Part shown: piece after piece, positions 1 through 64,000 of the stretch | Layout: every line of letters begins with the position of its first letter | Numbering within the stretch: the first letter of the stretch is position 1 | Source: Candidatus Saccharibacteria bacterium 49-20 | GTDB taxonomy: Bacteria > Patescibacteriota > Saccharimonadia > Saccharimonadales > Saccharimonadaceae | DNA: 64,000 nt | NCBI GenBank assembly: GCA_001897295.1 | Contig: MKSN01000001.1 | Span: 840,898 to 904,897 of the forward strand | Reading direction: 5' to 3' | Made by a program: the position numbers and the translations under genes | Notes under the pieces: generated by a model | The model's database searches: none | What the model was told of the DNA's origin: nothing | What the model saw: the letters and a program-made list of their open reading frames with translations, nothing else

Positions 1-1075
1 GAATGGCAACTACTACTTATTAAGTGCCAAGAACGTTAAGGACAGGATCATTATTACTGATAAAGAACGCAAAATTGACCGACCGACACTTGAATCTTTA
101 AGAAGGCGAACAAAGACAGCTAGGAACGATGTACTGGTGACTAGTGTGGGTACTATTGGTGAGACTGCTATCATTAAAGATGAAACTCCCGAATATGAGT
201 TTCAGCGTAGCGTGTTAATTCTTAAGCCAAATGTAGAGATCGTCCACCCTCAGTATCTCTACTACTATATGCGCAGTTTGAAAAGCAGCTTTATTTCAAT
301 GGCGACGGGAGCTGTGCAGAAATGCCTATTTATAGGTCAAATGAAAAACGTTTCAGTTGATCTCCCTGATATTGATACACAAAAGGAAATCGTAGATGTT
401 CTCGGGACGATTGATGAAAAAATCGAACTAAATCGCAAAATGAACGAAAAGCTCGAGCAAATGGGGCAAGCGCTCTTTCGTCATTATTTTATTGATAATC
501 CTGAGGTGGAAGAGTGGAAAGCTGGAACTGTAGACCATCTCTTCACGCTAACGATGGGCTTATCTCCAAAAGGTGAGTCATACAATAATGTAGGCGACGG
601 AGTATTGCTATTGAACGGAGCAGCGGACTTCACGGGTGCTAGCATTACGCCGAAGCGTTATACCTCTTCGCCTACTCGAATATCACGATCTGGAGACATT
701 ATCTTTTGCATTAGGGGAACAATCGGCAACGTGTGTATTGGCTATGAGGAATATTGTCTGGGGCGTGGAGTAGCTGCAATGACACCTACTGAACACGCCG
801 TAAGCTATGTCTATTTCTCAACCATACGTGCTATCGCTGAAATGGAATTGGCCGCTTCGGGTTCAGTAATTCGGGGTTTGTCAAAAGATGACATTGCAAA
901 AAGAAAAGTCAACCTTCCGCCTGAGGATATTCTAAAGACTTTTGAAGCCAAAGCATTGCCTCTGATTGAAAGAGTACGTGTGAATTCAGAAGAAATCCAA
1001 ACCCTCACTACCCTCCGCGACACCCTCCTTCCGCGATTGATTTCTGGAAAGATAAAAATAAATGGAACAGATTGA
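1..1075 (+). CDS. hsdS: Type I restriction-modification specificity subunit HsdS (5' partial)
   Basis: DNA-recognition subunit of a type I restriction-modification enzyme. The frame is open to the left window edge, so the ORF-track ATG at 137 is internal and the N-terminal target-recognition domain is truncated. What remains shows the tail of the first domain (GTIGET), a helical conserved spacer (MNEKLEQMGQALF), a second recognition domain with the matching GDIIFCIRGTIGN motif, and the C-terminal helical repeat ending LRDTLLPRLISGKI. The duplicated layout is that of HsdS. hsdM is expected just upstream, outside the window. The stop overlaps the start of the next gene by 14 nt, so translation is probably coupled. 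Confidence 0.93.
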   Translation, partial: NGNYYLLSAKNVKDRIIITDKERKIDRPTLESLRRRTKTARNDVLVTSVGTIGETAIIKDETPEYEFQRSVLILKPNVEIVHPQYLYYYMRSLKSSFISMATGAVQKCLFIGQMKNVSVDLPDIDTQKEIVDVLGTIDEKIELNRKMNEKLEQMGQALFRHYFIDNPEVEEWKAGTVDHLFTLTMGLSPKGESYNNVGDGVLLLNGAADFTGASITPKRYTSSPTRISRSGDIIFCIRGTIGNVCIGYEEYCLGRGVAAMTPTEHAVSYVYFSTIRAIAEMELAASGSVIRGLSKDDIAKRKVNLPPEDILKTFEAKALPLIERVRVNSEEIQTLTTLRDTLLPRLISGKIKINGTD

Positions 1076-1730
1076 CCCGTTTTATGCGGGTGGTCTAACC
1101 ATACGATCGGCGGCGCACTTCGACGAGCGTCTACGGGCTCTTCACGACTCACTTGCAACCGGTACATCTGGATCAGTGGTTGACGAAGCAAAGGCTTTGC
1201 TGGAATGCGTATTTCGCACAATTATCACCGACCACAACGGGGAAGTAGCGCCGGGCCATAGGGGTCAGCCGACATTTCCGGAATTATACGAGCAAGCTAA
1301 AGCATGCATTAACTTATCGAACGATGGCGACGTAGCTATACGAATCGACGAAGCGTGCGCTAAGACGGTGTTAATTATCGGGCAAATCCGCAACAGTAAC
1401 GGCGCGACGTCTCATGGCCAGGATGCTTACGCGGAAAACTTACTTGGTGCACACGAGGCGCACTTTATCGCTCGTGAAGCACTTTCGATTGCGGCACTGT
1501 TTTTGAATAGGCATTCTGAGACAGAGTCTCATCTACACTCCCGTCTTCGCTTCGAGGATCATAGCGAGTTTAACGAGTACGTTGATGATACTGAGGATTG
1601 GCCGGTGATTTTTGGCCAAAACATGAGGCCAAGTGAAGTATTATTTAACACCGACCCTACGAGCTATCAAGCAGCACTGATTGAATACAAACAAAGGCCG
1701 CAAGATGAGTTAGATTCCGAGTTAGTATAA
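1062..1730 (+). CDS. Abi_C-like (abortive infection C-terminal domain) protein inside the RM operon
   Basis: A 222-aa soluble protein starting within the end of hsdS and ending 18 nt before hsdR. The stretch VLIIGQIRNSNGATSHG resembles the RN...A/S-HG signature of the Abi_C domain found in abortive-infection and HEPN-like defence proteins; the region before it (EAKALLECVFRTIITDHNGE) fits the helical first half of that domain. The last 60 residues are acidic and unrecognised. Position between two RM subunits suggests an accessory defence role, for example toxicity on phage infection, but activity is inferred from weak motif similarity only. It could also be an uncharacterised RM accessory protein. 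Confidence 0.6.
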   Translation: MEQIDPFYAGGLTIRSAAHFDERLRALHDSLATGTSGSVVDEAKALLECVFRTIITDHNGEVAPGHRGQPTFPELYEQAKACINLSNDGDVAIRIDEACAKTVLIIGQIRNSNGATSHGQDAYAENLLGAHEAHFIAREALSIAALFLNRHSETESHLHSRLRFEDHSEFNEYVDDTEDWPVIFGQNMRPSEVLFNTDPTSYQAALIEYKQRPQDELDSELV

Positions 1731-1732
1731 GT

Positions 1733-1738
1733 TATAAT
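1733..1738 (+). promoter_or_regulatory. -10 box of hsdR (leaderless)
   Basis: TATAAT sits ten bases before the hsdR ATG, at the end of the Abi_C-like gene. Transcription would begin within a few bases of the start codon. It suggests hsdR can be expressed independently of hsdS. No clear -35 box. Confidence 0.55.
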
Positions 1739-1748
1739 ACGGACAACA

Positions 1749-4700
1749 ATGACCGAAGACAACATCGAACAAGCAACCCTCGACCTCCTTGCCAGTACAG
1801 GCTGGGATATCGTCAGCGGCCCGACCATCGGCCCAGACGGCACAATGGAGCGTGACTACACCGACGTTGTGTTAAATCGCCGTTTTGACATTGCACTCGC
1901 ACGGCTCAACCCAGAATTATCGCCAGAACAGCGTGCCGAAGTTGCCGGCCGTGTTGCGCGTACCAGCTCGCCGGATTTAGTAGTAAATAACCACGACTTT
2001 CACCTACTACTTACCGATGGGGTGAATATCGAATATCGCCACAGCGATGGTTCAATCCGCACCACTCAGGCATGGTTGTTTGATTTCGACAATCCAGCAA
2101 ACAACGACTTCGTGGCGGTGAACCAGCTGACGGTGATTCAAGGCGATATTAACCGCCGACCAGACATCGTGCTGTATGTAAACGGGCTACCACTTGCAGT
2201 TATTGAACTTAAAAACGCAGTCGATAGCAAGGCGAACCTTCAAGCCGCCTTTAATCAAATTCAAACCTACAAGAAGCAAATCAGTAGCCTCTTCCGGTTC
2301 AACGAACTCTGCATTATTAGCGATGGGTTAGATGCGCGAGTAGGCACCATCACCGCCCCATTCGAACGATTCATGGCTTGGAAAACAGTTGATGGCGAGC
2401 AACTCGACGGAATCGTACCGGAACTTGAGGTGATGGTGCAGGGTATGCTCACACCCGAACGGCTCCTGGATGTGGTCCGAAGTTTCGTCGTGTTTGAGCG
2501 CGACGGTAAAGATGACGCTAAGTTCGTGAAAAAAGTCGCTGCATACCACCAGTACTGGGCGGTAAATAAAGCCGTACAGCGTACTATCGACGCCGCAAAA
2601 CCAGATGGTGATCATAAAGCCGGTGTCGTATGGCACACACAAGGGTCTGGTAAGTCGCTGAGTATGATGTTCTACACCGGTAAACTTATCAGCAATCCGG
2701 CAATGGGTAACCCTACCGTTCTAGTTGTGACCGACCGAAACGACCTTGATGGCCAGCTATACGGAACGTTTGCAGCCTGCAAAGATGTGCTACGCCAAGA
2801 CCCAGTCCAGGCCGAGAACCGCGCTCATTTGCGCGAGCTGCTCGACAGGGAATCGGGCGGCGTTATCTTTACGACTATCCAAAAGTTCTTCCCGGAAGAT
2901 GGTGGCGATACATTCCCAACACTCAGCGAACGCACAAATATTGTAGTAATGGCAGATGAAGCTCACCGGAGCCAGTACGGGCTGAAAGCGCGAATTCGTG
3001 AGAGCGATGGCAGTATGGTGTATGGCAACGCAAAGTACATGCGCGATGCATTGCCGCAAGCCAGCTACATTGGCTTTACCGGCACACCAATTGAATTTGA
3101 AGATAAGAGCACGCCGGCGGTATTTGGTGAGTATATCGATATTTACGACATCAAACGGGCTGAAGTAGACGGTGCGACAGTGCAGATTTACTACGAAAGC
3201 CGCCTCGTCGACCTGGGTATGGATGAAACCACTAAGCAGTGGCTTGATAAAGAAGTTGACGATCTGCTTGAGGGCGAAGATATGAACCGTCAAGACAAGC
3301 TGAAAGCTGAATATGCTCAAAAGGAAGCAATTGTTGGTAATGGGGAGCGATTGCGGCTGATCGCAACGGATATTGTTGAGCATTTCGAAAACCGCCTGAC
3401 AGCACTGGAGGGTAAGGGTATGGTCGTGACAATGAGTCGCCATATTGCCGCCGATTTATACAATAAAATTATTGAAATCAGACCCGAGTGGCACAGCGAA
3501 GACGATGACAAGGGTACTATTAAGGTTATTATGACCGGCAGCGCTAGTGACGAGGCACACCTGCAGCAACACATCCGCGGCAAACAGCGTATTCAAACAG
3601 TCGAAAAGCGCATCAAAGATCCACAGTCTGACCTTAAACTTGTAATTGTGTGTGATATGTGGCTAACGGGATTTGATGTGCCGAGTATGCATACGATGTA
3701 TCTGGATAAACCGCTCAAAGGTCATAACCTTATGCAGGCAATCGCACGCGTAAACCGTGTATACCCAGGAAAAGAGGGTGGCCTGGTTGTGGACTACCTT
3801 GGTGTGGCTGGCGCACTACGTGATGCACTGGAAACCTACACCCAAAGTGGTGGCCAAGGTGCGCCAACCCTGGATATCAATGAGGCAATCGCAGAGATGA
3901 AGCGTCGTTTCGAAATTGTTCGTGACTTGTTTCATGGTTTTGACTATATGCGCTACTTTACAGTTGATACGAGGGGCAAGTTGCAGACTATTCTTGACGC
4001 ACAGGAGCATATTCTTTCGTTAGAGAACGGCGAAAAGCGACTCAAGCAGCATGTCACCGAACTAAGCAAGGCATTTGCACTAGCAATGCCGACTGTAGAT
4101 GCATTAGCGATTCGCGAGCAGGTTGCTTTCTTTCAGGCAATTAAAGCACGTCTTGATAAGATAGCAGGCTCAACTACCGGAGGCCCAACAGATGGCGACT
4201 ATAAGATGGCGCTTAAGCAGATTGTCGATAAGGCAATTGCACCCGTTGGTGTAGTGGATGTATTTGCCGCAGCTGGCCTAGAAAAGCCGAATCTATCGGT
4301 GCTTTCTGACGAATTCTTAGCAGAAGTGCGGGGAATGGAGCGCAAGAATCTAGCTGTTGAGGCGCTGCAAAAACTTCTTAAAGATGAAATTCGTGTGCGG
4401 TTTGGACGAAATGCGATTAAATCTGACGATTTCTCTACTATGCTTGAGGCGGCACTTGTAAGTTATCGAAATGGAACTATTGAAGCTGCGCAGGTTATTG
4501 AAGAGTTGATCGATATTGCTCTTAAAATGAAAGTGTCGCTTGAAAACAATGAAACCGAAGGACTCGAAGAGGATGAGATTGCATTTTATGATGCACTTTT
4601 GGCAAATGGTAGCGCAAAAGAGATTATGAAAGACGACCAACTGCGAGAGCTGGCGCGCATCCTTGTTGAAAGGGTTCGTGCTAACACTGGTGTTGACTGG

Positions 4701-4853
4701 ACTATTCGCGCGGCCGCACAAGCAAGGCTTCGTGTGGAGGTAAAGAAGCTTCTTAATAAATATGGCTACCCACCAGACGAGCAGGCGCTTGCCACTGATA
4801 ATGTTCTAAAACAGGCGGAGCTATTTGCGGACGATTGGTCAAAGAAAAAGTAG
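1749..4853 (+). CDS. hsdR: Type I restriction endonuclease subunit HsdR
   Basis: Motor and nuclease subunit that translocates DNA and cuts remote from the recognition site when HsdM/HsdS meet unmethylated DNA. The 1034-aa length is normal. The N-terminal PD-(D/E)xK nuclease is visible as RRPDIVLYVNGLPLAVIELK. The superfamily 2 helicase motifs follow in order: Walker A HTQGSGKS, VTDRNDLDGQ, the DEAH box (ADEAHRSQYG), GFTGTPI, and motifs V/VI (TGFDVPSMHTMYLDKPLK, QAIARVNRVYPGKEGG). A helical C-terminal domain completes the protein. All catalytic motifs look intact, so the enzyme is probably functional. Confidence 0.97.
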   Translation: MTEDNIEQATLDLLASTGWDIVSGPTIGPDGTMERDYTDVVLNRRFDIALARLNPELSPEQRAEVAGRVARTSSPDLVVNNHDFHLLLTDGVNIEYRHSDGSIRTTQAWLFDFDNPANNDFVAVNQLTVIQGDINRRPDIVLYVNGLPLAVIELKNAVDSKANLQAAFNQIQTYKKQISSLFRFNELCIISDGLDARVGTITAPFERFMAWKTVDGEQLDGIVPELEVMVQGMLTPERLLDVVRSFVVFERDGKDDAKFVKKVAAYHQYWAVNKAVQRTIDAAKPDGDHKAGVVWHTQGSGKSLSMMFYTGKLISNPAMGNPTVLVVTDRNDLDGQLYGTFAACKDVLRQDPVQAENRAHLRELLDRESGGVIFTTIQKFFPEDGGDTFPTLSERTNIVVMADEAHRSQYGLKARIRESDGSMVYGNAKYMRDALPQASYIGFTGTPIEFEDKSTPAVFGEYIDIYDIKRAEVDGATVQIYYESRLVDLGMDETTKQWLDKEVDDLLEGEDMNRQDKLKAEYAQKEAIVGNGERLRLIATDIVEHFENRLTALEGKGMVVTMSRHIAADLYNKIIEIRPEWHSEDDDKGTIKVIMTGSASDEAHLQQHIRGKQRIQTVEKRIKDPQSDLKLVIVCDMWLTGFDVPSMHTMYLDKPLKGHNLMQAIARVNRVYPGKEGGLVVDYLGVAGALRDALETYTQSGGQGAPTLDINEAIAEMKRRFEIVRDLFHGFDYMRYFTVDTRGKLQTILDAQEHILSLENGEKRLKQHVTELSKAFALAMPTVDALAIREQVAFFQAIKARLDKIAGSTTGGPTDGDYKMALKQIVDKAIAPVGVVDVFAAAGLEKPNLSVLSDEFLAEVRGMERKNLAVEALQKLLKDEIRVRFGRNAIKSDDFSTMLEAALVSYRNGTIEAAQVIEELIDIALKMKVSLENNETEGLEEDEIAFYDALLANGSAKEIMKDDQLRELARILVERVRANTGVDWTIRAAAQARLRVEVKKLLNKYGYPPDEQALATDNVLKQAELFADDWSKKK

Positions 4854-4860
4854 TCATTGC

Positions 4861-4866
4861 TATAAT
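4861..4866 (+). promoter_or_regulatory. Extended -10 of the DUF4268 gene
   Basis: TGCTATAAT lies between hsdR and the next gene; the hexamer ends six bases before the ATG at 4873. This gives the gene its own leaderless promoter and decides its start codon. Confidence 0.6.
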
Positions 4867-4872
4867 AGCACT

Positions 4873-5793
4873 ATGAACCTAGGCACTCTCCAACAAGTCC
4901 CCCTCCGCGAAATCTGGAAGCACGAAGAATACGATTTTTCTTCCTGGCTTTCACTGCCTGAAAATCTCGCGCTTCTCAGTGAGACTATTGGCATCGAAAT
5001 CATCGAGCCGCAAACAGAGCGTGTCGTCGGTAGCTTCAGCGCGGATATTATCGCTGAAGAAGACGGTACGGGGCGTAAGATTCTTATTGAAAACCAACTC
5101 GAGGCGTCGAATCACGATCATCTTGGGAAGCTTTTTACATATGGCTCTGGCCTCGATTCCGAAATTATCATCTGGATTGTAAAGACGGCGCGGCAAGAGC
5201 ATGAGCAGGCGATTAACTGGCTTAATGAGCATACCGACGAGAAGATAAATATCTTTCTCATTGAAATTGAGGCATGGCGAATAGGTGACTCCGCTCCAGC
5301 ACCACGCTTTAATGTTATTGCCAAGCCAAACGACTGGGCAAAGCTGGTGAAGCAAGCGGGTGAGCGAACCTTGTCGGATTACAAGTTGCTACAGCAAAAA
5401 TTCTGGGAACACTTAAATGACCTTGATGACAAGGCAACTCTGGGAAACCGTAAGGCGCGGCCACGTCACTGGCATGATGTATCTATCGGAAGTTCTAAGG
5501 CGCATTTGTCACTTACAATTAACAAGACAAACGAAACGATTACCTGCGACCTTTATATTCCGCACGATGATGATAAAAAGATTTTTGATCGTTTGCGCGC
5601 ACAGCAAGCAGATATAGAAGCGGCCATCGGTCTTCCACTAGAATGGATGCGACTTGAAGGAAAACGCGCGACGAGAATTCGTACAAGCATTCCTGGTTCG
5701 ATTGAAGGCACGACTGATTGGGATGAACAAGCACTCTGGCTTATTAATACAGCCGCGGTGTTCCGCAAAGTATTTAGTCGTAGAATAAAGTAG
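4873..5793 (+). CDS. DUF4268 family putative PD-(D/E)xK nuclease
   Basis: 306 aa from the ATG at 4873; the ORF-track start at 4825 lies inside hsdR and before the -10 box, so I reject it. The N-terminal half contains SADIIAEEDGTG followed by ILIENQLEASNHDHLGKL, the arrangement of acidic residue then E-x-Q seen in nuclease-like domains (DUF91/DUF4268 type). The C-terminal half has the ...LRLEGKRATRIRT pattern of DUF4268. Placed directly after hsdR it probably belongs to the defence island. No function has been proved for the family as far as I know; nuclease activity is inference. Confidence 0.7.
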   Translation: MNLGTLQQVPLREIWKHEEYDFSSWLSLPENLALLSETIGIEIIEPQTERVVGSFSADIIAEEDGTGRKILIENQLEASNHDHLGKLFTYGSGLDSEIIIWIVKTARQEHEQAINWLNEHTDEKINIFLIEIEAWRIGDSAPAPRFNVIAKPNDWAKLVKQAGERTLSDYKLLQQKFWEHLNDLDDKATLGNRKARPRHWHDVSIGSSKAHLSLTINKTNETITCDLYIPHDDDKKIFDRLRAQQADIEAAIGLPLEWMRLEGKRATRIRTSIPGSIEGTTDWDEQALWLINTAAVFRKVFSRRIK

Positions 5794-5795
5794 TT

Positions 5796-6041
5796 ATGCA
5801 AAACACCACCGACTTCCACGACAAATCCAACAAGCAAATCTACATAGGCGACACCCTTCAAATCCGCCTCGGTAAGTTTGCGAAAAAGGGTGGTGGTCCA
5901 ATGCAACTTAAAGTCATTCGTTACGGCAAACATATTCAACTCGTTGATCCAAACGACACCGAGCGCAAATATGGCGGGGCTACTCTTACCCAAAAGCTCG
6001 CAGACTACTCGGTCATCATTGATCGCGAAATATTTCGCTAA
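5796..6041 (+). CDS. Small hypothetical protein at the end of the defence locus
   Basis: 81 aa, starting two bases after the preceding stop, so probably co-transcribed. The sequence reads like a small beta-rich domain (IYIGDTLQIRLGKFAKKGGG; QLKVIRYGKHIQLVD), reminiscent of SH3-like folds, with no membrane segment or signal peptide. I do not recognise a family. Adjacent placement to the putative nuclease suggests a partner or a small phage-related protein, without direct support. Confidence 0.6.
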   Translation: MQNTTDFHDKSNKQIYIGDTLQIRLGKFAKKGGGPMQLKVIRYGKHIQLVDPNDTERKYGGATLTQKLADYSVIIDREIFR

Positions 6042-6123
6042 CCCCAAACTGCTCTATATATGAGAATTCTCCTATACGCTTACTTCTGCCCATCCTAAGA
6101 TAAGTAGGTACAAGGGGGAGTGT

Positions 6124-6594
6124 ATGCACGACATAGCCACGTTAAGCTTCAAGAAAAAAGCGCTCATCGTAGCGGTACTCTTGGTGTTGATTGCTGTCGC
6201 GGTCTCCTTCGCGCTTTATACATCCAATCGAGCGCAAGCGAATCAATCGGTAACCGGCACGGCAGTGCTCGAGGCGTCAACCATGGATATTGATATGAAA
6301 GTAGAAAATGGACTTATGGAAACAGAGAGTGTCACAAGCCCTGGCTCAAGCCCGTCTAGCGAGAGCACTCAGCAAACCGAGGCAACTCCAAAAGTAAACG
6401 TAGAGGTTAACGGCACCCCAGTCCAAGTCCCCGAAAACGGCACGGTGAAGAAAGAAATCACCACAGAAGAAGGCTCGGCGAGTATTAATATCTCTTCTCA
6501 ATCCAATACGTCGTCTGGTCACACGCGCACCCGCTCTTCAATTAAAGTAGATTCCGATTCTTCAGTAGACATTCGAACCCGAATCCGCGAATAG
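6124..6594 (+). CDS. Membrane-anchored hypothetical protein
   Basis: 156 aa preceded by a GGGGGAG Shine-Dalgarno-like site. Residues about 10-35 form one transmembrane helix (ALIVAVLLVLIAVAVSFALY), after which the chain is extracytoplasmic: a low-complexity Ser/Thr/Glu linker, a short beta-like segment (KVNVEVNGTPVQVPENGTV) and a Ser-rich tail with alternating charged residues. It looks like a surface or wall-associated protein of unknown role. Stands alone between the defence locus and a DUF1801 gene. Confidence 0.65.
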   Translation: MHDIATLSFKKKALIVAVLLVLIAVAVSFALYTSNRAQANQSVTGTAVLEASTMDIDMKVENGLMETESVTSPGSSPSSESTQQTEATPKVNVEVNGTPVQVPENGTVKKEITTEEGSASINISSQSNTSSGHTRTRSSIKVDSDSSVDIRTRIRE

Positions 6595-6621
6595 TTCCCT
6601 AAATCCTGCTATCATAACCTT

Positions 6622-7020
6622 ATGAACAAAGAAATCGCCACCTACAACTCCTCGCAACCCGACGAGTATCGGCAAATCTGCGAACTCCTCGAAACAACGT
6701 TAAACGAAAATCTTCAAGACGCCGAAAGTAAAGTCTGGCACGGCGCACCGGTTTGGTTTTTACAAGATAACCCAATTGTTGGTTATAGCGTCAAAAAAGC
6801 CGGCGTGCAACTTATGTTCTGGAGCGGCTGGTCTTTTGATGAGCCGACCTTTGAGCCAGTAGGTGATGTAGAAAAATTCAAAGCAGCGGGTGTTACGTAT
6901 ACAGACGTTAGCCAAGTAAACGCCGAACTTATTGCTCAGTGGCTTCAAAAAGCCCGTGACATCCAGTGGGATTACAAGAATATTGTGAAAAATAGGGGTG
7001 TGCTCAACAGGCTCAAGTAG
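6622..7020 (+). CDS. DUF1801 family protein
   Basis: 132 aa. The pattern of an N-terminal helix (YRQICELLETTL), then KVWHGAPVWFL, a beta hairpin and a FWSGWSF segment matches the DUF1801/YdhG-like fold, a small alpha-beta domain related to frataxin-like and iron-handling folds but biochemically poorly defined. A TATCAT box ends six bases before the ATG, so the message is probably leaderless. No operon partner. Confidence 0.7.
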   Translation: MNKEIATYNSSQPDEYRQICELLETTLNENLQDAESKVWHGAPVWFLQDNPIVGYSVKKAGVQLMFWSGWSFDEPTFEPVGDVEKFKAAGVTYTDVSQVNAELIAQWLQKARDIQWDYKNIVKNRGVLNRLK

Positions 7021-7083
7021 CACCAAAGTGTTCAAGGTCGCGCTGCACTTTTGATTTAACTAGTAGTGCGCTAAGCTAAATAA

Positions 7084-7617
7084 GTGATAAAAAAGCTCTT
7101 GCTTATAAGTTTGGCGGCCGTGCTCGTATCGGTATGTTCGAGCAACTCGGCTTCTGCCCATTTCTTTGTCGAAGATGAAAAAACTGGTGTGAAAGCACTT
7201 TTTCACTCGACACCTGACCATGACCCAATTGCCGGTGAAGAGAGCGTTATTTCTTTTGATTTTGGTGAAGCAGGACTTTCCGGTGCGGCCTTCTCGTATA
7301 CGATGACCGTGAAATCCACCAAAGAAGAAGAGGTGAAGCTCCCGCTCGAAGTGTCAGAAAATGTCGTGCTCGCAAGCTACGTATTTCCCGCGCAAGGGTT
7401 TTACGATATTAGGCTCGCTGTCGTGAATAAAGAAACCGGTGAAAAGTCCTTTCTTCATTATGGCCAGCGAGTTTCAAGGGGTATAAAAGCCGAGGAAAGC
7501 CACACATTCAACAGTCTTGAGATACTTGCTATAGTGGGCGTAGTAGTTATAGCCGTAAGCGCTATTGTAATCAGTGTGTTGGGCGATAGAAATAATAAGA
7601 GAGGGAAAAGGGAATGA
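7084..7617 (+). CDS. Exported, membrane-anchored protein, probable partner of the YcnI-like protein
   Basis: 177 aa from a GTG start. A clear signal peptide (KKLLLISLAAVLVSVCSSNSASA) precedes a mature end beginning AHFFVEDE; the exposed histidine and the HSTPDHDPIAGE segment resemble small extracytoplasmic copper-handling domains such as YtkA/FixH-type modules. A C-terminal helix (ILAIVGVVVIAVSAIVISVL) and a basic tail anchor it to the membrane. It overlaps the YcnI-like gene by 4 nt (ATGA). A copper role is inferred from the neighbour and the exposed His. Confidence 0.65.
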   Translation: MIKKLLLISLAAVLVSVCSSNSASAHFFVEDEKTGVKALFHSTPDHDPIAGEESVISFDFGEAGLSGAAFSYTMTVKSTKEEEVKLPLEVSENVVLASYVFPAQGFYDIRLAVVNKETGEKSFLHYGQRVSRGIKAEESHTFNSLEILAIVGVVVIAVSAIVISVLGDRNNKRGKRE

Positions 7618-8213
7618 AGTTTGTAGCTAAGTTGGCAGTAGTGGGTGTCCTTGCATCGGTTCTTTTTGCAGCCGCTCCGGTAGCAACATTTGCACATGTT
7701 GTCGTGAAGCCGGGTGAGGCAGTTACGGGGGCTTACCAAACATTCACCACGAGTGTGCCAAACGAAAAAGACATTCCAACCGTTGGGCTTCGCGTGGTTA
7801 TTCCTGAAAGTATTGATTCCGTCACGCCAACAGTGAAACCGGGCTGGGAAATTCAAACTAAGAAATCTGGTGAGCGAGTGACTGAAATTACTTGGACAGG
7901 CGGAAGCATCCCTGCTGAAATGCGCGATGAATTCACTTTCTCGGCTCACTTGCCGTCTGAAGCAGGCGATATTCACTGGAAGGCCTACCAAACCTACCAA
8001 GATGGTACGGTTGTGTCGTGGGATCAAGCGCCAAGTACAGATGCGCATGGACACGGTGAAGATGAGAATAAGGGTCCTTACTCAACGACCGTTGTAACTG
8101 CTGAAGCTGAATCTGAATCTGCGGACGGTACGTCGCTATTAGTGGTGTACGTCGTTGCGGTGTCGGCTTTTGTGCTGAGTTTGTTCGCACTTTTGAAAAT
8201 CGGCAAGAAGTAG
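7614..8213 (+). CDS. YcnI-like (DUF1775) extracytoplasmic copper-binding protein
   Basis: 199 aa with signal peptide, cleavage after TFA giving an N-terminal histidine (AHVVVKPGEA), the ligand used in YcnI's mono-histidine copper site. The conserved FTTSVPNEKDIPT and the tryptophan-containing IHWKAYQTYQDG segments follow, then a His-rich DAHGHGED loop and one C-terminal transmembrane helix. In Bacillus YcnI sits beside the copper importer YcnJ; no importer is seen here. Likely binds or delivers copper at the outer membrane face. Translationally coupled to the preceding gene. Confidence 0.82.
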   Translation: MKFVAKLAVVGVLASVLFAAAPVATFAHVVVKPGEAVTGAYQTFTTSVPNEKDIPTVGLRVVIPESIDSVTPTVKPGWEIQTKKSGERVTEITWTGGSIPAEMRDEFTFSAHLPSEAGDIHWKAYQTYQDGTVVSWDQAPSTDAHGHGEDENKGPYSTTVVTAEAESESADGTSLLVVYVVAVSAFVLSLFALLKIGKK

Positions 8214-8269
8214 TAATAATTTCTTGAAAGCATAACCAAATTCATTCAGCGCACACTCAGCAAATACCC

Positions 8270-8275
8270 TATAAT
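8270..8275 (+). promoter_or_regulatory. -10 box of the PBP1A gene
   Basis: TATAAT fourteen bases before the ATG at 8290; the short leader includes AGGAT. No convincing -35. Confidence 0.5.
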
Positions 8276-8289
8276 AGAGTAGGATCATT

Positions 8290-10656
8290 ATGTCAAAGTA
8301 CACCCGCAACAAATACTACAGTCCAACCAAAAAGACCGCAGTAAAGAAGCCAAGCAAACCCTCAAAGGCCGTAAAGCCGTCGAAAGACTACGGTAAGGTG
8401 GGTAATTTCTTCGTGGGTCGTTGGCGCTGGTTTAAAAAGCTCAGTAAGCCAAAGAAAGCCCTGGTGATTGCGACGCCAATCTTGGCATTTCTTATTATTA
8501 CGCCGATTGTTACCTACATTTATTATGCGAATGCCATTTCCGACCCTGACCGTCTGATGAACTATAACAACACGGGCGTGGTGCTGCTCGATAAGAATAA
8601 CGAGGTCTTTTATAGCTTTGGTACGGCTGACCGCGGCGCAAGGCTTCCGCTCGACCAAATTTCTGACTACACCGAAAAAGCCCTTATCTCTTCTGAAGAT
8701 AAGAACTTTTATGAACACGGTGGTTTCTCGCTGATTAGCATTCTTGGTGCATTGTTTGCCAACCTGACAAGCGGTGACCTCACGGGGTATGGTGGCTCAA
8801 CACTTACCCAGCAGCTTGCGAAAAATACACTCCTTTCAGATAATCAAACCATCTTCCGTAAGTACCAAGAGCTTACCGTTTCAATTGCGATTGAGCAAAA
8901 GTATAGTAAAGATGAAATCCTCGACCTGTACCTCAACTCTGTCTATTACGGTGAGGGTGCCTTTGGTATTGGCAATGCCGCGAAGACCTACTTTGGTAAA
9001 TCTGCCGCTGATCTGAACCTCGCGGAAAGCGCGATGCTAATTGGTCTGCTTCCAGCGCCATCGGCCTACTCGCCAATTTCGGGTAACCCAGAGTATGCCA
9101 AAGAGCGTCAAGCAACCGTACTTGGTCGAATGGTCGACAATAAGGTGATTACCCAAGCAGAAGCCGATGCGGCGAAGGCCGAGGTGCTTGCGTATGCACC
9201 GCAGGACGAAGGTGTGAATAGCACTGCGCCGCACTTTGCGGAAATGGTATTGAACGACCTTTATAAAGAGTATGGCGAAGAGCGCGTCACGCGTTCGGGC
9301 TTCCGTGTTACTACGTCACTCGACTTATCGCTTCAAAAATCTGCCAACGCCGCGGTTGATAAGCAAATTGGTTTTATTCAACGTAATGGCGGTTCGAATG
9401 CTTCGGTTGTCGCCATTGATCCATTAACAGGTGAGATCCGTGCCCTAGTGGGAAGCGCCGATTATTACAATGAAGATTTCGGTAAGGTAAACATGGCCAC
9501 GACCGCACGCCAGCCAGGTTCAAGCATTAAACCACTCTATTACACGGAAGCGTTGTATCGTGGGGTGATTACTCCTGCGACCATTTTGCACGACGTAAAG
9601 ACGGACTTCGGGGGGTACACGCCGCTTAATGCCGATAAAAAGTTCCGTGGTGACGTAACGGTGCGAAGTGCAATCTCGCAGTCGCTTAATATTCCTTCAG
9701 TTGAAGTGATGCAAGATCTTGGTGTTGATAAATCCGTTGAGGCGCTCAAGCGTTTTGGGCTCAGTACAATTAGCGACAATACTGATTACGGTCTTTCACT
9801 CGCGCTTGGTTCTGCCGAAGCAAGGCTCACCGAAATGACCAATGCCTACGCAACACTTGCAGATGGTGGACAGTATCATAACCTTACGACTATTTCTAAG
9901 ATTGATGACAAGTTTGAAAAGAATATTTATACTGCAAAAACCACTAGCAGTCGTGAAGTTGTGGACGAAGATGCTGCCTTCCTGATTTCTGACATCCTCA
10001 ATGACGAAAGCGCCCGTGCGCCAATCTTCGGCAGCAGCCTGAACACTAATGGCTACGACGTCGCGGTAAAGACCGGTACGACTGATAATGCGCGCGATGC
10101 CTGGACAATCGGCTACTCAAAGCAACTCGCAGTCGGTGTATGGGTTGGAAATAATGATAATGCCGCCATGAAGAACGGCGGCTCAAGTATGGCCGGTCCA
10201 ATTTGGCGTTCAGTGATGCTCGCCGGACTAAAGGGACAAAAGAATGAGCCATTCGTTGCTCCGTCTGGCGTCGAAAAGATTACTGTCTGTAAGAGCAACG
10301 GCCTACGCGCAGTGGGCGGGGGTACCGACGGAACCTACCAAGAGTACTTCAAGAAGAGTGCAATTCCTGCGGGAACTTGTGACGTACCAAAACCACCAGA
10401 AGACACCGATAAAGACGGCGTGACTGACGACAAGGACCTATGTGCAAATACACCAGCAGGCACCGAGGTTGATGAAAATGGTTGTGAAGTTGAGGAAGAA
10501 GCTCCTCTTGATACTGACGGCGACGGAGTTGTCGACTCACTCGATAAGTGTCCAAATACGCCGACTGGTAGTACTGTGGATGCGAACGGGTGTGTGGTGA
10601 CGACGGGTGGGGGAACGATAACACCCGTGACACCTAGTGGACGAACGACAAACTAG
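8290..10656 (+). CDS. Class A penicillin-binding protein (PBP1A-like) with C-terminal thrombospondin type 3 repeats
   Basis: Bifunctional peptidoglycan polymerase, 788 aa. A basic cytoplasmic N-terminus and one membrane helix (ALVIATPILAFLIITPIVTYIY) lead to the GT51 glycosyltransferase with SSEDKNFYEHGGF, GGSTLTQQLAKN and a NSVYYGEGAFGIGNAA block. The transpeptidase carries the SxxK nucleophile (SSIKP), SxN (SLN) and KTGTT. After residue 700 come two Asp-rich calcium-binding repeats (DTDKDGVTDDKD and DTDGDGVVDSLD, each closing with NGC), an unusual appendage that probably binds calcium at the cell surface, and a Gly/Thr/Pro tail. All catalytic motifs are present. Confidence 0.93.
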   Translation: MSKYTRNKYYSPTKKTAVKKPSKPSKAVKPSKDYGKVGNFFVGRWRWFKKLSKPKKALVIATPILAFLIITPIVTYIYYANAISDPDRLMNYNNTGVVLLDKNNEVFYSFGTADRGARLPLDQISDYTEKALISSEDKNFYEHGGFSLISILGALFANLTSGDLTGYGGSTLTQQLAKNTLLSDNQTIFRKYQELTVSIAIEQKYSKDEILDLYLNSVYYGEGAFGIGNAAKTYFGKSAADLNLAESAMLIGLLPAPSAYSPISGNPEYAKERQATVLGRMVDNKVITQAEADAAKAEVLAYAPQDEGVNSTAPHFAEMVLNDLYKEYGEERVTRSGFRVTTSLDLSLQKSANAAVDKQIGFIQRNGGSNASVVAIDPLTGEIRALVGSADYYNEDFGKVNMATTARQPGSSIKPLYYTEALYRGVITPATILHDVKTDFGGYTPLNADKKFRGDVTVRSAISQSLNIPSVEVMQDLGVDKSVEALKRFGLSTISDNTDYGLSLALGSAEARLTEMTNAYATLADGGQYHNLTTISKIDDKFEKNIYTAKTTSSREVVDEDAAFLISDILNDESARAPIFGSSLNTNGYDVAVKTGTTDNARDAWTIGYSKQLAVGVWVGNNDNAAMKNGGSSMAGPIWRSVMLAGLKGQKNEPFVAPSGVEKITVCKSNGLRAVGGGTDGTYQEYFKKSAIPAGTCDVPKPPEDTDKDGVTDDKDLCANTPAGTEVDENGCEVEEEAPLDTDGDGVVDSLDKCPNTPTGSTVDANGCVVTTGGGTITPVTPSGRTTN

Positions 10657-11450
10657 CCGAATAGCTCAGCAATATACGATCGTAATTCACGAATATCCAT
10701 CGCACTAGGAGTGAGCACTCCAAGATCATGTTCTTCTGCAAATTGTTTGCGGGCTTCAAGAATTTCTGTGGCGCGCGCTCGAATGAGTGGATCTTCGGAA
10801 GTAAGTTGTGTATTGAGAGGCGTCGAGAGAAGTTTTTCTGCGGCTTCATCAGAACCCATTACCTGACTATCGACCATTTCTTGGTACCGATATTCCTCCT
10901 CAGAAATATAAGACGTTTCGAGACTTAGCTCCGGCAAAATGGTGCGTGAGCCGAATTCATTTACGATTAAACTCGATGATTTAATAAGCCCATCTTCATC
11001 CGGGTCTATATCGAGCGCATGAAGAAAAGTGTGACGAACGCGGTTGTGAATAGGGAGTGCCGCGCCATTCATAACAGAGAGTGCGAGAAGGCTCAAGTGC
11101 TGCTGTGCAGCTGTGATGGTTGTAATCGAGTACTCAAAAGGTGTTTCCTGAATAGTGTCTCGAAAAGCCCTTTGTTGCTCTGGGCGACTTGGCTTGAATC
11201 GCGAGTAAAGGAATAACCCGGTTTGCTCAAGCGCAACGCGTACCAGCTGGCGGCTCTCTCGGCTAATGTCTGGGCCAAAGACTTCGGTGGTTTGGCGAGC
11301 TGAGTATACATTCGTTGCACCTTGCTGGCGGAATGAGATTTCTGGATTTTCGTCAGCGAGCGTATCAATGGTTCCGTAGAGCTCACGGAGTGCGGCTTGG
11401 GTTGGACCATCGATAAGGTTTGCGCGAGGATTGCGTGATTGTTTTCCCAT
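10653..11450 (-). CDS. Hypothetical protein linked to the class II LysRS homologue
   Basis: 265 aa, mostly helical and acidic, without signal peptide or membrane helix. It follows the class II LysRS-like gene by 21 nt on the same strand and its stop overlaps the PBP stop by 4 nt. The only distinctive segments are VRHTFLHALDIDPDEDG and a helical C-terminus (ARATEILEARKQFAEEHDLG). I recognise no family. Genomic linkage suggests work with the LysRS-like and phosphotransferase genes; no function is proposed. Confidence 0.7.
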   Translation of the reverse strand: MGKQSRNPRANLIDGPTQAALRELYGTIDTLADENPEISFRQQGATNVYSARQTTEVFGPDISRESRQLVRVALEQTGLFLYSRFKPSRPEQQRAFRDTIQETPFEYSITTITAAQQHLSLLALSVMNGAALPIHNRVRHTFLHALDIDPDEDGLIKSSSLIVNEFGSRTILPELSLETSYISEEEYRYQEMVDSQVMGSDEAAEKLLSTPLNTQLTSEDPLIRARATEILEARKQFAEEHDLGVLTPSAMDIRELRSYIAELFG

Positions 11451-11471
11451 ACAGAGTGAGGTCCTATCTTA

Positions 11472-12719
11472 TTACAAATCAATTGGCATTGGGATAACTT
11501 TTCGTGTAGGGCGATCAGTGATGGTCGCCGTAAAGTTATCAAGTCCGATGCCGATACCGTACATAGGTGGGAGTCCCATTTCACAGGCATCAATAAGCCG
11601 CGTGTCGTTACGGAACGCATCTTCAACATCTTCACCAGCTTGGCGGATGAGTTTTGCACGAAGGAGTTCTGGGTCTACCTCTTCCTGGTAGGCCTTTACC
11701 ATTTCTGCAGTTTTAAGCATGACTTGGAATGCATCAGCAAAACGGTCATCACTTTTGAGGGATGCAGCAAGAGGAAGTTGGTCTGAAAGATAGCCGTCGA
11801 CAATAAGTGGTGCGTCAACAGTTGGACGTACACGACGTTTCATAATTGCATCGATAATCCCACTCGCACCGCGAGTATCTGCATCATCGACACCAACGGT
11901 TTTTGCATAGGCGCGAAGTGCTCCGATGTCATCGGATTCAACAAGCGAAAGAATCCTTTCAAAGTTTACATCATGCTTTTCAAATAGTTCGGCAACTGAA
12001 GTACGTGGAATATTTGTGAAATCGTAGTCAGTGCCTTGTGCGCGTGCGATGTCGGTTAACACTCGTTCGGTTAGGCCAATTGCTTCTTCGCGTGTTTGGT
12101 AAGCGGTGTATGCTTCAACGTTGGTAAATTCAGGATGGTGACGAGTGTCAGTGCCTTCGTTGCGGAAAAGGCGGCCAAGTTCATAGACGCGTTCTAGTCC
12201 AGAGAGTGCCATGACAACCTTAAGGTCAATTTCTGGTGCAATGCGCAGGTGTCGTTCGCGGCCGTCGAAGTTTGCAACGGTATCGAAGGTGCGTGCTGCG
12301 GCACCAGAAGCTGTTTTTTGAAGAATACTCGTATCAACAGCAGTGTATCCTTCGGCATCGAGTGTATCGCGGATGCCTTTGTGAGTTGCGTGGCGACGAC
12401 GGAGCATGTCGACATACTCCGCTTGTGCGGCGTGTCGCTCTCGAGTGTCGGCGCCAGGCCAGCGGGGACGAAGGTTGTCGGCGACGGTTTCTATACCCTC
12501 GGCAAATAGTGAGATTTGCCCAAGGCCACGGCGAACGCTAATGGCAGTTTCACCAGTTTCACCTTCGGCGCGTACAATGTCGCCGATTTTTATAGGCCGC
12601 TCAACTTCACCGGTCACAACAATTTGAGTAGATTTGTCGCCGGGAATGCCTACATCTAAGAAGGTTGCGTTACGAGATTCTCTTACGGCAGTTACTTGAC
12701 CTCTTACAACTTCGCTCAT
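11472..12719 (-). CDS. Class II lysyl-tRNA synthetase homologue with altered motif 3
   Basis: 415 aa. The N-terminal OB-fold (anticodon-binding in LysRS) covers about 90 residues. Motif 2 is intact and LysRS-specific (GRLFRNEGTDTRHHPEFTN), with TAYQ downstream. Motif 3 reads GIGIGLDNF where active class II enzymes have GxGxGxDR: the arginine that clamps the ATP gamma-phosphate is Asn. The protein is also shorter than typical LysS (about 490-500). It therefore is either an impaired or repurposed synthetase-like protein, for example an amino-acid-binding or amide-forming enzyme, rather than the housekeeping LysRS. Its neighbours are a PPDK-like enzyme and, divergently, a class I LysRS fusion. 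Confidence 0.85.
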   Translation of the reverse strand: MSEVVRGQVTAVRESRNATFLDVGIPGDKSTQIVVTGEVERPIKIGDIVRAEGETGETAISVRRGLGQISLFAEGIETVADNLRPRWPGADTRERHAAQAEYVDMLRRRHATHKGIRDTLDAEGYTAVDTSILQKTASGAAARTFDTVANFDGRERHLRIAPEIDLKVVMALSGLERVYELGRLFRNEGTDTRHHPEFTNVEAYTAYQTREEAIGLTERVLTDIARAQGTDYDFTNIPRTSVAELFEKHDVNFERILSLVESDDIGALRAYAKTVGVDDADTRGASGIIDAIMKRRVRPTVDAPLIVDGYLSDQLPLAASLKSDDRFADAFQVMLKTAEMVKAYQEEVDPELLRAKLIRQAGEDVEDAFRNDTRLIDACEMGLPPMYGIGIGLDNFTATITDRPTRKVIPMPIDL

Positions 12720-12772
12720 AGCACTAAAATAACAGATAAGTTACATAATCCAAACCATAAGTGGCAAGGTAA

Positions 12773-13825
12773 TTATGAGAGGAAGACTTTGCCGGCTTTG
12801 CCGTCAATTGAAACGGCGCTGCCATGATCTATCTTATCGATATCAACACCTACGACACAGGCCTTTCCAAGCTCTCGACACACAACTGCTGAGTGAGACA
12901 ACATACCGCCCATTCGAGTGACGACTCCCTCGGCAGTCATAATGTACATCATGTCAGCAGGCGAGGTTGCGCGTGCAATAAGAATCTTTCCCATTCCCCA
13001 TTCAATGCCACCCTTCTGATCAAGACGATATGCGGTACCCGAAGCGGTGTAAGGGCTTGCCGCCTCACCGTTAATAGTGAGCGCTTCGAGTACTTCTTCA
13101 GCTTCTGGTGTTGAGTGCGTTTCAATATCTTTGGTGACTTTTCGAAGTTGGAGCCATTGTACGCCGTTCTTGGTAATACAAAATTCGAGGTCGACGTTGT
13201 AGCCGAGCTTTTCTTGAATTTCTTTACATACCTCAGCGACAGAGCGACCCGAGTCATCGGCAAGAATAAGGTCTGCATTCTTTGCAAGCATGGTGCCATC
13301 TTGACCATAGCTTTCGAAGTAAGGCTCCGCAGTGCCATTCACAACTGCATCGCCGCGTCCATCGACCCATTCAAGGCGTCCGCCCGATGCGCCGGTACCC
13401 ATCCACACGCCACCTGCGTTAGGCTCTTCGAATTGTTGGACGATCACATTCATCTTAATGTCATCAACCGCGAGGCCCATTGCTTCGGTATATTGTCGTA
13501 CATGGTCAGATGTAATAGATTCGCGTACATCTGCAATACGGGCAGGGATTTCATCCGCAGGTACGTCGAGGTAGCTATCAAATTGACCGGCGAAAGAGTA
13601 GTGAGCGCCGTCTTCAATGTTAGCGGAGCTTCGCACGGCAACGCGGCCGGTTTGTGTTGCGAAGCGTGTAAAACGAGCAATTGCCTCTGGGCTCGTGCTG
13701 TCGTCATCGTGTGAAACGACGAAATAGTCTGGCACCTGGTATCCCATGTCACGCAGTAAATGTAGACCTAATGCTTTGCCACCTTGGCGGTCGGCATATG
13801 TAGAATTGATGTGTACCTCAGTCAT
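12773..13825 (-). CDS. Two-domain PPDK/PEP-synthase-like phosphotransferase (ATP-grasp plus phosphohistidine domain)
   Basis: 350 aa from the ATG at 13825, where TATAGT ends six bases upstream. The ATP-grasp half shows GGKALGLHLLRDMGYQVPD, VAVRSSANIEDG..SFAGQ and LEFCITKNGVQWLQLRKVT, as in PEP synthase, PPDK and rifampicin phosphotransferase. The last 90 residues are the swivelling domain with the catalytic histidine (GGMLSHSAVVCRELGKACVVG). The third, substrate-binding domain (PEP/pyruvate barrel or rifampicin domain) is missing, so the enzyme should autophosphorylate from ATP but needs another protein to supply the acceptor. Sits between the kinase and the class II LysRS homologue. Confidence 0.82.
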   Translation of the reverse strand: MTEVHINSTYADRQGGKALGLHLLRDMGYQVPDYFVVSHDDDSTSPEAIARFTRFATQTGRVAVRSSANIEDGAHYSFAGQFDSYLDVPADEIPARIADVRESITSDHVRQYTEAMGLAVDDIKMNVIVQQFEEPNAGGVWMGTGASGGRLEWVDGRGDAVVNGTAEPYFESYGQDGTMLAKNADLILADDSGRSVAEVCKEIQEKLGYNVDLEFCITKNGVQWLQLRKVTKDIETHSTPEAEEVLEALTINGEAASPYTASGTAYRLDQKGGIEWGMGKILIARATSPADMMYIMTAEGVVTRMGGMLSHSAVVCRELGKACVVGVDIDKIDHGSAVSIDGKAGKVFLS

Positions 13826-13860
13826 AGGGGTACTATACCATAACAATTCTAATGCGCAAT

Positions 13861-14388
13861 TTAAAGTTTTATTTTTTGCCTAATGAGGGTCACTGCTTCG
13901 TCAGGATTAAGTTCCGAGGTATTAATCTTGAGTGCATCGACGAAAGAAATTGAATACTTGTTCATATTTTCGGTAATACGAGCCATTTTTGCTGGATCAA
14001 TGAGCTTCTTTTGTTTGCGACGGGATTCGCTATTAGCCCGCTTGATGAGATCTTCACGATTCGCAGTGAGTTCGATGAATGTAATAGTACCTTGGTTGCG
14101 TGTAATGATTTCGGTAAACTTTCGAATATCTTCATCGTCTTCCTCTTCACCCTCATAGACATACGTGAAGATAAGATCGGTACCATGCTGGGAGCAGTAA
14201 TCGAGTACGTCGTAACGAATGCGGTCAACAAGTCCGTAGTGTTGGCGAGTAGCGTCTCTATAGATGTCTTTGACGAGGTTGCGTGAGAGGTGATTGTGAA
14301 AAAGAGGAATCCCTGTTGTTTGAGAGAGCTTTTCTGCAATAGTAAGCTTGCCTGATGCCGGCGGTCCGTAGAGGAAAAGAAGTTTCAT
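13861..14388 (-). CDS. P-loop small-molecule kinase (AAA_33/shikimate-kinase-like)
   Basis: 175 aa from the ATG at 14388; the longer ORF-track start runs through the divergent promoter. Walker A is FLYGPPASGKLTIAEKL, followed by a substrate-site-like LFHNHLSRNLVKDI and a lid rich in Arg (ANSESRRKQKKL). The size and layout match nucleoside/sugar kinases of the zeta-toxin/AAA_33 type. TATAAT ends seven bases before the ATG. First gene of the minus-strand set in the LysRS cluster; acceptor unknown. Confidence 0.75.
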   Translation of the reverse strand: MKLLFLYGPPASGKLTIAEKLSQTTGIPLFHNHLSRNLVKDIYRDATRQHYGLVDRIRYDVLDYCSQHGTDLIFTYVYEGEEEDDEDIRKFTEIITRNQGTITFIELTANREDLIKRANSESRRKQKKLIDPAKMARITENMNKYSISFVDALKINTSELNPDEAVTLIRQKIKL

Positions 14389-14431
14389 GTGCTTCATTAT
14401 AGCAATAGTTATTTCGCAATCTGGGATATTC

Positions 14432-14460
14432 TTTACAAACAGAGGTAACAATGGTATTAT
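14432..14460 (+). promoter_or_regulatory. Promoter of the plus-strand LysRS1-fusion operon
   Basis: TTTACA, a 17-bp spacer and TATTAT, a near-consensus housekeeping promoter giving a start about 33 nt before the ATG at 14500. It lies 44 bp from the divergent kinase start, so both arms could share a regulator. Confidence 0.6.
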
Positions 14461-14499
14461 TTCGTTTACATTTGTAGTCGATGGAGCAAGGAATAGAAA

Positions 14500-15609
14500 A
14501 TGTCCCACGAGCAGTTGCATATTCATACGAATCCACAAGAAACTCTCGGTTCTTCAAGGAGAGGCTATGAAGTGCGCGGCGACTCTACCGAGCCTACGCT
14601 TTATTTTATTAGCGGCGACAAGCCGGGTATGCGATGGGATGGCGTACCAATACGGATTATTACCGATGTTGCGCCTCACCCTGAATCGCATCCTGCGAGT
14701 CGGTATCTAGATGAGCCACTTTTTGAAAATAATAAAGGAGAGATTCGTTCGCTTGGTAATCGTCTTGTGAATGCAGATGATTGCAACCCAAGCTTTCTCC
14801 TTACTCTTGCCGATAGAGTATCGAATGGAGACATGCCGTACCCAGAAGAAATTAGTGCCGAAGCTGTAGAACATATTCGCTCCGTGTTTCTGGACGGTGC
14901 AACGCCGCGCATGTTTCACGATGACTTACTTGAATATACCAACATCATTTTTAAAGATGATGATCAACCGGAGACATATCGCATTACAGGCAAGCTTTTT
15001 TTTGAAAGCATGACGACTCGAAATATTTTAGCATTTGATATTCACGACCTGTTGCACCATCCATTGCAGCTTGCCGCCTGGCCTGACCAGTTCGAAGAAA
15101 TTAGTAAAGCTGGGTTTATTGCTCATGCACTTCCGGTTGAGAATGAACACGCAAAACGACTCAAAAAATTGACGCAGCTTACGTGGCTTGCAAGCTTTGA
15201 GGAATCTCTCATCACGACTGATGGACAGCTAGTAAGTTTCGGGTGCCTAAACTGGCTTTCACCGTCTGAGACACCGCTTGATAGAATGCCAGATATTAGC
15301 CAGTTGTCGGTTGAAGATCAGAAGATTGCGTATCGTTGGCACTATCTTGATGCGCTTAAAGATATGTTCCGTATTGGCATTGCAAACTCGAAGCAGTTTG
15401 GCGAAGAGCTGAATTGGGTTGAAAGGTTGGGATACGCCGTTGACGATAGGCTAAAGGCGATGATTGAAAGCGATGACCCGCGGCCATTCGAGAACCTTGC
15501 ATATACTGATGCCCTTGCTTTTGAAGTGCGCACACCCGCATCGCCCGAAGAACTATTTGCGAATGCTATGAAATTAATCGAAGAGGAGTTTGCTCGTGCA
15601 GAAGGGTGA
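14500..15609 (+). CDS. Hypothetical protein, first gene of the ALDH-LysRS1 operon
   Basis: 369 aa, soluble, preceded by an AAGGA Shine-Dalgarno site. An N-terminal beta-rich region (LYFISGDKPGMRWDGVPIRI) is followed by a largely helical body with an aromatic/His-rich stretch (AFDIHDLLHHPLQLAAWPD). No nucleotide-binding loop or known catalytic motif was found. Its end overlaps the ALDH-LysRS1 gene by 14 nt, so the two products are likely translated together and may form a complex. Family not recognised. Confidence 0.75.
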   Translation: MSHEQLHIHTNPQETLGSSRRGYEVRGDSTEPTLYFISGDKPGMRWDGVPIRIITDVAPHPESHPASRYLDEPLFENNKGEIRSLGNRLVNADDCNPSFLLTLADRVSNGDMPYPEEISAEAVEHIRSVFLDGATPRMFHDDLLEYTNIIFKDDDQPETYRITGKLFFESMTTRNILAFDIHDLLHHPLQLAAWPDQFEEISKAGFIAHALPVENEHAKRLKKLTQLTWLASFEESLITTDGQLVSFGCLNWLSPSETPLDRMPDISQLSVEDQKIAYRWHYLDALKDMFRIGIANSKQFGEELNWVERLGYAVDDRLKAMIESDDPRPFENLAYTDALAFEVRTPASPEELFANAMKLIEEEFARAEG

Positions 15610-18547
15610 TCCAATCGATTTTACCCAAGTGCACAAGCGCTCACTAGAAATCGCAGAAAGAATTACGGCAAAAAGGAGCGAGCTTCTTAAAGTGCTTACG
15701 GGATATGAAACCTATAAGACGGCAGAAGATGAGATTGAACGCGCACTCGATCTTTTTACGAGTTTGGAAGAGAACCGCGACTATTTCGAGAAAGTAGTCG
15801 GTCCCGTTGCGGTATTCATGCCGAGCAACCAGCCGCTTTATGCGTTTGCCTGTTTTGCGATTGTTCCGGGGCTTATGTCGGAACGCGTGTGCGTAAAGGC
15901 TCCAGAGACAATGACCGGCTTCTATGAAGAGATGATCTCCGTCCTCGATATTGCACGGCTAGTTCCGGTTATTGAATACATGAGAATGCCTCGTAAAGAA
16001 TGCCTCGATATTTTCACGGCGACGAAGGTTGACGTTGAAACAAATAAACATTTCCCTGTATTTGATGCAGTAATATTCACTGGAACGACAGAAAATGCTG
16101 ATAGATTGAGGCGCAGCTTCCACAAATCGACATTATTTATCGCGAATGGATCGGGACACAACCCGCTCGTGGTGACAGAATCAGCGAACCTTAAAAAGGC
16201 ACTCGAAGGCATATTGAGTGTGCGCACCTACAACCAGGGTCAGGATTGCGCGGCGCCCAATTCGATTCTTGTGCATGCATCAGTATATGACCAGCTCGTT
16301 GCGAGGCTACGTGAGTCGGTTGCGGCGCTGCGGATAGGCGCGTATGCGTCTCCCGAAACGGACATCGGGCCTATTAGTCGACCTGAAACGCTGACAACGG
16401 TTGAAGAATTCCTTGTGAAGAACAGTGAATATATTGATAGCTCGACGGACGGAGTTATCCGTACGCGCACTATCGTGATTGAACCGACGATTGTGACAAA
16501 GCCACTTCGAGACGGTGCTAATTTCGAAGAGCTATTTGCGCCCGTTATTGTCGTGCAGCGCTACGAGAATGACGACGAGTTGAAACTCTATTTTGAAGAC
16601 GAGCAGTACGCGAAGAATGCAATGTATATTACGATTTACGGAAAAAGTAATTACATTGAAAAGTTTGTAACCCACAAGGGCAAAAATATTCACGATGCTT
16701 CGACCGTCCTGTATGACACCGATCTTCACCAGCCTGGTGTTGAACGAGGTGTGCAGCCCTATGGTGGTTATGGACGAGGCGCTTCTTGCGTTAGCAAAGA
16801 CGGTGTAGTGGTGAGTCGGCCGACATTGCCCCAGAAGGAACTTCATGAGTATCTTGCAAAGGGTACGAAACTTGCCGCGGGACATGTGGTTCGCAAAAAA
16901 CGTGCGCCAAAGCAAGCGCACATACCTGAAATACGAGAGCGAGAGCATTGGGGCCTGCGGCTTGCAAATAAAGTTATTACTACATTCTCACCCCGGGATG
17001 CGTATGTGTGCGCGGCAGGTGTGAGCCCTTCTGGAACCGTGCATTTTGGAAACTTCCGCGACCTTCTTACCTCCCACGTTGTTGCGGAGTCGATTAGAGG
17101 AAGGGGCAAAAAGGTGCGTCTTATGCTGTATTGGGATGACTTCGACCGCTTCGGTAAAGTGCCGCAAAGTGTTGATCCCTCTTTCAAGCAGTATATCGGA
17201 CTTCCATATAGCAAAGTTCCAAGCCCAGATGCGGGCTTTGCGTCATATGCGCAGAGGTTTGAAAAAGAGTTTGAAGAGAGCGTGAAAGAGCTGGGCATTG
17301 AGCCTGAGTTTATCTATCAAACAGAAGTATATGAGTCAGGTGCATATGACGAGCTGATTATTGAAAGTCTTCGAAAGCGCAAGGCGATTGCTGACATTCT
17401 TCTGGATGCTATGTCCGATCAGGCGAAAATTGCCAAAAGTATCGATGATGAAACGTATCGTGAAGAATATTACCCAGTTGTGCTGTACTCGCGGTTCACG
17501 GGAAAAGATAACACACGTATTCTTAAGTATGATGGCAAGTCGACACTTACTTATAAGTGTTTTGATACAGGGAAAACGGAGTCAGTCGATATTACAAAGG
17601 ATCACATTGTGAAGCTGTCTTGGAAGGTTGACTGGGCGATGCGCTGGAAGCATGCTGCGACGAGTTTTGAGCCAGCTGGTGCTGACCATGCATCACCGGG
17701 CGGAAGCTTCGAAGTCTCAAGTAGGATTGCACGCGAGATATTCCTGGCAGAACCGCCGGTTCTTCAGGAGTATAAGTTTGTAGGGCTTCAAGGAATTAAT
17801 AGCAAGATGTCGAGTTTGCACGGCAGCGTGACATCAGTGGGTGATATCTTAAAGATCTACACGCCCGAAATGTTGAAATGGCTGTATACCCATAAGACCC
17901 CCGGGCAATCATTTGAACTTTCATTCGGTAAGGATATCTTCAGGCAGTATGATGAGTTCGATAGCATAGAAGCGAGTTATCGAAGTCAAGAGATCGACAG
18001 TGTCATGGCCGACGCACTTCGCTTGTCTGGAGTAACACGAGTAAGTGAACGTCCGCCGGTACCATTTAGGCAACTTCTTGGCCTTGGTCAGATTGTGCAG
18101 TGGAACAAGCGGAAGCTCGAAGCGGTACTGAGGGCGCACGGACTTGAGTTTGATATTCATTCGTTAGACACAAGGCTCCCACGGGTACGGCATTGGCTCG
18201 AGCAATACAACGACACAGAGTCGCTCGTGGTACGCAAGAAAGTAAATACTGCGTATAGGGCGAGTATGTCGAGTGAAGAGGTTTCACAAATTCAAAGGCT
18301 GCACGAATATCTGCAGCACCCAGACACAAGTGGTGCGTCGCTTGAAGATATTGAAAAGAATCTTTATGATATTCCTCGAGAACCAGATCTCAATGAAAAA
18401 GAAGTGAAGGCGAGACAGAAGCGATTTTTCACCAATGTGTATAATCTCCTTATTGGAACCAATACAGGGCCGAGGTTATCAACATTTTTATGGGCACTCG
18501 ATCGAAAGAAGACACTGAAGTTGTTAGACGTAAAGGAACTCATTTAA
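15596..18547 (+). CDS. Aldehyde dehydrogenase-class I lysyl-tRNA synthetase fusion protein
   Basis: 983 aa from GTG 15596 (GAGGAG seven bases upstream; the ORF-track TTG lacks this spacing). Residues 1-430 are an ALDH-superfamily domain: Rossmann signature IFTGTTENADRL, catalytic Cys218 in NQGQDCAAPNS, EELFAPVIVV and PYGGYGRGA. The usual general-base Glu (LELGG) is absent (ANGSGHNPLVV), as in acyl-reducing members such as ProA or LuxC types. Residues about 445-983 are a full class I LysRS: HFGN at 483, WDDFDRFGKVP, SWKVDWAMRW, KMSS at 737 and the C-terminal helical domain (GPRLSTFLWAL); the paired zinc cysteines are mostly lost (YSRFTGK). A reductase joined to a lysine-activating enzyme suggests reduction of lysyl-AMP or lysyl-tRNA; this is inference. 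Confidence 0.88.
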   Translation: MQKGDPIDFTQVHKRSLEIAERITAKRSELLKVLTGYETYKTAEDEIERALDLFTSLEENRDYFEKVVGPVAVFMPSNQPLYAFACFAIVPGLMSERVCVKAPETMTGFYEEMISVLDIARLVPVIEYMRMPRKECLDIFTATKVDVETNKHFPVFDAVIFTGTTENADRLRRSFHKSTLFIANGSGHNPLVVTESANLKKALEGILSVRTYNQGQDCAAPNSILVHASVYDQLVARLRESVAALRIGAYASPETDIGPISRPETLTTVEEFLVKNSEYIDSSTDGVIRTRTIVIEPTIVTKPLRDGANFEELFAPVIVVQRYENDDELKLYFEDEQYAKNAMYITIYGKSNYIEKFVTHKGKNIHDASTVLYDTDLHQPGVERGVQPYGGYGRGASCVSKDGVVVSRPTLPQKELHEYLAKGTKLAAGHVVRKKRAPKQAHIPEIREREHWGLRLANKVITTFSPRDAYVCAAGVSPSGTVHFGNFRDLLTSHVVAESIRGRGKKVRLMLYWDDFDRFGKVPQSVDPSFKQYIGLPYSKVPSPDAGFASYAQRFEKEFEESVKELGIEPEFIYQTEVYESGAYDELIIESLRKRKAIADILLDAMSDQAKIAKSIDDETYREEYYPVVLYSRFTGKDNTRILKYDGKSTLTYKCFDTGKTESVDITKDHIVKLSWKVDWAMRWKHAATSFEPAGADHASPGGSFEVSSRIAREIFLAEPPVLQEYKFVGLQGINSKMSSLHGSVTSVGDILKIYTPEMLKWLYTHKTPGQSFELSFGKDIFRQYDEFDSIEASYRSQEIDSVMADALRLSGVTRVSERPPVPFRQLLGLGQIVQWNKRKLEAVLRAHGLEFDIHSLDTRLPRVRHWLEQYNDTESLVVRKKVNTAYRASMSSEEVSQIQRLHEYLQHPDTSGASLEDIEKNLYDIPREPDLNEKEVKARQKRFFTNVYNLLIGTNTGPRLSTFLWALDRKKTLKLLDVKELI

Positions 18548-19122
18548 TGGGATACGGAATTGAACATGCGCATAAGCTGCAAATTCGCGATGCGGTCAAT
18601 GATATATACGGCGCATCGAATATTGAAGGCGCATTTATTACGGGCAGCATTCCTGCGGGACTGGCGCGCCCAGAAAGTGACGTTGATATCTTTGTATGTC
18701 ACAAAAACACGGTTGATGATGCCGATGAGAAAAAGCGTCAGTTTGTTGAATTCTATTTTGATTTTCATGATCAGCTAGGAAGAGAGCCGGACCCAATTTC
18801 TCCTGGTGAGGTGCTTTCATTTACTGAACTCGGTCGAGCTGTGTTGGCGATTCGGCGCGTTGAGCCTTCCGCAACACTGATTGAGCGCGATCATTTCGAT
18901 GCAATTTGCTGGGCGGGAATGCTGGTAAGTAAGAGGGATGAGCTTATTCCTTACTCCGTACCGCTCACTTCACTGCAAACGATATCTCGAGCAGTTGTAT
19001 ATAGGTGGGCAGAATCTCTCGCTCCGGCTGAGGTCTTAACGGAAGGCGTGGGCGCGTATACAGATATCGATAAAGTGCTTCGTCGCACAATTAGTAGCCC
19101 AGGCTACTACGACGCACACTAG
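18547..19122 (+). CDS. Nucleotidyltransferase (pol-beta/MNT superfamily)
   Basis: 191 aa; the ATG shares a base with the stop of the fusion gene (TAATG), so translation is coupled, and the longer ORF-track start is rejected. The signature GSIPAGLARPESDVDIFV is the G-S-x(10)-D-x-D motif of minimal nucleotidyltransferases, which transfer NMP to small molecules or proteins. The rest is helical. As third gene of the operon it may adenylylate or otherwise modify the pathway intermediate or a tRNA-like acceptor. The stop overlaps that of the convergent amidohydrolase gene. Confidence 0.83.
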   Translation: MGYGIEHAHKLQIRDAVNDIYGASNIEGAFITGSIPAGLARPESDVDIFVCHKNTVDDADEKKRQFVEFYFDFHDQLGREPDPISPGEVLSFTELGRAVLAIRRVEPSATLIERDHFDAICWAGMLVSKRDELIPYSVPLTSLQTISRAVVYRWAESLAPAEVLTEGVGAYTDIDKVLRRTISSPGYYDAH

Positions 19123-20183
19123 AAACCAAACTCTCGTTGTCCGTTATCGTGGAAGATTGATTGAATATAGGCATCAGCATGACGAGCGGATGCAACGCTT
19201 CGAATTGCGACGAGGAGGGCGTCTACTTGCTGCAATTCGCAGTACATAAGGTTTTCCGGAAGTAGGTGTTTATTCGCTTCGTATTCATCTTGGTGCACCC
19301 AGTGGTATGGGTAGTCGGTCAGGAGTCGAGGGCCAAGCTCCGGGTTTGTGTAAGTAAACTCACGAAGCAGGTTCAGAGGTTCGTCGGAGCCATATAATAC
19401 TCGCTCCGGTCCAAGTTGTTCGAGTGCGGTGGCGACAATAGAAGGGTTTGTGACGCCCGACGTATCTACGAATACATTTGGGTAATTTGCAACTTCAGCC
19501 ATTGTTGCGGGGAAATTTGCTGGATACGTCCATGTAACTCCGATGTGAGCCAGCATAATGCGCAGGTTAGGAAAATCTTCTACAATCGCGCGAATTTCAT
19601 CCATTGAACGAGAGACTGTTTTGGGAAGGTGGAGAATAATTGGCACATTCACCGCCTCGGCAACTTCAAGTACTGGCTTTGGGAAGTATTCGTAAAGCGC
19701 GGTCTTTTCTTCAGACGACGAGCAGTAATACATTTTCAGTCCAGAGTATTGGCCTGAGCGAAGCTCTTCACGTGTGTACTCTATCTCTTCGTCATTTTCA
19801 GAAATACCAAAAAGCGCAACACGGTCTTGCTCGGGCGAATTTTCAAGAAGGTAGCTATTTACTGCACGATGATTAATTCCTCGAAAGGCATGTGCAAAGC
19901 GAAGCTTTCGTACATTCATGTGAGGGTGAAGAAGTGTGTCGATTTGTTGAGATTGCTCAATTGTGGTTTCGGGAAAGGTGCTTGCAGATTTATCGAGGAT
20001 ACTTTGTGCTTGGGTGATGTCAAAATGATCCGCTTCTGATGCATGGACATGCACGTCAACAATATTGGAAGGGAGTTGGTCATTGAGCGCATCACGAAAC
20101 TTTATCTCGTACTCAGTAGGCTTCATGCTATGTGCAAAATAAGCACGAAAATCTGGAGTTGGAAGCGCTTCTTGGTTGGCCAT
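19119..20183 (-). CDS. Amidohydrolase_2 family metal-dependent hydrolase
   Basis: 354 aa from ATG 20183. TIM-barrel amidohydrolase with the metal ligands visible in order: DVHVH (HxH), IILHLPK, LAHIG and the late Asp in VLYGSDEP. This subfamily contains hydrolases and decarboxylases acting on cyclic or aromatic acids. It converges on the nucleotidyltransferase gene with a 4-bp stop overlap. Probably supplies a hydrolysis or decarboxylation step to the same locus; substrate unknown. Confidence 0.82.
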   Translation of the reverse strand: MANQEALPTPDFRAYFAHSMKPTEYEIKFRDALNDQLPSNIVDVHVHASEADHFDITQAQSILDKSASTFPETTIEQSQQIDTLLHPHMNVRKLRFAHAFRGINHRAVNSYLLENSPEQDRVALFGISENDEEIEYTREELRSGQYSGLKMYYCSSSEEKTALYEYFPKPVLEVAEAVNVPIILHLPKTVSRSMDEIRAIVEDFPNLRIMLAHIGVTWTYPANFPATMAEVANYPNVFVDTSGVTNPSIVATALEQLGPERVLYGSDEPLNLLREFTYTNPELGPRLLTDYPYHWVHQDEYEANKHLLPENLMYCELQQVDALLVAIRSVASARHADAYIQSIFHDNGQREFGF

Positions 20184-20240
20184 GGTGGTCAAAATCTCGT
20201 TATATTTTTATGTGTGAAAATAATACAATAATCACCTTAA

Positions 20241-20277
20241 TTTAGCAAATTATATCAGAAGGCTTATGCTTGCTAAA
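20241..20277. promoter_or_regulatory. Inverted repeat in the divergent region (possible operator)
   Basis: TTTAGCAA and TTGCTAAA form a perfect 8-bp inverted repeat with a 21-bp gap, between the divergent amidohydrolase and 431-aa orphan genes. Arm centres are 29 bp apart, close to three helical turns, as expected for an operator bound by a dimer or tetramer. Confidence 0.35.
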
Positions 20278-20367
20278 CTGAGGTAGTATTGATACCATAA
20301 TCAAAATTTGTACAGACAAGATGCAGGTGAGAAGTAACGTTTAGTGTAGTGTTAAGGAGCATTGAAC

Positions 20368-21663
20368 ATGAGTATTGAGCAGACACCTACTAGAGCAACT
20401 CAAGAGAGGCTACTCTTGTCTTACCTGAGTCCTGAAGAAAAGCACCATCTTGTTGGGAGCTTTGTGGTTGAGGATTTCTGGCCTATTTTTATGAAAGAAA
20501 ACAGCGACTCCATTAACCGATTTAGGCAACTCGCCAAAGAATCCATTCCTGAATTTATCGAAGCATACCAGGATGTATGGGATTATGTGATCGATGTAAA
20601 CAAGCTCGATGATGAGTTTGTATACGAAGGCCTTAGGCGCAATTCTGTGCTGCAGGGCCTCAGTTTAGAGGAACTTACACTAGCAAACAAACTCCTGAGC
20701 CTTTCGCTGTATTCTGAGCTTGAAAAAGACTGTCTTATGGCGCTCAATAAAACGATTCTCGGTGAGCTTGCCGAGGACTTGCGAGCTCGCTATAACTTGT
20801 CGGACGATGAATACCAGTTACTCATGACGCCTTCATTTGAGACTTTCTTTGTAAAATATCACTTCGATCACTTCGAGTATGCAGTGAATGACAATCCCGA
20901 TACGAAGGCTGGGCAGCGGGAAGATCTCATTCGCAACTTCCACGCCAACGACCCTGCATTGTTCGAGCTTCGTTATGCGGAAATGCAATTCCCAGTAGGT
21001 GGTGATTTAAGCGCGGTATTTGCAATGCAAAAAGCGGGAATAGCCCAGAGGGCTGCGATGAAGGCTGAATTTATTAGCGGCCGTGCAGACTTTGTTGCAT
21101 TTGAAAAGCTGCTCGAGTATGACAATTTTCTCGATTTTGAATATCGCTACAATCTTGAAGCATGCCCTGAGTATTACGTCAGGAAGATGCTTTTTGCAGC
21201 GTGCCAGGAAGCGGGTATATTTGCGGGCGTCGAGAAGCCATTAAGGCTTCAAGACTCGGAGTTTATTAGCGGTGTAAACGAACTTATTCGGCTTCGCGAG
21301 CAAAGCTATGTGATTGAATTAGGACCTGGCACTGACGATGATACATTTGCCGATATTGAAGAAGTCTTAATTGAAGGCTCAAAAGAGGAAGTGCTGAGGC
21401 GTCTCAAGCAAGGTTCGCCGTCTATGGGACGTCGTAGTGAGGGCGATGTCATGATTGTAGGATATGAGGGTGAGACGCTCCTTGCGCGTACCGCAGAGGG
21501 TGGGCTTGTTGCGGTGAGTGACGAGGAGTTTGATACCTTTGGCGAGTTCGTGACCTTCCAGAAGTATGACCGTGGAATGATTGAGGGTCTGAGTCAATCA
21601 ATTGATGGGTTTATTGCCCGTCGCCCATATCTTGACCGAACACCTTACGAGCATGCATTCTAG
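20368..21663 (+). CDS. Hypothetical protein near the LysRS cluster
   Basis: 431 aa from ATG 20368, with AAGGAG eight bases upstream. The first two thirds are helical and acidic with many aromatic residues (FFVKYHFDHFEYAV); the C-terminal part has a compact Gly-rich segment (GRRSEGDVMIVGYEGE) that could be a small beta domain. No membrane segment, no recognised catalytic motif. It lies between the amidohydrolase and the HD hydrolase genes; its stop overlaps that of the HD gene. Function unknown. Confidence 0.75.
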   Translation: MSIEQTPTRATQERLLLSYLSPEEKHHLVGSFVVEDFWPIFMKENSDSINRFRQLAKESIPEFIEAYQDVWDYVIDVNKLDDEFVYEGLRRNSVLQGLSLEELTLANKLLSLSLYSELEKDCLMALNKTILGELAEDLRARYNLSDDEYQLLMTPSFETFFVKYHFDHFEYAVNDNPDTKAGQREDLIRNFHANDPALFELRYAEMQFPVGGDLSAVFAMQKAGIAQRAAMKAEFISGRADFVAFEKLLEYDNFLDFEYRYNLEACPEYYVRKMLFAACQEAGIFAGVEKPLRLQDSEFISGVNELIRLREQSYVIELGPGTDDDTFADIEEVLIEGSKEEVLRRLKQGSPSMGRRSEGDVMIVGYEGETLLARTAEGGLVAVSDEEFDTFGEFVTFQKYDRGMIEGLSQSIDGFIARRPYLDRTPYEHAF

Positions 21664-22466
21664 CTGGCCGCGGCTATTGTTTCCGGAGGAAGGGCGAGCC
21701 GCCCCAGCGCCCGCATATGCCCCTTAGATAACATATGGAGCGCCCGCTGACGCTCCTCCCCAACAATGAGGCTATTGGGCAAGAAGAGTCCCATTTTGTG
21801 GATGCGGAATTGGCGGACGTATTTTTCATCGAGTTTGCGTTGCTTATCGCCAATAGTCGCATGGTTGCCGCCCGCGTTATCAATGAAGTCGGCGAGCTTT
21901 AGGACGCGACCTTTTGGCGAGCCTAGCACGAGCTCACGGGTATGGGCTGTGTAGACGTCAAGCTTATTCTGTCCTTCAAGCACGGGAGGGTTCGTGACTG
22001 ATTCGATAATCGAAACCACCTCTTCATTGGTGAGTGCTGCGAGTGCGCGTCGTCCAAGTACCATCGCTTCTTCGCGTGTAGCTGGCTTTTCGCCTGTAAG
22101 TGCGAGCACTAAATCGCGTGGGTGGTCTTCGAAAGAGTCATGAAGTGGGCCGGCGGCGATAAGGTTTGGGTCGGTAATACCGAAGTCTTCAACCATATGA
22201 AGCGTGACGCGCATCAGGTGATCGGTGTAGTGACCATTTGTGCGGTAGTCATCTGCGTGGAGTGCGAGGCCAAGTTGGAAGGCGAGTTGCACTAAGTTGT
22301 TATCCGTCAGGCCATGTTGCTCAAAGGTATCGACCGCACGCGCATAGAGGCCGATTGTCCCAAACTCCTCTGTTACTCTCCCTAAAGACAAACCCCTGAC
22401 ATGGTCAGGGGTGATGGACGCAGGGTCCATTTTATTGAGAGTATCGAAAACAATTGGGTTTTCCAT
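21660..22466 (-). CDS. HD-domain phosphohydrolase, (p)ppGpp-hydrolase (SpoT/Mesh1)-like
   Basis: 268 aa from ATG 22466 (TATACT five bases upstream). The metal site is visible: histidine in GHYTDHLMRV, the HD pair in AAGPLHDSFEDHP with the ED following as in RelA/SpoT and Mesh1-type hydrolases, and the last Asp in LKLADFIDNA. No synthetase or regulatory domain is present, so it resembles a small alarmone hydrolase; another nucleotide substrate is possible. An internal perfect palindrome (CCCCTGAC/GTCAGGGG) lies near the 5' end of the gene. Confidence 0.75.
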   Translation of the reverse strand: MENPIVFDTLNKMDPASITPDHVRGLSLGRVTEEFGTIGLYARAVDTFEQHGLTDNNLVQLAFQLGLALHADDYRTNGHYTDHLMRVTLHMVEDFGITDPNLIAAGPLHDSFEDHPRDLVLALTGEKPATREEAMVLGRRALAALTNEEVVSIIESVTNPPVLEGQNKLDVYTAHTRELVLGSPKGRVLKLADFIDNAGGNHATIGDKQRKLDEKYVRQFRIHKMGLFLPNSLIVGEERQRALHMLSKGHMRALGRLALPPETIAAAS

Positions 22467-22670
22467 ACCTAAGTATATTACGAAATTAATCACATTGTAA
22501 AGCTATTTTTTGGTAATGCTTATCCTCAGTTTTGTATCAGCGCGTATCCAAACTATTCTCAAAAATGATGTGCTCGTCACAACATCGTTTCTCACCAAAC
22601 CTTGTGGTGTATAAGTATAAGATTCGCTACGATACCCCTCTAACTATTGGTGAAAGTGTACAATAACTCT

Positions 22671-23645
22671 ATGCGTACGCCAATTACCCGTAAAAAGGTG
22701 GGGAAGAATTACCACTATTTTAAGCTCGGTCAGCGCATTACTGATGAAGCTGAAATTGATCGCATCAACAAGCTTGCTATTCCACCAGCTTGGAAGAATG
22801 TAGAAATTGCCGCAGCTAAATCTGCAAAAGTGCAGGCACGTGGCTACGATAGTGCGGGGCGGCTTCAATCTATCTATAGCCCCACATTTCGCATTAAACA
22901 GGAGAAGCTAAAGTTTGATCGCATTTTGCGCTTTGCCACACAACTTCCTGTACTACGACGCCAAGTTGAAAAAGATTTGTCACGTCGTCGACTTGATAAA
23001 GATAAAGTACTGGCCTGTATTGTACGCCTAATTGACGAGGCGTATTTTCGGGTAGGTAATGAACGATATGCCAAGCAAAACCATAGCTACGGCATTACGA
23101 CGCTCCGCTCGAAACATGCTGAAATTACCAGTACACAAGTGACGTTCGATTTTGTAGGTAAAAGCGGCAAAGAACATGTAAAAACAATTAAAGACAGTAC
23201 ACTTGCCCGAATTATTAAGCAGCTCGATGAACTTCCTGGGTATGAGTTGTTTCGTTATAAAGACGAACAGGGGAGGATGCACGATATTCATCCAGCTGAC
23301 GTAAATGCTTACATCAAGACTTATATGGGTGAGGAGTTTACGGCAAAAGACTTTCGCACATGGGGCGGCACATTACTTGCAACCAGTGCACTCCTTCAAG
23401 ATGACCTAGGGGATGACGCGTCAGCAACAGCTCGTAAGAAGGCGGTTACGGCGGTCGTGAAGCGAGTTGCGAAGAGGCTCGGGAATACACCCGCAATTGC
23501 TCGCAGTTCATATATCGATCCTCGTGTGATTGTTGCCTACGAGGACGGAAGCTCACTTTCAAAGGTAAAAGCGGCTATGGCGAAGATGCGACCAAAAAAA
23601 TATTTGAGTGTTGATGAGCAGTGCGTGTTGAAGGTGCTGAGTTAG
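22671..23645 (+). CDS. DNA topoisomerase IB (eukaryote/poxvirus-like)
   Basis: 324 aa from ATG 22671 (TACAAT six bases upstream). Type IB topoisomerases relax supercoils through a 3'-phosphotyrosyl intermediate. The family signature IPPAWKNVEI is present near the start, then ACIVRLIDEAYFRVGNERYA, the catalytic core DIHPADVNAYI and TAKDFRTWGGT, and the active tyrosine in ARSSYIDPRVI. Length matches bacterial TopIB. Monocistronic. Confidence 0.93.
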   Translation: MRTPITRKKVGKNYHYFKLGQRITDEAEIDRINKLAIPPAWKNVEIAAAKSAKVQARGYDSAGRLQSIYSPTFRIKQEKLKFDRILRFATQLPVLRRQVEKDLSRRRLDKDKVLACIVRLIDEAYFRVGNERYAKQNHSYGITTLRSKHAEITSTQVTFDFVGKSGKEHVKTIKDSTLARIIKQLDELPGYELFRYKDEQGRMHDIHPADVNAYIKTYMGEEFTAKDFRTWGGTLLATSALLQDDLGDDASATARKKAVTAVVKRVAKRLGNTPAIARSSYIDPRVIVAYEDGSSLSKVKAAMAKMRPKKYLSVDEQCVLKVLS

Positions 23646-23705
23646 TAAGACACCTTATACAGGAGTATAATAAGAAGAGCAGAAGTGCTGCAGACAGGAG
23701 GAAAG

Positions 23706-24596
23706 ATGGAACCTAATGGAACCGTACAAGATCCAAGAAAGCAACATGACATGGGAGACATTCCGAAACAGGAGCAGTCGGAGCCCGGACTCACAAGTGA
23801 GTTGATGCCAAAGGCCGATCACGGCGAAAAAAGTTATCAAGGAAGTGGCCGTCTCAAAGGTCGCAAAGCGTTAATTACTGGCGGAGACAGTGGTATTGGT
23901 CGTGCGGTGGCAATTGCCTATGCGCGTGAAGGTGCTGATGTAGCTATCGCGTATTTACCGGAAGAAAAGAAAGACGCTGAAGAAGTAGTTGCACTTATTG
24001 AAGCAGAGGGCACGAAGGCGTTTACTTTTGAAGGGGACCTTCGTGACGAGACGTTTGCACGACAATTGGTAAAGGATGCGGCCGACTCATTGGGTGGTTT
24101 GGATATTGTCGTGAATAACGCAGGCAAGCAAGTATTTGTTGAAGATATTACTTCGCTTACCACAAAACAACTGACAGATACATTTACGACAAATATTTTT
24201 GCAATGTTTTGGATTGTGCAAGAAGCGCTGACGTTCCTGAAGCCGGGCGCAACGATTATCAATACTACATCAATCCAGGCAACCCAACCTTCACCAGGAC
24301 TTTTAGACTACGCAGCAACTAAAGGCGCAATTACTAATTTCACAAAAGGGCTTGCACAGCAACTCACTCCGAAGGGCATTCGTGTAAATGGGGTAGCCCC
24401 TGGTCCAATTTGGACGCCGCTTCAACCGAGTCATGGGCAGCCGCAAGAAAAGCTTGTCGAGTTTGGTAACGACACACCACTAGGGCGACCAGGGCAACCC
24501 GTAGAGCTGGCGCCGGTGTACGTCTTTCTCGCCAGTGACGAGTCAAGTTATGTATCGGGCGAGATTATTGGTGTAACGGGCGGTAAGCCGCTTTAA
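23706..24596 (+). CDS. Short-chain dehydrogenase (YghA/general-stress type)
   Basis: 296 aa from ATG 23706, four bases after AGGAGG; the longer ORF start is excluded by this site. A 50-residue hydrophilic N-terminal extension (typical of the YghA/GsiB-type SDRs) precedes the Rossmann motif [15 protein letters not shown], the catalytic Ser/Tyr/Lys (TTSIQ; YAATKGA) and PGPIWTPL are present. NAD(P)-dependent oxidoreductase; such proteins are often stress-linked. Forms an operon with the next two genes. Confidence 0.9.
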
Positions 24597-24609
24597 TTCG
24601 GAGGAAAAA

Positions 24610-25230
24610 ATGAATAGTGATGTTCCCTTGAAAGCGGTCGCATTAGTCACGACTCTCAAACGATCGCCAGAAGCATCTTCGGCAGATAAGCTTGCCCATG
24701 ATCTGGGCGCCGAATTTGAGAAGCATAACGTTGAGCTTGAGTATGTGCGTCTCGTGGATCACGTGATTAAGCCTGGGGTGGAAATCGACATGAAAAATGG
24801 TGACGAATGGCCAAAAATTCGTACTAAGATAATGGAATCGGATATTTTAATTGTCGCCACACCAACCTGGGTTGGGCAAATGTCGAGTGAACTCCTTCGC
24901 GCCATTGAGCGGCTTGATGCGGAGTTAAGTAAGACGGACGGCGAGGGTCGCTATCAAACCTATCCAAAAGTTGCAGCGGTTGCGATTGTTGGTAACGAGG
25001 ACGGGGCACATAAGATTACCGCTGACGTCCTACAGGCACTGAATGACGTTGGCTTTACTTGGGCTGCGAACGCGGCAACCTATTGGAATGGTGAGGCGAT
25101 GCATACGACTGATTATATTGACCTTCATGAGGTTCCCGAAAAGGTCGCGCTTGCTAATAAAATGGTTGCGGCAAATACAGCGCACCTTGCGCGACTACTT
25201 AAAAGTTCAAACTATCCACCGGTCAAGTAA
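24610..25230 (+). CDS. Flavodoxin-fold NAD(P)H-dependent reductase
   Basis: 206 aa starting 13 nt after the SDR gene, with GGAGG upstream. The flavodoxin fold is indicated by an N-terminal beta strand with a Ser/Thr phosphate loop (TLKRSPEASSA) and the FMN-contact segment ILIVATPTWVGQMSS. Predicted to bind FMN and reduce quinones or related substrates, consistent with a redox-stress operon. Confidence 0.8.
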   Translation: MNSDVPLKAVALVTTLKRSPEASSADKLAHDLGAEFEKHNVELEYVRLVDHVIKPGVEIDMKNGDEWPKIRTKIMESDILIVATPTWVGQMSSELLRAIERLDAELSKTDGEGRYQTYPKVAAVAIVGNEDGAHKITADVLQALNDVGFTWAANAATYWNGEAMHTTDYIDLHEVPEKVALANKMVAANTAHLARLLKSSNYPPVK

Positions 25231-25245
25231 ATTAAAGAAAGTATA

Positions 25246-26619
25246 ATGTTTAACCTCCCAGCAGTTTTTGTTGATATCGAAACCAATGGCGGCAACGGCG
25301 ATCGTGGTCGTATTACTGAGATTGCCCTCATTCGGGTTGAGGAAGGCGAGGTGGTTGAAGAGTATACGACACTTATTAACCCAGGTTCACCAATTCCATA
25401 TTGGATTACACGCTTGACGGGTATTACAAATGACGACTTAGTGGATGCACCGTATTTCGACGAAGTAGCGGGCGAGATTGCGCGTATTCTTGATGGTGCG
25501 ATATTTGTGGCGCACAACGTGCGATTCGACTTTTCATTTGTGAAGCGGCAGCTCGAAGCAGTCGGATATACTTTCAGGCCAAAGCTTTTCTGTACAGTTC
25601 GTATGTCGCGCGCACTATACCCGGAAAATAAAGGTCATAGCCTTGAGAAAATTATCGCCCGCCACGGGATTTCGGTTGATGATCGTCACCGTGCCTATGC
25701 CGACGCCAAAGCAATTTACGATTTTACAAAACTTGCAATCAAGGAGAAGGGATTTGATGCATTTCAAGCCTCCTATCTTTTGCAAACAAAAACCAAGACG
25801 CTTCCACCTAATATTGACGAAGCGCAGTTTGCGCGAATTCCACAAACACCTGGTGTGTATATTTTTGAAGACGATGAGGGAAGGCCGCTGTACGTAGGGA
25901 AAAGCGTAAACCTACGCGCACGAGTAATGTCTCACTTTGCGAATGATACGAAGATTGCAAAAGAGATGAAACTTTCGCTCGGTAGCCATTCGATATCATT
26001 TATTGAAACCGACACCGAAATCGAAGCGTTACTTTTGGAGTCGGCCAAAGTAAAAGAACTTCAGCCAATTCATAACCGTCTATTGCGTCGCAAAACCCAG
26101 CAAGCTGTACTCGTGAAGCAAGAGAATGGGGATGGCTACACGACAATAGAGATCGAGAGCCGTGATTTAAGTGATGAAACTGAACTCGATAAAATATACG
26201 GGGTGTATACTTCGCGCATGAAAGCAAAGGGCCAACTTGAAAGTCTGACAAAAACATTTCAGCTGTGTCCAAAACTCGTAGGTCTCGAAAAGGCTGTGGG
26301 TGCCTGTTTTCGCTATCACCTAGGGTTTTGCAAAGGTGCGTGTATTGGAAAAGAGCCGGCCGAATTATATAACCGACGAGTTGAATATGCACTCGAGCGC
26401 TCTAGGATTGAAGCATGGCCTTTCAAAGGTGAGTTGGCGGTGACGATTAGCCCCACGAAAGCACTAATTGTCGATCAATGGGTAATTAAGGGGTACGTAA
26501 CCGCGCTTGAAGATGGGTCGACGCACATGGAGCGTCTCATAAATGGCTTCGATATGGATACGTATAAAATTCTTCGCGCGTATCTTCGAAATCACAAGGC
26601 TCAAATCCAGCTGCTATAA
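25246..26619 (+). CDS. DnaQ-like exonuclease fused to a GIY-YIG (UvrC/Cho-type) nuclease
   Basis: 457 aa. Residues 1-175 are a DEDDh 3'-5' exonuclease: FVDIETNGG, HNVRFDFSFVKRQL and HRAYADAKA. Residues 195-280 are a GIY-YIG domain (TPGVYIFEDDEGRPLYVGKSVNLRARV) with a UvrC-like continuation including ALLLESAKVKELQPIHN. The C-terminal UvrC helix-hairpin-helix and RNase H-like domains are missing, as in Cho. DnaQ-Cho fusions occur in Actinobacteria and other phyla and act in nucleotide excision repair. The ATG directly follows a TATAA sequence; no alternative start is better. Confidence 0.9.
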   Translation: MFNLPAVFVDIETNGGNGDRGRITEIALIRVEEGEVVEEYTTLINPGSPIPYWITRLTGITNDDLVDAPYFDEVAGEIARILDGAIFVAHNVRFDFSFVKRQLEAVGYTFRPKLFCTVRMSRALYPENKGHSLEKIIARHGISVDDRHRAYADAKAIYDFTKLAIKEKGFDAFQASYLLQTKTKTLPPNIDEAQFARIPQTPGVYIFEDDEGRPLYVGKSVNLRARVMSHFANDTKIAKEMKLSLGSHSISFIETDTEIEALLLESAKVKELQPIHNRLLRRKTQQAVLVKQENGDGYTTIEIESRDLSDETELDKIYGVYTSRMKAKGQLESLTKTFQLCPKLVGLEKAVGACFRYHLGFCKGACIGKEPAELYNRRVEYALERSRIEAWPFKGELAVTISPTKALIVDQWVIKGYVTALEDGSTHMERLINGFDMDTYKILRAYLRNHKAQIQLL

Positions 26620-26655
26620 TAAGACCACAAAGAACGAAAAAGGCTGAGGGGGTCC

Positions 26656-27399
26656 ATGAAATCAACCGTTTCCGTGCAAAACTTTTCCTTAACATTAGGC
26701 GACAAGGAGATCGTCCATAATCTTAATTTTGAAGTAAAGCCAGGTGAAGTATTCGCCTTTCTAGGCGCCAATGGGTCGGGTAAAACAAGTACCATTAGGT
26801 CGCTCCTTGGGCTTTACGAGCCAACTAAGGGCGAACTTCTCGTTAATGGTCGCCGCTACAGTTCAAAAGATGCAATGACCGTTGGGTATCTGCCTGAAGA
26901 GCGCGGCCTATATACGCGCGTGTCGGCAATCGAAAACCTAACTTACTTTGGTGAAATGAAAGGCCTATCGCGCGCCGATGCACGTAAAGAAGGCCTCGCA
27001 TTTTTGGAAGCTGTTGGCTTAAAAGATAAGGCGACCCTTAAGCTTAAAAGCCTTTCTGGTGGTCAGCAGCAAAAAGTGCAGCTTGGTGTGGCGGTGATGG
27101 GCAATCCAGACCTGCTTATTCTCGACGAGCCAACCAAGGGTCTTGACCCAGTGAACCGTAAACTTCTGCTCGATATTGTGGAAGCACACCGCGAACAGGG
27201 TGCGGCGGTGATTTATATTACGCACCTTATGGAAGAGGTCGAGCGCCTCGCTGACCGGCTCTTTATTATTAAAGACGGTCAAGCGAAAGCGTATGGAACT
27301 GTCGCGGCGGTGAAAAAAGAATTTGGTGCAAAATCAATCGAAGATGTATTCGTTTCGATTTATGATGAGACGCCAAAAAAGAAGAAAGGTGACGCATAA
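26656..27399 (+). CDS. ABC transporter ATPase (NatA-like)
   Basis: 247 aa, preceded by GAGGGGGT. Walker A GANGSGKTS, signature LSGGQQQKVQ, Walker B LLILDEPTKGLDP and switch His (YITHLMEEVE) are intact. Sequence style and the permease downstream (1-nt overlap) match NatAB, an ATP-driven sodium or drug efflux pump. Substrate not determinable from sequence. Confidence 0.92.
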   Translation: MKSTVSVQNFSLTLGDKEIVHNLNFEVKPGEVFAFLGANGSGKTSTIRSLLGLYEPTKGELLVNGRRYSSKDAMTVGYLPEERGLYTRVSAIENLTYFGEMKGLSRADARKEGLAFLEAVGLKDKATLKLKSLSGGQQQKVQLGVAVMGNPDLLILDEPTKGLDPVNRKLLLDIVEAHREQGAAVIYITHLMEEVERLADRLFIIKDGQAKAYGTVAAVKKEFGAKSIEDVFVSIYDETPKKKKGDA

Positions 27400-28625
27400 T
27401 GTCGAAACTACGAACTGTTATACGCCACGAGTATCTTACTGTTGTGAAGCAAAAGGGCTTCTGGGCCTACATGATTGCAATGCCGCTTATTTTCTTGGTT
27501 GTATTTCTTCTTATCGGGCTTGCGAGCAAGTCTGAAAATACTTCAATTGAAAAACTGACCAACGACCTCAAGGGCGTTGCCATTATCGACGAAAGTGGGT
27601 TGGTCGCTGACGAACTCATTCAAGCAAGCGGACAGAAAGAATACCCAGCCAGTGAATACCAAGCGCTGCGCGACGAAGTTGAAGCAGGTGATCGTAAGGG
27701 GCTTATTTTCTACCCAAGCGACCTCCTTACTTCTCGCCAATTCCAGGTGTATGTATCTGGGGTAGACTTCTCGTTTAGCTCGGCCGCGAGTGAAGTTGCG
27801 AATTCACTTTTGAAAACGAGTCTCGTAATTCCAATCGGGTCAGAGGAAAAGATTGTGCTTGCTCAGCAAGGCGCCGAAGCGGTCACCACGACCTACGCAA
27901 ACGGAACGGAAAGCGTCGGGTTTGCCCGCTTCATTATTCCGGGCGTCATTACAGCGATGTTCTTAATTATTTTGATGTTCTCGATCGGCTACATTCTTAC
28001 AAGTATTGCCGATGAAAAAGAGAATCGCTCGATGGAAATGGCGCTGACGTATGCTAGCCCACGCACATTGATTATCGGAAAGCTTATTGCCGTCGTCCTC
28101 ATTACATTGACCCAGTTGGTGTTCTTTGCGGGACTTGCGGGTATCGCGCTGACCGTCGCTCTAACCACGGACTTCGTTCAACTTCCTCCAAACTTTGATC
28201 TTTCACAGGTGCCTATAGATCCGATCGTTGTGCTGTTTGGGTTTGGATTCTTGGTAGTTGGGTTTATCTTGTTCGCAGCATGTATGGCGCTGACCGCGGT
28301 GCTACTTCCTGCAAAACAAGCGAATAACTTTTCTGCGCTGTTTTACATCCTTCCATTCGTACCATTCTGGTTTATGTGGGTAGTCATTAGTGACCCATCA
28401 AATCCAGTGGTACAGTTTGCAACGTACTTCCCTATAACCGCACCAACTACTGCACTCGTTCGCAATACAATTGGAAACATTACACCCCTCGAATCTTTAA
28501 CGAGCCTCGCTATTATGTCGCTCACTGCGTTCTTAGTGTTGTGGCTTGTGATTCGGGTGTTTCCAAAGGGTGCACTTGAATTCCAAAACGCATTGTCACT
28601 TAAGAATCTTTTCTCGAAGCGCTAA
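27399..28625 (+). CDS. ABC-2 type exporter permease (NatB-like)
   Basis: 408 aa. One N-terminal membrane helix (FWAYMIAMPLIFLVVFLLIGLA), a roughly 150-residue outside domain (VAIIDESGLVADELI...), then five or so helices, the NatB arrangement. The segment ADEKENRSMEMALTYASP between helices is characteristic of NatB/ABC2 permeases. Works with the ATPase immediately upstream. Confidence 0.9.
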   Translation: MSKLRTVIRHEYLTVVKQKGFWAYMIAMPLIFLVVFLLIGLASKSENTSIEKLTNDLKGVAIIDESGLVADELIQASGQKEYPASEYQALRDEVEAGDRKGLIFYPSDLLTSRQFQVYVSGVDFSFSSAASEVANSLLKTSLVIPIGSEEKIVLAQQGAEAVTTTYANGTESVGFARFIIPGVITAMFLIILMFSIGYILTSIADEKENRSMEMALTYASPRTLIIGKLIAVVLITLTQLVFFAGLAGIALTVALTTDFVQLPPNFDLSQVPIDPIVVLFGFGFLVVGFILFAACMALTAVLLPAKQANNFSALFYILPFVPFWFMWVVISDPSNPVVQFATYFPITAPTTALVRNTIGNITPLESLTSLAIMSLTAFLVLWLVIRVFPKGALEFQNALSLKNLFSKR

Positions 28626-28659
28626 GGCTTACTGGCGCAAGACGAACTCGGTAACTTTA

Positions 28660-28675
28660 TGTGATGCGCGTCACA
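28660..28675. promoter_or_regulatory. CRP/FNR-family binding site upstream of the dihydroorotate dehydrogenase gene
   Basis: TGTGATGCGCGTCACA is a perfect match to the TGTGA-N6-TCACA CRP consensus. Its centre is about 40 bp before the predicted transcription start, the class II activator position, and the promoter (TATAGA at 28695) has no good -35 box. Binding by a Crp/Fnr-family protein is inferred. Confidence 0.55.
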
Positions 28676-28709
28676 GACAGTGCCAAATACCCGGTATAGA
28701 CTAGCATCT

Positions 28710-29864
28710 ATGCGTATGATGGCGGAACAGAGCACAGCATTTATATATGAAAATATAGTAAAACCGGTATTGTTTCGATTTCCACCAGATGACGTGCATA
28801 GTGCGATGCTTCGAATGGCGAGCTCGGTGGGGCGCTCGAATGTCCTCACCTGGGGGTTTTCGAGGGTGTTTACCACTCGCCATCCGATGCTTGCGCAGAC
28901 CGTTGCGGGAGTTCGGTTTCGATCTCCAGTAGGAGTGTCGGCGGGATTTGATAAAAATGCCGAAACAGTGCGAGTGATGCACTCGCTTGGCTATGGATTT
29001 ATGACAGTCGGCTCGGTTACTGCGCGGCCCTGTGCGGGTAATCCAAAACCTTGGTTTCATCGACATCCGGAAGATAAGTCCTTGTCGGTGCATGTAGGGC
29101 TCGCGAACTTAGGCTCGAGTGATGTGCTTAGAACGCTTGAGCGCAACGCAGTTTACTTTGAAGGTGATAACTTTCCGGTAATTCTTTCTGTTGCTAAAAC
29201 GAATAATCCAGAAACGGTAAGCAGCGAGGCGGCGGTAGAAGATTATCTAACCTCGCTGCGACGTATCAAAAAAAGTAGTGCCGTGCAGCTAGTAGAGCTT
29301 AACATTTCATGCCCCAACACGTATGGAGGAGAGCCCTTTACAAGCCCTGGGTTGCTCGAAGAGTTACTTCGCGGCGTTGATGCACTAAAGCTTGCGCAAC
29401 CAATCTTCGTGAAGATGCCTGTGAATATGAAATGGGAGCAGTTTGATGGACTGCTGCAGGTTATTGTACGGCACGCAGTTGCTGGGGTGACTATTTCAAA
29501 CCTCGTGAAAGACCCGAAGCTACTGGCGCATGGCAGGGCCGAAGGGGTTCGCGGTGGTATGAGTGGGCTTCCGACACAAAAAGTAAGCAATGACCTTATT
29601 GCAAAAACCTACAAAAAATACGGCAAGAAACTCGATATTATCGGCGTAGGGGGTGTGTTTACTGCCGAGGACGCATATGCAAAAATTCGACGCGGCGCAA
29701 AAGTTGTTGCGCTCGTCACGGGGTTGATTTATAACGGGCCGCAACTGGGTGCTCAGGTGCAGCGAGGTCTCGTGAAACTCCTTCGAAGAGACGGTTTTAG
29801 CTCTATCGAAGAGGCAGTGGGCGCGGATATTCACTCCACACTGTATACTAGTAACAATGAGTAA
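28710..29864 (+). CDS. pyrD: Dihydroorotate dehydrogenase, class 2-like with a class 1-type cysteine
   Basis: 384 aa from ATG 28710, downstream of the TATAGA -10; the GTG at 28680 lies before it. Oxidises dihydroorotate to orotate in pyrimidine synthesis. The N-terminal helical extension with FPPDDVHSAMLRM and the FMN segments VGVSAGFDKNAETV, GGMSGLPTQ and IGVGGVFTAEDAY fit the membrane-associated, quinone-linked class 2. The active-site base segment reads LNISCPNTYGG: Cys, as in soluble class 1, where class 2 has Ser. Electron acceptor is therefore uncertain. A CRP-type site lies in the promoter. Confidence 0.87.
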   Translation: MRMMAEQSTAFIYENIVKPVLFRFPPDDVHSAMLRMASSVGRSNVLTWGFSRVFTTRHPMLAQTVAGVRFRSPVGVSAGFDKNAETVRVMHSLGYGFMTVGSVTARPCAGNPKPWFHRHPEDKSLSVHVGLANLGSSDVLRTLERNAVYFEGDNFPVILSVAKTNNPETVSSEAAVEDYLTSLRRIKKSSAVQLVELNISCPNTYGGEPFTSPGLLEELLRGVDALKLAQPIFVKMPVNMKWEQFDGLLQVIVRHAVAGVTISNLVKDPKLLAHGRAEGVRGGMSGLPTQKVSNDLIAKTYKKYGKKLDIIGVGGVFTAEDAYAKIRRGAKVVALVTGLIYNGPQLGAQVQRGLVKLLRRDGFSSIEEAVGADIHSTLYTSNNE

Positions 29865-29878
29865 AGGTTGGGTGGGTA

Positions 29879-31063
29879 ATGGAAAATAAAGTGCTGATCG
29901 TGGTGAACGCAGGGTCTTCGAGCTTGAAGATTGATGTATATGCCGCGCAGTCCGAGCTGGACGCGGCGATTTCGGTATCAGTTGAAAATATTGGATCCAG
30001 CGCGGCTGAATTACTTCCGGGTAAGGCTCAGGGTCAAGTCGAGGCGACCATAATCGATGCGGCCGACCACACACAGGCTATCAAAGCCTGTTTTGACTGG
30101 CTTGTGGCCCAGCGAGCATTTAGTATCGGCGCGGTGGCATATCGTGTGGTACACGGCGGTGCGCGTTTTAACGAAGCGACTGAACTTGATGATGAGGCCG
30201 TCGAGTATCTTCGATCGATTACCAAACTGGCGCCAAACCATATGCCGCCAGTACTCGCGTGTATTGATTATTTCCGCACGCAACTTCCAGATGCGTCGCA
30301 TATTGCCTGTTTTGATACTGCCTTTTTTGCAGACGCACCGACCGAGACAAAGCGTTTTGCGCTGCCAAAGCGGTATGCCGAGAAGGGCGTGGTGCGTTAT
30401 GGGTTTCATGGCCTCTCGTATAGCTATTTATTGGATAGCTTCACGCAGCACGAGGGCCCTAGTGCTGCGCAGGGCCGTGTGATCATGCTGCACCTAGGAA
30501 GTGGCGCAAGTATCACCGCGACTCGAGGGGGTGTTCCGGTTGACATGTCGATGGGATTCACGCCAATGTCGGGCATTATGATGGGGACTCGAACGGGTGA
30601 TATTGATCCGGGTGCGCTTTTTTACATCATGCAGCAAGAAAATCTTGATGCGCAGGCGATGAGCGACATTGTCATGAGGCAATCGGGACTCTTGGGGGTT
30701 TCGGGCACTACGGCCAATATGCGTGAGTTGCTCGAGGCGCAGCATCACGATGAAGATGCGGCGCTCGCGGTTGAGCTTTTTTGCCGATCTGCAAAGAAGA
30801 CTATCGGCGCCTACACAGCACTGCTGGGTGGGGTGGATAGTATTATTTTCACCGGGGGTATTGGTGAGCGATCGGCCGAGGTGCGAGCGAGGATTTTAAG
30901 TGGCCTCGAGTACCTTGGTGTGAGTATCAACGAGTCGCGAAACGCGGCGGCGGCTCGGCTTATTTCGGACGATGGGGCACGCGTGGGCGTACACGTTATT
31001 CCAGCCCGAGAAGACTACTCAATCGCAACACAAGCATATGAATTATTAGAAAAGGGGGCATAA
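29879..31063 (+). CDS. ackA: Acetate kinase
   Basis: 394 aa. Converts acetyl phosphate and ADP to acetate and ATP. VVNAGSSSLKIDVY, YRVVHGGARF, HLGSGASITA and GTRTGDIDPGA are the diagnostic acetokinase motifs. Stop and the next start abut exactly (xfp at 31064), linking it to phosphoketolase, which makes its substrate. Confidence 0.97.
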   Translation: MENKVLIVVNAGSSSLKIDVYAAQSELDAAISVSVENIGSSAAELLPGKAQGQVEATIIDAADHTQAIKACFDWLVAQRAFSIGAVAYRVVHGGARFNEATELDDEAVEYLRSITKLAPNHMPPVLACIDYFRTQLPDASHIACFDTAFFADAPTETKRFALPKRYAEKGVVRYGFHGLSYSYLLDSFTQHEGPSAAQGRVIMLHLGSGASITATRGGVPVDMSMGFTPMSGIMMGTRTGDIDPGALFYIMQQENLDAQAMSDIVMRQSGLLGVSGTTANMRELLEAQHHDEDAALAVELFCRSAKKTIGAYTALLGGVDSIIFTGGIGERSAEVRARILSGLEYLGVSINESRNAAAARLISDDGARVGVHVIPAREDYSIATQAYELLEKGA

Positions 31064-33415
31064 ATGATATCTTCTGAACTACTGCGAAATATTGACGCGT
31101 ACTGGCGAGCTGCAAATTATTTATCTGTGGGTCAAATGTATTTACGCGACAATCCGCTTTTAAAGCGCGACCTAGAGTTAGGCGACATTAAGCGCATGCT
31201 ACTTGGCCACTGGGGCACGACGCCGGGTCAAAATTTCATCTATGCACACCTCAACCGCGTGATTAACGAAAGAAACGCAAGTATCGTATATATTTCTGGC
31301 CCAGGACATGGAGGGCCGGCGCTCATGGCTAATGCCTATCTTGATGGTACCTGGAGTGAAGTCTATCCAGATATGCCTCAAAATGAGAAGGGTATGGCGA
31401 CGCTATTTCGAAAGTTTTCTTGGCCTGGTGGACTTAGCAGCCACGTATCACCCCAGGTTCCTGGGTCAATGCACGAAGGTGGTGAGCTTGGCTATTCGTT
31501 AAGTCATGCATTCGGTGCGGCATTCGATAACCCAGATCTTATTGCTGCCTGTGTGGTTGGTGATGGCGAGGCCGAGACTGGCCCAATTGCGACCGCCTGG
31601 CATTCAAACAAATTCTTGAACGCCAAGACCGACGGAGCCGTTCTGCCAATCCTTCACCTTAATGGATATAAGATCAGTAACCCTACAGTGCTCGCACGTA
31701 TTGAACATGATGAGCTTGAGCAGCTGTTTCGTGGGTATGGGTGGAATCCCTATTTTGTTGAAGGTGACGACCCCGAGGTGATGCATGTACGCATGGCCGA
31801 AGTGCTCGATGACGTGTTTAATGACATTAAGCATATTCAGACCGAAGCACGTGAGCATGGCAATACAACGCGGCCTCGTTGGCCTATGATTGTGCTTCGC
31901 TCGCCAAAGGGCTGGACTGGACCAAAAGAGGTTGATGGTCTTCCGAGCGAGAACAACTTCCGCTCGCATCAGGTGCCATTTCCAGTTGATGCGAAGCACG
32001 AAGCGAATGTACAGAAGCTTGCCGAATGGCTCAAAAGCTACCGTCCAGAAGAGTTGTTTGATGAAAACGGAACTCTCTTGCCGCACCTTGCCAAGTTGAC
32101 ACCTCGTGGCGCACTGCGTATGAGCGCCAATGACAATGCAAATGGGGGTAAGTTACTGCGCGAACTCGAACTTCCTAATTTCCGTGAATATGCCGTAGAT
32201 GTGCCGGTGAGGAGTGAATCTTCAACGGGTAATACAGAGGCACTCGGTCCCTGGCTACGTGATGTCATCGCACTCAACCTGCGCAAGCGAAACTTCAGGG
32301 TATTCTCGCCTGATGAAACGATCTCGAATAAGCTTGAGCCTGTGTTCGAAGCGACCGATAGGCAGTGGAACGGCCGTACGTATGACGGCGATCAGTATCT
32401 TGCACAGGAAGGTATGGTGATCGACTCGATGCTAAGTGAGCATATGGCCCAAGGCTGGCTTGAGGGCTATCTTTTAACGGGTCGTCATGGAATTTTGCAT
32501 AGCTACGAGGCATTCATTCGAATTATCGACTCGATGGTGAGCCAACACGCAAAGTGGATGAAAATGAGCGACGAGCTTACCTGGCGCGAGCCGATTGCTT
32601 CGTTAAATTATCTGCTCACAAGTCACGTGTGGCGCCAAGACCACAACGGCTTCACGCATCAAGACCCCGGGTTCATTGACCATATTGTGAATAAAAAGCC
32701 AGACGTCGCGCGCGTCTATTTGCCTCCGGATGCAAACACCACACTAAGTGTGATGGGTCACGTACTTAAGACACGCGGCTATATTAACCTCGTGGTAACG
32801 GGCAAACACCCATCGCCGCAGTGGTTATCTATTGAGGAAGCAATCGAACACTGTACGAAGGGTGTCGATGTGTGGCGCTGGGCTTCAAATGATGAAAACA
32901 GCGAGCCTGATGTGGTGATGGCCGCAGCGGGTGACGTGCCAACGCTCGAGGTAATGGCGGCCGTTTCTATACTAAGGGCGCGCCTTCCTGAGTTAAAAAT
33001 TCGCGTAGTGAACGTTGTAGACCTCATGAGGCTACAGCCAGATAGTGAACATCCTCATGGATTGAGTGACATTGATTACAATCAAATTTTTACTACCGAT
33101 ACGCCTATCATCTTTGCGTTTCACGGCTACCCGTGGCTTGTGCACAGGCTTGTGTATCGAAGAAAGAATCAACGCCTTCATGTGCGTGGATACAAAGAAG
33201 AGGGTACGATTACGACAGCTTTCGACATGACGGTGAAGAATGAACTCGACAGGTTCCACCTTGTGTTAGACGTCATTGAAAGGGCCGGGCTTACGAGCGA
33301 AAGCGCACAGCAGCTCCGTCAGGATATGCAGAAAAAGTTGATCGAGCATGCGCAGTATATCGTGGACAATGGAGAGGATATGCCAGAGGTTCGCGGGTGG
33401 CGTTGGCAGATATAG
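31064..33415 (+). CDS. xfp: Xylulose-5-phosphate/fructose-6-phosphate phosphoketolase
   Basis: 783 aa, normal length. Thiamine-diphosphate enzyme splitting xylulose-5-P or fructose-6-P into acetyl phosphate plus an aldose phosphate. [40 protein letters not shown] (ThDP motif) and [10 protein letters not shown] are intact. With ackA it gives an ATP-yielding fermentative route, fitting a reduced CPR metabolism. Confidence 0.97.
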
Positions 33416-33432
33416 CCCTAGGTGTGACAACG

Positions 33433-33462
33433 CAAAAGAGAGAGCGGCGACTCTCTCTTTTG
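33433..33462. terminator. Bidirectional terminator between xfp and tatC
   Basis: Perfect 12-bp stem (CAAAAGAGAGAG / CTCTCTCTTTTG) with a six-base loop, giving U-rich 3' sides on both strands; lies between the convergent xfp and tatC stops. Confidence 0.75.
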
Positions 33463-33481
33463 TGTTGAAGTGTATGTGATA

Positions 33482-34301
33482 TTAGCGACGCAGGGCGTAT
33501 CCCGCGCAGACAAGGAGGGCCGCTGCACCTAGTGCGGTAAATGCTGCGATGCCCGCGATGACTCCAATTGTTCCAAATCCGTAGCCGCTTGATTTTTTGG
33601 GCGTTCGAAGCAATTGAGATAAGCACCGCAATTACACCAAGTTGATACACCACAATCACAGGCCCCGCCATGATTGTCTGGTTGATAGGGTCTGGGGTAG
33701 GGGTAAGGATAGCCGCAACGATAAACGCACCAAGCACGACCCACTTTTCAGACTTCATAAGTCCACCCGGCTTCAGCGGCTTAATAGTGTGAAGGAGTAG
33801 TAGCAGTAGTGGTACCTGGAAGACGATACCAATACCAATCGTATAGGCAACGACAAAATTCGTGTACGAGTCAGCGGTAAGTGCTGAGGTGACGTATTGA
33901 TCCGCAAACCCATACAAGAAGGTGAGCGCACTTGGTACGGCGACAAAGTAGCCAAATAAGATACCCGCAACAAGCAGGAAAAGTGAACTAATGAGGATGA
34001 TGGCTGATTTCCTGCGGGCTTTCTCTGGTAGGGCGGGACTGAGGAATGAGTAGAGCTGCTGAAGCAGTATCGGAAAGGCCACTGCGAGCCCCGCGTATAC
34101 AGAGATGAGGAGTGCAAAGGTAAATCCACCACCCGGGGTGAGGTAAATGAGCTTTTGGCCGTTTAAGGGCGCGGTGAAGATAGGAAGGATGATGTCGCGG
34201 TAGTTATATGCCAATACTGCACCGACAATGAAAAACAGAGCGATCAGCATAAACCGCCACTGCAACTCCTTTAAATGTCGCTTTGCGGACATTTTTGTCA
34301 T
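33482..34301 (-). pseudogene. tatC: tatC, twin-arginine translocase subunit, with an apparent frameshift near the 3' end
   Basis: Core of the Tat export pathway. The reading frame from ATG 34301 (TATAAT six bases upstream) gives HLKELQWRFMLIA, six membrane helices and the TPTPDPINQT loop, about 235 aa, then runs into a basic non-membrane tail that continues into xfp. Shifting by one base at an A6 run (T6 at 33593-33598 on the plus strand) restores SSGYGFGTIGVIAGIAAFTA..., a hydrophobic C-terminus with stop at 33482. The run could be a sequencing error, a true mutation in a non-essential tail, or a slippage site. The TatC core is complete, so function may be retained. Confidence 0.82.
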
Positions 34302-34359
34302 AGAGAAATTATAGTCCTTTTAGGGGTGAAGCACAAGCGGAACCGACGGTTCGTGGTGC

Positions 34360-34740
34360 CTATTTCTTAGGGGTAAATTGAAGCGAGAGTGAGTTCACGC
34401 AGTAGCGAAGGCCAGTGGTCTCTTTTGGGCCATCATCAAACACGTGTCCAAGGTGTCCACCACACTGTGCGCACATGATTTCGGTACGCACCATGCCGTG
34501 GGTTGTATCTTTTTCGGTGATGATAGAACCCTCGACTGCTTGATCAAAACTTGGCCAGCCGCAGCCAGCGTCAAATTTAGTGTGAGATGTGAAAAGTTTG
34601 CTGCCGCAATTTGCGCATACGTAATCGCCAGTATCGAAAGTGTAAACGAGCGCACCACTAAATGGGGCTTCGGTTGCCTTGTCGAAAAGTACCGCCTTTT
34701 GTTCGTCGCTTAAATCTGGATTCTTCACATCTTTGGTCAT
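34360..34740 (-). CDS. msrB: Peptide methionine-R-sulfoxide reductase
   Basis: 126 aa. Reduces methionine-R-sulfoxide. Two zinc CxxC pairs (CANCG, CAQCG), GCGWPSF and the catalytic Cys in LRYCVNS are present. TATAAT ends six bases before the start. Divergent from msrA, sharing a 43-bp promoter region. Confidence 0.95.
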
Positions 34741-34783
34741 ACTCTCATTATACTCGCCCTGAAATGAGGCGTATACTAAGAGT
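34741..34783. promoter_or_regulatory. Divergent msrB/msrA promoter region
   Basis: Only 43 bp separate the two ATGs. The -10 boxes (TATAAT on minus, TATACT on plus) each end exactly six bases before their start codons, and the two edges form an imperfect inverted repeat (CATACTCT...AGAGTATG), so both genes are probably leaderless and co-regulated. Confidence 0.65.
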
Positions 34784-35251
34784 ATGAAAGAACTAGTATT
34801 TGCAGGCGGATGTTTCTGGGGCGTTGAGGAATTATTTCGAACGCAACCAGGCGTGGTGGATACCGAGGTAGGTTACACGGGCGGCGAAAACTCAAACCCA
34901 ACTTATGAACATCACCCAGGTCACGCCGAGGCGATTAAAGTTACCTACGACCCTTCGCAGACGAGCGTCGCACGGCTTCTTGATTACTTGTTTCAGATCC
35001 ATGACCCAACGACAATGAACCGCCAAGGGAATGACGTAGGCTCAAGCTATCGTTCGGCGATTTTCTACAAAAATGAAGAAGAAAAGACCGAGGCTGAGTC
35101 GGCAATTGTGCGCAATCAAGTGTATTGGGAGGCGCCTATCGTGACGCAACTCGAGCTGCTGACGACATTTTGGCCAGCCGAAGACTACCATCAGGATTAC
35201 CTGCAAAAGAATATTGGTGGCTATACCTGCCACTTCGAGCGCGCTCGTTAG
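34784..35251 (+). CDS. msrA: Peptide methionine-S-sulfoxide reductase
   Basis: 155 aa. [13 protein letters not shown] holds the catalytic Cys; [16 protein letters not shown] and the YHQDYLQKN segment are standard for MsrA. Repairs methionine-S-sulfoxide; partner of divergent msrB. The stop overlaps that of the convergent membrane-protein gene. Confidence 0.96.
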
Positions 35252-35961
35252 TAGAAAAGTGCCATCATCAAGTTGAAGATGACAATTGAACCACCTAGGA
35301 TAATCGCACCCACGCCGACGATTAATCGGTAGTTTGTTTTATCAAGAAGTTCGCGAAGTTGCTGGGTCATCTTCGTAAGGCGTTGAGGGTTTTTGCGCAT
35401 GAAGATAATGATGCCAAAGAACGGCACAACCGATGCGGCAAAGAACACCACTGTATAAATGAGCCGCTCGAGCAGCCCAATACTGACGTTCGCGATAATG
35501 TTACCTGCGATATACGCCGCAGTTACACCGCTTACGCTGACAAAAGTACGCGCAAACCCAAGTCCGAACATTGAAATGATGCCGCCAGTTTTACGTACTT
35601 TAGCGGGTTTGATGTCAGGGACGTGTTGGTGGTTAAGATACCAAATACCGCCCCATACGAAACCAGCTCCTACGAGCACGTTGAAGATAACGCTCACTGT
35701 GAGTGCTTTGACTGTGGTGTCGATAAAACTTAAGAGTTTATCAAGGTGGAGGGTCTGGAAAAGGACGATCAGTACGAGTACTGCAAGCAGGACGCCACTC
35801 ATAATTGAAGCAGTGTAGGTGACAGGGTGCTTTGATTTGGCGGTCATGGCGATCTGCGCCACATAGAGCGTAGGGCTAAAACCTGCCGCCAGGCCAAGTA
35901 TCGACATACTAATGAGTGTCGAGATAAATATAAAGAGGGCTGAGATAATATCTGTCGCCAT
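35248..35961 (-). CDS. Multi-pass membrane protein (LysE/GAP-like)
   Basis: 237 aa from ATG 35961, six bases after TACAAT; the ORF-track start extends past this promoter. About six membrane helices, with LGLAAGFSPTLYVAQIAMTAK after the first helix and a short basic loop (MRKNPQRLTKMTQQL) before the last. Layout is like LysE/GAP-type exporters, but similarity is general. Divergent from the AI-2E gene with 57 bp between starts. Confidence 0.65.
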   Translation of the reverse strand: MATDIISALFIFISTLISMSILGLAAGFSPTLYVAQIAMTAKSKHPVTYTASIMSGVLLAVLVLIVLFQTLHLDKLLSFIDTTVKALTVSVIFNVLVGAGFVWGGIWYLNHQHVPDIKPAKVRKTGGIISMFGLGFARTFVSVSGVTAAYIAGNIIANVSIGLLERLIYTVVFFAASVVPFFGIIIFMRKNPQRLTKMTQQLRELLDKTNYRLIVGVGAIILGGSIVIFNLMMALFY

Positions 35962-36018
35962 GTACATATTGTAGTCGCATTGTAATTGTTTTGCACCTAT
36001 CGGTGGTACACTAGGTGC

Positions 36019-37113
36019 ATGGAAACACACCCGTTAACTGCGCGAAACTGGTTAATTGTTGCACTTATCTCCCTTGCTTTGGGCCTTTGGTTTGTCTCGC
36101 CGTATCTTGGCGTGATTGCACTCGCTGCACTAATGGCATTTTTGTTCTACGGAACTTACACGCGTCTTGAGCGACGTATGCGGGCGGGTGGTGCTGCAAC
36201 ACTGACGTTCCTATTTTCACTCGTTGTGGTACTCGTCCCGGTGATTTTGGTGGGTATTTTTACCGCATTTCAAGTAGGAAAGCTCGTGGTCGACATTACG
36301 AATACATTTGGCGATAACTTTACGTCACTACCAGCTGCAATGCAGGTGGCAATTCAAAATATTAATGATTTTGCTAACCAATGGGGAAGTGAAGCGCAGC
36401 TTATTTCTGCGCAGGGTGTGCTTGACTTCTTGAAGAACACTTTACCGGGTATTCTTAGCGCGATTACCGGATTTTTGACAGGATTCGTCGGCAGCATTCC
36501 ATTCATGATCATTCTCGCTATTATGTATATCTTCCTGTTTTACGAATTCTTGGTGTACGGCAAAAAGATCACCAGCAGTATTGTGGCGCTGAGCCCATTC
36601 CAACCTGAAGTCACGCGTATGTACCTTGCGCGCGTCGGCCTTATGGCGAACGCAATGGCGAAGGGTCAACTGGTGATGTCGGTGATTATCGCACTCCTTG
36701 AAGCGGCGACGCTGGCGTTCTTCTTTGACTGGTGGGGTTACTACCTTCTTATGACGGTTATCTTTACGGTATTTAACCTTATTCCACTTGGTGCGGGAAT
36801 CGTGGCGTACCCATTAATCTTTGCCTACATGCTCTTTGGTGATTTCTGGCCTGCAGTGGGCGCATTGATTGTAATTTCCGCAGTCAGCAACCTCGAGTCG
36901 TTCCTTCGTCCGAAGTTTATTCCAAAGTCGATTACGCTCACTAATGGCCTTACGATGTTGGCGGCCTTTGGGGGTATTGCCCTCTATGGACTGCTCGGTG
37001 TGGTATACGGTCCAATTATTATGATTATCATTGTTACCTCTATTCAAATGTATCTGGACTACTATCAAGAGTTGCCTCGTTGGAAGCAAAAGGCCAACAA
37101 ATCTTCGACTTAA
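36019..37113 (+). CDS. AI-2E family transporter (PerM/TqsA-like)
   Basis: 364 aa from ATG 36019 (TACACT six bases upstream). Two N-terminal helix pairs, a central cytoplasmic segment, then GSIPFMIILAIMYIFLFY, FNLIPLGAGIVAYPL and NLESFLRPKFIPKS, the conserved C-terminal block of the family. Members export signals or act in Na+/H+ exchange; substrate here unknown. Confidence 0.88.
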   Translation: METHPLTARNWLIVALISLALGLWFVSPYLGVIALAALMAFLFYGTYTRLERRMRAGGAATLTFLFSLVVVLVPVILVGIFTAFQVGKLVVDITNTFGDNFTSLPAAMQVAIQNINDFANQWGSEAQLISAQGVLDFLKNTLPGILSAITGFLTGFVGSIPFMIILAIMYIFLFYEFLVYGKKITSSIVALSPFQPEVTRMYLARVGLMANAMAKGQLVMSVIIALLEAATLAFFFDWWGYYLLMTVIFTVFNLIPLGAGIVAYPLIFAYMLFGDFWPAVGALIVISAVSNLESFLRPKFIPKSITLTNGLTMLAAFGGIALYGLLGVVYGPIIMIIIVTSIQMYLDYYQELPRWKQKANKSST

Positions 37114-37126
37114 GCCCTCGTCATAC

Positions 37127-37155
37127 TTGACATACTTTTCATACCGGCGCATAAT
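37127..37155 (+). promoter_or_regulatory. Consensus promoter of the AbrB-like regulator gene
   Basis: TTGACA, 17-bp spacer and CATAAT. The transcript should start about three bases before or at the ATG (37165). One of the best -35 boxes in the window, leaving room for autoregulation. Confidence 0.7.
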
Positions 37156-37164
37156 TGGTGCGAA

Positions 37165-37395
37165 ATGCATGATAAGAAACTCTATGGAACTGCAACCGTC
37201 GGCACAAAAGGGCAGGTAGTAATACCGGCTGATGCTCGTGAAGCGTTAAACATTCAAACCGGCGATCGTCTCTATGTGGTTGGCTCTACTAGTAAACACT
37301 GGGTAGGCTTTCTTAAAGAAGAACAGCTGCGCGAAATGGTAGCGCACCTTACTGATAACATCGAGCAATATAAAGATCTTCTTAACAACAAATAA
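37165..37395 (+). CDS. AbrB/MazE-type (SpoVT-AbrB domain) DNA-binding protein
   Basis: 76 aa. Residues 8-48 (ATVGTKGQVVIPADAREALN, then GDRLYVVG) are the swapped-hairpin AbrB domain. The helical tail probably dimerises. No toxin gene follows; instead an MFS pump starts 14 nt downstream, so it more likely regulates that pump than acts as an antitoxin. Confidence 0.85.
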   Translation: MHDKKLYGTATVGTKGQVVIPADAREALNIQTGDRLYVVGSTSKHWVGFLKEEQLREMVAHLTDNIEQYKDLLNNK

Positions 37396-37409
37396 ACCGA
37401 AAGGACTCT

Positions 37410-39098
37410 ATGCATCATCATTTAAGTTTGCGTAGTAAGTTGATTATTATGGTTTCGGTTATGGCCAGCCTCTTCTTGGTTGCGCTTGACCAGACCATTA
37501 TCGCTACTGCGCTTGGAAAGATCGTTGAGGAATTCAACGCCTTCAGCTCACTTAGCTGGATTGTGACTGCGTACCTCATTACAACAACCATTACCGTACC
37601 GATTGCCGGTAAGCTATCCGACATCTTTGGGCGAAAGAAAATCCTGCTCATTGGTGTGGCTATCTTCGTGGGTGCATCACTTATGAGTGGTGTGAGCGGT
37701 AATATTAACGAGCTCATCCTCTGGCGCGCCGTACAGGGTATTGGTGGCGGTATCATTACCGCGAACGCCTTTACTATCGTAGGTGACCTTTTCGCTGCCC
37801 GCGAACGTGGTCGCTGGCAGGGGCTTATCGGTGCGGTCTTTGGACTCGCATCGGTCGTTGGTCCGCTGCTTGGCGGCTGGCTCACTGACGGACACGCCTT
37901 CTGGGGTGTGACAACTGACTGGCGCTGGACATTCTTTATTAATGTGCCAATTGGTATCCTCGCGTTCGTGCTTATTTCAATCTTCTCGCCAGCCTTGAAG
38001 CACGCGAAGAAGATTCGTATCGACTACGCGGGTGCAGCACTGCTTTCGGTAGCGCTTGCGGTATTGATTCTTGCCGTCGACAATACCGAATCTATCTTTG
38101 CTGATCTCATGAGTGCAACCGGCTTAACACTTGCAGGGCTTCGTATCATTATGTTTAGCATCGTCGCCCTTGCAACGGCTGGATTCATCTGGGTTGAGCA
38201 CAAGGCGAAAGAACCGATCCTCCCGCTTAAGTTCTTTAAAAACCGCAACTACGTCACCGTGCTGATTATCGCCACATTGTTCGGTGCAGCTTTCATGGGT
38301 TCAATCCTTTACCTGACGCAGTTTAACCAACAAGTGTTTGGTGCATCACCAACCGACTCGGGCTTGATGCTCCTTCCGATGGTTGCCGGTATTATGACCT
38401 CAAGTATCCTGTCTGGTCAGATTATTGCGCGCACAGGTCGCTACAAGATTTTCATGCAGGTCGGCTTCCTGGCTGCAACTGCTGCGATGATTGCACTTAC
38501 ATTCTTAAGTCCGGAAATGTCATATGGCTACGAAGCCTTCGTAATGGTGATTCTTGGTCTTGGTATGGGTGTGGCGATGCCAGTCCTTAACCTTGCGATT
38601 CAAAACGAGGTCGAGCAAAAAGACCTTGGCGTTGCAACCAGTTCAAGCCAGCTATTCCGTAGCCTTGGGTCTGTGATTGGTACGGCCGTCTTTGGTGCGA
38701 TGCTGACCGCAGGTATCCTTACGCAAGTTCCAGCGATGCAAGAAACGACGTATATCAAGACACTCTCGAATAGCGCAGTGGTAGAAAAGCTCGGTGCAAT
38801 CGATGACCCAAATACTCTTCTTACTTTGAATATGCCTGACATCAAGAAGGAAATCACCGCGGGTGCAGAGAAGCAGTTTGCACAACTTCCACCTCCTGCA
38901 GACGAGAAGGCAAAAGCCGCATTTACTGAAAGCCAAGACGAGTTTGCGAGCGTCGTGACGCATGCATTCTCTGATAGCCTCCAGCGTATCTTTATCGTGG
39001 CGGCAAGCCTTATAGGTATGGCTGCGGTGCTGGTATTCACCTTAAAGGAGAAGAAACTTCACTCCGCAAAGCCGGAAGCCACTCCTGGCGAGATGTAG
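37410..39098 (+). CDS. MFS drug efflux pump, DHA2 (EmrB/QacA) family
   Basis: 562 aa, about 14 membrane helices. LDQTIIATALGKI, LSDIFGRKKI (motif A), RAVQGIGGGIITANAFTIVGD and the motif C-like GLASVVGPLLGGWL identify the 14-helix DHA2 family. A large outside loop (ITAGAEKQFAQLPPPADEKA) precedes the last helix. AAAGGA Shine-Dalgarno upstream; co-transcribed with the AbrB-like gene and followed by a strong terminator. Confidence 0.93.
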   Translation: MHHHLSLRSKLIIMVSVMASLFLVALDQTIIATALGKIVEEFNAFSSLSWIVTAYLITTTITVPIAGKLSDIFGRKKILLIGVAIFVGASLMSGVSGNINELILWRAVQGIGGGIITANAFTIVGDLFAARERGRWQGLIGAVFGLASVVGPLLGGWLTDGHAFWGVTTDWRWTFFINVPIGILAFVLISIFSPALKHAKKIRIDYAGAALLSVALAVLILAVDNTESIFADLMSATGLTLAGLRIIMFSIVALATAGFIWVEHKAKEPILPLKFFKNRNYVTVLIIATLFGAAFMGSILYLTQFNQQVFGASPTDSGLMLLPMVAGIMTSSILSGQIIARTGRYKIFMQVGFLAATAAMIALTFLSPEMSYGYEAFVMVILGLGMGVAMPVLNLAIQNEVEQKDLGVATSSSQLFRSLGSVIGTAVFGAMLTAGILTQVPAMQETTYIKTLSNSAVVEKLGAIDDPNTLLTLNMPDIKKEITAGAEKQFAQLPPPADEKAKAAFTESQDEFASVVTHAFSDSLQRIFIVAASLIGMAAVLVFTLKEKKLHSAKPEATPGEM

Positions 39099-39114
39099 AG
39101 TAAATTACTACAAT

Positions 39115-39151
39115 AATAGCGCTTGTACTTATTGCAAGCGCTATTATTTTT
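39115..39151 (+). terminator. Rho-independent terminator after the MFS pump
   Basis: Perfect 11-bp stem AATAGCGCTTG / CAAGCGCTATT, nine-base loop, followed by ATTTTTT. Confidence 0.85.
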
Positions 39152-39300
39152 AAGGTACTATAAATACATAAGCGTCAAACGACGATTTCTTGACTTTTCC
39201 GACCCAGTTCGGTACTATAGATGATGTGTCCAACGCCAAAACTTATAATTAAAGGTCGGAGTGCGTAGGGCTGTACATAGTACAAGGAGTGTATAATCAC

Positions 39301-39393
39301 ATGCCAATAGCAATCGAATTTGTGCCTTCTAGGCGCAAGAAGATCGCGGTGGATGTGGTGCCCGCCGAATGGCGAATCTTTATCGCTCACTAA
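39301..39393 (+). CDS. 30-codon mini-gene of unknown function
   Basis: ATG to TAA, 30 residues beginning MPIAIEFVPSRRKKIAVDVV and ending AEWRIFIAH: amphipathic, basic centre. It lies in an otherwise empty 380-bp gap, with AAGGAG and TGTATAAT directly upstream and a strong hairpin terminator 40 bp downstream. Isolation between terminators suggests a real small protein or a small RNA. The longer ORF on the other strand (39175-39450) has no start signals. Confidence 0.45.
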   Translation: MPIAIEFVPSRRKKIAVDVVPAEWRIFIAH

Positions 39394-39433
39394 TCCATCG
39401 GATTTAGTAAGCGACTTCACTAAGCAAAAAAAT

Positions 39434-39463
39434 AAAACACCCCAAGGCACCGGGGTGTTTTTA
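39434..39463. terminator. Bidirectional terminator between mini-gene and DsbA-like gene
   Basis: CACCCC / GGGGTG stem with flanking A4 and T5 runs, eight-base loop. Confidence 0.8.
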
Positions 39464-39479
39464 GTTTTCCTAGAAAACC

Positions 39480-40172
39480 TTATTTCTTGATGAGCTCGTC
39501 GAGCTGTGCCTTAATCGCGGTTAAGTCACCTTGCACAATTGCACTAGAGGTTGCGTCGTCAAGCTTCTTGCCGTTTAGGAAGAAGGTAGGAGTCGCGGCG
39601 ACATCAACGCTTTTTCCAAGGGCCATGTCGAAGTTAATCTTTTGACCAGCTTCTTTACCCGCTACGTCGGCGTTGAACTTATCCATGTCCAGGCCAAGGT
39701 CCTGTGCGTAGCTATTGAAGACGGTTGTGCGCTTTGACGCGTCGAGGCCGCTCCAGTCGTTTTGGCTCACATACAGCTTGTCATGCATTTCCCAGAACTT
39801 ACCCTGAAGGCCGGCTGCCTCTGCAACTGCTGCTGCAGCACGGGCGTTCGGGTGAATTGCGGTAAGAGGGAAGTTGCGGAACACGAGTGTGACGTCATCG
39901 CCGTATTCTTCCATAAGAGTGTTTACATTAGGGTACGCACCACTACAGCTAGGACATTGGTAGTCACCGTATTCGATGAGCAGAATTTTGTTATTTTCGC
40001 TTCCTTTTGTATGGTCTGCAATGTTGCCGTTTTGATCTGATGCAGCAACGACGCTATTATTTTCAACACCAGTTAAGTCAATAGGTGGGTTTGCGATACG
40101 AGTCCACGCGACGAGTCCGCCGAGTACAAGTACAACCACCACACTAAAGATAATCCAGCCAATTTTGTTCAT
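39480..40172 (-). CDS. Membrane-anchored DsbA-like thiol oxidoreductase
   Basis: 230 aa with an N-terminal membrane anchor (GWIIFSVVVVLVLGGLVAW). The thioredoxin-fold domain has the active site YGDYQCPSC and the cis-proline loop ATPTFFLNGK, as in DsbA/Thioredoxin_4 proteins. Likely forms disulfides in exported proteins. GGAGG lies just before the start. Confidence 0.92.
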   Translation of the reverse strand: MNKIGWIIFSVVVVLVLGGLVAWTRIANPPIDLTGVENNSVVAASDQNGNIADHTKGSENNKILLIEYGDYQCPSCSGAYPNVNTLMEEYGDDVTLVFRNFPLTAIHPNARAAAAVAEAAGLQGKFWEMHDKLYVSQNDWSGLDASKRTTVFNSYAQDLGLDMDKFNADVAGKEAGQKINFDMALGKSVDVAATPTFFLNGKKLDDATSSAIVQGDLTAIKAQLDELIKK

Positions 40173-40244
40173 GATTCCTCCACAAATTTACTATATTAAT
40201 TGTAGCAGACGTCGGCGGCTAGGTGGTATATAATACTGCTTACG

Positions 40245-41261
40245 ATGGGTATATTTCTTGCAATCTTAGCTATTTTTATTTTTATATGTCTTGTGTTGGT
40301 GGCTTCAATGCACCCTGTGAGGCCGCAGTACAGTCTGGCGGAACTGAAGCGTCGCTCAAAGCGTTCCGATGCATATTTGTTGGAGCTCGACCGCTATGAG
40401 CTCCACGCAGCACTTGTGACGCTCCTTCGAAGCATTCGAGCGCTATTATTGGTGCTTTTGGTGGTATTTCTTATTGGTGCGTTCGGATGGTTTCTAGGAA
40501 TTGTACTGGCATTGATTCTTGCGGTTGTATATCCGGCGATTGCACGATTTAAAAGCGTCGCGAAGGGCGGCCAGACGCTTTATGCAAAAGTTGAGCCGAC
40601 CTTGCTTGACCTGGCGGCAAAGTTTGAGCGAATCTTCCAAAGCCTACGCGAACCGGGAGTATCGATTTATGAAGCACCTACGAGGTTGCATTCTCGTGAA
40701 GACCTCGCTGAACTTATCGAACGTTCAAAAGAGGTCGTGGGCGACAACGAACGCGCCCTACTTGTCGCTGCATTAGCATTTCCGGAAAAGACCGTTAATT
40801 CTGTCATGACCCCAAGGACGGTTATCGATTTTATTAAAAAAGGCGAGTTCCTCGGTCCGCTTGTCCTCGACGAGCTACATGCACTTGGCCATAGCCGGCT
40901 TCCTGTCATTGCTGAAGATATCGACCATGTAGTGGGCATCTTACACCTACGGGATTTGCTCTCGCTCGACGAACGGCATTCTTCGACAGCTGAAAAGGCG
41001 ATGGAGAAGAAGGTCTATTATATTCGTGAAGATGACACACTTGAGCACGCACTTTCTGCTTTTATCCGCACCCGTCACCACCTATTTATTGTGATTAACA
41101 AGAATCGTGAAACGGTGGGTCTTTTGACCTTGGAAGACGTCATGGAGTCGCTGATTGGGCGCAAGATTGTCGATGAAGATGATATTCACGCCGATCTTCG
41201 AGCGGTTGCCGAGCGAGAAGGCAAGACTAACAATGCTGCCGAGGGCCGCGTCGACCTCTAG
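40245..41261 (+). CDS. CBS-domain membrane protein (CorC/HlyC-related)
   Basis: 338 aa. Two N-terminal membrane segments (FLAILAIFIFICLVLVASM; LLLVLLVVFLIGAFGWFLGIVLALILAVVY), then a CBS pair preceded by the characteristic KTVNSVMTPRTVIDF and ending VGLLTLEDVMESLIG. The CorC_HlyC C-terminal domain and a full CNNM transporter domain are absent. Adenine-nucleotide sensing linked to Mg2+ or other ion handling is likely. Confidence 0.82.
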   Translation: MGIFLAILAIFIFICLVLVASMHPVRPQYSLAELKRRSKRSDAYLLELDRYELHAALVTLLRSIRALLLVLLVVFLIGAFGWFLGIVLALILAVVYPAIARFKSVAKGGQTLYAKVEPTLLDLAAKFERIFQSLREPGVSIYEAPTRLHSREDLAELIERSKEVVGDNERALLVAALAFPEKTVNSVMTPRTVIDFIKKGEFLGPLVLDELHALGHSRLPVIAEDIDHVVGILHLRDLLSLDERHSSTAEKAMEKKVYYIREDDTLEHALSAFIRTRHHLFIVINKNRETVGLLTLEDVMESLIGRKIVDEDDIHADLRAVAEREGKTNNAAEGRVDL

Positions 41262-41281
41262 TGCATATCTGTTGCATCTGT

Positions 41282-41418
41282 TACAATATAGGCAATATGA
41301 TGCGACGAACGAATAACGACAGTAATATCCGGGTCAGCGGCGAGTAGGACGAACTCGTTCGCAGACGACCCACGCGAAGTCCGCATCTATCTACATACCC
41401 TAAACAAGGACTCCATTG
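41282..41418 (+). promoter_or_regulatory. aspS leader with candidate peptide-based attenuator
   Basis: TACAAT at 41282 is followed by a 16-codon leader ORF and about 70 nt of structured RNA. GGAC overlapping the leader stop (41347-41350) and GGACT overlapping the aspS Shine-Dalgarno (41408-41412) can each pair with AGTCC at 41378-41382; GGGTC/GACCC is a further stem. The alternatives could link leader translation to aspS initiation. There is no U-run, so control would be translational. Confidence 0.45.
41297..41347 (+). CDS. Leader peptide MMRRTNNDSNIRVSGE upstream of aspS
   Basis: Sixteen codons from an ATG nine bases after the -10 box to TAG. Codons 6-10 read Asn-Asn-Asp-Ser-Asn, the amino acids charged by a non-discriminating AspRS. 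Such codon runs are the hallmark of attenuator leaders where ribosome stalling senses tRNA charging. Confidence 0.5.
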   Translation: MMRRTNNDSNIRVSGE

Positions 41419-42738
41419 ATGAGTACAACTCGAACTCTGACTAACGAATTAAGCGCCCACATCGGCGAAACAATCACTATTGAAGGCTGGCTTCACAAGA
41501 AGCGCCTACTTGGTGGCCTCAACTTTATTACGCTTCGCGACCGCCGCGGCATTGCGCAGACAAAAATTGACAACAAAGACGAGCTCGAAAAGCTTCGTGG
41601 GCTTCAAATTGGCACCATTCTTTCACTTACGGGTACCGTTGCAGCGGATGAGCGCGCGCCAGGTGGTACTGAGTTGCACGACGTGACAGTTGAGGTGCTT
41701 GTACCAGTTACCGACGAGCCGCCAATTGAAATTGATAAGCCAATTTCACACAAATCTGAAAACCTCGATACGCTGTTTGACTACCGTGTATTGAACATTC
41801 GTAACCTTCAAGAACAGAAAATCTTCAAGATCCGCGCGAGCCTCACTCGCTACCTTCGTGAGTACCTCACGGACCAAGAATTTGTTGAAATTGATACTCC
41901 AAAGCTTCTCGCTGAGGCAACTGAAGGTGGCGCAGAAGTGTTCAAGCTCGATTATTTTGGCAAGACCGCAACGCTTGCTCAGAGCCCACAATTCTATAAG
42001 CAAATTATGGTGGGTGCATTTGAGCGCGTCTACGAAATTAACCATAGCTACCGCGCAGAGCCGAGTGCAACGACTCGCCACTTGACCGAGCTCACGATGC
42101 TCGACATTGAAATGGGCTTCGTGAAAGATCACGACGAAGTCCTCGATCTAGTAGGTGATATGACACAAACCGTGCTTCGCCGCGTGTATGACGAGCATGC
42201 TGATGACATCAAGACGCTCAACGCACCGACACTCGCACTTCCAGAAGACGGCAAGGTGCCTCGCTTCACGATCGCTGAAATTCACGAAATGTACACCAAG
42301 GCGACAAAGACCGACACTACTGCCGAGAAGGATCTTATTCCCGACGAAGAGCGCTGGATTGCTGACTATGCGCGCAAGAACCTGAACAGTGACCTCGTGT
42401 ATGCGGTTGATTTCCCAGCTGAAGCGGGTAAGTTCTACCACAAGTTTAAAGACGACGGTACTGTTGCGTGGGGTGACCTCCTTTTCCGCGGTCTCGAAAT
42501 TGCGACCGTACCACTTCGTGAAAACAACTATGAAAAGATGATCGAGCAAATGACCGCGAAGGGTCTCGATGTATCACACGAAGGCTTTAAGTATTACCTC
42601 CAAGCCTTTAAGTATGGGCTTCCACAGCATGGTGGATGCGGGTTTGGTGTTGATCGCCTTGTGCAAAAAACTTTGGGTCTTGGTAACGTCAAGGAAGCAA
42701 CCCTCTTCCCACGCGACATTAACCGACTCGCACCGTAA
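41419..42738 (+). CDS. aspS: Aspartyl-tRNA synthetase, non-discriminating archaeal type
   Basis: 439 aa from ATG 41419 (AAGGA eight bases upstream; the ORF-track TTG is one codon earlier). N-terminal OB-fold with WLHKKRLLGGLNFITLRDR, motif 2 YEINHSYRAEPSATTRHLTE and motif 3 GGCGFGVDRLVQ, followed by LFPRDINRLAP. No bacterial GAD insertion and short length, so it is the archaeal/ND type, which charges tRNA-Asp and tRNA-Asn with Asp; GatCAB would then amidate Asp-tRNA-Asn. Overlaps the next gene (TAATG). Confidence 0.92.
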   Translation: MSTTRTLTNELSAHIGETITIEGWLHKKRLLGGLNFITLRDRRGIAQTKIDNKDELEKLRGLQIGTILSLTGTVAADERAPGGTELHDVTVEVLVPVTDEPPIEIDKPISHKSENLDTLFDYRVLNIRNLQEQKIFKIRASLTRYLREYLTDQEFVEIDTPKLLAEATEGGAEVFKLDYFGKTATLAQSPQFYKQIMVGAFERVYEINHSYRAEPSATTRHLTELTMLDIEMGFVKDHDEVLDLVGDMTQTVLRRVYDEHADDIKTLNAPTLALPEDGKVPRFTIAEIHEMYTKATKTDTTAEKDLIPDEERWIADYARKNLNSDLVYAVDFPAEAGKFYHKFKDDGTVAWGDLLFRGLEIATVPLRENNYEKMIEQMTAKGLDVSHEGFKYYLQAFKYGLPQHGGCGFGVDRLVQKTLGLGNVKEATLFPRDINRLAP

Positions 42739-43127
42739 TGTTTCACGACAAGCACTACATCTCTGTGAAGGTCGCACTTTTTAGTGCGGACCTGCAGAGA
42801 GTGCTTGTAATGTATTATCCGAAACGCGATATTTATGGCCTTCCAGGTGGTCATATTGATAAAAACGAATTGCCCGACGAAGCACTTGCGCGTGAGCTCA
42901 AAGAAGAGCTTGGCGTGAGTGTCGAGGGTGCGCAGCTAAAAGACTCGTACCGCAGCGGTCGCATTATTTTGGCATATACTGCTATTGTTCCTAATGACTT
43001 TGAAACATTCCCGCCAGACCCAAAGTTTGAATACGCCGTATGGCGCACAAAAGCCGAGGTTGAGGAGATGGGGACACTTTCTGACCACTACCGCCAGTTT
43101 ATTCTTGAATATTGGCCTCGCCCATAA
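42738..43127 (+). CDS. Nudix hydrolase
   Basis: 129 aa. Nudix box GGHIDKNELPDEALAREL followed by KEELGV is complete, so it should hydrolyse a nucleoside diphosphate linked to X. Its start shares a base with the aspS stop, so it is translated with aspS. Substrate unknown. Confidence 0.9.
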   Translation: MFHDKHYISVKVALFSADLQRVLVMYYPKRDIYGLPGGHIDKNELPDEALARELKEELGVSVEGAQLKDSYRSGRIILAYTAIVPNDFETFPPDPKFEYAVWRTKAEVEEMGTLSDHYRQFILEYWPRP

Positions 43128-43150
43128 ACCATAAGCGTATAATGGGTGGT

Positions 43151-43588
43151 ATGCAAGGCGCAAAAACAAAAAAGTTTCCAAAGCAGCGACACTTTTTAGC
43201 GGTATTCTTCATTAGTTTTATGTGGGGCACTTTTGGTGTTGATCGCATGTATCTTGGGAAATGGGGAACGGGCATTCTTAAGCTTGTGACTTTTGGTGGC
43301 TTCGGTATGTGGGTGCTTGTTGACCTCGTGCTTATTATGGCCGGTACGATGCGCGACAAACAGGGGCGTGAAATGCTTCAATACCGCGAATATAAGGCCT
43401 TCGCGTTTCAACTTGTGCTGATATTTGCAATTACACTCGGGGTGGTCGTACTTATTAATGGGCTTTTCTTGATTGCCGCGGTGACGCAGTTTATTACCGA
43501 TATGCAAAACGGTAACACGCCGGACTTCTTAAACGGCCTTACCGGTACTGGAATTAGCCCCGAGCAAATGCAAGAACTTGGCTTATAG
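43151..43588 (+). CDS. TM2-domain membrane protein
   Basis: 145 aa from ATG 43151, seven bases after TATAAT; the ORF-track start lies in the Nudix gene. KQRHFLAVFFISFMWGTFGV then DRMYLGKWGTGILKL and a second helix form the TM2 domain; two more helices follow. Role unknown. Stop overlaps the convergent glycosylase gene by 6 nt. Confidence 0.82.
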   Translation: MQGAKTKKFPKQRHFLAVFFISFMWGTFGVDRMYLGKWGTGILKLVTFGGFGMWVLVDLVLIMAGTMRDKQGREMLQYREYKAFAFQLVLIFAITLGVVVLINGLFLIAAVTQFITDMQNGNTPDFLNGLTGTGISPEQMQELGL

Positions 43589-44215
43589 TACTGGCTTATT
43601 GTCGAGCGAGTGCCATATGTACCAACTGGCAATCGTTTCGTATGGATGCCAGTTATTTTCTTGTGCGATGTGAGTAATCTCGGTATCGCCTGGTCGCTCG
43701 GGCAGAGCGTAGAGTTTTTGAATCCCATTACGGATTCCAAGGTCGCCTGTCGGAAGCACGTCGAGCCGTCCCATGCAGAACATGAGGAACATATGAATAG
43801 TCCATACGCCCACGCCTTTAATTTGCACAAGTTCGTCAATGACCTCTTGGTTTGAGAGGGTATCGAGGTGGTCAAACTTCACCGTACCATCAAGCACCTT
43901 TTCGGCAAGGTCGCGAATGTAACTGGCTTTTTGTCGAGATAACCCTGCGCTACGGTATACTTCAATATCTTGCGCGAGGATGTCCTCGGGTAAAGGAAAG
44001 TCAGCGCTAAATAGTTCACGGAAACGTTTCAAGATTGTCGCCGCCGCTTTGACACTGAGTTGCTGAGAGATGATACTTTCGACTAATTCTTGATAATAGT
44101 TTTTGTGGGGCGAAAAGCTTGGGAGTGGCGCACGTTGAATAACCTCTCCTAAAATAGGATCGGCATCCGCAAGATACGCTGCGCCCTCGGCGAGCTGTTC
44201 ACTCCATGTGGTCAT
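43583..44215 (-). CDS. DNA-3-methyladenine glycosylase II (AlkA/HhH-GPD family)
   Basis: 210 aa. ESIISQQLSVKAAATI, the helix-hairpin-helix IKGVGVWTIHMFLMFCMGR and catalytic Asp in LPTGDLGIRNG identify an AlkA-type base-excision enzyme removing alkylated purines. Lacks the N-terminal AlkA domain of E. coli. Overlaps the upstream metallo-hydrolase gene by 4 nt. Confidence 0.9.
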   Translation of the reverse strand: MTTWSEQLAEGAAYLADADPILGEVIQRAPLPSFSPHKNYYQELVESIISQQLSVKAAATILKRFRELFSADFPLPEDILAQDIEVYRSAGLSRQKASYIRDLAEKVLDGTVKFDHLDTLSNQEVIDELVQIKGVGVWTIHMFLMFCMGRLDVLPTGDLGIRNGIQKLYALPERPGDTEITHIAQENNWHPYETIASWYIWHSLDNKPVL

Positions 44216-44850
44216 GAAAGTTCAATCACTTGGCCGTCGAGGCGTTTGTAAGTAGTATTTTGACCACTCGCGACCATGCCAAGAAGTCGATCGGCCAGCT
44301 GTTTACCATCTTCGGAGAGGATTCCATCGTGGGTAGGAAACGCAAACTCAGGTTTTATGCGTGCCAAGAAGTCCATGGCCTCACTCATTTTCATCCATGG
44401 GGCACTGGCTGGAAGGGCGAGTGTTTTAATAGGCACGTTTTCAGGTACGAAGAATGAGTCACCAGGGTAGTAGAGACTATCTTCAATAAGTACCCCAAGA
44501 TTTGGCGGAACGGGGATAGTCGCGGCGATCGATGCATGACTACCGCCGAAGAACCGTAGTGTAAACGAGCCAATTGTGTAGGGTTCACCAAGCTTCGCGC
44601 CGATTGAGGTGTAGTTGGTGTAGCGCCCGGCGATACTTTCGTGTGCGATGATGGTTGCTTTTGGATTTGTCTGCAAGATAGATTGAATGCGAGATTCGTC
44701 GAGGTGGTCCGGGTGTTCATGGGTGATGACAATCGCATCGACGTGCGAAGGGATAATAAAATCGTGTGAGAAATTGCCCGGGTCAACCACAAGGGTGTGG
44801 CCGTTTTTTTCAACGACGAAACAGGCGTGTTGGTATTTGGTAAGCTTCAT
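44212..44850 (-). CDS. Metallo-beta-lactamase fold hydrolase (UlaG-like)
   Basis: 212 aa. VITHEHPDHLD is the HxHxDH metal motif; GDSFFVPEN supplies the bridging Asp and FPTHDG the last His. The family includes lactonases and uncharacterised enzymes. TATACT ends six bases before the ATG; divergent from the MutY-like gene. Confidence 0.87.
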   Translation of the reverse strand: MKLTKYQHACFVVEKNGHTLVVDPGNFSHDFIIPSHVDAIVITHEHPDHLDESRIQSILQTNPKATIIAHESIAGRYTNYTSIGAKLGEPYTIGSFTLRFFGGSHASIAATIPVPPNLGVLIEDSLYYPGDSFFVPENVPIKTLALPASAPWMKMSEAMDFLARIKPEFAFPTHDGILSEDGKQLADRLLGMVASGQNTTYKRLDGQVIELS

Positions 44851-44881
44851 ATATCTAGTATACTCCGCTACACTTGAGAGA

Positions 44882-45682
44882 GTGAATACGACTGAATTTC
44901 AGGAACTGGTGTGGGAAAAAGCGCGTGAACTGTACCGTGATATGCCATGGCGTGGTGACACGCGCCCCTATTACGTACTCGTCAGTGAAATTATGTTGCA
45001 GCAAACGCAGGTTGATAGGGTGATTCCTAAGTTTGAGGCCTTTATTGCTGCATTTCCCGATACTGCGTCGCTTGCGAGTGCGCCGCTTTCTGAAGTGCTG
45101 CAGCTTTGGAGCGGGCTCGGATACAACCGACGCGCAAAGTTCTTGCATGAAGCGGCGAAAAAGATTGAGAGTGATTTTGATGGCGTCTTTCCCGAAACAC
45201 TCAAAGAACTTGTGTCGCTGCCAGGTGTAGGGGTAAATACGGCGGGCGCACTTCAGGCGTATAGCTTTAACCAGCCGGTGGTATTTATTGAAACGAATGT
45301 GCGCACGGTATATTTTCATCACTATTTCCACGATGATACGTCAGTGACCGATGCACAGCTTCGTGAAATTGTGGAAGAGACGGTCGACAAAGAGCACCCC
45401 CGCGAATGGTATTGGGGAATTATGGATTATGGGTCGTATTTAAAGCGACAGGGTGTGGGGCGTAATGATAAAAGCCATCACTATCGTAAGCAGGCCGCGT
45501 TAAAGGGGAGTGTGCGCGAAGTGAGGGGCGCGATTCTTAAAGTGCTCGCGAAGAGTCCACTTTCCCAAGATGCGTTGCGTGTTGAAACATTCGATGACGA
45601 ACGCTTCGAGCTCGCTATTTCAGGCCTTCTTCGTGATGGATTGGTGGTTGAAAAAGACCAAGCGATTCACCTCGCTGACTAA
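44882..45682 (+). CDS. MutY-like adenine glycosylase without an iron-sulfur cluster
   Basis: 266 aa from GTG 44882 (TACACT seven bases before); the ORF-track ATG lies in the divergent gene. MutY motifs MPWRGDTRPYYVLVSEIMLQ-QTQV and LPGVGVNTAGALQAY are present, retaining the catalytic Glu. The LDGNV segment, however, reads IETNV (Asp to Glu), and the C-x6-C-x2-C-x5-C cluster after MDYGSYLK is missing. The Nudix-like 8-oxoG recognition domain is replaced by a 60-residue winged-helix-like tail. Removal of A from mismatches is probable but substrate could differ. Confidence 0.8.
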   Translation: MNTTEFQELVWEKARELYRDMPWRGDTRPYYVLVSEIMLQQTQVDRVIPKFEAFIAAFPDTASLASAPLSEVLQLWSGLGYNRRAKFLHEAAKKIESDFDGVFPETLKELVSLPGVGVNTAGALQAYSFNQPVVFIETNVRTVYFHHYFHDDTSVTDAQLREIVEETVDKEHPREWYWGIMDYGSYLKRQGVGRNDKSHHYRKQAALKGSVREVRGAILKVLAKSPLSQDALRVETFDDERFELAISGLLRDGLVVEKDQAIHLAD

Positions 45683-45719
45683 GCTCGTTACCCGCGCTTA
45701 ATGATACAATAGTAAGGAT

Positions 45720-46253
45720 ATGCGTCGTATTTTTTTCGTTGCACTTGCGAGCCTTCTGACTGCAGGGCTACTGCTTCCTTTGACGGGTAGTTCCGTAAAT
45801 GCTGAAGACCTTACACCCGACCAAGCTGCGCGTGTCAAAGCGAACTGTGTATCTATTAAGAATAGTCTGAGCCAGCTCCACGCCAGCGATGCACTACTTC
45901 GGGTGAACCGCGGTCAGGTGTACGAATCAATGGCAACAAAACTCATGGACACGTTTAACGATCGCCTTGCGGGTAATCGCCTCGATAACAAAGCGATGAC
46001 CACGGTAACCAGTAACTATCGCTCAGCGCTGACGACATTCCGAGCTGACTATATTGCCTATGAACAGAAACTTTCCGAAGCGATTAAGATTGATTGCACG
46101 ACGCAGCCAAATACATTCCATGCCGCACTTGAAGACGCAAGGACGCTGCGCACAAAAGTCCACGATGACGTCGTACGACTCCACCGAATTATTGATGACT
46201 ACCGCTCTTCGGTAAGTGACTTCCTGCTTAACTATGAAAGGGTGTCGACCTAG
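45720..46253 (+). CDS. Exported helical protein of unknown function
   Basis: 177 aa. Signal peptide RRIFFVALASLLTAGLLLPLTGSSVNA, then an all-helical mature chain with two cysteines (ANCVSIKN; KIDCTTQ). TACAAT nine bases before the ATG. Coupled (TAGTG) with the next membrane protein; possibly a cell-surface complex. Confidence 0.7.
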   Translation: MRRIFFVALASLLTAGLLLPLTGSSVNAEDLTPDQAARVKANCVSIKNSLSQLHASDALLRVNRGQVYESMATKLMDTFNDRLAGNRLDNKAMTTVTSNYRSALTTFRADYIAYEQKLSEAIKIDCTTQPNTFHAALEDARTLRTKVHDDVVRLHRIIDDYRSSVSDFLLNYERVST

Positions 46254-46636
46254 TGGAAGAAAAACCGTCACTATTGCCGACAAAAGCTGCCCTGGCGGAG
46301 CTTTCTTTTTGGGATCGCCACCGTTTGTCACTCCTTTTGATTATTACGGTTGTTATTGCGCTTGTGATGACAGTCATTAGCGTCGTGATCTATAACAGTA
46401 CCGGTGCGGCACAGCTCGACCTGAGCCGCCCAGGCTATCGCTCGGTGAGTGATAAGGTCGAGAAAACTGATGAAATCGATACCTACAGTGCATCCGGTGC
46501 GGTGAATAAAGACACAATTCAAGAATTTATGAAGCTTTACGACGCGCAGGCTACTAAGGCAAAGGCGGTCGACGCATTTAACGGCGACCCCCTTAATCCC
46601 GAGGTGCTTGAGTTTAGCGCACCCTCTGGCGAATAG
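46253..46636 (+). CDS. Single-pass membrane protein of unknown function
   Basis: 127 aa from a GTG that overlaps the preceding stop. One helix (LSLLLIITVVIALVMTVISVVIY) and an acidic outside domain. Translational coupling suggests it partners with the exported helical protein. Confidence 0.65.
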   Translation: MEEKPSLLPTKAALAELSFWDRHRLSLLLIITVVIALVMTVISVVIYNSTGAAQLDLSRPGYRSVSDKVEKTDEIDTYSASGAVNKDTIQEFMKLYDAQATKAKAVDAFNGDPLNPEVLEFSAPSGE

Positions 46637-46637
46637 A

Positions 46638-47906
46638 TTACTGTTCGCTTAGCAGCGCAAGCATGTAGGCACGCTCTCCCATTGGCCTGACGCTCGCGCT
46701 GAAGCCACGGCGCTCTGGTTTTTGTTGTTCTAGGTAGGTTGGCAGCGCGACTTCGATTTGGTGACGAAGACGGCTTTGAGGGGTAGGGAAGGTGCGGTTA
46801 GCGCGGCCATCGATGACGAGCCTACGTACGTCACGCCCCACACTTGTAGCTATGCCAGTTGGAAGCTCAAAATGAATGTCGCGAACTTCCTTTAAGTCTT
46901 TGCTACCTGCGTAGAGTCCTTCGATGAGTACGAACGGCGATGGTGCAAACGCTTCCTCCTCAAACTCGGGTTCTTCAGTCTGAAAGCTGAAATGGCGCTT
47001 CACAAGCGGCAGCCCTTCGGCGAGGCGCTCGAGGTCAAACGCGAGCTCGGCGGTGTTGTAGGTCTCGGGTGCGTCCCATGCGGTGTAGGGTGCGCCGTAC
47101 ACCTCTTCGAGTTTCTTTTTCCCGAAGTGGTAGTCGTCGGTTGAAATAACGATAGGTCGCATCGCTTCTCCGTATAGTTCAACGATGCGCTCTTGCACCG
47201 CTTTAGTAACGGTTGTCTTTCCAGAACCCGACATACCAGTCAGCCCTACAACGACCTGCTGTTTGCCGGTGACGTAGTGGGCAACCATTTCGGCAAGCAC
47301 GCGTTCGCTAAATACATCAAGTGATTCTGGTGCATTCTTGCGCTCATAGTGTTTGAAGGCTATTGCTTCATTAGTGAGTGCCGGATCGTCGGAGCGGTCA
47401 ATTAGGCTACCGCCCACCATATCCTGCATCACCTTTAAAAGATACGCACGGATTTCCGGGTCTTTGTGTTCTACTTCTACGATAACCGGCTCATCTTCGT
47501 CTTCATAGAAATCAACGTGGACACCTTCCATGACTTCGGCACGTAGTTTGCGCACGCTCGGAAGGTTGCGCCCCTTGTAGTAATCGAATGCTTCTTTAGA
47601 AATCTCGGTTTCAACTTCACCACGCTGCAAGGCGTCGCCAACTATTTCTCCGCGAGTTTTCTGTGTGCTCGTGTAGATAATTCCTTCGGGTGTCTGCTGG
47701 GCTCGAACGCGTAGGCTAAATTCATCATCTGGAGTGGAGAGGTAGAGTTGCTCAATCGCCTGGGCGTCAGCTTTAAAGAGTGAGGCGAGAAGGTCGGGGT
47801 TGGATGGTGTGAGCTTATGCTCGGTTTCGTTGAGCTTTTCAAGCTCGGGGTTATTGCGAGCTCGCTCAACATTTTCTGCAGTAAGTTTACTTTCGACTAA
47901 TGACAT
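46638..47906 (-). CDS. CYTH (triphosphate tunnel)-uridine kinase fusion protein
   Basis: 422 aa from ATG 47906 (AAGGA upstream). Residues 20-170 form a CYTH domain: ETEHKL (ExExK-like), FSLRVRAQ, TSTQKTRGE and FYEDEDEPVIVEVEH. Residues 215-422 form a P-loop kinase of the uridine kinase/PRK class: VVGLTGMSGSGKTTVTKAV and STDDYHFGKKKLEE. CYTH enzymes hydrolyse triphosphates or polyphosphate. Plant TTM1/2 have the same two domains in the opposite order. Substrate unknown. Confidence 0.82.
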   Translation of the reverse strand: MSLVESKLTAENVERARNNPELEKLNETEHKLTPSNPDLLASLFKADAQAIEQLYLSTPDDEFSLRVRAQQTPEGIIYTSTQKTRGEIVGDALQRGEVETEISKEAFDYYKGRNLPSVRKLRAEVMEGVHVDFYEDEDEPVIVEVEHKDPEIRAYLLKVMQDMVGGSLIDRSDDPALTNEAIAFKHYERKNAPESLDVFSERVLAEMVAHYVTGKQQVVVGLTGMSGSGKTTVTKAVQERIVELYGEAMRPIVISTDDYHFGKKKLEEVYGAPYTAWDAPETYNTAELAFDLERLAEGLPLVKRHFSFQTEEPEFEEEAFAPSPFVLIEGLYAGSKDLKEVRDIHFELPTGIATSVGRDVRRLVIDGRANRTFPTPQSRLRHQIEVALPTYLEQQKPERRGFSASVRPMGERAYMLALLSEQ

Positions 47907-47994
47907 GGCGGCGGTTCCTTGTTTAGTAACTGATGACAAGGCTAGTATATGGTGGTATCATGCAGACATCTAGAAAGTTTAATTTGAGTCAAAT

Positions 47995-48669
47995 ATGATT
48001 GAGTCCGTATCTGTAAATCACCACATCCAGAAATTCATTATTGACGTACTTATGTATCAAAAGGCCGCTCGCTTTCGCGATCTTCGCCCACCGAAAACCG
48101 ATACTAACTTATTTACGTATCACTTAAATAGCCTGGTAAAGCAGGGGATGGTTGAAAAGGTTGAGGGCGGTTATGCACTCAGTACACTCGGACTCTCGTA
48201 TGTTGATAGGGTGAGTGTTGAAAAGAAAGTAATTCGGACGCAGCCCAAAATTATTACGATGCTTGTCGTACAAAACGGAGACGGCGATATTTTACTGCAG
48301 CGTCGAACCAAGCAGCCCTATATTGATACCTGGACGCTTCCCTACGGAAAACTCCACGTCGAGGACGCGTCGGTGCTTGAAGCGGCACAGCGTGAAGCAT
48401 TTGAGAAACTTGGCCTTCAGGGTCAAGCATTAGAGCACGCTGGCGATTGCTATATTCGCGTCAGTTCTCATGGAAATCTTGTGTCGACAACGCTGGCGCA
48501 CGTCTTTCGTTTTTATAAAGACGATATCGAGACAAGTGATGATCTTGTGTGGGCTCGCCCACACAAACTTCACCAGTTTGCGTTAGCGCCTGCTGTTGAA
48601 GAGGTGATGACGCGCACTTTCTTTAAGGACGCGTTCTACTTTGAAGAATTTTCTGTCGACTGGTCGTAG
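47995..48669 (+). CDS. Winged-helix/Nudix regulator-like protein
   Basis: 224 aa. The N-terminal 75 residues look like a winged helix (FTYHLNSLVKQGMVEKVEGGY). The rest is a Nudix fold whose box (YGKLHVEDASVLEAAQREAF then EKLG) has one extra residue and Glu-Lys for Glu-Glu, so catalysis is doubtful. This resembles metabolite-sensing Nudix regulators such as NrtR, although there the order is Nudix then winged helix. 34-bp tail overlap with the DNPH1-like gene. Confidence 0.72.
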   Translation: MIESVSVNHHIQKFIIDVLMYQKAARFRDLRPPKTDTNLFTYHLNSLVKQGMVEKVEGGYALSTLGLSYVDRVSVEKKVIRTQPKIITMLVVQNGDGDILLQRRTKQPYIDTWTLPYGKLHVEDASVLEAAQREAFEKLGLQGQALEHAGDCYIRVSSHGNLVSTTLAHVFRFYKDDIETSDDLVWARPHKLHQFALAPAVEEVMTRTFFKDAFYFEEFSVDWS

Positions 48670-49079
48670 TAGGCAAGAAACTCGGCGACTTCTTCGTCGG
48701 GCATTGCATCTTCGCTATAGGTGACGATGATATTTGTTGGGTTGCCGCGTACCATTGCGGATAGTTTTGCGCCCGAGTCGCCGTCGAAAAGGCACATGAT
48801 TGGTTTGCCGATATTTTCCGCATATCCAAGCTCGTAGCCGACGCCAAGCGAAGGGTTCGTTACCTCTGCAATCACAACATCAGCTTCTTGAATCATGAGT
48901 ATGTCGCGCTCGTAAATCTCGGGTTCGGGTAGGGGGCTGCCACCGAGTTGAATCGCGTCGTTTACGAATATCTCGCTCAGGATTTCGCCGCCCGCGTTTT
49001 TGATGGTTTCAAGCAGCGCAAGATAATTAGACGTGTCGCCACCGCCGCGCACCGAACAGGCAAAATATACTTTCGTCAT
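48636..49079 (-). CDS. DNPH1/Rcl-like 2'-deoxynucleoside 5'-phosphate N-hydrolase
   Basis: 147 aa from ATG 49079, overlapping the murC stop by 4 nt. KVYFACSVRGGGDTSNY, ERDILMIQEADVVIAEVTNP and SLGVGYELGYA are typical of the nucleoside 2-deoxyribosyltransferase/DNPH1 family, which splits deoxynucleotide N-glycosidic bonds to clean damaged or salvaged nucleotides. Confidence 0.87.
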   Translation of the reverse strand: MTKVYFACSVRGGGDTSNYLALLETIKNAGGEILSEIFVNDAIQLGGSPLPEPEIYERDILMIQEADVVIAEVTNPSLGVGYELGYAENIGKPIMCLFDGDSGAKLSAMVRGNPTNIIVTYSEDAMPDEEVAEFLAYYDQSTENSSK

Positions 49080-50332
49080 GATTGAAGCCTTTCGCGCACC
49101 CAGCCATCGATTGTACCTGCGCCCATGCACAGTACAAGGTAGCCGTTGTCGCGTGCAACCTGAATTTCGCTCCATAGGTCATCATTAAGTTCGCCGTACC
49201 GAACGGCTTCTTTGTTGGTAAGGTTTGCGGTAAGTTCTTGAGGGGTGAGTACGGGTTGGTCTTTATTTTCACGGGTTAAGTACGTCGGAAGCCAAATGAC
49301 TGCCTCTGCGGCTTCAAACTGGTTCAAGTATTGATTATGAATGAAGTGTTGACGCCAGTTTTGGTGCGGCTGGTAGACAAGGACGATATGGTCAGAAAGT
49401 TCGCGTGCGAGTTGTAGCGTTGCTTCGATTTCTTCTGGGTGATGCCCGTAGTCACTGTAAAGGTTGCTTGCAAGTTGCTCGAAGCGACGGTCCGTTCCCG
49501 GGAAGGTTCCGAGTACTTGTGCGTTTCGCACTGCGTCGTTATAGCCAAGGTATTCGAGCGCTTTTAGTACAAGCGTGCCATTGCGCCGGTTGTGTTCGCC
49601 GGTCAGCGGAAGTGCGGCGGTTTCATCGGTACTGAGCGACCAGATACTATCGGTGGCTGGTTGTTCGATATAGTCGAGGTCGCGTTTCCAGGCAATCGTG
49701 TGGGTTGACTGTGAGACGTACTGACGGAAGGTTGCCTTGTAGTCAGCCTCGCTCGGGTATGAGTCGGGGTGGTCGTAATCGATAGAGGTGAGCAGCGAAA
49801 GAAAAGGCGAGAAATGAAGAAGGTTTTTGTCGTACTCGTCGCATTCGTAAACAAAATACTCACTTTTTGGGTCAAACGCACCGCTTGGCCCAAACGAAAG
49901 AGTTGTTCCAACCGAGTAGCTTACCGGAATGCCGAGCTGCTTGAATGTCCACACCGCCATGCCGGTGGTTGTGGTTTTTCCGTGAGTACCCGAAATGGCG
50001 AGGAGTTTGAGGTTGTGTTCTTTTAAAAATTCAGCCAAAAATTCATCTCGCTTGCCAGTACGAATGCCGAGTTCTTTGGCGGCAAGAAGTTCGGGGTGGT
50101 CGGCAGGAAGCGCTGCAGTATAGACGAACCAATCAAGAGGGGTTTTTGCATGAGTTTCGCGAAGATACGACCCATCCTGGCCGATCACAAGTTTTACGCC
50201 ACGAGCGCGAAGCTGTTCGGTGACAAGCCCTTCTTGAAGGTCGGATCCGGTCACGTGGTGGCCTGCGTCGAGCGCAATTTCGCTCAGTGGCCCGATGCCG
50301 ACGCCACCAAGGCCTGAAAAGTAGATGTTCAT
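49076..50332 (-). CDS. murC: UDP-N-acetylmuramate-L-alanine ligase
   Basis: 418 aa. Adds L-Ala to UDP-MurNAc in peptidoglycan synthesis. GLGGVGIGPLSEIA (nucleotide-sugar binding), AISGTHGKTTTTGM (P-loop) and SDYGHHPEEIEATL (C-terminal MurC signature) are present. Mpl is an alternative with similar motifs, but length fits MurC. Coupled to the DNPH1-like gene. Confidence 0.87.
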   Translation of the reverse strand: MNIYFSGLGGVGIGPLSEIALDAGHHVTGSDLQEGLVTEQLRARGVKLVIGQDGSYLRETHAKTPLDWFVYTAALPADHPELLAAKELGIRTGKRDEFLAEFLKEHNLKLLAISGTHGKTTTTGMAVWTFKQLGIPVSYSVGTTLSFGPSGAFDPKSEYFVYECDEYDKNLLHFSPFLSLLTSIDYDHPDSYPSEADYKATFRQYVSQSTHTIAWKRDLDYIEQPATDSIWSLSTDETAALPLTGEHNRRNGTLVLKALEYLGYNDAVRNAQVLGTFPGTDRRFEQLASNLYSDYGHHPEEIEATLQLARELSDHIVLVYQPHQNWRQHFIHNQYLNQFEAAEAVIWLPTYLTRENKDQPVLTPQELTANLTNKEAVRYGELNDDLWSEIQVARDNGYLVLCMGAGTIDGWVRERLQS

Positions 50333-50421
50333 AGGTCTAGTATAGGCGTCATATCACTTGTGGTAAAGGGTAGGGTGTGATGTAATAAAGGGGAACAAAT
50401 AAGTGGGCAACTAAAACAGAC

Positions 50422-51642
50422 ATGGTACGAAAATTTTTCCACACTCTTATAGCGCGTCGTCATTTTTGGCGATATGCGACTTTTAGTGAGGTCGCAGAAT
50501 TGTATGTATCGCGTATGCTTCGCATGGCTGCACTGTATATGGCCGCTTCATTTATGTCCATTTACCTCTATCAAAATGGCTACATAATCGCTCAAATTGG
50601 TTTTTTTTGGGCCGCATTCTTCCTTTTCAAATCTTTTATAGCGCTTCCGACAGCACGTTTCGTTGCATGGATCGGCCCGAAGCATGCAATTCTAGTTTCA
50701 AATATTTTGTATATCCCTGCGATGATTCTATTTGCGCTGCTCCCTCAGTACGGTCCGTGGCTTTTGGTCGGTACGGCGGTTCTCCAGGGGTTGTCGGCGG
50801 CTATGTATTCAATCGCATATCTTATCGATTTTTCGAAAGTGAAGAGTACTGAACACGCTGGCAAAGAAATCGCCTACATGAATATTTTCGAAAAGATTAC
50901 GACTGGACTTAGTCCCTTGGTGGGTGGATTCATTGCATTTCTTTTTGGTCCGCAGGTGGTCATTATTATTGCGGCGATTTTATTCGCACTTGCCGCGGCT
51001 CCATTATTCAAGACGGGTGAGCAGGTGAAGGTCGGGCAGAAGCTGCAGTTTAAGGGTTTCCCGTGGCGGCTTTTACTGAGACACTCAGCCGGTCAGTTCT
51101 CGGTTGGATTCGATTCGGTAACATCGGGTACGGTTTGGACACTATATGTCGCAGTGGTCATTTTTGGCATAACGGCCTCTAGTAACGACGTGTACGCTTC
51201 TATGGGGGTGCTTCTTTCGGTTGTCTTTATTGCGGCAATCGTTGCCTCGTATACATATGGAAAAATTATCGATAAGAGCAAGGGCGGCGAACTTATGAAG
51301 GCTGGTGCCGTCGCGAATGCACTCACGCATTTTGTGAGGCCGTTTGTTGTATCGCCAGTTACTGTTGCTGGATTGAACGCTGCCAATGAGCTTGCAACAA
51401 CGGCGTACAATCTCCCTTATACAAGGGGGGTGTTTGATAACGCCGATCTTTCGGGTGTGCGCATTACATATCTCGGGGTCAATGAAGTTATTTCAAACTT
51501 TGGTGCGGCAGCGGCAGCTTTTTTGCTTGCGTGCGCAACTTTCATCATGAGTGGTGAAGATGCCCTGAGGAATTTCTTCTTCATTGGCGGCGTTGTTGCG
51601 CTATTGATGCTTACTGCGCGTTTCCCTCTCTATAAAAAATAG
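50422..51642 (+). CDS. MFS transporter
   Basis: 406 aa, about 12 membrane helices (for example MAALYMAASFMSIYLYQNGY; ALPTARFVAWIGPKHAILVSN in the motif A position). Family-level call only; substrate unknown. Start is ATG 50422. Confidence 0.82.
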   Translation: MVRKFFHTLIARRHFWRYATFSEVAELYVSRMLRMAALYMAASFMSIYLYQNGYIIAQIGFFWAAFFLFKSFIALPTARFVAWIGPKHAILVSNILYIPAMILFALLPQYGPWLLVGTAVLQGLSAAMYSIAYLIDFSKVKSTEHAGKEIAYMNIFEKITTGLSPLVGGFIAFLFGPQVVIIIAAILFALAAAPLFKTGEQVKVGQKLQFKGFPWRLLLRHSAGQFSVGFDSVTSGTVWTLYVAVVIFGITASSNDVYASMGVLLSVVFIAAIVASYTYGKIIDKSKGGELMKAGAVANALTHFVRPFVVSPVTVAGLNAANELATTAYNLPYTRGVFDNADLSGVRITYLGVNEVISNFGAAAAAFLLACATFIMSGEDALRNFFFIGGVVALLMLTARFPLYKK

Positions 51643-51696
51643 CGCTCATGCTATACAATGGGGAGCAGTTATATAGGTGGGAATCACGAGACGCGC

Positions 51697-52329
51697 GTGG
51701 CTGATAAGGGACGAATTCAAAAGGGTATCAAAGACCTGCAACGAGTAAAGACGTGGCAGCTTATTGTGCTGCTTATTATTGTTGGCTTTGTGGCGGCAAC
51801 TTTCCTGCGCTTAAATAGCATTGGAATGGTGCAGCGCCGCGATGCGGTGATTACCGCCGACCAAAAGGGTGACGAGGAAGTTTTAATCGACAGGTTGTAT
51901 GACTTACAACGATTCGTAGCCGCGCACATGAATACGGATTTAGGCCGCGGCGTCTATCTTGAGCAAAGCTATAACCGTGACCTTCAGACGTGGCAAGAGA
52001 CGCAGTACGGGGACGCAAATCCGAATGGAAATATTTATCAAAAAGCCCAAGAGGTCTGTGCGCCAAAGTTCAGTCGATATTCCTACGCGTATTTGCAATG
52101 TACCACTAGTGAACTCGAGAAGTATCCGGCCGCAAGGGATCCTGCTACCGATACGAGTAAGCCTCGCCAAGAGGCGTATATTCACTCGTTCTCGTCACCT
52201 GTATGGAGTCCTGATTTTGCTGGTTGGGCAACGCTCGCATTTGCGGTGATTTTGCTGCTTATCATCATCCGCCTCGTGAGCATTGGCATCCTTCAGCTTA
52301 TGCTTCGCCGACACTATAAACGAATTTAA
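51697..52329 (+). CDS. Two-helix membrane protein of unknown function
   Basis: 210 aa from GTG 51697. The ORF-track ATG 51658 overlaps the probable -10 (TATACAAT), so the GTG is preferred, though not certain. Helices at residues about 22-40 and near the C-terminus (FAVILLLIIIRLVSIGIL) flank a 120-residue outside domain with two cysteines (QEVCAPKF; YLQCTTSE). Confidence 0.65.
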   Translation: MADKGRIQKGIKDLQRVKTWQLIVLLIIVGFVAATFLRLNSIGMVQRRDAVITADQKGDEEVLIDRLYDLQRFVAAHMNTDLGRGVYLEQSYNRDLQTWQETQYGDANPNGNIYQKAQEVCAPKFSRYSYAYLQCTTSELEKYPAARDPATDTSKPRQEAYIHSFSSPVWSPDFAGWATLAFAVILLLIIIRLVSIGILQLMLRRHYKRI

Positions 52330-52331
52330 TG

Positions 52332-52361
52332 TTGACACCACCCCTAGTGAGGTTGTACGCT
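52332..52361 (+). promoter_or_regulatory. Promoter of the 68-aa conserved small protein
   Basis: TTGACA, 18-bp spacer, TACGCT; about 40 nt of leader with TAGGAGGT before ATG 52401. The strong -35 and Shine-Dalgarno suggest high expression. Confidence 0.5.
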
Positions 52362-52400
52362 TACACCTGTATAGCACTAATAGGAGGTATATACTCAACC

Positions 52401-52607
52401 ATGGCTTACAGTCACACAAATTCAAAGGGCGTTACTTACTACTTGCACAGCACCGAAGTTACACTTCGTGGTGGCAAGCCACAAACCATTTTCTTCTTCG
52501 CAAAGGTTGCAAAGAACGACAAGGGTACTCCAGTAGAACTCCCTGCGGACCGTGTAGTTAAGGAAAACCCACGTAACGGTTTCCTTACTGTTTCTAAGAA
52601 GAAGTAG
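52401..52607 (+). CDS. Small basic protein, probably highly expressed
   Basis: 68 aa from ATG 52401, 12 bases after TAGGAGGT. MAYSHTNSKGVTYYLHSTEV then GGKPQTIFFFAKVAKN and a Lys-rich end (VSKKK): a small beta-rich basic domain. Own promoter and strong terminator. I think similar short proteins occur in other CPR genomes, but cannot verify. Nucleic-acid binding is possible. Confidence 0.75.
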   Translation: MAYSHTNSKGVTYYLHSTEVTLRGGKPQTIFFFAKVAKNDKGTPVELPADRVVKENPRNGFLTVSKKK

Positions 52608-52679
52608 TTTCTACTACAAAAACGCTATTGCACCATAAGCGGTTTGACTCTATACTTAGGTCAAACAAACAGGTGCCAG

Positions 52680-52713
52680 AACACCCCCCTTCCCCGGGGG
52701 TGTTTCTTGTTTA
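52680..52713 (+). terminator. Terminator of the 68-aa gene
   Basis: AACACCCCC / GGGGGTGTT stem with seven-base loop, then TTTCTTGTTT. Confidence 0.85.
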
Positions 52714-52745
52714 TGGGGATATTCATTTCAAGACAAAAGCAGAGC

Positions 52746-52773
52746 GACTCCGGCGGACGAATCCGACGGAGTC
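52746..52773 (-). terminator. GC-rich terminator hairpin of nrdH
   Basis: GACTCCG...CGGAGTC with inner CGGA/TCCG and a CGAA loop, one mismatch; GC-rich and without a clear U-run, in the style of actinobacterial terminators. Confidence 0.55.
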
Positions 52774-52815
52774 TTGTGCTCTTGGGTTGAGGTGGACATG
52801 AGGGTGAGCGAGTGC

Positions 52816-53091
52816 TCAGGCGACGGCTTCGACGAGTGCGGGCTCGTTCTTCGAGTCGAGCCCGAGGCGCTTTGCGAGTTCGTCGATCTTGTCCGGGCGG
52901 AAACCCGACCAGTGGTCCTCGTCGGTGACGACGACCGGCGCCTGCAGGTAGCCGAGCGCCTTGACGGCCTCGAGCGCTGCAGGGTCCTTGGAGAGGTCCC
53001 GAATCTCGTAATCGATGCCTTTGGCGTCCAGCGCGCGATACGTCGCATTGCACTGCACGCAGCTGGGCTTGGTGTAAACCGTGATTGTCAT
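52816..53091 (-). CDS. nrdH: NrdH-redoxin, actinobacterial type, recently acquired
   Basis: 91 aa. Glutaredoxin-like protein reduced by thioredoxin reductase and used as electron donor for class Ib ribonucleotide reductase. YTKPSCVQCNATYRALD holds the CxxC; the end of the fold, GYLQAPVVVTDEDHWSGFRP, is the exact NrdH signature of Actinobacteria. A 60-base sample of the gene is about 65% G+C, far above its neighbours. AGGAAAG precedes the start. Looks like horizontal transfer from an actinobacterial host. nrdIEF are not in the window. Confidence 0.93.
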   Translation of the reverse strand: MTITVYTKPSCVQCNATYRALDAKGIDYEIRDLSKDPAALEAVKALGYLQAPVVVTDEDHWSGFRPDKIDELAKRLGLDSKNEPALVEAVA

Positions 53092-53100
53092 GTGTCTTTC

Positions 53101-53200
53101 CTTTGTTCAGTCTAACCTCGCGGCTAGAGATAACCGGTGAGGTTGGGATTGCAAAGGGGTACCTTGTCCAAGAGCGATTACGCGCGCCAACGGACAAGGA
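53101..53200 (-). promoter_or_regulatory. Structured leader of nrdH
   Basis: On the nrdH strand: an 8-bp inverted repeat CCTTGTCC/GGACAAGG (53162-53199) and then AACCTC/GAGGTT with an inner CGG/CCG stem (53114-53144) before the Shine-Dalgarno. GC-rich like nrdH, so likely transferred with it. May be a regulatory RNA or a vestigial host leader. Confidence 0.4.
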
Positions 53201-53273
53201 ATACTACCCCCTACGAGTGTACTCAACCCTCCAGTGAGGGCGCGAATCTGTGCTTCATTTTAGACTCTTTGAC

Positions 53274-53322
53274 ACGCTAATGCTAGTGGTTTTTGGTGTA
53301 AAAAATACGCTACATGTAGTGA
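53274..53322. promoter_or_regulatory. Tandem NrdR-box-like repeats
   Basis: Two palindromes of the form ACGCTA-N4-TAGTGR (53274-53289 and 53307-53322), 33 bp centre to centre. They resemble the NrdR consensus acaCwAtATaTwGtgt and its typical three-turn spacing. They lie upstream of nrdH, and also 48 bp upstream of the divergent ABC ATPase. Confidence 0.5.
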
Positions 53323-53369
53323 TGGGCAAATGTATTGCCCTTGGGGTAAAACAGGGGTAGAATAGACGT

Positions 53370-54131
53370 ATGACTCACATGGTAGAAGTGAAAGATCTTA
53401 AGAAGCGCTACGGTGACAAACAGGCTGTAGATGGTATCAGCTTTACTGTTAAGAAGGGTGAAATTTTCGGTATTCTTGGTCCAAACGGGGCGGGAAAGAC
53501 TACGACACTCGAAATGATGGAGACACTACGTCCGATCGATAGCGGTGTCGTAAAAATCGATGGTATCGACGTCAAAAAAGACCCTCAGGCTATTAAATAT
53601 CTCATTGGCGTGCAGCCGCAAACCCCAGCCTTCCAAGACAAAACCCGTTTAACGGAAGTGATTGAAATGTTTGCCGCAGCATATGGCGAGCCTGTTGACG
53701 CGATGAAGTTCCTTCGCGATGTCGACCTTGAAGAAAAAGCCAAAAGCTACGTTGAAGATTTGTCGGGTGGTCAAAAGCAGCGCCTTAGCATTACTACCGC
53801 ACTCGTGCACGGTCCGAAAGTATTCTTCCTCGACGAACCAACAACTGGGCTCGACCCACAAGCTCGTCGCCATCTATGGGACCTTATCGAGCAAGTGCGC
53901 GACAGGGGAATTAGTGTCATCATGACTACCCACTATATGGACGAAGCTGAAATTTTGTGTGATCGCATTGCTATTATGGACAACGGTAAAATCGTCGCGA
54001 TTGATACGCCAAAGAACCTGATTAAGCAGCTTTTGGCGCGTGGCTTCAAAAAGAAGCAAGAAGTGCAGCAGGCGAGTCTTGAAGACGTCTTCATCGACCT
54101 TACTGGTAAAGCAATAAGGGATGGTGCGTAA
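53370..54131 (+). CDS. ABC transporter ATPase (ABC-2 exporter type)
   Basis: 253 aa; TAGAAT ends six bases before the ATG. Walker A LGPNGAGKTTT, signature LSGGQKQRLS, Walker B VFFLDEPTTGLDP and switch His TTHYMDEAE are intact. DrrA/CcmA-like exporter ATPase; overlaps its permease by one base. Confidence 0.93.
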   Translation: MTHMVEVKDLKKRYGDKQAVDGISFTVKKGEIFGILGPNGAGKTTTLEMMETLRPIDSGVVKIDGIDVKKDPQAIKYLIGVQPQTPAFQDKTRLTEVIEMFAAAYGEPVDAMKFLRDVDLEEKAKSYVEDLSGGQKQRLSITTALVHGPKVFFLDEPTTGLDPQARRHLWDLIEQVRDRGISVIMTTHYMDEAEILCDRIAIMDNGKIVAIDTPKNLIKQLLARGFKKKQEVQQASLEDVFIDLTGKAIRDGA

Positions 54132-55249
54132 TGAAAAACTTTAAGCGCAGTTGGTTTACAGTCTTTACGTTTGTTCGCATTAACACGAAGCGGTTCTTTC
54201 GCGACCGCACGGCTATTTTCTTCACCATTGGATTCCCACTTATCTTCCTATTCGTATTCGGAAGTTTGAACGGCAGCAACTCGAGCGTGTCATTCAATGT
54301 AGCGCTGGTGAACCAATCAAGCACCGCATTCGCCAAAGACTTCGAGAAAAACCTCGATGAGAGCGATACTATCAAGGTGAATCAAGAAGTCACCTCGCTC
54401 GATGAAGCCAAAGAAAAAATGAGTCGATCCGAGCTTGATGCGACGATTATTCTACCTGATGATTTTGGTGCAATTCAAGAGGGAACGACCTATCCAAGCG
54501 GTGAAGTAAAGGTGCTATACACGCAAAACAATACGCAGTCAGGTGTTGCACTGACCTCAATCCTGCAGAGCCAGTTCCAGGTTATTAATAATAAGCTTGT
54601 GCCAACAGTGACGCCGTTTACGGTGGCGGGTGAAGAGCTGAACGAAAATAGCCTTTCGGCCTTCGACTACACCTTCGCGGGGCTTCTCGGTTTTGCCATT
54701 ATTGGTATGGGTATCTTCGGACCTATTAACGTGTTCCCGGAACTTAAGAAAATGGGCATCTTACGTCGCCTTAGTACCACACCGCTCCGCGTGTGGCAGT
54801 ACTTTGTATCAACCATGATTGGCCAGGCGATTATCGGCCTAGTGGCAATTGCGGTCATGTTTGCAGTTGCGATTGCAGTGTTCCATTTGCAGGTAGTGGG
54901 TAATTGGTTAGAGCTCGCGATATTTATCATATTTAGTATCGCGATGATTCTTGGTATCGGTCTTGCACTTGGTGGTTGGGCAAAGAACGAGCGTCAGGTC
55001 GCACCACTGGCAAATATTGTCGTGTTCCCAATGATGTTCCTATCGGGTACATTCTTTCCTCGATTCCTCATGCCGGAATGGCTGCAAAATATTACGACAT
55101 TCTTGCCACTTACCCCCGTGATTGACGGTATCCGACTTATTACTACTGAAGGTGCACATTTTATTAACATCTTGCCGCAAATTGGTCTGATTGGCGCATG
55201 GATGGTCGTAATTTACCTTATTGCCTTTAAGGTGTTCCGCTGGGAATAA
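54131..55249 (+). CDS. ABC-2 type permease (DrrB/YhgE-like)
   Basis: 372 aa. First helix FFTIGFPLIFLFVFGSL, about 140 residues outside, then five helices with FPELKKMGILRRLSTTPLRV (the ABC-2 coupling segment) and MMFLSGTFFPRFLMPEWL. Export of a drug, lipid or peptide; substrate unknown. Confidence 0.9.
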   Translation: MKNFKRSWFTVFTFVRINTKRFFRDRTAIFFTIGFPLIFLFVFGSLNGSNSSVSFNVALVNQSSTAFAKDFEKNLDESDTIKVNQEVTSLDEAKEKMSRSELDATIILPDDFGAIQEGTTYPSGEVKVLYTQNNTQSGVALTSILQSQFQVINNKLVPTVTPFTVAGEELNENSLSAFDYTFAGLLGFAIIGMGIFGPINVFPELKKMGILRRLSTTPLRVWQYFVSTMIGQAIIGLVAIAVMFAVAIAVFHLQVVGNWLELAIFIIFSIAMILGIGLALGGWAKNERQVAPLANIVVFPMMFLSGTFFPRFLMPEWLQNITTFLPLTPVIDGIRLITTEGAHFINILPQIGLIGAWMVVIYLIAFKVFRWE

Positions 55250-55250
55250 T

Positions 55251-55754
55251 ATGACAGAACGATACGACCCATCGATAGCGTTAGAGAACGAAGACGGGGA
55301 CGTGATTTCGGGTGCTGATTTTGACAGTCTTGAGCACATCGTAACCGACGAGCAAGCGGTTGACGCTGTCGCCGAATACGCAGCCGAGGCGGCCGCGTCA
55401 CTTGTGGAGCTGCCTGTTGAAGTTGCGCCGCCCGTCACTGTTTCAGAAGCCGAGCGCCGTTATGATGAAGCGAGTGATAAAGTCGAAAGGCGTCGTGACC
55501 AAGGTGTCGACGATACAATTGCCTGGAATGAAGTTGACCCAAGCGGAGCGATCCGTAGGGCATATAATGACGAAGCCGAACAGAAGCAGGCGGCTCTAAA
55601 CCACGCGCGTGTTGCCGAGATTAAAGAAGCGAATCGTGCGGCGAAGATTGCCGCAATTGAAGCGATCGCAAATCCTCATGCCCGCCAGATTGCGATGAAT
55701 GAATTCTTGGCACACGAACGAGCCGCCGAAGAGATAAAAAACCGAGGATACTAA
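55251..55754 (+). CDS. Charged helical protein of unknown function
   Basis: 167 aa from ATG 55251, one base after the permease stop. Acidic N-terminus and a long Ala/Glu/Arg-rich, probably coiled-coil C-terminal half (EIKEANRAAKIAAIEAIAN). No known domain. Co-transcribed with the ABC exporter, followed by a terminator. Confidence 0.65.
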   Translation: MTERYDPSIALENEDGDVISGADFDSLEHIVTDEQAVDAVAEYAAEAAASLVELPVEVAPPVTVSEAERRYDEASDKVERRRDQGVDDTIAWNEVDPSGAIRRAYNDEAEQKQAALNHARVAEIKEANRAAKIAAIEAIANPHARQIAMNEFLAHERAAEEIKNRGY

Positions 55755-55781
55755 AAAGGCCGCACTGAGCGGCCCTTTTTA
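55753..55781. terminator. Bidirectional terminator
   Basis: GGCCGC/GCGGCC stem with five-base loop, flanked by A5 and T5. Confidence 0.85.
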
Positions 55782-55792
55782 GTGAAGCGCGA

Positions 55793-56116
55793 TTACTTCT
55801 GCGCTGGAGTTGTCTTGGTAGTAAGTTCAACACCACCGCTCACTCCAGCAACTACGTTGAAGATGAATGCTGCAAGCACGCCGTAAAGCCAGCCGAATGC
55901 AAACATCACGAGTGGGTAGAGGAGAAGCGCGGCAAGTGAGATGCCGATTGCGCCAAGAAGACCCTCGAAGAATCCGTAGTCGCCAGCAGTGAAGTAAGCC
56001 ACAAGTCCTGCGACTGTTGCGATAATACCTACCGCAAGTGCAATAATCAGGTTAACGGTGCCAAAAAGCTTTCCGATTGATAATACGGCCACCTTTGTTA
56101 CGGTAATGCTCGCCAT
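55793..56116 (-). CDS. Small three-helix membrane protein
   Basis: 107 aa. Hydrophobic stretches LIIALAVGIIATVAGLVAYF, LLGAIGISLAALLLYPLVMF and WLYGVLAAFIFNVVAG. Unknown function; resembles DUF3566-like or general membrane proteins only loosely. Confidence 0.7.
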   Translation of the reverse strand: MASITVTKVAVLSIGKLFGTVNLIIALAVGIIATVAGLVAYFTAGDYGFFEGLLGAIGISLAALLLYPLVMFAFGWLYGVLAAFIFNVVAGVSGGVELTTKTTPAQK

Positions 56117-56195
56117 AACATAACTTATCTAAGGTTATCCTAAGACATATAATAAATTCAATTTGCGCAAACTTCAATAATTGGCTATTTTGTTG

Positions 56196-56645
56196 CTAAA
56201 TGAGCTCGAGGGATTTCAGAAGATTTTTTACAGAAGGCGAGTACGAGAGCTCTGAGAGCTTTTCAATCGCGACCCATTCGGCGTGACCGAAGTCATCCTC
56301 AAGAATAATTGGAATCTCTTGTGCTGGCTTATCGAACTTTACTGTAAAGTTGTAGAACGTCATTGCAACAAGTACGCGCTCGCCAGTATCGCGGAGTGTT
56401 TTTTCTGCAGTTCCTGTTTGCGGAAGGTCCACCGGCTCAATAACGGCGTCGCTAATATCAATACCTACTTCTTCAAGGATTTCACGCTTGACGGCATCTT
56501 CTTTGGTTTCGCCCTCATCAATGCCGCCGCCAGGGACAACCCAGAGGTCTTCATAGACGCCACCTTTGACATTTTTGCCAATTAATACACGTCCGTCGTT
56601 TGAAAATAAAAGTGCACCTGCGATGTCTCTTTGGATAGTTCTCAT
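56196..56645 (-). CDS. Nudix hydrolase (MutT-like)
   Basis: 149 aa. Complete Nudix box GGGIDEGETKEDAVKREI then LEEVGI. TATAGT ends six bases before the ATG, so leaderless. Substrate unknown; nucleotide pool cleaning is plausible. Confidence 0.9.
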   Translation of the reverse strand: MRTIQRDIAGALLFSNDGRVLIGKNVKGGVYEDLWVVPGGGIDEGETKEDAVKREILEEVGIDISDAVIEPVDLPQTGTAEKTLRDTGERVLVAMTFYNFTVKFDKPAQEIPIILEDDFGHAEWVAIEKLSELSYSPSVKNLLKSLELI

Positions 56646-56705
56646 GGGATAACTATAGCAAATAATCGACCCGGGCTGTCGATATCATTAACATAGGGGA
56701 TCACA

Positions 56706-56912
56706 ATGGCTGATCGAGAAGAAAAACGAAAGCTGCACCAGCAACGTGCGCTACAAGAATACCAAGATTGGAAAGAGGCTTCGAAAGAACACTGGAGTCA
56801 CTGGCGTGCTTGGGGTTCTTGGTTCAGCTGGGGCTCGCCAATCGGGTTAGGACTTTTCTTTGTCCTTCTCGGCGTCACCTTCGCAATTTTCAAATGGGCT
56901 TTCACCCTGTAA
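56706..56912 (+). CDS. Small membrane protein with amphipathic N-terminus
   Basis: 68 aa. Highly charged helical start (REEKRKLHQQRALQEYQDWK), tryptophan-rich middle (HWSHWRAWGSWFSWG) and one helix (IGLGLFFVLLGVTFAIFKWAF). GGGGAT before the start. Unknown. Confidence 0.65.
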   Translation: MADREEKRKLHQQRALQEYQDWKEASKEHWSHWRAWGSWFSWGSPIGLGLFFVLLGVTFAIFKWAFTL

Positions 56913-56919
56913 ATTGCAC

Positions 56920-56951
56920 CTAAAAACACCGTCTGAATGACGGTGTTTTAA
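56920..56951. terminator. Bidirectional terminator
   Basis: AAAACACCGTC/GACGGTGTTTT stem with a five-base loop; ends both the 68-aa gene and the convergent tRNA transcript. Confidence 0.85.
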
Positions 56952-56966
56952 ATTGGCGATAATTTC

Positions 56967-57042
56967 TGGTGGGGCTGGATGGAGTTGAACCATCTACCAA
57001 GTGGTTATGAGCCGCCTGCTCTGACCGATGAGCTACAGCCCC
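56967..57042 (-). tRNA. tRNA-Ile2 (CAU anticodon, probable lysidine)
   Basis: 76 nt with encoded CCA. Acceptor GGGGCTG/CAGCCCC, anticodon CAT at 57009-57007 in CTCATAA. The AGAGCAGGCG..CTCATAA..CTTGGT context matches bacterial tRNA-Ile2 rather than Met, so TilS would convert C34 to lysidine to read AUA. One C-A mismatch in the anticodon stem. Confidence 0.75.
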
Positions 57043-57122
57043 GCTTTCGATATTATACCTCAGGTGTATCTGTCGGGCTAGAGAGGTGAGTGGTATAATA
57101 CCACTAGCAAGCCATAAGCTTG

Positions 57123-57593
57123 ATGCCTATGCAAAAGATCAACATACGCAAATTCATCTACCATGTACGCCACAAGTACCTGACGTTTAATAACCTCGTA
57201 ATTATGACGGCGTTCTTAATTGCGCTTGGATGGGCGTGGGGGTCGCTTCAGGTGATGCAGCGAAATTATGGGCTTCAAAAAGAGGTAGACTACAAGCGCC
57301 GTCAGCTACAACTCGCAGAGCTTCAAAAAGATAGCCTTGAACTTCAGCAGCGATATTATCAGACTAATGAGTACAAAGAACTTGCCGCACGCGAATCACT
57401 CGGGCTCGTAATGCCAGGTGAAAAAGTACTAATCTTGCCAGAAAATTCAGAAGCTGCGAAGAAGTCTGATGCGAAGACGTCGGGTTCAAGCGCGCAGGTC
57501 GCTTCACAAGATAAAACGAGTAATATGGAACAGTGGTTGAACTTCCTATTCGGTGGGTATAGCCGAAGTATCGATACGAATAGTGAAGAATAA
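57123..57593 (+). CDS. FtsB/DivIC-like septum protein
   Basis: 156 aa from ATG 57123; TATAAT at 57094. One membrane helix (LVIMTAFLIALGWAWGSL), then a coiled coil (VDYKRRQLQLAELQKDSLEL) ending in ELAARESLGLVMPGEKVL, the FtsB/DivIC closing motif. A Ser/Lys-rich extension follows. Likely divisome scaffold. Confidence 0.8.
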   Translation: MPMQKINIRKFIYHVRHKYLTFNNLVIMTAFLIALGWAWGSLQVMQRNYGLQKEVDYKRRQLQLAELQKDSLELQQRYYQTNEYKELAARESLGLVMPGEKVLILPENSEAAKKSDAKTSGSSAQVASQDKTSNMEQWLNFLFGGYSRSIDTNSEE

Positions 57594-57642
57594 GAGACTC
57601 GCGCTAAGGGCGGCCCCCGTTAGCTTATTAGTAAAACAAAAA

Positions 57643-57667
57643 AGGCCCTGAATTTCTTCAGGATCTT
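57643..57667 (-). terminator. Terminator of tRNA-fMet
   Basis: CCTGAA-GAAA-TTCAGG hairpin on the minus strand followed by GCCTTTTTT. Confidence 0.7.
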
Positions 57668-57670
57668 TCT

Positions 57671-57748
57671 TGGTAGCGGGGGCAGGATTTGAACCTGCGA
57701 CCTTGTGGTTATGAGCCACACGAGCTAACCGGGCTGCTCCACCCCGCG
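57671..57748 (-). tRNA. Initiator tRNA-fMet (CAU)
   Basis: 78 nt with CCA. CGCGGGGTGGAGCAGC start, unpaired C1 x U72, and GGTTCAAATCC T-arm identify the initiator. The anticodon stem is TGTGG/CCACA: the usual three G-C pairs are reduced to two, with U-A at 29-41. Confidence 0.92.
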
Positions 57749-57800
57749 GTACAAAATCTATATTAACAGATACGAGTGGCTTTTTCAACCCCTTTAGAGC

Positions 57801-59180
57801 TTATGCTGAAAGTTTTTGTGCAGCGACGCGTATCGCCTCGCTCCAGGACAGGAAGGCATGCGGTGTGTCGGCAAGTTGTTGGGCGGTAAGCCCGTGTTTT
57901 ACGGCGAGGCCAATTTCATGAATCATGTCGGCGGCGTTTGGTGCGACAATGGTGCCACCGAGAATCACGCCTTTTTTGTCGGCAATAAGCTTCACGAAGC
58001 CATCGCGGAAATCGGCAGTATTGCTGCGAGCCACAATATTAAGCGGCGCAATTGATTTATTCACTGAAAGGTCGCGGCGACGACAGTCGTCTTCGGAAAG
58101 TCCTACATGGGCAACTTCAGGTGAGATAAAAATGACATTCGGTGTTGCCGTGTAATCGGGCACTGCCTTTACGCGTGCGAACATATTATGCGCAGCGATG
58201 CGGCTTTCAAGTAGGGCCGTATGAGTGTGGCTATCGCGACCAAGCACATCACCAGTAGCGTAAATGTGCTTCACACTTGTCTGTAGGTGTTCGTTTACTT
58301 CGATACCCTTAGGGGTGTATTTTACTGAAGCATTCTCGAGGCCAAGGTCGACATTAGGAAGGCGACCAGCTGCAACGAGGATTTCGTCAGCCTTAATGTG
58401 TTTTTCGACTCCACCGCGGTTGATCAGGATACGCTTACCAAGGCCTTCCTTTTCAACTGAAAGAACTCGAGTGTGCGTAAGAATGGTTGCGCCTTTTTGC
58501 TCGGTAAGAATACGTTCAATAAGCTCACCAGCTTCTTTGTCTTCATGTGGAAGGAGGCGACTCGCTTGCTCGGCAATATATATTTTAGTACCAAATGTGG
58601 CCATAAGTTGGGCAATCTCGATGCCGTACTGACCACCGCCAATAATAAACAGGCTTTTTGGCGGGCGAAGCGTTTCTAGGATAGTGCGCGGTGTGAAGTA
58701 TTCAATTTCTCCAAGACCTTGAACCTTCGGTGCAATCCATGAAGACCCAGTCGCGATCAAAAAGTGCGCCGCAGAAAGGTGGCGTCGGTTGACGGTAATT
58801 TCATGAGGGGTTAAGAAGTGAGCCTTGCCACTGTAGGCGCTAATTCCATGGTTTTCATAGAAACGGCGGTTGTTGGCTGCGCCGGTTCGCTCAACAACGA
58901 GGTTTTTCCAGTTGCGAATAGAAGGGTAGTTGTAGCCAAGGGTTGAGGTGCGCAGACCGAAGCGATTACCGTGTCGAGCTTCGTCGTAGATACGGGCCGC
59001 ATGAAGCAGTGCTTTTGTTGGAATGTCACTCCAGTTTGGTGAATCGCCACCAAAAGTATCTTCTTCAATAATTGCGACGCGCTTTCCTTCGCGCGCTGCA
59101 ATAGTTGCCGCCGCACTACCGCCGGCGCCGCTCCCGATTACAATCAGGTCATAGTCGAATGAATGTTTCGCTTTAGCCAC
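57801..59180 (-). CDS. FAD/NAD(P) pyridine nucleotide oxidoreductase lacking the redox disulfide
   Basis: 459 aa. FAD motif VIGSGAGGSAAATIA, NAD(P) motif FIIGGGQYGIEIAQ, IYATGDVLG and the C-terminal dimer segment with TPHAFLSWSEA match the lipoamide dehydrogenase/mercuric reductase family. The CxxxxC site reads GGDSPNWSDIPTK, so both cysteines are gone; the region resembles soluble transhydrogenase SthA (..THWGTIPSK), which also lacks the disulfide pair. Transhydrogenase or NAD(P)H oxidase activity is likely. Confidence 0.87.
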   Translation of the reverse strand: MAKAKHSFDYDLIVIGSGAGGSAAATIAAREGKRVAIIEEDTFGGDSPNWSDIPTKALLHAARIYDEARHGNRFGLRTSTLGYNYPSIRNWKNLVVERTGAANNRRFYENHGISAYSGKAHFLTPHEITVNRRHLSAAHFLIATGSSWIAPKVQGLGEIEYFTPRTILETLRPPKSLFIIGGGQYGIEIAQLMATFGTKIYIAEQASRLLPHEDKEAGELIERILTEQKGATILTHTRVLSVEKEGLGKRILINRGGVEKHIKADEILVAAGRLPNVDLGLENASVKYTPKGIEVNEHLQTSVKHIYATGDVLGRDSHTHTALLESRIAAHNMFARVKAVPDYTATPNVIFISPEVAHVGLSEDDCRRRDLSVNKSIAPLNIVARSNTADFRDGFVKLIADKKGVILGGTIVAPNAADMIHEIGLAVKHGLTAQQLADTPHAFLSWSEAIRVAAQKLSA

Positions 59181-59189
59181 GTGTGCTCC

Positions 59190-59483
59190 TTATAATGTTG
59201 ATCGATGATGTTCGTAGAGGAAGCTTGCGTCGGGGTGGTACGTACGCAATCCTTGAGATGCCACTCGGCGAATATCGTTACTAGTTACTTCAGGACGGCT
59301 TTCAACCCAAGCCTCAACTTCACCAACCACACGGCGTGCCATACTTTCGGCGTGGCCTGCGGGTGCACCGGATGAAAGGCAGGCAGCGACAATGCTTTTA
59401 TGGAGCTTTTCGCGGTCGAAAGGTTCCGGGTGACGGTGGTGACTATTTTTCACCACGTGTGTAATTGGCCCACCCATATTCAT
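59190..59483 (-). CDS. Stand-alone ATP-cone domain protein
   Basis: 97 aa. VVKNSHHRHPEPFDREKLHK-SIVAAC, VTSNDIRRVASQGL and YHPDASFLYEHHRS follow the ATP-cone pattern that senses ATP/dATP in NrdA and NrdR. No NrdR zinc ribbon and no reductase domain. TAATG coupling to the membrane-protein gene. Might be a regulator of ribonucleotide reduction or of the neighbouring flavoprotein. Confidence 0.78.
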   Translation of the reverse strand: MNMGGPITHVVKNSHHRHPEPFDREKLHKSIVAACLSSGAPAGHAESMARRVVGEVEAWVESRPEVTSNDIRRVASQGLRTYHPDASFLYEHHRSTL

Positions 59484-60199
59484 TATTGAACCCCTAAGAC
59501 TGTCGCCATAATTTTACTGACATAGACGAAAAAGCCAAGGACGATAAGTGCGCCACCAGAACTGAACTGCAAGAAACGCTTGTTGTCGGTACGCCATTTT
59601 TGAATGCGCGCAAGTGAGCGACCACTTCCGATGAGCGACCATACAATGAGAAGGCCAAGCAGCGACACGGCGGTGTAGATGGCAATGCCCACAAGCTGCC
59701 ATTCTGGTGGAAGCCCAATCAGGACGAGGGCGGCAATGGCGACGGTAGGGATGATAAAGATCAGTTCAGAAATCACGCTCGTGAGGCCAAGGCTAAAGGC
59801 TTCGGCGCCTTGTTGAGTCTTCTTGCTACGTTCGGTAAGAAATTTTGCAAAGGCGCGGGGAATCCAAAGTTCGGTTCCTTTGGCGTTGCGGCGGTAATAG
59901 AAAAGCCAAACGGCAATACCAATCCCAAACACCAGGCCGCATACCAGCGCCCATACCAGTAGGGGTACTTCGGTCCCAAACCAGTGAATAAAGGCGAGTG
60001 AAACAAAAGAGAGGAGTAGGAGCGTCATGACGCCGGCGCCGGTAGTATAGCTTGTGGTCAGGCGGACAAGGCGCGCGTGGGACTTTTTTGACCCAATAGC
60101 GTGACCACTGAGCAGTGTAAGGACACTGACGCTGAGTTGAAAGCTAGCGTGGATAAGTGCGGCAAAGCCGACAATCGCGAGCGAAGTGATTATGTCCAT
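59483..60199 (-). CDS. Six-helix membrane protein of unknown function
   Basis: 238 aa. About six membrane helices, with a basic SKKSHARLVRLTT loop after the first. LGLTSVISELIFIIPTVAIA is reminiscent of LysE/cation-exporter folds, but no firm family. Coupled to the ATP-cone gene. Confidence 0.7.
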   Translation of the reverse strand: MDIITSLAIVGFAALIHASFQLSVSVLTLLSGHAIGSKKSHARLVRLTTSYTTGAGVMTLLLLSFVSLAFIHWFGTEVPLLVWALVCGLVFGIGIAVWLFYYRRNAKGTELWIPRAFAKFLTERSKKTQQGAEAFSLGLTSVISELIFIIPTVAIAALVLIGLPPEWQLVGIAIYTAVSLLGLLIVWSLIGSGRSLARIQKWRTDNKRFLQFSSGGALIVLGFFVYVSKIMATVLGVQ

Positions 60200-60293
60200 A
60201 TATTTCTATTTTTTAGAGATCCTCTACAGTATGTTATACCATAAGCGTAACAGGGACGTCAAAAGGGTTATAGCTTTTTCTGACGCGCGGGTA

Positions 60294-60322
60294 TTGACAT
60301 TTCATTAAGCTTATGCTAGAGT
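60294..60322 (+). promoter_or_regulatory. Promoter of the 44-codon mini-gene
   Basis: TTGACA, 17-bp spacer and TAGAGT with a TGC extension; 43 bp before the ATG. Confidence 0.65.
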
Positions 60323-60365
60323 AAGTACATAAAGCAACAAAAACAAAAAAAGGCAACCCACTACA

Positions 60366-60500
60366 ATGGAAACCACCCAATCAACAATCGAACCTGTCAC
60401 AATTAGCGAAGTATTGCAGCTTGCAAGCTGGAATCGTCCACGAACCAACGAAGAATTACGTGATTTTGTATCACGCCGCGCATCGATGACCGGCCTTTAA
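60366..60500 (+). CDS. 44-codon mini-gene with its own promoter and terminator
   Basis: 44 residues: METTQSTIEPVTISEVLQLA, then SWNRPRTNEELRDFVSRRAS and MTGL. Helical and amphipathic. Too short for the ORF track, but flanked by a consensus promoter and a strong terminator, so probably expressed. Function unknown. Confidence 0.6.
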   Translation: METTQSTIEPVTISEVLQLASWNRPRTNEELRDFVSRRASMTGL

Positions 60501-60537
60501 GAATATATGTCTCTGTAAGCCCATAAGAGGGAAGTCC

Positions 60538-60572
60538 AGATAGGGGAGAATGCCACTCCCCTATTTATTTTT
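60538..60572 (+). terminator. Terminator of the 44-codon gene
   Basis: AGGGGAG/CTCCCCT stem, seven-base loop, then ATTTATTTTT. Confidence 0.85.
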
Positions 60573-60576
60573 AGCC

Positions 60577-60615
60577 AAGAAAAAACCCCCACGGTCTTGT
60601 GAGGGGTTTTTCTTG
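60577..60615. terminator. Bidirectional terminator before tRNA-Met 3' end
   Basis: AAGAAAAAACCCCCAC / GTGAGGGGTTTTTCTT long stem; terminates the minus-strand tRNA-Met. Confidence 0.8.
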
Positions 60616-60690
60616 GTAGCAGCGACTGGGATTGAACCAGTGACCTCGAGCTTATGAGTCTCGCGCTCTAACCAACTGAGCTACGCTGCC
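60614..60690 (-). tRNA. Elongator tRNA-Met (CAU)
   Basis: 77 nt with CCA; acceptor GGCAGCG/CGCTGCT, anticodon loop CTCATAA. The GTAGCTCAGTTGGTTAGAGC D-arm and GTCAC variable/T-arm context are those of elongator tRNA-Met. Confidence 0.85.
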
Positions 60691-60763
60691 GCGCGTATAC
60701 TTGCGTAAAGTACAAAGTTGATTCTACCAGATATGCGAGGTTTTTTCTAGAGGCTAGGAAGAC

Positions 60764-61099
60764 TTAGGCGCCACCGCGAATTTTATCAATTTGCGAGTCG
60801 ATTTGAGAAAGCTCGGCATCTTTATCGATGACAACCTGATTTTTTTGTTGATCCAGGTTTGCAAGTTGTGATTGAAGCTGCTGCTGTTCGTTCATAAGCT
60901 GCGCAATAGTCGATTGAAGTTGAAGGGCCTTTTGCTCGTGTTTTATTGCAGCATCTGCATGGGCCTGAGCTTGAGCGACGTCGGCGTTTATTCTGTAGGT
61001 GTCCGCTTTGTCGCGCTCGGTCTGTGCGGCGCGTGTTTCAGCATCGATACTATCTTGGTTTTTTCGAATTTCGTCGTTAATTCCTTGAATGGTTCGCAT
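60764..61099 (-). CDS. Coiled-coil protein of unknown function
   Basis: 111 aa, Ala/Gln/Asp-rich, a single long coiled coil (KALQLQSTIAQLMNEQQQLQ). Strong GGAGGT four bases before the start suggests high expression. Structural role possible. Confidence 0.7.
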   Translation of the reverse strand: MRTIQGINDEIRKNQDSIDAETRAAQTERDKADTYRINADVAQAQAHADAAIKHEQKALQLQSTIAQLMNEQQQLQSQLANLDQQKNQVVIDKDAELSQIDSQIDKIRGGA

Positions 61100-61175
61100 G
61101 GATACCTCCTACCTCTAGTATACACCCAAAATAGTATTGAAAAATTAACAAAAAGTTGTATAATAACTCACTGAA

Positions 61176-62234
61176 ATGAACTACATCGAGCGTGTGGCGC
61201 AAGTCCGTGGACAAGTGAGTAATAAAGCGAAGATCCCCGCTGATGTATTTGAGTTTGCGCTTTCCTTGAAGCAGCCCGAAGCGCTTGCTCGTCGCGACAC
61301 TCCCGAGCAACTGCAGCGCCTCGATCCTTCTGCGCGCCAATATGAAAAGGCGCGCCTTGTAGGTAATGCATCGGTAAAGTTTGCGCTCGAATCCTTTATG
61401 GCCTCAAATCGAGATGCGACGATTCTTTCTTTGCACCAAGTTGAGCCGCACGTACGCGAAGATATCTTGGCTCAATATCATGGGAGATACCAAGGTATTG
61501 ATGCACTGACAGATGAAGATGTGGCTAAGCAGCTTTTCGCAACGAAGCGTGGTATGGTTTCGCTTGGCGATCGTGCACGGGCTGTTGGTTCGTACATTAA
61601 TTTCCGCACAGGCTCTTACACGCCTGATGAGTCTCAGACCGGATTTGGTCAAAACGATGCGCTTCTTGTGCAGGCATTCGGACGTAATATGTTTGAAGAC
61701 GATGACATGATGAGCGAGATTGTCGAGAAGCGACGCGACCTTGGCTCGGATGAGGCGATGTTTCAGCACTTGGCGGAAATTGGTTTTGACGAAGGGGATT
61801 CAAATCGCGCCCTCGCAGATGCGGCTGCGGATATTCTTCGCGACAGGTCGAGTAGCGTTGAGCAGATTTTGCAGTGGGAGGTTTCCTTCTCACTTCGACA
61901 GCGCTATGCGCAGCTTTTTGCAATTAACCAGTCGGCTATTCATACGCTCTGGCCAAAATCTAACTTTTACCCAACGATTGATGTCAAAAAAGACTCCGTT
62001 GAAATTATGCGTCGCCGCGGGCTTTATAATCCGCTCGAACTTGCACATCCCGATATGACTATTCGTGCGATGGGCATTTTAGGTAAACTCGGCGTTGCGG
62101 CTGATGCGATGGAAGTTGCGGTGCCGTTTGACGAGCACTCAACGCAAAATCAAACACGAGATGCGCGAAGCTGGGTGAAGCGCGAATTTCCCACACGTGT
62201 CCACCATGTGATTACAAATCGCGTGCGCTTTTAA
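61176..62234 (+). CDS. Hypothetical protein
   Basis: 352 aa from ATG 61176, ten bases after TATAAT. Helical, no signal peptide or membrane segment. Segments such as FATKRGMVSLGDRARAVGSY and NPLELAHPDMTIRAMGILGK are unfamiliar. Monocistronic. Family not recognised. Confidence 0.75.
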   Translation: MNYIERVAQVRGQVSNKAKIPADVFEFALSLKQPEALARRDTPEQLQRLDPSARQYEKARLVGNASVKFALESFMASNRDATILSLHQVEPHVREDILAQYHGRYQGIDALTDEDVAKQLFATKRGMVSLGDRARAVGSYINFRTGSYTPDESQTGFGQNDALLVQAFGRNMFEDDDMMSEIVEKRRDLGSDEAMFQHLAEIGFDEGDSNRALADAAADILRDRSSSVEQILQWEVSFSLRQRYAQLFAINQSAIHTLWPKSNFYPTIDVKKDSVEIMRRRGLYNPLELAHPDMTIRAMGILGKLGVAADAMEVAVPFDEHSTQNQTRDARSWVKREFPTRVHHVITNRVRF

Positions 62235-62238
62235 GTGA

Positions 62239-62401
62239 TATAATACTATTAACCACGCGATACTCACTGGCCGTAGGCTAAGCGTCCCTCGCGCTAGGTC
62301 ATTCATCGTCTTCGGACATCCCAGCTAGAAACGGGCAGGGAAGTACGGGCGAACAATTCAAATCACGTTTCTCGAATAACTTAAACGAGAATTATTGAAT
62401 T
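62239..62401 (+). promoter_or_regulatory. Long structured leader RNA before the dinB operon
   Basis: TATAAT (62239) then about 150 nt without an ORF. Elements: closing stem CCGTA (62271)/TACGG (62344); hairpin with GCG-TCCCT-CGC whose loop matches AGGGA at 62337 (pseudoknot); GTC-TTCG-GAC tetraloop hairpin (62308-62317); and a two-part stem AATTCA..TTCTCG / CGAGAA..TGAATT ending one base before the ATG. Looks like a riboswitch-type or other structured regulatory RNA; class not recognised. Confidence 0.55.
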
Positions 62402-62668
62402 ATGAATGACGAAACTTTCTTAAACGAACCAGTACAGGTAATCGCGGTCTTTAAGGGCGGTCATCACCCATGCCAGCCCATTAAGTTTAAGCGGGCGAGT
62501 GGGCGAGAAGTGAATGTGACCGAACTCGGACTCCGCCATCCCCTACCCCATGGCCTTAAGACAATGCATGCGTTTGATGTGACGGATGGCGGCACTGATT
62601 ATCGACTGGTATTTGATAGCGAGCGACTGACGTGGCATCTGACGATGGAGGCGGATCACTATGAATAG
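62402..62668 (+). CDS. Small conserved-looking protein coupled to the Y-family polymerase
   Basis: 88 aa. QVIAVFKGGHHPCQPIKFKR and DYRLVFDSERLTWHLTMEAD look like a small beta-barrel domain. It overlaps dinB by 8 nt and follows the structured leader, so it is probably an accessory factor for translesion synthesis. Family not recognised. Confidence 0.75.
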   Translation: MNDETFLNEPVQVIAVFKGGHHPCQPIKFKRASGREVNVTELGLRHPLPHGLKTMHAFDVTDGGTDYRLVFDSERLTWHLTMEADHYE

Positions 62669-63908
62669 GATTCCTGAACATGATGAGTTCAACACCGAAC
62701 GTCCGCTTATTATGCACATCGACTTAAATAGTTGTTTTGCGACCGTTGAGCAGCAGGCGCGCCCATTGCTTCGCGGTAAGCCGGTGGCAATTGTGAATCG
62801 TCGCACCGAGCATACGGCAATTGTGACGGCGAGCTATGAGGCTAAGGCGAAGGGTGTGAAAGTGGGCATGAAATTAAAAGAGGCGAGAATTCTTTGCCCT
62901 GATATTGTCGCACTCGAAAGTGACCCGTCGAAGTATCGCTACGTGTACCATAAGTTACTCGATATCATGCGCGACTATTCGGCGCATGTGACGATGAAGA
63001 GTATCGACGAGGGGGTCATTGATTTCCATCAGACAAGTCACGACATTGCGGGGCGTGATTTAGTGGAAATTGGACACGAGATTAAGCGGCGATTAAAGGA
63101 AGAGATTGGGGTGTGGATGCGCTGCAATATTGGCATTTCGACTAATCGATTCTTGGCAAAAACGGCGGCAGGCTTACATAAGCCAGATGGACTTGATGTG
63201 ATAACGTCGCAAAATATTAAAGAAGTGCTAGGGGAGTTAAAGCTGGTTGATTTAACTGGAATTGCGAGCCGTAATGAGCATCGCCTTAATAGCGTAGGTA
63301 TCTACACTCCCCTACAGTTTTTTGATGCCGATCCGGTCACATTGAAGCGGATTGTGTTCAAAAGTGTTGTGGGCGAGTGGTGGTATAAACGTCTGCGTGG
63401 GTTTGAAGTGGATGACGTGCAAACGCAACTAGGCCGGGTCGGGCGCCAGTACGTATTAGAGCGATTTGACTTAACGCACGAAGAAATAGCGCAGAGGCTC
63501 CATCATTTATGCGAGTCGGTCGGCAGCCGTATGCGTACCCAGAAAAAAGCGGCCAGGGGAGTGTATATCTATGCAAAAACATTCGAGCGAGGCTACTGGC
63601 ACTCCTCTACCCTATCTCCCCTCCCCTTTTATAGTGATGCAGCCATTTACACGCAGGCGCTGAAGTTATTCCAGCAGGCACCCGACGGTATTCGCGAGAT
63701 AGGAGTGCATTGTTATGAGTTAACCGAACTCGAGACTTCCCAAGTAAGTTTGTTTGCCGATGAGATTACGCGCGAGCGACAAATGGTTGATGCAGTAGAC
63801 GGGCTAAACAAGCGATTTGGGGATCGCACGGTGCACTCGGCGAATACGCTTCAAACGGGTATTTATGTGAGTACGAAGATTCCGTTTGGCAGCACCCGCT
63901 ATCTTTAA
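62661..63908 (+). CDS. dinB: Y-family DNA polymerase (DinB/Pol IV type)
   Basis: 415 aa. Error-prone translesion polymerase. MHIDLNSCFATVEQ carries the first catalytic Asp and the Phe steric gate; MKSIDEGVIDF supplies the catalytic Asp-Glu; the helix-hairpin-helix (VDLTGIASRNEHRLNSVGI) and little-finger domain follow. GGAGG precedes the ATG. All catalytic acidic residues present. Confidence 0.94.
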   Translation: MNRIPEHDEFNTERPLIMHIDLNSCFATVEQQARPLLRGKPVAIVNRRTEHTAIVTASYEAKAKGVKVGMKLKEARILCPDIVALESDPSKYRYVYHKLLDIMRDYSAHVTMKSIDEGVIDFHQTSHDIAGRDLVEIGHEIKRRLKEEIGVWMRCNIGISTNRFLAKTAAGLHKPDGLDVITSQNIKEVLGELKLVDLTGIASRNEHRLNSVGIYTPLQFFDADPVTLKRIVFKSVVGEWWYKRLRGFEVDDVQTQLGRVGRQYVLERFDLTHEEIAQRLHHLCESVGSRMRTQKKAARGVYIYAKTFERGYWHSSTLSPLPFYSDAAIYTQALKLFQQAPDGIREIGVHCYELTELETSQVSLFADEITRERQMVDAVDGLNKRFGDRTVHSANTLQTGIYVSTKIPFGSTRYL

Positions 63909-63954
63909 GTAGGTTTGCATTACTTGTGGCCGATACCTTATACTTAAAGTACTT

Positions 63955-64000
63955 ATGGCGCGACGGGCATCACGCACTGGTTTTACGATTGTTGAGCTCC
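63955..64000 (+). CDS. Type IV prepilin-like protein (3' partial)
   Basis: Only the first 15 codons are inside the window: MARRASRTGFTIVEL. This is a class III prepilin leader, cleaved after Gly with N-methylation of Phe. TATACT ten bases upstream. Start of a pilin or pseudopilin gene; Saccharibacteria use type IV pili for host contact and motility. Confidence 0.8.
   Translation, partial: MARRASRTGFTIVEL

What the first reader, a model, noticed from the sequence alone, without database searches (positions are those of the whole stretch)
41282..41418. Asn/Asp-rich leader peptide upstream of the non-discriminating aspS
A 16-codon ORF directly after the promoter encodes N-N-D-S-N, precisely the residues this enzyme charges. 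GGAC at the leader stop and GGACT at the aspS Shine-Dalgarno compete for the same AGTCC. Stalling at Asn/Asp codons would leave the first GGAC free and expose the ribosome site; completing the leader would cover it and allow sequestration. This would be a translational attenuation switch, to my knowledge undescribed for aspS in CPR.
Basis: partly seen in the sequence, partly recalled or inferred. Interest (0 to 1): 0.75.

Follow-up and report, generated by a model that had tools for sequence, protein, structure and literature searches.

The report
Leader peptide switch for aspartyl-tRNA synthetase
In front of the gene for its aspartyl-tRNA synthetase, this tiny parasitic bacterium and many distant relatives carry a short Asn/Asp-rich reading frame wrapped in a knotted RNA fold, which probably lets the cell sense a shortage of Asn and Asp tRNAs and make more enzyme.

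Summary
Upstream of aspS lies a 16-codon ORF (41297-41347) inside a structured RNA that is not in Rfam. A covariance model found the element in 57 of 393 genomes of the same order, always directly upstream of aspS, in front of two unrelated AspRS types. In 63 distinct leaders the ORF is always open in one frame. The codon 4 before the first stem is Asn or Asp in 62/63, with all four codons used, and the codon 2 before it is Asn or Asp in 62/63. No AsnRS passes the cut-off in any of 393 genomes, and gatB is in all 57 leader genomes, so both codons report on AspRS output. Two stems (P2, P3) covary strongly. The proposed competition with the aspS Shine-Dalgarno (SD) is not conserved and no SD pairing is supported. 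Rho was not found in the 36 genomes tested and no U-tract exists. Best model: a ribosome slowed at Asn/Asp codons holds open an inhibitory fold next to the aspS ribosome site. The sensing part is well supported; the output step and its direction are inferred. New variant of leader-peptide control, apparently undescribed for aspS or CPR.

The parts
41282..41287 (+). -10-like box TACAAT; a transcript would start at or a few bases before the uORF ATG (leaderless type)
   Evidence: Sequence. A -10 box lies 6-10 nt before the uORF ATG in 54 of 63 leaders; SD-like sequence before the uORF in 1 of 63
41297..41347 (+). leader uORF MMRRTNNDSNIRVSGE*
   Evidence: Conserved frame and [N/D]-x-N codons in 63 distinct leaders
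41299..41303 (+). P1 base stem, 5' strand (GATGC)
   Evidence: Permutation test, 0 of 2000 reach the observed complementarity
41312..41326 (+). Asn-Asn-Asp-Ser-Asn codons (AAT AAC GAC AGT AAT), the proposed sensing codons
   Evidence: Codon -4 is N/D in 62 of 63, codon -2 is N/D in 62 of 63; N/D also enriched at -6/-5, 39 against 10.5 shuffled
41331..41335 (+). P2 5' strand GGGTC
   Evidence: Covariation on A2
41337..41344 (+). P3 5' strand GCGGCGAG, just before the stop codon
   Evidence: Covariation of the four P3 base pairs in the model on A2; full arm from single-sequence folding
41347..41350 (+). P3 loop GGAC, pseudoknot (PK) 5' strand, overlapping the last base of the uORF stop
   Evidence: Permutation test 0 of 2000, compensatory variants
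41354..41362 (+). P3 3' strand CTCGTTCGC (one bulge)
41367..41371 (+). P2 3' strand GACCC
41379..41382 (+). PK 3' strand GTCC (consensus AGCC), pairs with the P3 loop
41383..41387 (+). P1 3' strand GCATC, directly after the PK strand
41406..41410 (+). aspS Shine-Dalgarno AAGGA
   Evidence: SD-like sequence before aspS in 52 of 63 loci; median 20 nt after the PK strand
41419..42738 (+). aspS, Asp-tRNA(Asn) ligase (archaeal-type, 439 aa)
   Evidence: NF003483 440.8 bits over cut-off 353

Best explanation
This is a cis-acting leader that adjusts AspRS synthesis to the supply of Asn-tRNA(Asn) and Asp-tRNA(Asp). The mRNA begins at or next to the AUG of a leaderless uORF. Asn/Asp codons are concentrated at positions -6 to -2 before stem P2. 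When charged Asn/Asp tRNA is plentiful, the ribosome runs to the stop codon inside P3 and leaves, and the RNA closes into one compact fold (base stem P1, hairpin P2-P3, and a pseudoknot of the P3 loop with the AGCC strand). The fold ends about 10-20 nt before the aspS Shine-Dalgarno and would hinder loading of the initiating ribosome. When charging is low, the ribosome waits on the Asn/Asp codons. There it covers the 5' strand of P1 and, at codon -2, reaches onto the 5' strand of P2, so the fold cannot close and aspS is translated more. Shown by comparison: leader, codons, frame, P2, P3, P1, pseudoknot, gene context, absence of AsnRS, U-tract and (in the genomes tested) Rho. Inferred: stalling, the inhibitory role of the fold, and the direction of control.
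For: Element found in 57 of 393 genomes, always directly upstream of aspS. Codon -4 is N 38, D 24, S 1 using AAT/GAT/AAC/GAC; codon -2 is N 60, D 2, S 1. Extra N/D at -6/-5: 39 against 10.5 in shuffles, 0/2000. Frame-0 stops 0/612 against 56/549 and 85/549. uORF length changes at least 14+10 times and N<->D at codon -4 at least 6+6 times on AspRS trees; all 63 ORFs stay in frame. P2/P3: 95% of cells pair, 79 double changes against 14.8 in shuffles, 31-46% paired when slid. P1 and pseudoknot each 0/2000 permutations. AsnRS over cut-off 0/393, gatB 57/57, Rho over cut-off 0/36, U5 tracts 0/63. In L162, L165 and L171 the ORF stops right after the last Asn codon, so the RVG codons are there as RNA (P2) while the Asn codons stay in the ORF.
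Against: No expression, ribosome profiling or TSS data. The SD is not in any conserved helix and modelled SD accessibility is the same in all ribosome states, so how the fold acts on aspS is a guess. The linking strand RAY-ANN-AAT is nearly invariant at some bases (A at the first base of codon -3 in 54/63, AAT at -2 in 59/63), so part of the conservation may be RNA-level. Permutation tests do not correct for relatedness. The search model itself favours the conserved codons (ascertainment).
Confidence: 0.62

Rival explanations
1. One reading: GGAC at the leader stop and GGACT at the aspS SD compete for AGTCC, so stalling frees the ribosome site and completion sequesters it.
For: The complementarity exists in the window, and the GGAC/GTCC half is conserved as a pseudoknot.
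Against: The SD half is absent in the nearest leader-bearing relatives L144 and L032. SD complementarity to the motif, P3 loop, P2 3' tail and uORF is no better than permuted (631, 1282, 1697, 603 of 2000). SD accessibility is unchanged by stalling.
Confidence: 0.05
2. Stalling protects the mRNA: a ribosome held close to the 5' end of a leaderless transcript shields it from 5'-end-dependent decay, so aspS mRNA lasts longer when charging is low, and the knotted fold is a decay or processing signal.
For: The stall site is within about 15-30 nt of the inferred 5' end, and the SD is not in a conserved helix, so a route that leaves the SD alone is attractive.
Against: Does not explain why the N/D codons are at a fixed register from P2; decay enzymes were not examined.
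Confidence: 0.13
3. A metabolite riboswitch or a binding site for AspRS itself: the conserved linking strand and P3 loop form a binding pocket and the ORF is incidental.
For: Compact pseudoknotted fold with a base stem and nearly invariant unpaired A residues.
Against: 0 stops in 612 frame-0 codons against 10-15% in the other frames; all length changes are in frame; N/D extra enrichment at -6/-5 outside the conserved RNA positions; no Rfam family matches.
Confidence: 0.12
4. Transcription attenuation (intrinsic or Rho-dependent), as in classical amino-acid leaders.
For: Leader peptide with cognate codons; C-rich, G-poor stretch (C 0.28, G 0.11) before aspS.
Against: No U-tract of 5 or more between P2 and aspS in 63 leaders; no Rho over the cut-off in 36 leader-bearing genomes, including this one.
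Confidence: 0.03
5. Reinitiation or coupling: ribosomes that finish the uORF move on to aspS, and the codons merely tune delivery.
For: Leaderless uORFs can deliver ribosomes to downstream genes (discussed in PMC4633059).
Against: The uORF stop lies a median of 70 nt (44-92) from the aspS ATG; SD-like sequence before aspS in 52 of 63; would lower aspS when charging is low.
Confidence: 0.05

Closest known systems
LEU element upstream of leuA in Actinobacteria (PMC1262725)
   Same: Upstream ORF rich in the relevant codons, inside a compact RNA with a base stem and a conserved pseudoknot, and no terminator reported for it.
   Different: Leu codons and leuA instead of Asn/Asp and aspS; [quoted passage not shown] codon mutations reportedly did not affect its regulation. 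No sequence relation tested.
Cys-rich uORFs upstream of cysteine genes in mycobacteria (PMC4633059, PMC1262725)
   Same: Leader ORF with clustered cognate codons and no intrinsic terminator, in bacteria rich in leaderless transcripts.
   Different: Cysteine genes, no conserved fold reported; Rho-dependent termination was proposed there, whereas no Rho was found in the leader-bearing genomes tested here.
Classical leader-peptide attenuators of synthetase genes (trpS, leuS in Streptomyces, PMC1262725; pheST of E. coli, from own knowledge)
   Same: Synthetase gene controlled by a leader peptide with its own amino acid's codons.
   Different: Those use terminator/antiterminator hairpins with U-tracts; here there are none, and two amino acids are read because one enzyme supplies both.
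T-box leaders
   Same: Sense tRNA charging upstream of synthetase genes.
   Different: Bind tRNA directly; no T-box or other Rfam match.

Membership tests
Leader-peptide (ribosome-mediated) control element | Translated uORF upstream of the regulated gene | tested here: met
   Frame 0 free of stops in 612 codons, other frames 56/549 and 85/549; translation itself not measured
Leader-peptide (ribosome-mediated) control element | Codons for the amino acid(s) the regulated gene serves | tested here: met
   N/D at codon -4 in 62/63 and -2 in 62/63; no AsnRS over the cut-off in 393 genomes and gatB in all 57 leader genomes
Leader-peptide (ribosome-mediated) control element | RNA structure whose formation depends on ribosome position | tested here: inconclusive
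   P1, P2, P3 and pseudoknot are conserved and overlap the uORF; the dependence itself is not shown
Classical transcription attenuator | Terminator hairpin with U-tract, or Rho | tested here: not met
   0 of 63 with T5 or more; Rho over cut-off 0 of 36 genomes
erm-type translational attenuator | Alternative helix that sequesters the downstream Shine-Dalgarno | tested here: not met
LEU element | Conserved pseudoknot with base stem | tested here: met
LEU element | Leu codon run pairing with the Shine-Dalgarno, upstream of leuA | tested here: not met
   N/D codons, upstream of aspS, SD pairing absent
T-box | Match to the T-box or related Rfam models | tested here: not met
   No Rfam match for the window at E up to 5, nor for 8 relatives at gathering threshold
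Metabolite riboswitch | Specific ligand binding | not testable with these tools
   No known class matches

The most novel reading that the evidence does not exclude
A new class of RNA switch that reads two amino acids at once. In lineages that make Asn-tRNA through AspRS and GatCAB, a leaderless Asn/Asp uORF is built into the single-stranded joining strand of a pseudoknotted RNA, so the same bases are both the sensing codons and part of the fold. It needs no terminator, no Rho and no SD sequestration, and it has stayed in front of aspS across replacement of the synthetase by an unrelated type.
Probability: 0.45. Interest if true: 0.8.

Novelty: new variant of a known kind. Interest (0 to 1): 0.68.

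Why it matters
It appears to be the first leader-peptide control element described for aspS and for the CPR. I found no report of either in the open-access library searched. It gives a direct physiological consequence of the indirect Asn-tRNA route: one enzyme supplies two tRNAs, and its leader reads both codons interchangeably. It shows that reduced epibiont genomes, in which Rho was not found, still carry codon-reading regulation, and it works from leaderless transcripts. It is directly testable by reporters, and the covariance model gives a ready search tool.

Tried and rejected
SD competition. Rho-dependent attenuation. Intrinsic terminator. A programmed frameshift from the Asn codons into aspS: only 2 of 63 leaders have an alternative frame that is both open and in phase with aspS. 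Known RNA family. tRNA-like gene in the leader: ARAGORN finds only three tRNA-Met in the window, none near the leader. Element elsewhere: one true match per genome, always aspS; the low-scoring hits L197, L199, L200 and L201 are false. Wider taxa: no match outside this order in the samples of the class and phylum. L204 (the one further match from the wider search) proved to be the same sequence as L115.

Full report
Observation. The window lies in a 0.9 Mb Saccharibacteria-type genome; its aspS relatives are Candidatus Saccharibacteria. The protein is Asp-tRNA(Asn) ligase. The single sequence does not fold better than shuffles and matches no Rfam family.

Conservation. aspS loci of relatives showed similar leaders. 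A covariance model from 16 of them was run on 393 genomes of the order. 60 genomes matched and 57 are real. All 57 lie directly upstream of aspS: about half before the archaeal-type enzyme (about 438 aa) and half before the bacterial-type (about 590 aa). The low-scoring hits L197, L199, L200 and L201 are false. In samples of the class and phylum every match belonged to this same order. So the element is a single-gene leader, present in about 15% of the order and absent elsewhere as far as sampled.

Reading frame. In 63 distinct leaders the frame is the same relative to stem P2. Stops between ATG and codon -2 are 0/612 in frame and 56/549 and 85/549 out of frame. uORF length varies (10-17 codons before P2) and always in whole codons, with at least 14 and 10 changes on the trees of the two enzyme types. 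Codon -4 is Asn 38, Asp 24, Ser 1, with all four codons used; codon -2 is Asn 60, Asp 2, Ser 1. Asn and Asp at -4 interchange at least 6+6 times. At codons -6 and -5, where the RNA is not otherwise conserved, Asn/Asp codons number 39 against 10.5 in shuffles (0/2000). In three leaders the ORF ends directly after the last Asn, so the Arg-Val-Gly that follows elsewhere is RNA stem and not needed as peptide.

Why Asn and Asp. No genome of 393 has AsnRS over the family cut-off, and gatB is present in all 57 leader genomes. From established knowledge of the indirect pathway, both Asp-tRNA(Asp) and Asn-tRNA(Asn) then depend on AspRS. This step rests on gene content, not on enzyme assays.

Structure. 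P2 (GGGTC/GACCC) and P3 are strongly supported by covariation: 95% of cells paired, 79 double changes against 14.8 expected, 31-46% when slid. The P3 loop pairs with the AGCC-type strand downstream (pseudoknot), with swaps such as GGAC/GTCC (window), GGGC/GCCC, TGAC/GTCA, CTCA/TGAG and GAGC/GCTC (0/2000 permutations). A base stem P1 joins uORF codons to the bases directly after that strand, up to 8 bp (0/2000). These permutations do not correct for relatedness, but the helices differ between families.

Initiation. A -10 box lies 6-10 nt before the uORF ATG in 54/63, and an SD-like sequence in 1/63; aspS has an SD-like sequence in 52/63. Leaderless-type starts are common in this window (18 of 52 ORFs against 21 of 341 internal ATGs). 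Relatives without the element mostly have aspS itself in leaderless form (54 of 79).

Output. The SD is not part of any conserved helix, and folding with a ribosome placed at codon -4, at codon -2 or at the stop leaves SD accessibility unchanged. No U-tract and no Rho over the cut-off (the weak matches look like ATPase paralogues, an inference) argue against transcription attenuation. I therefore propose that the closed fold, ending about 10-20 nt before the SD, hinders ribosome loading, and that a ribosome paused at -6 to -2 keeps P1 and P2 open. This last step is inference. mRNA protection by the paused ribosome is the main rival.

Comparison. The nearest described element is the actinobacterial LEU element (uORF plus base stem plus pseudoknot, PMC1262725). 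Its defining Leu codons, SD-pairing base stem and leuA context are not met here. Mycobacterial Cys uORFs, described in a study of leaderless transcripts (PMC4633059), are similar in principle. Literature searches found no aspS leader of this type and none in Saccharibacteria. A computational study listed an aspS leader prediction in Shewanella, labelled only as a tRNA synthetase leader (PMC2659441); it was not compared here. Only open-access papers were searched.

Verdict. The leader and its Asn/Asp sensing codons are real with high confidence (about 0.9 that it is a codon-reading leader, by inference from the data above). The exact output mechanism is open. New variant of a known kind.

Noticed in passing
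L141-L198: The same leader sits before two unrelated AspRS types (archaeal-like about 438 aa and bacterial about 590 aa), 31 and 30 cases, which suggests synthetase replacement while the leader stayed, or transfer of the leader.
   Followed up: partly
window 41388-41410 and equivalents in relatives: A CTAAC-like motif often precedes the aspS SD (for example ACTAACCAGGA) and has no conserved pairing partner found here.
   Followed up: no
aspS loci without the element: 54 of 79 have a -10 box 5-11 nt before the aspS ATG, so aspS is leaderless-type there; several members of the window's own genus lack the leader.
   Followed up: partly
L162, L165, L171: uORF ends with TAA right after the last Asn codon, before P2 (MIYRFGSNNCN*, MIQQTGTNNCN*, MTYTGRVNNSN*).
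   Followed up: yes
L179: The aspS frame after the leader appears broken near its start (first long ORF begins 241 nt downstream); assembly error or frameshift.
   Followed up: no
window 40245-41261: A CBS-domain protein resembling CorC/GldE lies just upstream of aspS; a related protein precedes aspS in many relatives.
   Followed up: no
window 56967-60690 (-): Three tRNA-Met genes in 4 kb.
   Followed up: no
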